In this document: in pieces, positions 1 through 8,121 of the stretch
How positions within the stretch are numbered: the stretch's first letter is position 1
How the letters are laid out: each line of letters begins with the position of its first letter
NCBI GenBank assembly: GCA_003557545.1
Contig: PWOD01000191.1
Location: 1 to 8,121, forward strand
Length of the DNA: 8,121 nucleotides
Source: a bacterium
GTDB lineage: Bacteria; T1Sed10-126
Direction of reading: 5' to 3'
The notes under the pieces: generated by a model
What the model saw: only the letters and a program-made list of their open reading frames with translations
Database searches by the model: none
What the model was told of the DNA's origin: nothing
Translations under genes and position numbers: made by a program

Positions 1-951
1 CCAGAATCATCTACTGAAACTATTTTTTTAACAGCTGAAGAACGGTTGCGATATGGGGAAAATCCCCATCAGGAGGGGGCAATTTTTAAAACAGCTGCGA
101 GTTCAGCCCAACTCTATAAGCAACTTCACGGGAAACCTCTATCTTACACTAACTGTCTGGATTTTCAGGCCGGATTACGATTATTGAACCGGGTTGATCA
201 GCATCAGGTTGCAATAATCAAGCATACTAACCCCACTGGATGGGCCCGTGGGGAAAAGCAAGTGGAGGTTTTTTTGAGAGCCTGGAGTGGAGATCCGATA
301 AGTGCCTATGGAGGAGTAGTTTGTTTTAATCATTGTTTGAACAAAGAAACTGCTGAACAGCTTATTGATTATTTTGTTGAAATAGTGGCAGCACCAGCTT
401 ATCAACCGGAGGCGGTTGAGATTTTAAAAGAGAAAACCGGATTAAGAATACTGGTTTGTGAACCTGATAAATTTACTGAAACTGGGTGGCAGCTGCGTAG
501 TTTTGGAGATCGGTTTTTAGGCAAAAAAGATCTTCAGGAGACAGGTGATCAGTCCGGTTGGACGGTAGTTTCGAAAAAAACACCGTCCGCCGCTCAACAG
601 CGGGCATTCCAGCAGATGTGGCCGTTGCTGAGAGATTTAACCAGTAATGCTGTTTTATTGGGGACAGAAAACTCTCTTTTGGCTGCCGCCGGGGGGCAGC
701 AGAGCCGGGTAGATGCTGTTAAACTCGCCCTGGATAAATGGCAAAGATTTCATCCTGACTGCAGGGAAGAGGTAATCCTTGCTTCCGATGGTTTTTTCCC
801 TTTCCCCGATAATATTGAGCTTGCAGTTGACGCTGGAGTCAAGGCATTTATCGCTCCGGGTGGATCGATTCGTGATGGTCAGGTTATAGAGGCGGTAGAT
901 AGTGCCGGGGCTGTAATGGTTTTTACTGGACAACGGCTATTTTCACATTGA
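1..951 (+). CDS. purH: PurH, AICAR transformylase domain (5'-partial)
   Basis: This is the C-terminal domain of bifunctional PurH (AICAR formyltransferase/IMP cyclohydrolase). It formylates AICAR with 10-formyl-THF in late IMP synthesis, in the cytosol. The frame is open from base 1, so the protein continues upstream; the TTG at 46 is an internal codon (the Leu of LRYGENPHQ), not a start. Visible family motifs, numbered from that codon, are RYGENPHQ at the domain entry, the catalytic Lys-His pair in IIKHTNPTG (about 59-60), DPISAYGG, SDGFFPF, PGGSIRDGQVIEA, and the terminal VFTGQRLFSH, which matches the usual FTDMRHFRH-type end. From RYGEN to the end there are about 300 residues, slightly shorter than E. 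coli (about 320). KHTNPTGWA replaces the common KHANPCGVA. The IMP cyclohydrolase half is not visible, so a stand-alone transformylase cannot be excluded. purB follows after 34 bp, so the two are probably co-transcribed. Confidence 0.95.
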   Translation, partial: PESSTETIFLTAEERLRYGENPHQEGAIFKTAASSAQLYKQLHGKPLSYTNCLDFQAGLRLLNRVDQHQVAIIKHTNPTGWARGEKQVEVFLRAWSGDPISAYGGVVCFNHCLNKETAEQLIDYFVEIVAAPAYQPEAVEILKEKTGLRILVCEPDKFTETGWQLRSFGDRFLGKKDLQETGDQSGWTVVSKKTPSAAQQRAFQQMWPLLRDLTSNAVLLGTENSLLAAAGGQQSRVDAVKLALDKWQRFHPDCREEVILASDGFFPFPDNIELAVDAGVKAFIAPGGSIRDGQVIEAVDSAGAVMVFTGQRLFSH

Positions 952-985
952 AAACGACGCTAAATTTAACAGGAGGTAGAAAACT

Positions 986-2287
986 GTGCATGAAAAATAT
1001 CGAACTGAAGAGATGAACCAGATCTGGTCTGAACAAAATAAATATCAGAAATGGTGGGATGTTGAGGAGGCTGTACTTGAGAGTTTTTTCGACCTGGGGA
1101 TGTTGTCCGGCGAGGAGTTGGAACAGATCGCCCAGCAGGCTACCTGGTCCCTGGAACGGATTAAAACTGTTGAACAGCGTATACGTCATGATATGTTAGC
1201 TTTTTTAGAGGTTGTTCAGGACAATCTTGGTGATCTGGCAAAATATGTTCACCGTGGTTTGACCTCCTCTGATGTAAAAGACACAGCAACTTCCCTGTTG
1301 ATTAAACAATCTTTAGAAACAGTATTATCTACAGTTGAAAAGCTGGATGCGGTACTTGTTCGTCTGGCTCGTGAACATAAAAATAGTCGGATGATAGGTC
1401 GAACACATGGTGTTCATGCAGAACCTACAACCTTCGGTTTCAGATGTTTGAACTGGTTATGTGAGTGGCGTCGCCATCAGCAACGGATCAAACAGCTGCT
1501 GCCCCGGGTTTCCGTTGGTAAACTCAGTGGAGCCGTGGGGACCTATTCACAGATAACTCCCGAGATAGAAAAATTGGCCCTTGAGAAACTGCAACTCAGT
1601 CCCGCCCCTGCCAGTACGCAGATTCTTCAGCGGGATCGCCATGCTGAACTCGTAGCAGTTCTGGCTAACATGGGGGGGACGGTGGAAAAGATGGCGGTTG
1701 AGGTGCGCAATCTTCAGCGGACAGAGATCAGGGAGCTTGAAGAACGGTTTTCCCACACCCAAAAGGGCTCATCGGCAATGCCCCATAAAAGAAACCCGAT
1801 AGTGGCAGAACGTCTTTCCGGTCAGGCCCGTTGTCTCCGGGGGTATGCTCAGGCTGCCTTTGAGACTGAAGCTCTCTGGCATGAACGTGATCTGTCGAAC
1901 TCCTCAACCGAGAGAATTGTTTTGCCTGACGCTTTCAGCCTTTTACATTACATGCTGCTGAAGCTGACTGAACTTTTTGATAAGCTCCGGGTCAATAAGA
2001 AACAGATGAACAAGAACCTTCAAGCCACCGGGGGGTTGATCTATAGTCAGGCAGTTTTGGTTAAGTTGATGGAAAATGGTTGGCCGCGAAAAAAGGCCTA
2101 TGAAGTAGTCCAGAAGCTGGCTGCTGAAGCCTGGAACAATGATGAAAATTTTGAGCAAAAAATAAGAAATAATCAGCTGATTACAGAGGAACTTTCGGCG
2201 GCGGAAATTGATAGTTGTTTTTCACCGGATAGTTTTTTACATCATATTCCTGAAATCTATCAACGGGTTTTAAAGGAGGAAAACTAG
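986..2287 (+). CDS. purB: Adenylosuccinate lyase PurB
   Basis: Adenylosuccinate lyase of the fumarase/aspartase superfamily. It removes fumarate from SAICAR and from adenylosuccinate, so it acts twice in purine synthesis, as a cytosolic homotetramer. At 433 residues it is close to the B. subtilis enzyme. Catalytic positions are present and fall at the same numbers: His68 (RIRHDM), TSSD at 93-96, the general acid His141 in GRTHGVHAEP, and the superfamily signature GSSAMPHKRNP at 261-271 with its catalytic loop serines. The start is GTG at 986, with AGGAGG at 971-976 giving 9 nt spacing; the ATG at 990 is out of frame. The gene follows purH by 34 bp in an apparent operon. Its end carries AAAGGAGG (2272-2279), which serves the next gene. 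Nothing is missing or broken. Confidence 0.97.
   Translation: MHEKYRTEEMNQIWSEQNKYQKWWDVEEAVLESFFDLGMLSGEELEQIAQQATWSLERIKTVEQRIRHDMLAFLEVVQDNLGDLAKYVHRGLTSSDVKDTATSLLIKQSLETVLSTVEKLDAVLVRLAREHKNSRMIGRTHGVHAEPTTFGFRCLNWLCEWRRHQQRIKQLLPRVSVGKLSGAVGTYSQITPEIEKLALEKLQLSPAPASTQILQRDRHAELVAVLANMGGTVEKMAVEVRNLQRTEIRELEERFSHTQKGSSAMPHKRNPIVAERLSGQARCLRGYAQAAFETEALWHERDLSNSSTERIVLPDAFSLLHYMLLKLTELFDKLRVNKKQMNKNLQATGGLIYSQAVLVKLMENGWPRKKAYEVVQKLAAEAWNNDENFEQKIRNNQLITEELSAAEIDSCFSPDSFLHHIPEIYQRVLKEEN
2272..2279 (+). promoter_or_regulatory. Strong Shine-Dalgarno before the post-purB gene
   Basis: AAAGGAGG lies inside the last codons of purB. It is 8 nt upstream of an ATC codon at 2288 that directly follows the purB TAG stop and opens the frame of the next gene. 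It is 47 nt from the TTG at 2327, too far to serve that codon. It therefore argues that translation of the downstream gene begins at or next to 2288. Confidence 0.7.
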
Positions 2288-2326
2288 ATCGAAAAAGCAA
2301 CTGTTAATAAGCTAAGAGTTGGTCTA

Positions 2327-3160
2327 TTGATCGATCAATCTGATCCGCAACCACTGATTCGTAGATGGTTGTTGAAGACAGCCGATAAACTCCTGGAGTT
2401 GGGGTTTAACCCCTTTCTGGTGGGAATTGAAGAGGAGTTATTGGAGGAAACATATGGCGGGTTGTGGGACTGGGCAGTTTCTAATCTGGGGCGGACCAAA
2501 TCTCGTTTTTGGTGGCTGGGAGAAACCGGGTGGCTTAAATCGCTTCTTCCCCGTATAATCAGTCATTGCTGCGGCCCCGATCTGACCCGGCTCGATGAAA
2601 TCAATATTAATCAAGAAGGCCTTTCTGTTTCTCCTGATTCACCTCTTTTGTGGTGGACCGATGCACCCGCTGGTTCGCCTGTTCCGGCCAGTTTGAGAAT
2701 TTTAAATGGTGGGGGTTTTTCCCGGTCACAGATTGCTTCATTGCTGGCGGGGCTGGTTAATTTAGAAACTGTTAACAGGGTTTTTCTTCCCCGCAGTCTG
2801 GCACTGGAAAATTATCAACAGTCGGAAAAATTTATTATTGAAAAACCCGCTGAAATCAATCGGACGACCCCGGCAATCCTCTGGGTCTGGGGCTGTTCTC
2901 CCGCTAATCAGTTAAGGGTGTTGGATCACCTTTCTAAAACTCCTGTAGTTGTTCCCGCTACTGACTGTTGGAAACAGCTGTTAAAGGGTCATGATGAGCG
3001 GCTTTTTTACCAGGATGAGCGGCCAGCTTTCGGTCTGGAAATCATTGACCGTCTTTTGAAAAAAGCGGTTCAATTAGATGAACTACTTATCCGGCAGCAA
3101 ACTATCAATAGTGGCTGTGCGGCTGAGGTTGCATCCTATCTTAAGGAGAAATTTTGTTAA
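2327..3160 (+). CDS. Hypothetical protein downstream of purB
   Basis: Not recognised. The first conventional start is TTG at 2327 (277 aa), but the frame is open from 2288, directly after the purB stop. Those 13 extra codons (IEKATVNKLRVGL) read as a natural N-terminus leading into a hydrophobic strand, RVGLLIDQ, which the TTG start would cut. The strong SD at 2272-2279 also fits 2288, where the codon is ATC, so the true protein may be 290 aa. No signal peptide or membrane segment is seen. The C-terminal part (ILWVWGCSP, then TPVVVPATDCWKQLL, then GLEIIDRLLKKA) faintly recalls the second domain of GT-B glycosyltransferases, but no nucleotide-sugar motif is clear, so I assign no function. It is tightly coupled to purB and probably translated from the purine operon message. 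Confidence 0.75.
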   Translation: MIDQSDPQPLIRRWLLKTADKLLELGFNPFLVGIEEELLEETYGGLWDWAVSNLGRTKSRFWWLGETGWLKSLLPRIISHCCGPDLTRLDEININQEGLSVSPDSPLLWWTDAPAGSPVPASLRILNGGGFSRSQIASLLAGLVNLETVNRVFLPRSLALENYQQSEKFIIEKPAEINRTTPAILWVWGCSPANQLRVLDHLSKTPVVVPATDCWKQLLKGHDERLFYQDERPAFGLEIIDRLLKKAVQLDELLIRQQTINSGCAAEVASYLKEKFC

Positions 3161-3214
3161 CCTGTTCTGCTTAATTCAGCTTTTGGATGGGGGTTGTTTT
3201 TCAAATTGAGTGGT

Positions 3215-3369
3215 TGAAACAGACAGTCCGGGGTTGGCCCGTTGTCAGTCAGGTCTTTAACAGTCAATCGACTGTTAATAGGGAGTCAGGGACGAGATCA
3301 GGAAGGAAATACGCAGCGGGCAAACTGCGTGCCTGGCCGATACGTTTCCAACCCCGAACATCTGTTTCA
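3215..3369 (+). ncRNA. Candidate structured RNA or long imperfect inverted repeat
   Basis: Complementary segments nest without crossing. Closing stem: TGAAACAGA (3215-3223) with TCTGTTTCA (3361-3369), 9 bp. Second stem: CGGGGTTGG (3229-3237) with CCAACCCCG (3348-3356), 9 bp, after a 5/4 internal loop. Short inner pairings: CGT (3240-3242) with ACG (3342-3344), and GTCAGG (3248-3253) with CCTGGC (3332-3337, one G-U). Inside that are two hairpins: TTAACAGTC (3257-3265) with GACTGTTAA (3270-3278), loop AATC, and ACGCAG (3311-3316) with CTGCGT (3325-3330). The result is a three-way-junction fold of about 155 nt. I do not recognise an Rfam family, and see no clear promoter or terminator for it. 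Strand is arbitrary. It could instead be a DNA-level repeat tied to the neighbouring insertion sequence. Confidence 0.4.
3257..3278. repeat. Perfect 9-bp inverted repeat, AATC loop
   Basis: TTAACAGTC and GACTGTTAA are exact reverse complements separated by four bases. A diverged copy of the same motif lies at 3376-3394 (TTAAC...AATCGACTG), just outside the larger fold; AATCGACTG is identical in both (3266-3274 and 3386-3394). Confidence 0.65.
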
Positions 3370-3492
3370 TTACTATTAACGGACAAATCGACTGAAACCA
3401 TTAGCAGAAATCTTTAAATTTATTAAAAAAGCTTAAAAATCAGACTCCCATCCCAAAAAATTCAATAGAATCTACAGCACTCAGAAGAAGAT

Positions 3493-3512
3493 GGTTCAGC
3501 TCAGCCTGAACC
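3493..3512. repeat. Perfect hairpin upstream of IS91 remnant
   Basis: GGTTCAG and CTGAACC form a perfect 7-bp stem with a 6-nt loop, followed by GGTTTT. It lies about 30-50 bp before the first recognisable transposase coding trace. It may be a leftover of the insertion sequence, or a weak terminator for what lies upstream, though the T run is short. Confidence 0.4.
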
Positions 3513-3541
3513 GGTTTTACAGCTCCGCCCAGGTTTGAGGC

Positions 3542-4176
3542 CGATGTTTTGTCGAGCAGGTTGGACCGGCCCCCTTGAAATAGTATAAGGTCAAGCGTTT
3601 AAGTGAACCTGTTTTGTTTCCACGTCGTCTGGACCCGGGTATGGAGCTTGTCCGGGATGGGATGGAGTGGCTGTTTTTCTGGCCCAGGTGACCCGGCATA
3701 TACCGGACAAGGGACAACACTTAACTCGTTATTATGGCTGGTATTCCAACGTATTTAGAGGTCGGCGGGCAAAAGCCGATGGTGAGCAGGGGAGCGAGTC
3801 CACCTATGTGCTGCCCGCTCCCCGGGCACACAAAAGATGGGCTATGTTGATCAAGCAGGTGTATGAGGTTGATCCATTAAAGTGCCCGGAATGCGGTGGC
3901 GAGATGAAGGTCATTGCTTTCATCCGCGACCCGAGGGTGATCTTCCGGATCCTGGATCATCTGGATTTGCTGGAGTCCTCCGGTAAAGACCCACCCGGAG
4001 ACCCGCCGGGTTCGCCTCTCCGGTATGAACCCGTTTTTGATGATCTGCCCTGGGGCGATGATCCCTTTCACGTCTGTTGGATTCTTCTCCAATCCATTAA
4101 TCGGGGAGAAAACCGTGCCGGTCTGGTGCTGATAAGCCCGATTATGTCAATGAATGAAGGAAACGGATATGTTTAA
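3542..4176 (+). pseudogene. IS91-family transposase remnant (C-terminal part)
   Basis: Remnant of an IS91-family (Y2_Tnp, IS801/IS1294-like) rolling-circle transposase. The clear part is the frame from 3661: LAQVTRHIPDKGQ, LTRYYGWYSN, RGRRAK, then KQVYEVDPLKCPECGGEMKV and FIRDPRVIFRILDHL. The HIP-RYYG-YSN block and the EVDPL-CPxCGG-M-V-FI-D-VI--IL-HL block are typical of these transposases. Upstream, the frame through 3641 reads DPGMELVRDGMEWLFF, matching the segment before that block, so the reading frame shifts near the T run at 3673-3677. The upstream frame also has a TAG at 3581-3583. The catalytic tyrosine region and N-terminal zinc finger are absent. It is therefore dead, and marks an old insertion next to the truncated uvrA. 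The left limit is uncertain; only about 3640-4176 is firm. Confidence 0.85.
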
Positions 4177-4219
4177 CACGATGGAGGGGAAAATAAGATA
4201 ATCAGGCTTCCAATTATCC

Positions 4220-4248
4220 TTGTTTACCTACTCAAATTCCCGTATAAT
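4220..4248 (+). promoter_or_regulatory. Candidate sigma-70 promoter at the uvrA junction
   Basis: TTGTTT (4220-4225) and a perfect TATAAT (4243-4248) are separated by 17 bp. It lies between the transposase remnant and the uvrA fragment and points into the fragment. Transcription would begin near 4255. If it is used, the TTG at 4220 and the ATG at 4247 would not be in the message, and translation would need a later start. Confidence 0.5.
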
Positions 4249-5389
4249 GGTCAATACTATAAAACTCAAAAAAGCAATTTCTTATATAGTTGACCTGGTG
4301 GCGGAAGGAACCCCGCAGGAAGTGATGAAAAACGATGATTCTCTTACCGGCAGATTCTTGAGCGGTAAGCACACTGTTTCCACTGATTATTCAAAAAATA
4401 AAAAGACTAATAGGGAAATAACTCTGCACGGCGCCAATTTACACAACCTGAAAAATCTTTCCGTATCTTTTCCAGTAGGACTTATGACATGTGTAACCGG
4501 TGTGAGCGGTTCGGGTAAAAGTAGCCTTGTCTCTCAGACACTTTTCCCGGGCCTCGCTAACAAACTGCGGGAGAACTGTTTGCTTGATAACCTCTGCTCG
4601 AGCATCGAAGGTGAACACTATATTAAACGGGTCATAGAAATAACCCAGGCTCCGCTGAGTCGTAATTCACGCTCAATTCCAGCAACCTACGTATCAATCC
4701 TTAAAAAGATCCGCAATTTATTTGCAAACACAGAAGAAGCTCAACAAAGAAACTACAGCGAAGGACATTTCAGTTTTAACACAACTAAAGGTCGCTGCCC
4801 GGAATGTAAAGGGCAGGGTGAAAAGAAGGTCGAGATGCATTTCTTATCAGACATCACAATCCCCTGTTCAAACTGCGGCGCACAGCGCTTTAAAACCGAA
4901 ATACTTGAAGTGAAATATAAAGATAAAAGCATTGCCGATGTGCTTAACATGGATGTGGATACTGCTTCGGAGTTTTTCAAAGAGGAAACAAGTATTTCCT
5001 CCACTTTGAACATTCTGCGCGAGGTGGGGCTTGGCTACATCAAACTGGGTCAGTCGACTCCCACCCTCAGCGGTGGCGAGGCCCAGCGATTGAAATTAGC
5101 CAGGGAATTAAGCAAAACAGGCGGCCAGAGCACTCTCTACATTCTTGATGAACCGACAACCGGTCTTCATTTTTATGATATAGAGCATTTAATTTCTCTG
5201 CTCCAACGACTAACTGCAGCCGGCAGCACCGTCATCATAATAGAACATAACCTCGACGTAATCCGCGCCGCTGACTGGGTAATAGACCTCGGCCCCGATG
5301 GCGGAAATGCCGGCGGCGAAATCCTCTTCCAGGGGCCACCCGAAAAACTACCCCACGCCCCGGATTCAATCACCGGACAATATTTATAG
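4220..5389 (+). pseudogene. uvrA: UvrA-family protein, C-terminal half only
   Basis: C-terminal half of a UvrA-type ABC ATPase, the DNA-damage-binding subunit of nucleotide excision repair (or a UvrA2-like paralogue). Full proteins have about 940 residues in two ATPase halves; this frame has at most 389. Homology begins at about residue 24 (VDLVAEGTPQEV), the end of the first half, and then covers the whole second half: Walker A GVSGSGKSS (94-102), zinc finger CPEC (193-196) and CSNC (216-219), ABC signature LSGGEAQR (283-290), Walker B TLYILDEPTTGLH, and the switch His in IIIEHNLDVI (343). The first 23 residues look unrelated and come from the junction. The start is unclear: TTG 4220, ATG 4247 or ATG 4325, none with a convincing ribosome site. 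There is no internal stop or frameshift, so either the truncation is recent or a half-size product is kept. Loss of the first half probably goes with the adjacent IS91 event. Confidence 0.8.
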
Positions 5390-5393
5390 AAAG

Positions 5394-5424
5394 ATAAAAT
5401 GCGTGAAATAATTTTACATTTTAT
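5394..5424. terminator. Weak AT-rich hairpin between convergent genes
   Basis: ATAAAATG (5394-5401) and CATTTTAT (5417-5424) are exact reverse complements, and the 15-nt interior can pair further. The hairpin spans the 24-bp gap between the uvrA fragment and the M28 gene and overlaps the last codons of the latter. It could act as a poor bidirectional terminator, but it has no GC-rich stem. Confidence 0.3.
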
Positions 5425-6631
5425 TGATAAAATCAGTGATTTTTTGCGCTACTTCAACCAGTCTCCGGCAGTCTACCCTGTCAGGAGTATCGGCGGCGCT
5501 GTGGGCTATATTTTTCATCAGTGCCACCAGTTTTTCTTCGGTAAATGCCAGCGCCGGGATTCCTTTTTGAACAAAAATCATGTGATCTCCGCTATACCAG
5601 GGTTCCCCCGCAACCAGGTATTCAGAGTCTGAAAAAGCGGCGGTTGCTTTTTCTTTCAGTTCTGCCGGGCATTCATAAAAAGAATAGGCCACGCTGCCGT
5701 TTTGCCAGCCGACGCCGTCGATATTTATCAGAAGTTCAATATCTTTCATCTGATCTCCATACCGCTCGAGATAATCAAGTTGACCGGCCACACTGTAGTG
5801 ATCTTCCCCGTTCAACGCCGCGATCTCAATCGTTTTTTCACCGTTATAGTCAGCCAGCATCTGCGCTGTCAGCAGCAGAACAACAATACCTGACGCATTG
5901 TCTATTGCTCCCGGCGTATTTTCATGTGCTTCATAGACATCTATATGAGCGGTCAATACTATTTTTTTATCCTTACCTTCATTTAAACGGGCCACCACAT
6001 TTGATCCGCTTGACTCTATACGTTGAGAATCTATTTTCAAACTGAATTTACCGGAAGCATTTGCCAGTATCTTTTCACCGGTTTCCACTGAACAATAAAC
6101 CCCCGGTATATCAAAATCACCATCAACTATTATCGGGCAGGGATCGACCGCGCAGGCCTGCAGCGGTTTTTTATCACTGGCGGTAATTATTGCCGCCGGA
6201 CTTTTTTCCTCCAACAGAGCAACAATTTTTTGATGATGCTCGGGATTGTAAAACACAAAATTTTTCGGGCTTAACTGTTCAGCACAAAGTTCACCGTGCA
6301 TTAACAAAATCTTACCTGTAAACTCACTGCCTTCCAGTTCCTCCATGGTAGAAACAACCACAACCTCAGATTCCAGGTCACAGGCGGTAGAGTAAGGATT
6401 GGCAAAAACTTCATACTCTTTACCAGTAGCTTCAAGTTTAGCCTCCCGGCAGATGTAATCAAAACATTTAAATTCCGTTTCATCAACTTCATAACCATAT
6501 TCTCGAATAACGGAAGCAAAAAAATCCGTAGCCTCCCGGTTTCCGGGCGAACCTGTCCGCCGGTTTGGCTCTACATCGCAGAGTGTCTGCAAATACAAAC
6601 CTGCCTTTTCGAAATAATCGCGTTCTTTCAC
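5414..6631 (-). CDS. M28-family zinc metallopeptidase with PA-like insert
   Basis: Di-zinc aminopeptidase-type enzyme of family M28, 405 aa. The ligand pattern is complete: His229 and catalytic-site Asp231 (AHIDVYEA), bridging Asp244 (PGAIDNASG), Glu276-Asp277 (NGEDHYSVAG, the usual Glu-Glu/Asp pair), Asp305 (NIDGVGW), and His377 (AHSAADTPDRVD). SGDHMIFVQKGIPAL (347-361) is the usual substrate-side segment. Residues of about 90-190 fit a protease-associated-like insert (GKILLMHGE, AAIITAS, IPGVYCS). No signal peptide is seen, so it should be cytosolic; the substrate is unknown. The start is GTG at 6631-6629, supported by AAAGGAG (complement of 6642-6648) at 10 nt spacing. It begins 22 bp after the deacetylase-family gene on the same strand, so the two form an operon. 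It converges on the uvrA fragment. Confidence 0.9.
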   Translation of the reverse strand: MKERDYFEKAGLYLQTLCDVEPNRRTGSPGNREATDFFASVIREYGYEVDETEFKCFDYICREAKLEATGKEYEVFANPYSTACDLESEVVVVSTMEELEGSEFTGKILLMHGELCAEQLSPKNFVFYNPEHHQKIVALLEEKSPAAIITASDKKPLQACAVDPCPIIVDGDFDIPGVYCSVETGEKILANASGKFSLKIDSQRIESSGSNVVARLNEGKDKKIVLTAHIDVYEAHENTPGAIDNASGIVVLLLTAQMLADYNGEKTIEIAALNGEDHYSVAGQLDYLERYGDQMKDIELLINIDGVGWQNGSVAYSFYECPAELKEKATAAFSDSEYLVAGEPWYSGDHMIFVQKGIPALAFTEEKLVALMKNIAHSAADTPDRVDCRRLVEVAQKITDFINKM

Positions 6632-6653
6632 TGTCGTTTATCTCCTTTACAAT

Positions 6654-7568
6654 TTATTTCCGGCACAATTCGTAAACAAAACCGGGTACAAGCCGGCGCA
6701 GGGTGTCTGTATTATAACCGCCTTCAAGCAGTGCAACCACCCTGTTTTCACAGTGTTCTTCAGCAAACATTCGTAACCCACTCGCCAGTTCCAGAAAATC
6801 ATTATCACTCAGTTTTAGCCCGCCGAGCGGATCATCACGGTGGGCGTCAAACCCGACGGAAACCAGCAAAATATCAGGAGCAAACTCTTCGAGCGCGGGC
6901 AGTGCTTTCGCCTGCCAGAGCGGTTCCAGGATATTCCAGCCAGAACCGGCCGGCAGGGGAAGGTTCAGGGTCGCCCCCTCTCCATCCGCTTGGCCACGTT
7001 CACTTTCCACTCCTCCCCCGGGATAGAAAGGATGCTGATGAAAACTCAGGTAAAATAGATCCCCCCGGTCATAAAAAATCTCCTGGGTCCCGTTACCGTG
7101 GTGAACATCGATATCCACAACAGCAGGACGCAATCCGCGGCTCACCATATCTTCAGCCAGGACGGCAATATTATTAAACAGACAAAACCCCATCCCTTTC
7201 TCGCTGCAGGCATGATGACCGGGCGGACGCAGGGCGGCAAACCCGTTCTGTCCCCGGCAAGCCATATCCCCGAGCATCAGGGCTGTTCCAACCGCCTTCA
7301 GTGCAACATCATAACTATTTTTGCACAACGTAGTATCCTCTGCCAGCGAACGCCCCGCTGACGAAAACCGACGGACCTGTTCAACATAATGAGGGGGATG
7401 AACTGCGATAAGTTTTTCCATGCTGCAACCCTGCGCCTCATGGTAAGTCCAGGTTTTATCGGACTCCTCAACCCCCTCTCGAACAGCCCGCACACGAGCC
7501 GGCGACTCCGGATGCCCCGACCCGGTATGATGCTCCTCAAAAACAGAATCACAAACCACAACAACCAA
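6654..7568 (-). CDS. Histone-deacetylase-family amidohydrolase
   Basis: Zinc-dependent deacetylase of the arginase/HDAC fold (bacterial HdaH/AcuC/acetylpolyamine amidohydrolase group), 304 aa from the TTG start. It hydrolyses an acyl-amide; candidate substrates are acetyl-lysine or acetylated small amines, and the sequence does not decide which. Motifs: HTGSGHPESPARV near the N-terminus; RPPGHHA with the active-site His pair (about 118-119); GFCLFNNIAV; DIDVHHGNGTQ with zinc ligands Asp154 and His156; the third ligand Asp241 in SVGFDAHRDDPLGG; and the transition-state Tyr285 in LEGGYN. The frame extends 42 codons upstream to 7694, but that stretch crosses the divergent promoter region and does not match the family. 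TTG at 7568 has GAGGTGG (complement of 7574-7580) correctly placed and leads straight into the conserved VVVVCDSVFEEHH. First gene of an operon with the M28 peptidase; divergent from the ArsR-type regulator. Confidence 0.92.
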   Translation of the reverse strand: MVVVVCDSVFEEHHTGSGHPESPARVRAVREGVEESDKTWTYHEAQGCSMEKLIAVHPPHYVEQVRRFSSAGRSLAEDTTLCKNSYDVALKAVGTALMLGDMACRGQNGFAALRPPGHHACSEKGMGFCLFNNIAVLAEDMVSRGLRPAVVDIDVHHGNGTQEIFYDRGDLFYLSFHQHPFYPGGGVESERGQADGEGATLNLPLPAGSGWNILEPLWQAKALPALEEFAPDILLVSVGFDAHRDDPLGGLKLSDNDFLELASGLRMFAEEHCENRVVALLEGGYNTDTLRRLVPGFVYELCRK

Positions 7569-7573
7569 ACCAA

Positions 7574-7580
7574 CCACCTC
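7574..7580 (-). promoter_or_regulatory. Ribosome site fixing the deacetylase start
   Basis: Read on the minus strand, this is GAGGTGG, a close match to the anti-SD complement. GAGG ends 8 nt before the TTG at 7568. This supports a 304-residue protein over the longer open frame. Confidence 0.65.
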
Positions 7581-7581
7581 A

Positions 7582-7622
7582 ACGTGTATTACATGTGCAC
7601 AATTGTCAACATATAGTACATA
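7582..7622. promoter_or_regulatory. Palindromic operator candidate, copy 1
   Basis: An imperfect palindrome centred on CAATTG (7599-7604), with arms containing GTATTACATGTG on the left and CAACATATAGTACAT on the right; 15 of 21 positions pair about the centre. It lies between the divergent deacetylase and ArsR-type genes and covers the -35 box of the ArsR promoter. It also contains a TTGACA on the minus strand (complement of 7604-7609). Position and symmetry suit a binding site for the dimeric ArsR-type repressor controlling both directions. A second copy, identical at 35 of 41 positions, lies at 7989-8030. Confidence 0.7.
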
Positions 7623-7631
7623 AGGTATTAT
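7603..7631 (+). promoter_or_regulatory. Promoter of the ArsR-type gene
   Basis: TTGTCA (7603-7608) and TATTAT (7626-7631), with a 17-bp spacer; each box matches consensus at five of six positions. The -35 box lies inside palindrome copy 1, so a bound repressor would block it, which suggests autoregulation. For the divergent deacetylase gene I see a TTGACA but no convincing -10 at the right distance. Confidence 0.65.
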
Positions 7632-7674
7632 TTTTACTGCAGTTCTTATCTTTTTAGGAGGTGTCTTTAGTATA

Positions 7675-7980
7675 ATGGAAAAAATTAAAAACATCGACGA
7701 GTTTGTTCATAGACTCAGTAATTTTTTTGATACGATTGGCAATGCAGTACGCTTGCAGATTTTGCTCTATCTCAAAAAGTCTCCACTATGTGTTTCTGAC
7801 ATCGCCGACAGGCTTGACCGCAAACGTTTCACAATCTCCAGACATCTAAAAATTCTTCGGGACAACGGTCTGGTAAAATCAGAAACAAAAGGCAAATTCC
7901 GCTATTACAGCTTAAAAAGGCCTGACCTTGTCGAAGAAACACTAAAAATATATGAATTACTGACAAGAGAAACCAAATAA
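7675..7980 (+). CDS. ArsR-family winged-helix transcriptional regulator
   Basis: Small DNA-binding regulator, 101 aa, of ArsR/SmtB type. DTIGNAVRLQILLYLKK (about 19-35) is the usual entry to the winged helix; SDIADRLDRKRFTISRHLKILRDNGLV (41-67) is the helix-turn-helix; KSETKGKFRYYSL (68-80) is the beta wing. These proteins bind palindromic operators as dimers and mostly repress. The arsenic-sensor ELCVCDL motif is absent: the equivalent is PLCVSDI, with one Cys only (Cys39), and the C-terminal helix has no His/Asp cluster. A metal-sensing role is therefore not supported and the signal is unknown. The start is ATG at 7675 with AGGAGG at 7656-7661; the 13-nt spacing is long, but no other in-frame start is near. 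It is divergent from the deacetylase/peptidase operon, its likely target, and is flanked by two matching palindromes. Confidence 0.92.
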   Translation: MEKIKNIDEFVHRLSNFFDTIGNAVRLQILLYLKKSPLCVSDIADRLDRKRFTISRHLKILRDNGLVKSETKGKFRYYSLKRPDLVEETLKIYELLTRETK

Positions 7981-7988
7981 ATCCCGAG

Positions 7989-8030
7989 ACATGTATTACA
8001 TGTGTGCAATTGTGAACATATAATACATGT
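7989..8030 (+). terminator. Palindrome copy 2, terminator-like
   Basis: A 42-bp palindrome with 17 of 21 positions paired and an uninterrupted 10-bp outer arm (ACATGTATTA with TAATACATGT). It is centred on CAATTG and followed at once by a run of T (8030-8036). It starts 8 bp after the ArsR-type stop and lies between convergent genes, so it can act as the terminator of the regulator. It is also a near copy of the upstream palindrome (7582-7622), so it may bind the same regulator. The stem is AT-rich, which makes it a modest terminator. Confidence 0.6.
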
Positions 8031-8044
8031 TTTTTTGGGGGTGG

Positions 8045-8121
8045 TTAGGGGGTGGCGTAGTTGCGGAATTTTGTTATTTCTTCGCTGTCGCCGATAACTA
8101 CTATAAATTCGCCGGGTTTTA
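8045..8121 (-). CDS. C-terminal end of a protein, possibly RCK_C/TrkA-C (partial)
   Basis: On the minus strand the frame reads KPGEFIVVIGDSEEITKFRNYATP and then TAA (8045-8047); the rest lies beyond the window. The pattern PG-FIVVIGDSEEI-KFR resembles the last strand and helix of TrkA-C (RCK_C) domains, which end potassium-uptake regulators and several ion transporters. With only 24 residues this is a suggestion, not an assignment. It converges on the ArsR-type gene. Confidence 0.6.
   Translation of the reverse strand, partial: KPGEFIVVIGDSEEITKFRNYATP

Follow-up and report, generated by a model that had tools for sequence, protein, structure and literature searches.

ArsR/SmtB repressors, such as SmtB, CzrA, NolR and HlyU, have short palindromic operators in promoters and are usually autoregulated. 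A different type of organization is that of the REP-RAYT units, where a gene lies between inverted palindromes, gene and palindrome coevolve, and solo copies of the palindrome occur (PMC2817692). REPs with a CGTC tag are reported to exist without a dedicated transposase (PMC3733652). In the literature, which was covered in part, no paper was found that links ArsR proteins with REPs or with 3′ operators.

The window, i.e. the whole 8,121-bp stretch of DNA analyzed, is the entire contig C109 of an assembly of 2.15 Mb in 239 contigs, and the contig end is therefore about 90 bp beyond the second of the two palindromes dealt with here. A preliminary description drew attention to two 41-bp palindromes bracketing an ArsR gene, one over the -35 box of its promoter in a divergent region and the other just past its stop codon with a T run at its end, and these features are borne out (Table 1). 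A mechanical repeat search retrieves the two copies in these places, 88% identical over 40 nt with a spacing of 407 bp (35/41 positions identical when counted by eye). The predicted TTGTCA (7603-7608) is inside copy 1, with TATTAT at 7626-7631, though such consensus matches barely exceed chance there. Matches between the copies number 34 in the central 40 nt and only 18 and 15 in the 44-nt flanks; similarity thus drops at the palindrome edges, and what is repeated is the palindrome and no further sequence. The best 40-nt direct repeat observed matches at 35/40, with 26/40 the maximum in 500 dinucleotide shuffles of 7491-8121. Symmetry around CAATTG is 14/20 in copy 1 and 16/20 in copy 2, whose 15-nt arms are 93% complementary and whose RNA fold is at -17.8 kcal/mol (z -4.1); no significant stability was found for the RNA fold of copy 1. 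The proposed check for further copies in the host genome, allowing up to 3 mismatches, gave two sites, both in the window, which is not what is expected of a many-copy dispersed repeat.

Table 1. Features of the right-hand part of the window
Feature	Position	Strand	Remark
Histone-deacetylase-family gene, divergent to arsR	6654..7586	-	start uncertain, about 7565
5′ palindrome (copy 1), centre CAATTG	7582..7622	.	likely operator of the ArsR-type protein, as read from sequence
Predicted sigma-70-like arsR promoter, TTGTCA 17 TATTAT	7603..7631	+	consensus match only
arsR-like gene, 101 aa, winged helix	7675..7980	+	PF01022 2.9e-14
3′ palindrome (copy 2), starting 8 nt past the arsR stop codon	7989..8030 (end 8029/8030)	.	
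T7 run directly past copy 2	8030..8036	+	may act as a weak terminator together with the hairpin
Convergent gene, 3′ end (ending EEITKFRNYATP, then stop), truncated by the contig end	8047..8121	-	read from sequence

The encoded protein has the HTH_5/ArsR domain and the winged-helix fold by which membership of ArsR/SmtB is judged, scoring 79 bits with NF033788 (cut-off 55), and the structure predicted for the monomer is an ArsR fold (pLDDT 90) with CzrA/SmtB as the top structure matches. Fold and family domain are thus those of the known repressors. However, on motif inspection both the alpha-3N CxC and the alpha-5 DxH...HxxE metal sites of that family are absent and, with a single cysteine (C39) and no histidine in the last helix, the protein has neither classical metal site. 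The other difference from these repressors is the presumed operator copy directly past the stop codon, the sites in relatives being arrays of 8-bp half-sites. A signature shared with its own family is Y-x-L-K-[KR]. Copy 1 is between the arsR gene and the divergent HDAC-like gene; the HDAC gene of relative G001 has no ArsR neighbor, and so the association is not conserved. Elsewhere in the window, 4220-5389 (+) encodes the C-terminal part of UvrA, with only model positions 571-937 of about 940 present, and the neighboring ORF at 3667-4176 (+) has a marginal match, just below cut-off, to the end of the Y2 transposase PF04986; to judge from the sequence this stretch is likely decayed or rearranged. 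Rfam gave no match within the window.

When sites were compared in related genomes, as had been proposed, homologs in the family proved to lie beside palindromes too, each having its own and not the window sequence. The closest host paralogs, L020 (C26) and L022 (C120), are each beside their own, different palindrome, and likewise the homologs L005 (C45) and L019 (C109) in G001. The palindromes of L020, L022 and L005 are, in that order, CACATATTCACAATTGTGAATATGTG, CGTTTGAACAATTGTTCAAACG and ATTCTTACGATCGTAAGAAT. L019 has, on the downstream side only, six tandem 41-bp palindromic units, TTTCGTCCATGGACGAAA (L019:1841-2074, G001:C109), in what is a polysaccharide/nucleotidyltransferase neighborhood. 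No such palindromes were found at the remaining ArsR-domain genes of the host and G001. A profile of the window protein and these four, applied to 386 genomes, led to a second, unrelated lineage, family f106, where L088, L089, L102, L107 and L109 have identical 20-mers on either side of the gene. A second profile, used on 7 genomes of the f106 phylum with palindromes being no selection criterion, gave 11 loci, and in 10 there is a palindrome or 8-bp half-site array directly 3′ of the stop codon, with a 5′ copy too in L199, L202 and L204; L209, the lowest scoring, has neither palindrome nor array. The site is 3′ only in L200, L203, L206 and L207 and, with four or more members being without a 5′ copy, promoter autoregulation is not universal in the family. 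Among 88 ArsR proteins placed in a tree, the 21 rows of the family cluster with three others at weak support (SH-aLRT 80). The family was seeded in part from loci already known to be bracketed, and members are not independent of one another. It is fairly probable that a site-arsR-site module characterizes an ArsR subfamily of its own, one that is probably non-metal-sensing.

Several individual loci merit mention in their own right. The ArsR gene of L207 (G106:C64) is frameshifted relative to its ortholog L203 (G242:C26), and its 3′ palindrome is unaltered. L201 (G386:C327) and L208 (G387:C52) are ArsR genes of the family that have arrays of 8-bp half-sites and adjoin what, named by eye, are apparent genes for an N- or C-subunit of transketolase, as if insertion had taken place within that operon or at its border. 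L021 (G050:C11) is an ArsR gene outside the family group of the tree that has matching ATATATGAATATTCAT-type sites (18/20) on either side, and twin sites are thus not strictly confined to the family. The nearest tree relative outside f1 and f106, L211 (G133:C75), has a 15/16 palindrome with a T-run 15 nt past its stop codon, and may be an extension of the family or simply have an ordinary terminator. By protein comparison, the ArsR proteins in plasmid and phage collections were all ordinary and distant (<60% identity), and IMG/VR had neither relatives of the protein nor an exact match to the palindrome.

Many of the family palindromes consist of half-sites spaced at 8 bp and oriented head to head. 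Arrays include TATGTTCG TATGTTCG TATA TACGAACA TACG in L202, four repeats of TATGCGAA in L208, and TTGACCAA TTGACCAA TTGGTCAA in L204. With 16 hand-picked palindromes, self-match at lag 8 is 57% compared to 26% in pairing-preserving shuffles (z 16), lag 16 being second. A blind lag-8 score for the 100 nt past the stop codon averages 11.5 over the 21 family loci and 7.5 over 92 ArsR loci outside the family (p 1.5e-10), and none of the other lags from 4 to 13 separates the family at p<0.01. With the profile-found loci alone, the signal is present in 7/11 versus 3/92 (p 1.8e-6). The lag-8 and shared-site measures were adopted because a plain post-stop palindrome score, tried as a marker and rejected, gives only moderate separation of the family; ordinary terminators of Bacillus orthologs score with it too. 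In the window's own palindromes 8-bp periodicity is weak if present at all, and for that reason none is claimed there.

Among 18 members, palindrome similarity rises with protein identity (rho 0.44, with 0/999 permutations as high), and the correlation stays positive below 50% protein identity. Between L089 and L199, which are from different genera, the palindrome is kept at 32-34 of 40 positions and the flanks at only 11-17 of 44, and L088 and L200 have a 20/20 stretch in common. The proteins of L107 and L109 are 81% identical and their palindromes are different; at an orthologous solo site with well conserved flanks (L155 in G106 and L161 in G242), the palindrome is L107-type in one species and L109-type in the other. 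Since palindrome sequence tracks protein sequence, the palindromes are very likely to be sites to which the regulators themselves bind.

A cousin of the window cassette has been dispersed in G106. There the L107 cassette is present as two copies, 98% identical over 483 bp and with unrelated right flanks (C118 and C71), as an 83% copy (C39), as an internal-deletion derivative (C84) and as pieces (C77 and C146). In addition there are about seven solo palindromes (C71:7983, C23, C118:17332, C2, C30, C113 and C29) with 86-100% identity over about 34-69 bp, and sites of the cousin in this genome total about fifteen to twenty. The solo copies are intergenic and, being upstream of some genes (e.g. 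glyQ) and downstream of others, are unlike a simple regulon. Cassettes at different loci have different neighbors. Solo copies are also present in G242, a 96% complete assembly in which no gene matching them was found, and in the window's host the L022 palindrome recurs on C97 where there is no ArsR gene. One G242 solo palindrome, L162 (C12), is beside a tRNA-like sequence; its left flank has a match at one locus of G106, and on the right 36 bp of flank are similar to a different locus (those compared being L159 on C29 and L157 on C30), raising the possibility, from sequence comparison, of a rearrangement breakpoint at the palindrome.

The explanation favored here, and considered fairly probable as a whole, is of a site-arsR-site module in which the two palindromes would be binding sites of the protein encoded between them. 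With copy 1 over a predicted -35 and in a divergent region, autorepression is the natural reading, and sites that are cognate, with negative autoregulation from the 5′ copy, are a likely component; that copy may also act on the divergent HDAC-like gene. A consideration against is that 41 bp exceeds the length of palindrome that one ArsR dimer needs. The 3′ copy would be a second bound site, hard against the stop codon. Going by position only, the role favored for it, tentatively, is that of a protein-bound boundary, or roadblock, which would limit read-through from the small regulator gene as well as into it, in the window with help from the hairpin and T-run. Sites of this kind have, in some lineages, been multiplied genome-wide in the manner of REP elements. 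The original proposal had one copy as operator and the other as terminator. Its operator part is favored indirectly by the palindrome-protein covariation and by the L089/L199 palindrome having been kept amid diverged flanks, but as a general rule the split does not hold, as a T-run follows the 3′ palindrome in the window only (members being read by eye). In a related alternative, copy 2 is built, by happenstance, from a duplicated operator and serves chiefly to terminate transcription, possibly in both directions between the convergent genes. The 8 nt separating it from the stop codon, the convergent gene beyond and the strong hairpin followed by UUUUUUU are in keeping with this, but its stem is A+T-rich, a terminator scan found none, and 3′ palindromes of other members are, by eye, without a T-run. 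As the main function it is considered rather unlikely; termination by hairpin and T-run as something special to the window locus is plausible. A further proposal was of looping, with regulator dimers on the two copies, 407 bp apart, interacting to strengthen autorepression. Near-identical sites at a loopable distance, and paired sites in many family members, are what it would entail. However, the 101 aa contain no oligomerization domain, to our knowledge no ArsR protein bridges sites, and looping is not the general role since L200, L203, L206 and L207 have the 3′ site alone; it is given a low probability.

The strongest rival, and one compatible with the binding-site explanation, is that the palindromes are the ends, or solo derivatives, of a copied REP-like mobile cassette, with the ArsR-type protein being its dedicated DNA-binding partner, not a regulator of host genes, and with movement requiring a host-supplied nuclease or recombinase. 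This has perhaps a third part of belief. The twin 98% cassettes of G106 with their deletion derivative, partial copies and solo palindromes, the changing surroundings of the cassette, the G242 solo copies for which no matching gene was found there, and the gene-between-palindromes layout and coevolution shared with RAYT/REP units (PMC2817692) all point to it. Against it, the encoded protein has no nuclease, the window palindrome occurs only twice in its own genome, and the neighborhood of L203/L207 is conserved, which argues for vertical inheritance of that cassette. Y1 transposases are present, but none is flanked by such palindromes; RAYT (Y1) transposases as the palindrome source were accordingly rejected, with Y1 genes in all five genomes and no matching palindromes around them. 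The mobile-repeat alternative in the preliminary description gains no support from the window palindrome, with its two host copies, but does from the cousin cassette in G106. Chance, or an unrelated dispersed repeat, has nothing to commend it beyond how often palindromes occur near genes in general; as stated it is refuted both by shuffles that reach 26/40 at most where 35/40 is observed and by recurrence of the layout throughout an ArsR protein family, and is left with practically no probability.

The resemblance to REP-RAYT units (REPtrons) and BIMEs (PMC2817692, PMC3733652) is that two palindromes enclose a single gene and covary with its protein, and that solo palindromes are dispersed in some genomes. 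The differences are that the bracketed gene is for an ArsR regulator instead of a Y1 (HUH) tyrosine transposase, that a constant GTAG or CGTC tag is absent from both window copies, and that copy number is low, at two in the window's genome and about fifteen to twenty in G106. The 5′ units in G106 begin GTAGTTGCG; the 3′ copies do not. CGTC-tagged REPs are similarly dispersed extragenic palindromes without a transposase of their own, but no partner gene is reported for them, and the paper makes no mention of ArsR (PMC3733652). It is possible, if somewhat doubtful, that there is a REP-like repeat class with a nuclease-free winged-helix regulator, i.e. a selfish cassette of regulator plus own operator that spreads with its sites.

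What emerges is an ArsR subfamily that, in far-apart lineages, is recognizable by an array of sites where its gene ends, on the 3′ side. It offers many natural protein/site pairs which, given their covariation and the periodicity of the half-sites, could allow an ArsR recognition code to be read. If the dispersal in G106 is cassette-driven, repeats could spread with a transcription regulator as partner instead of a transposase.
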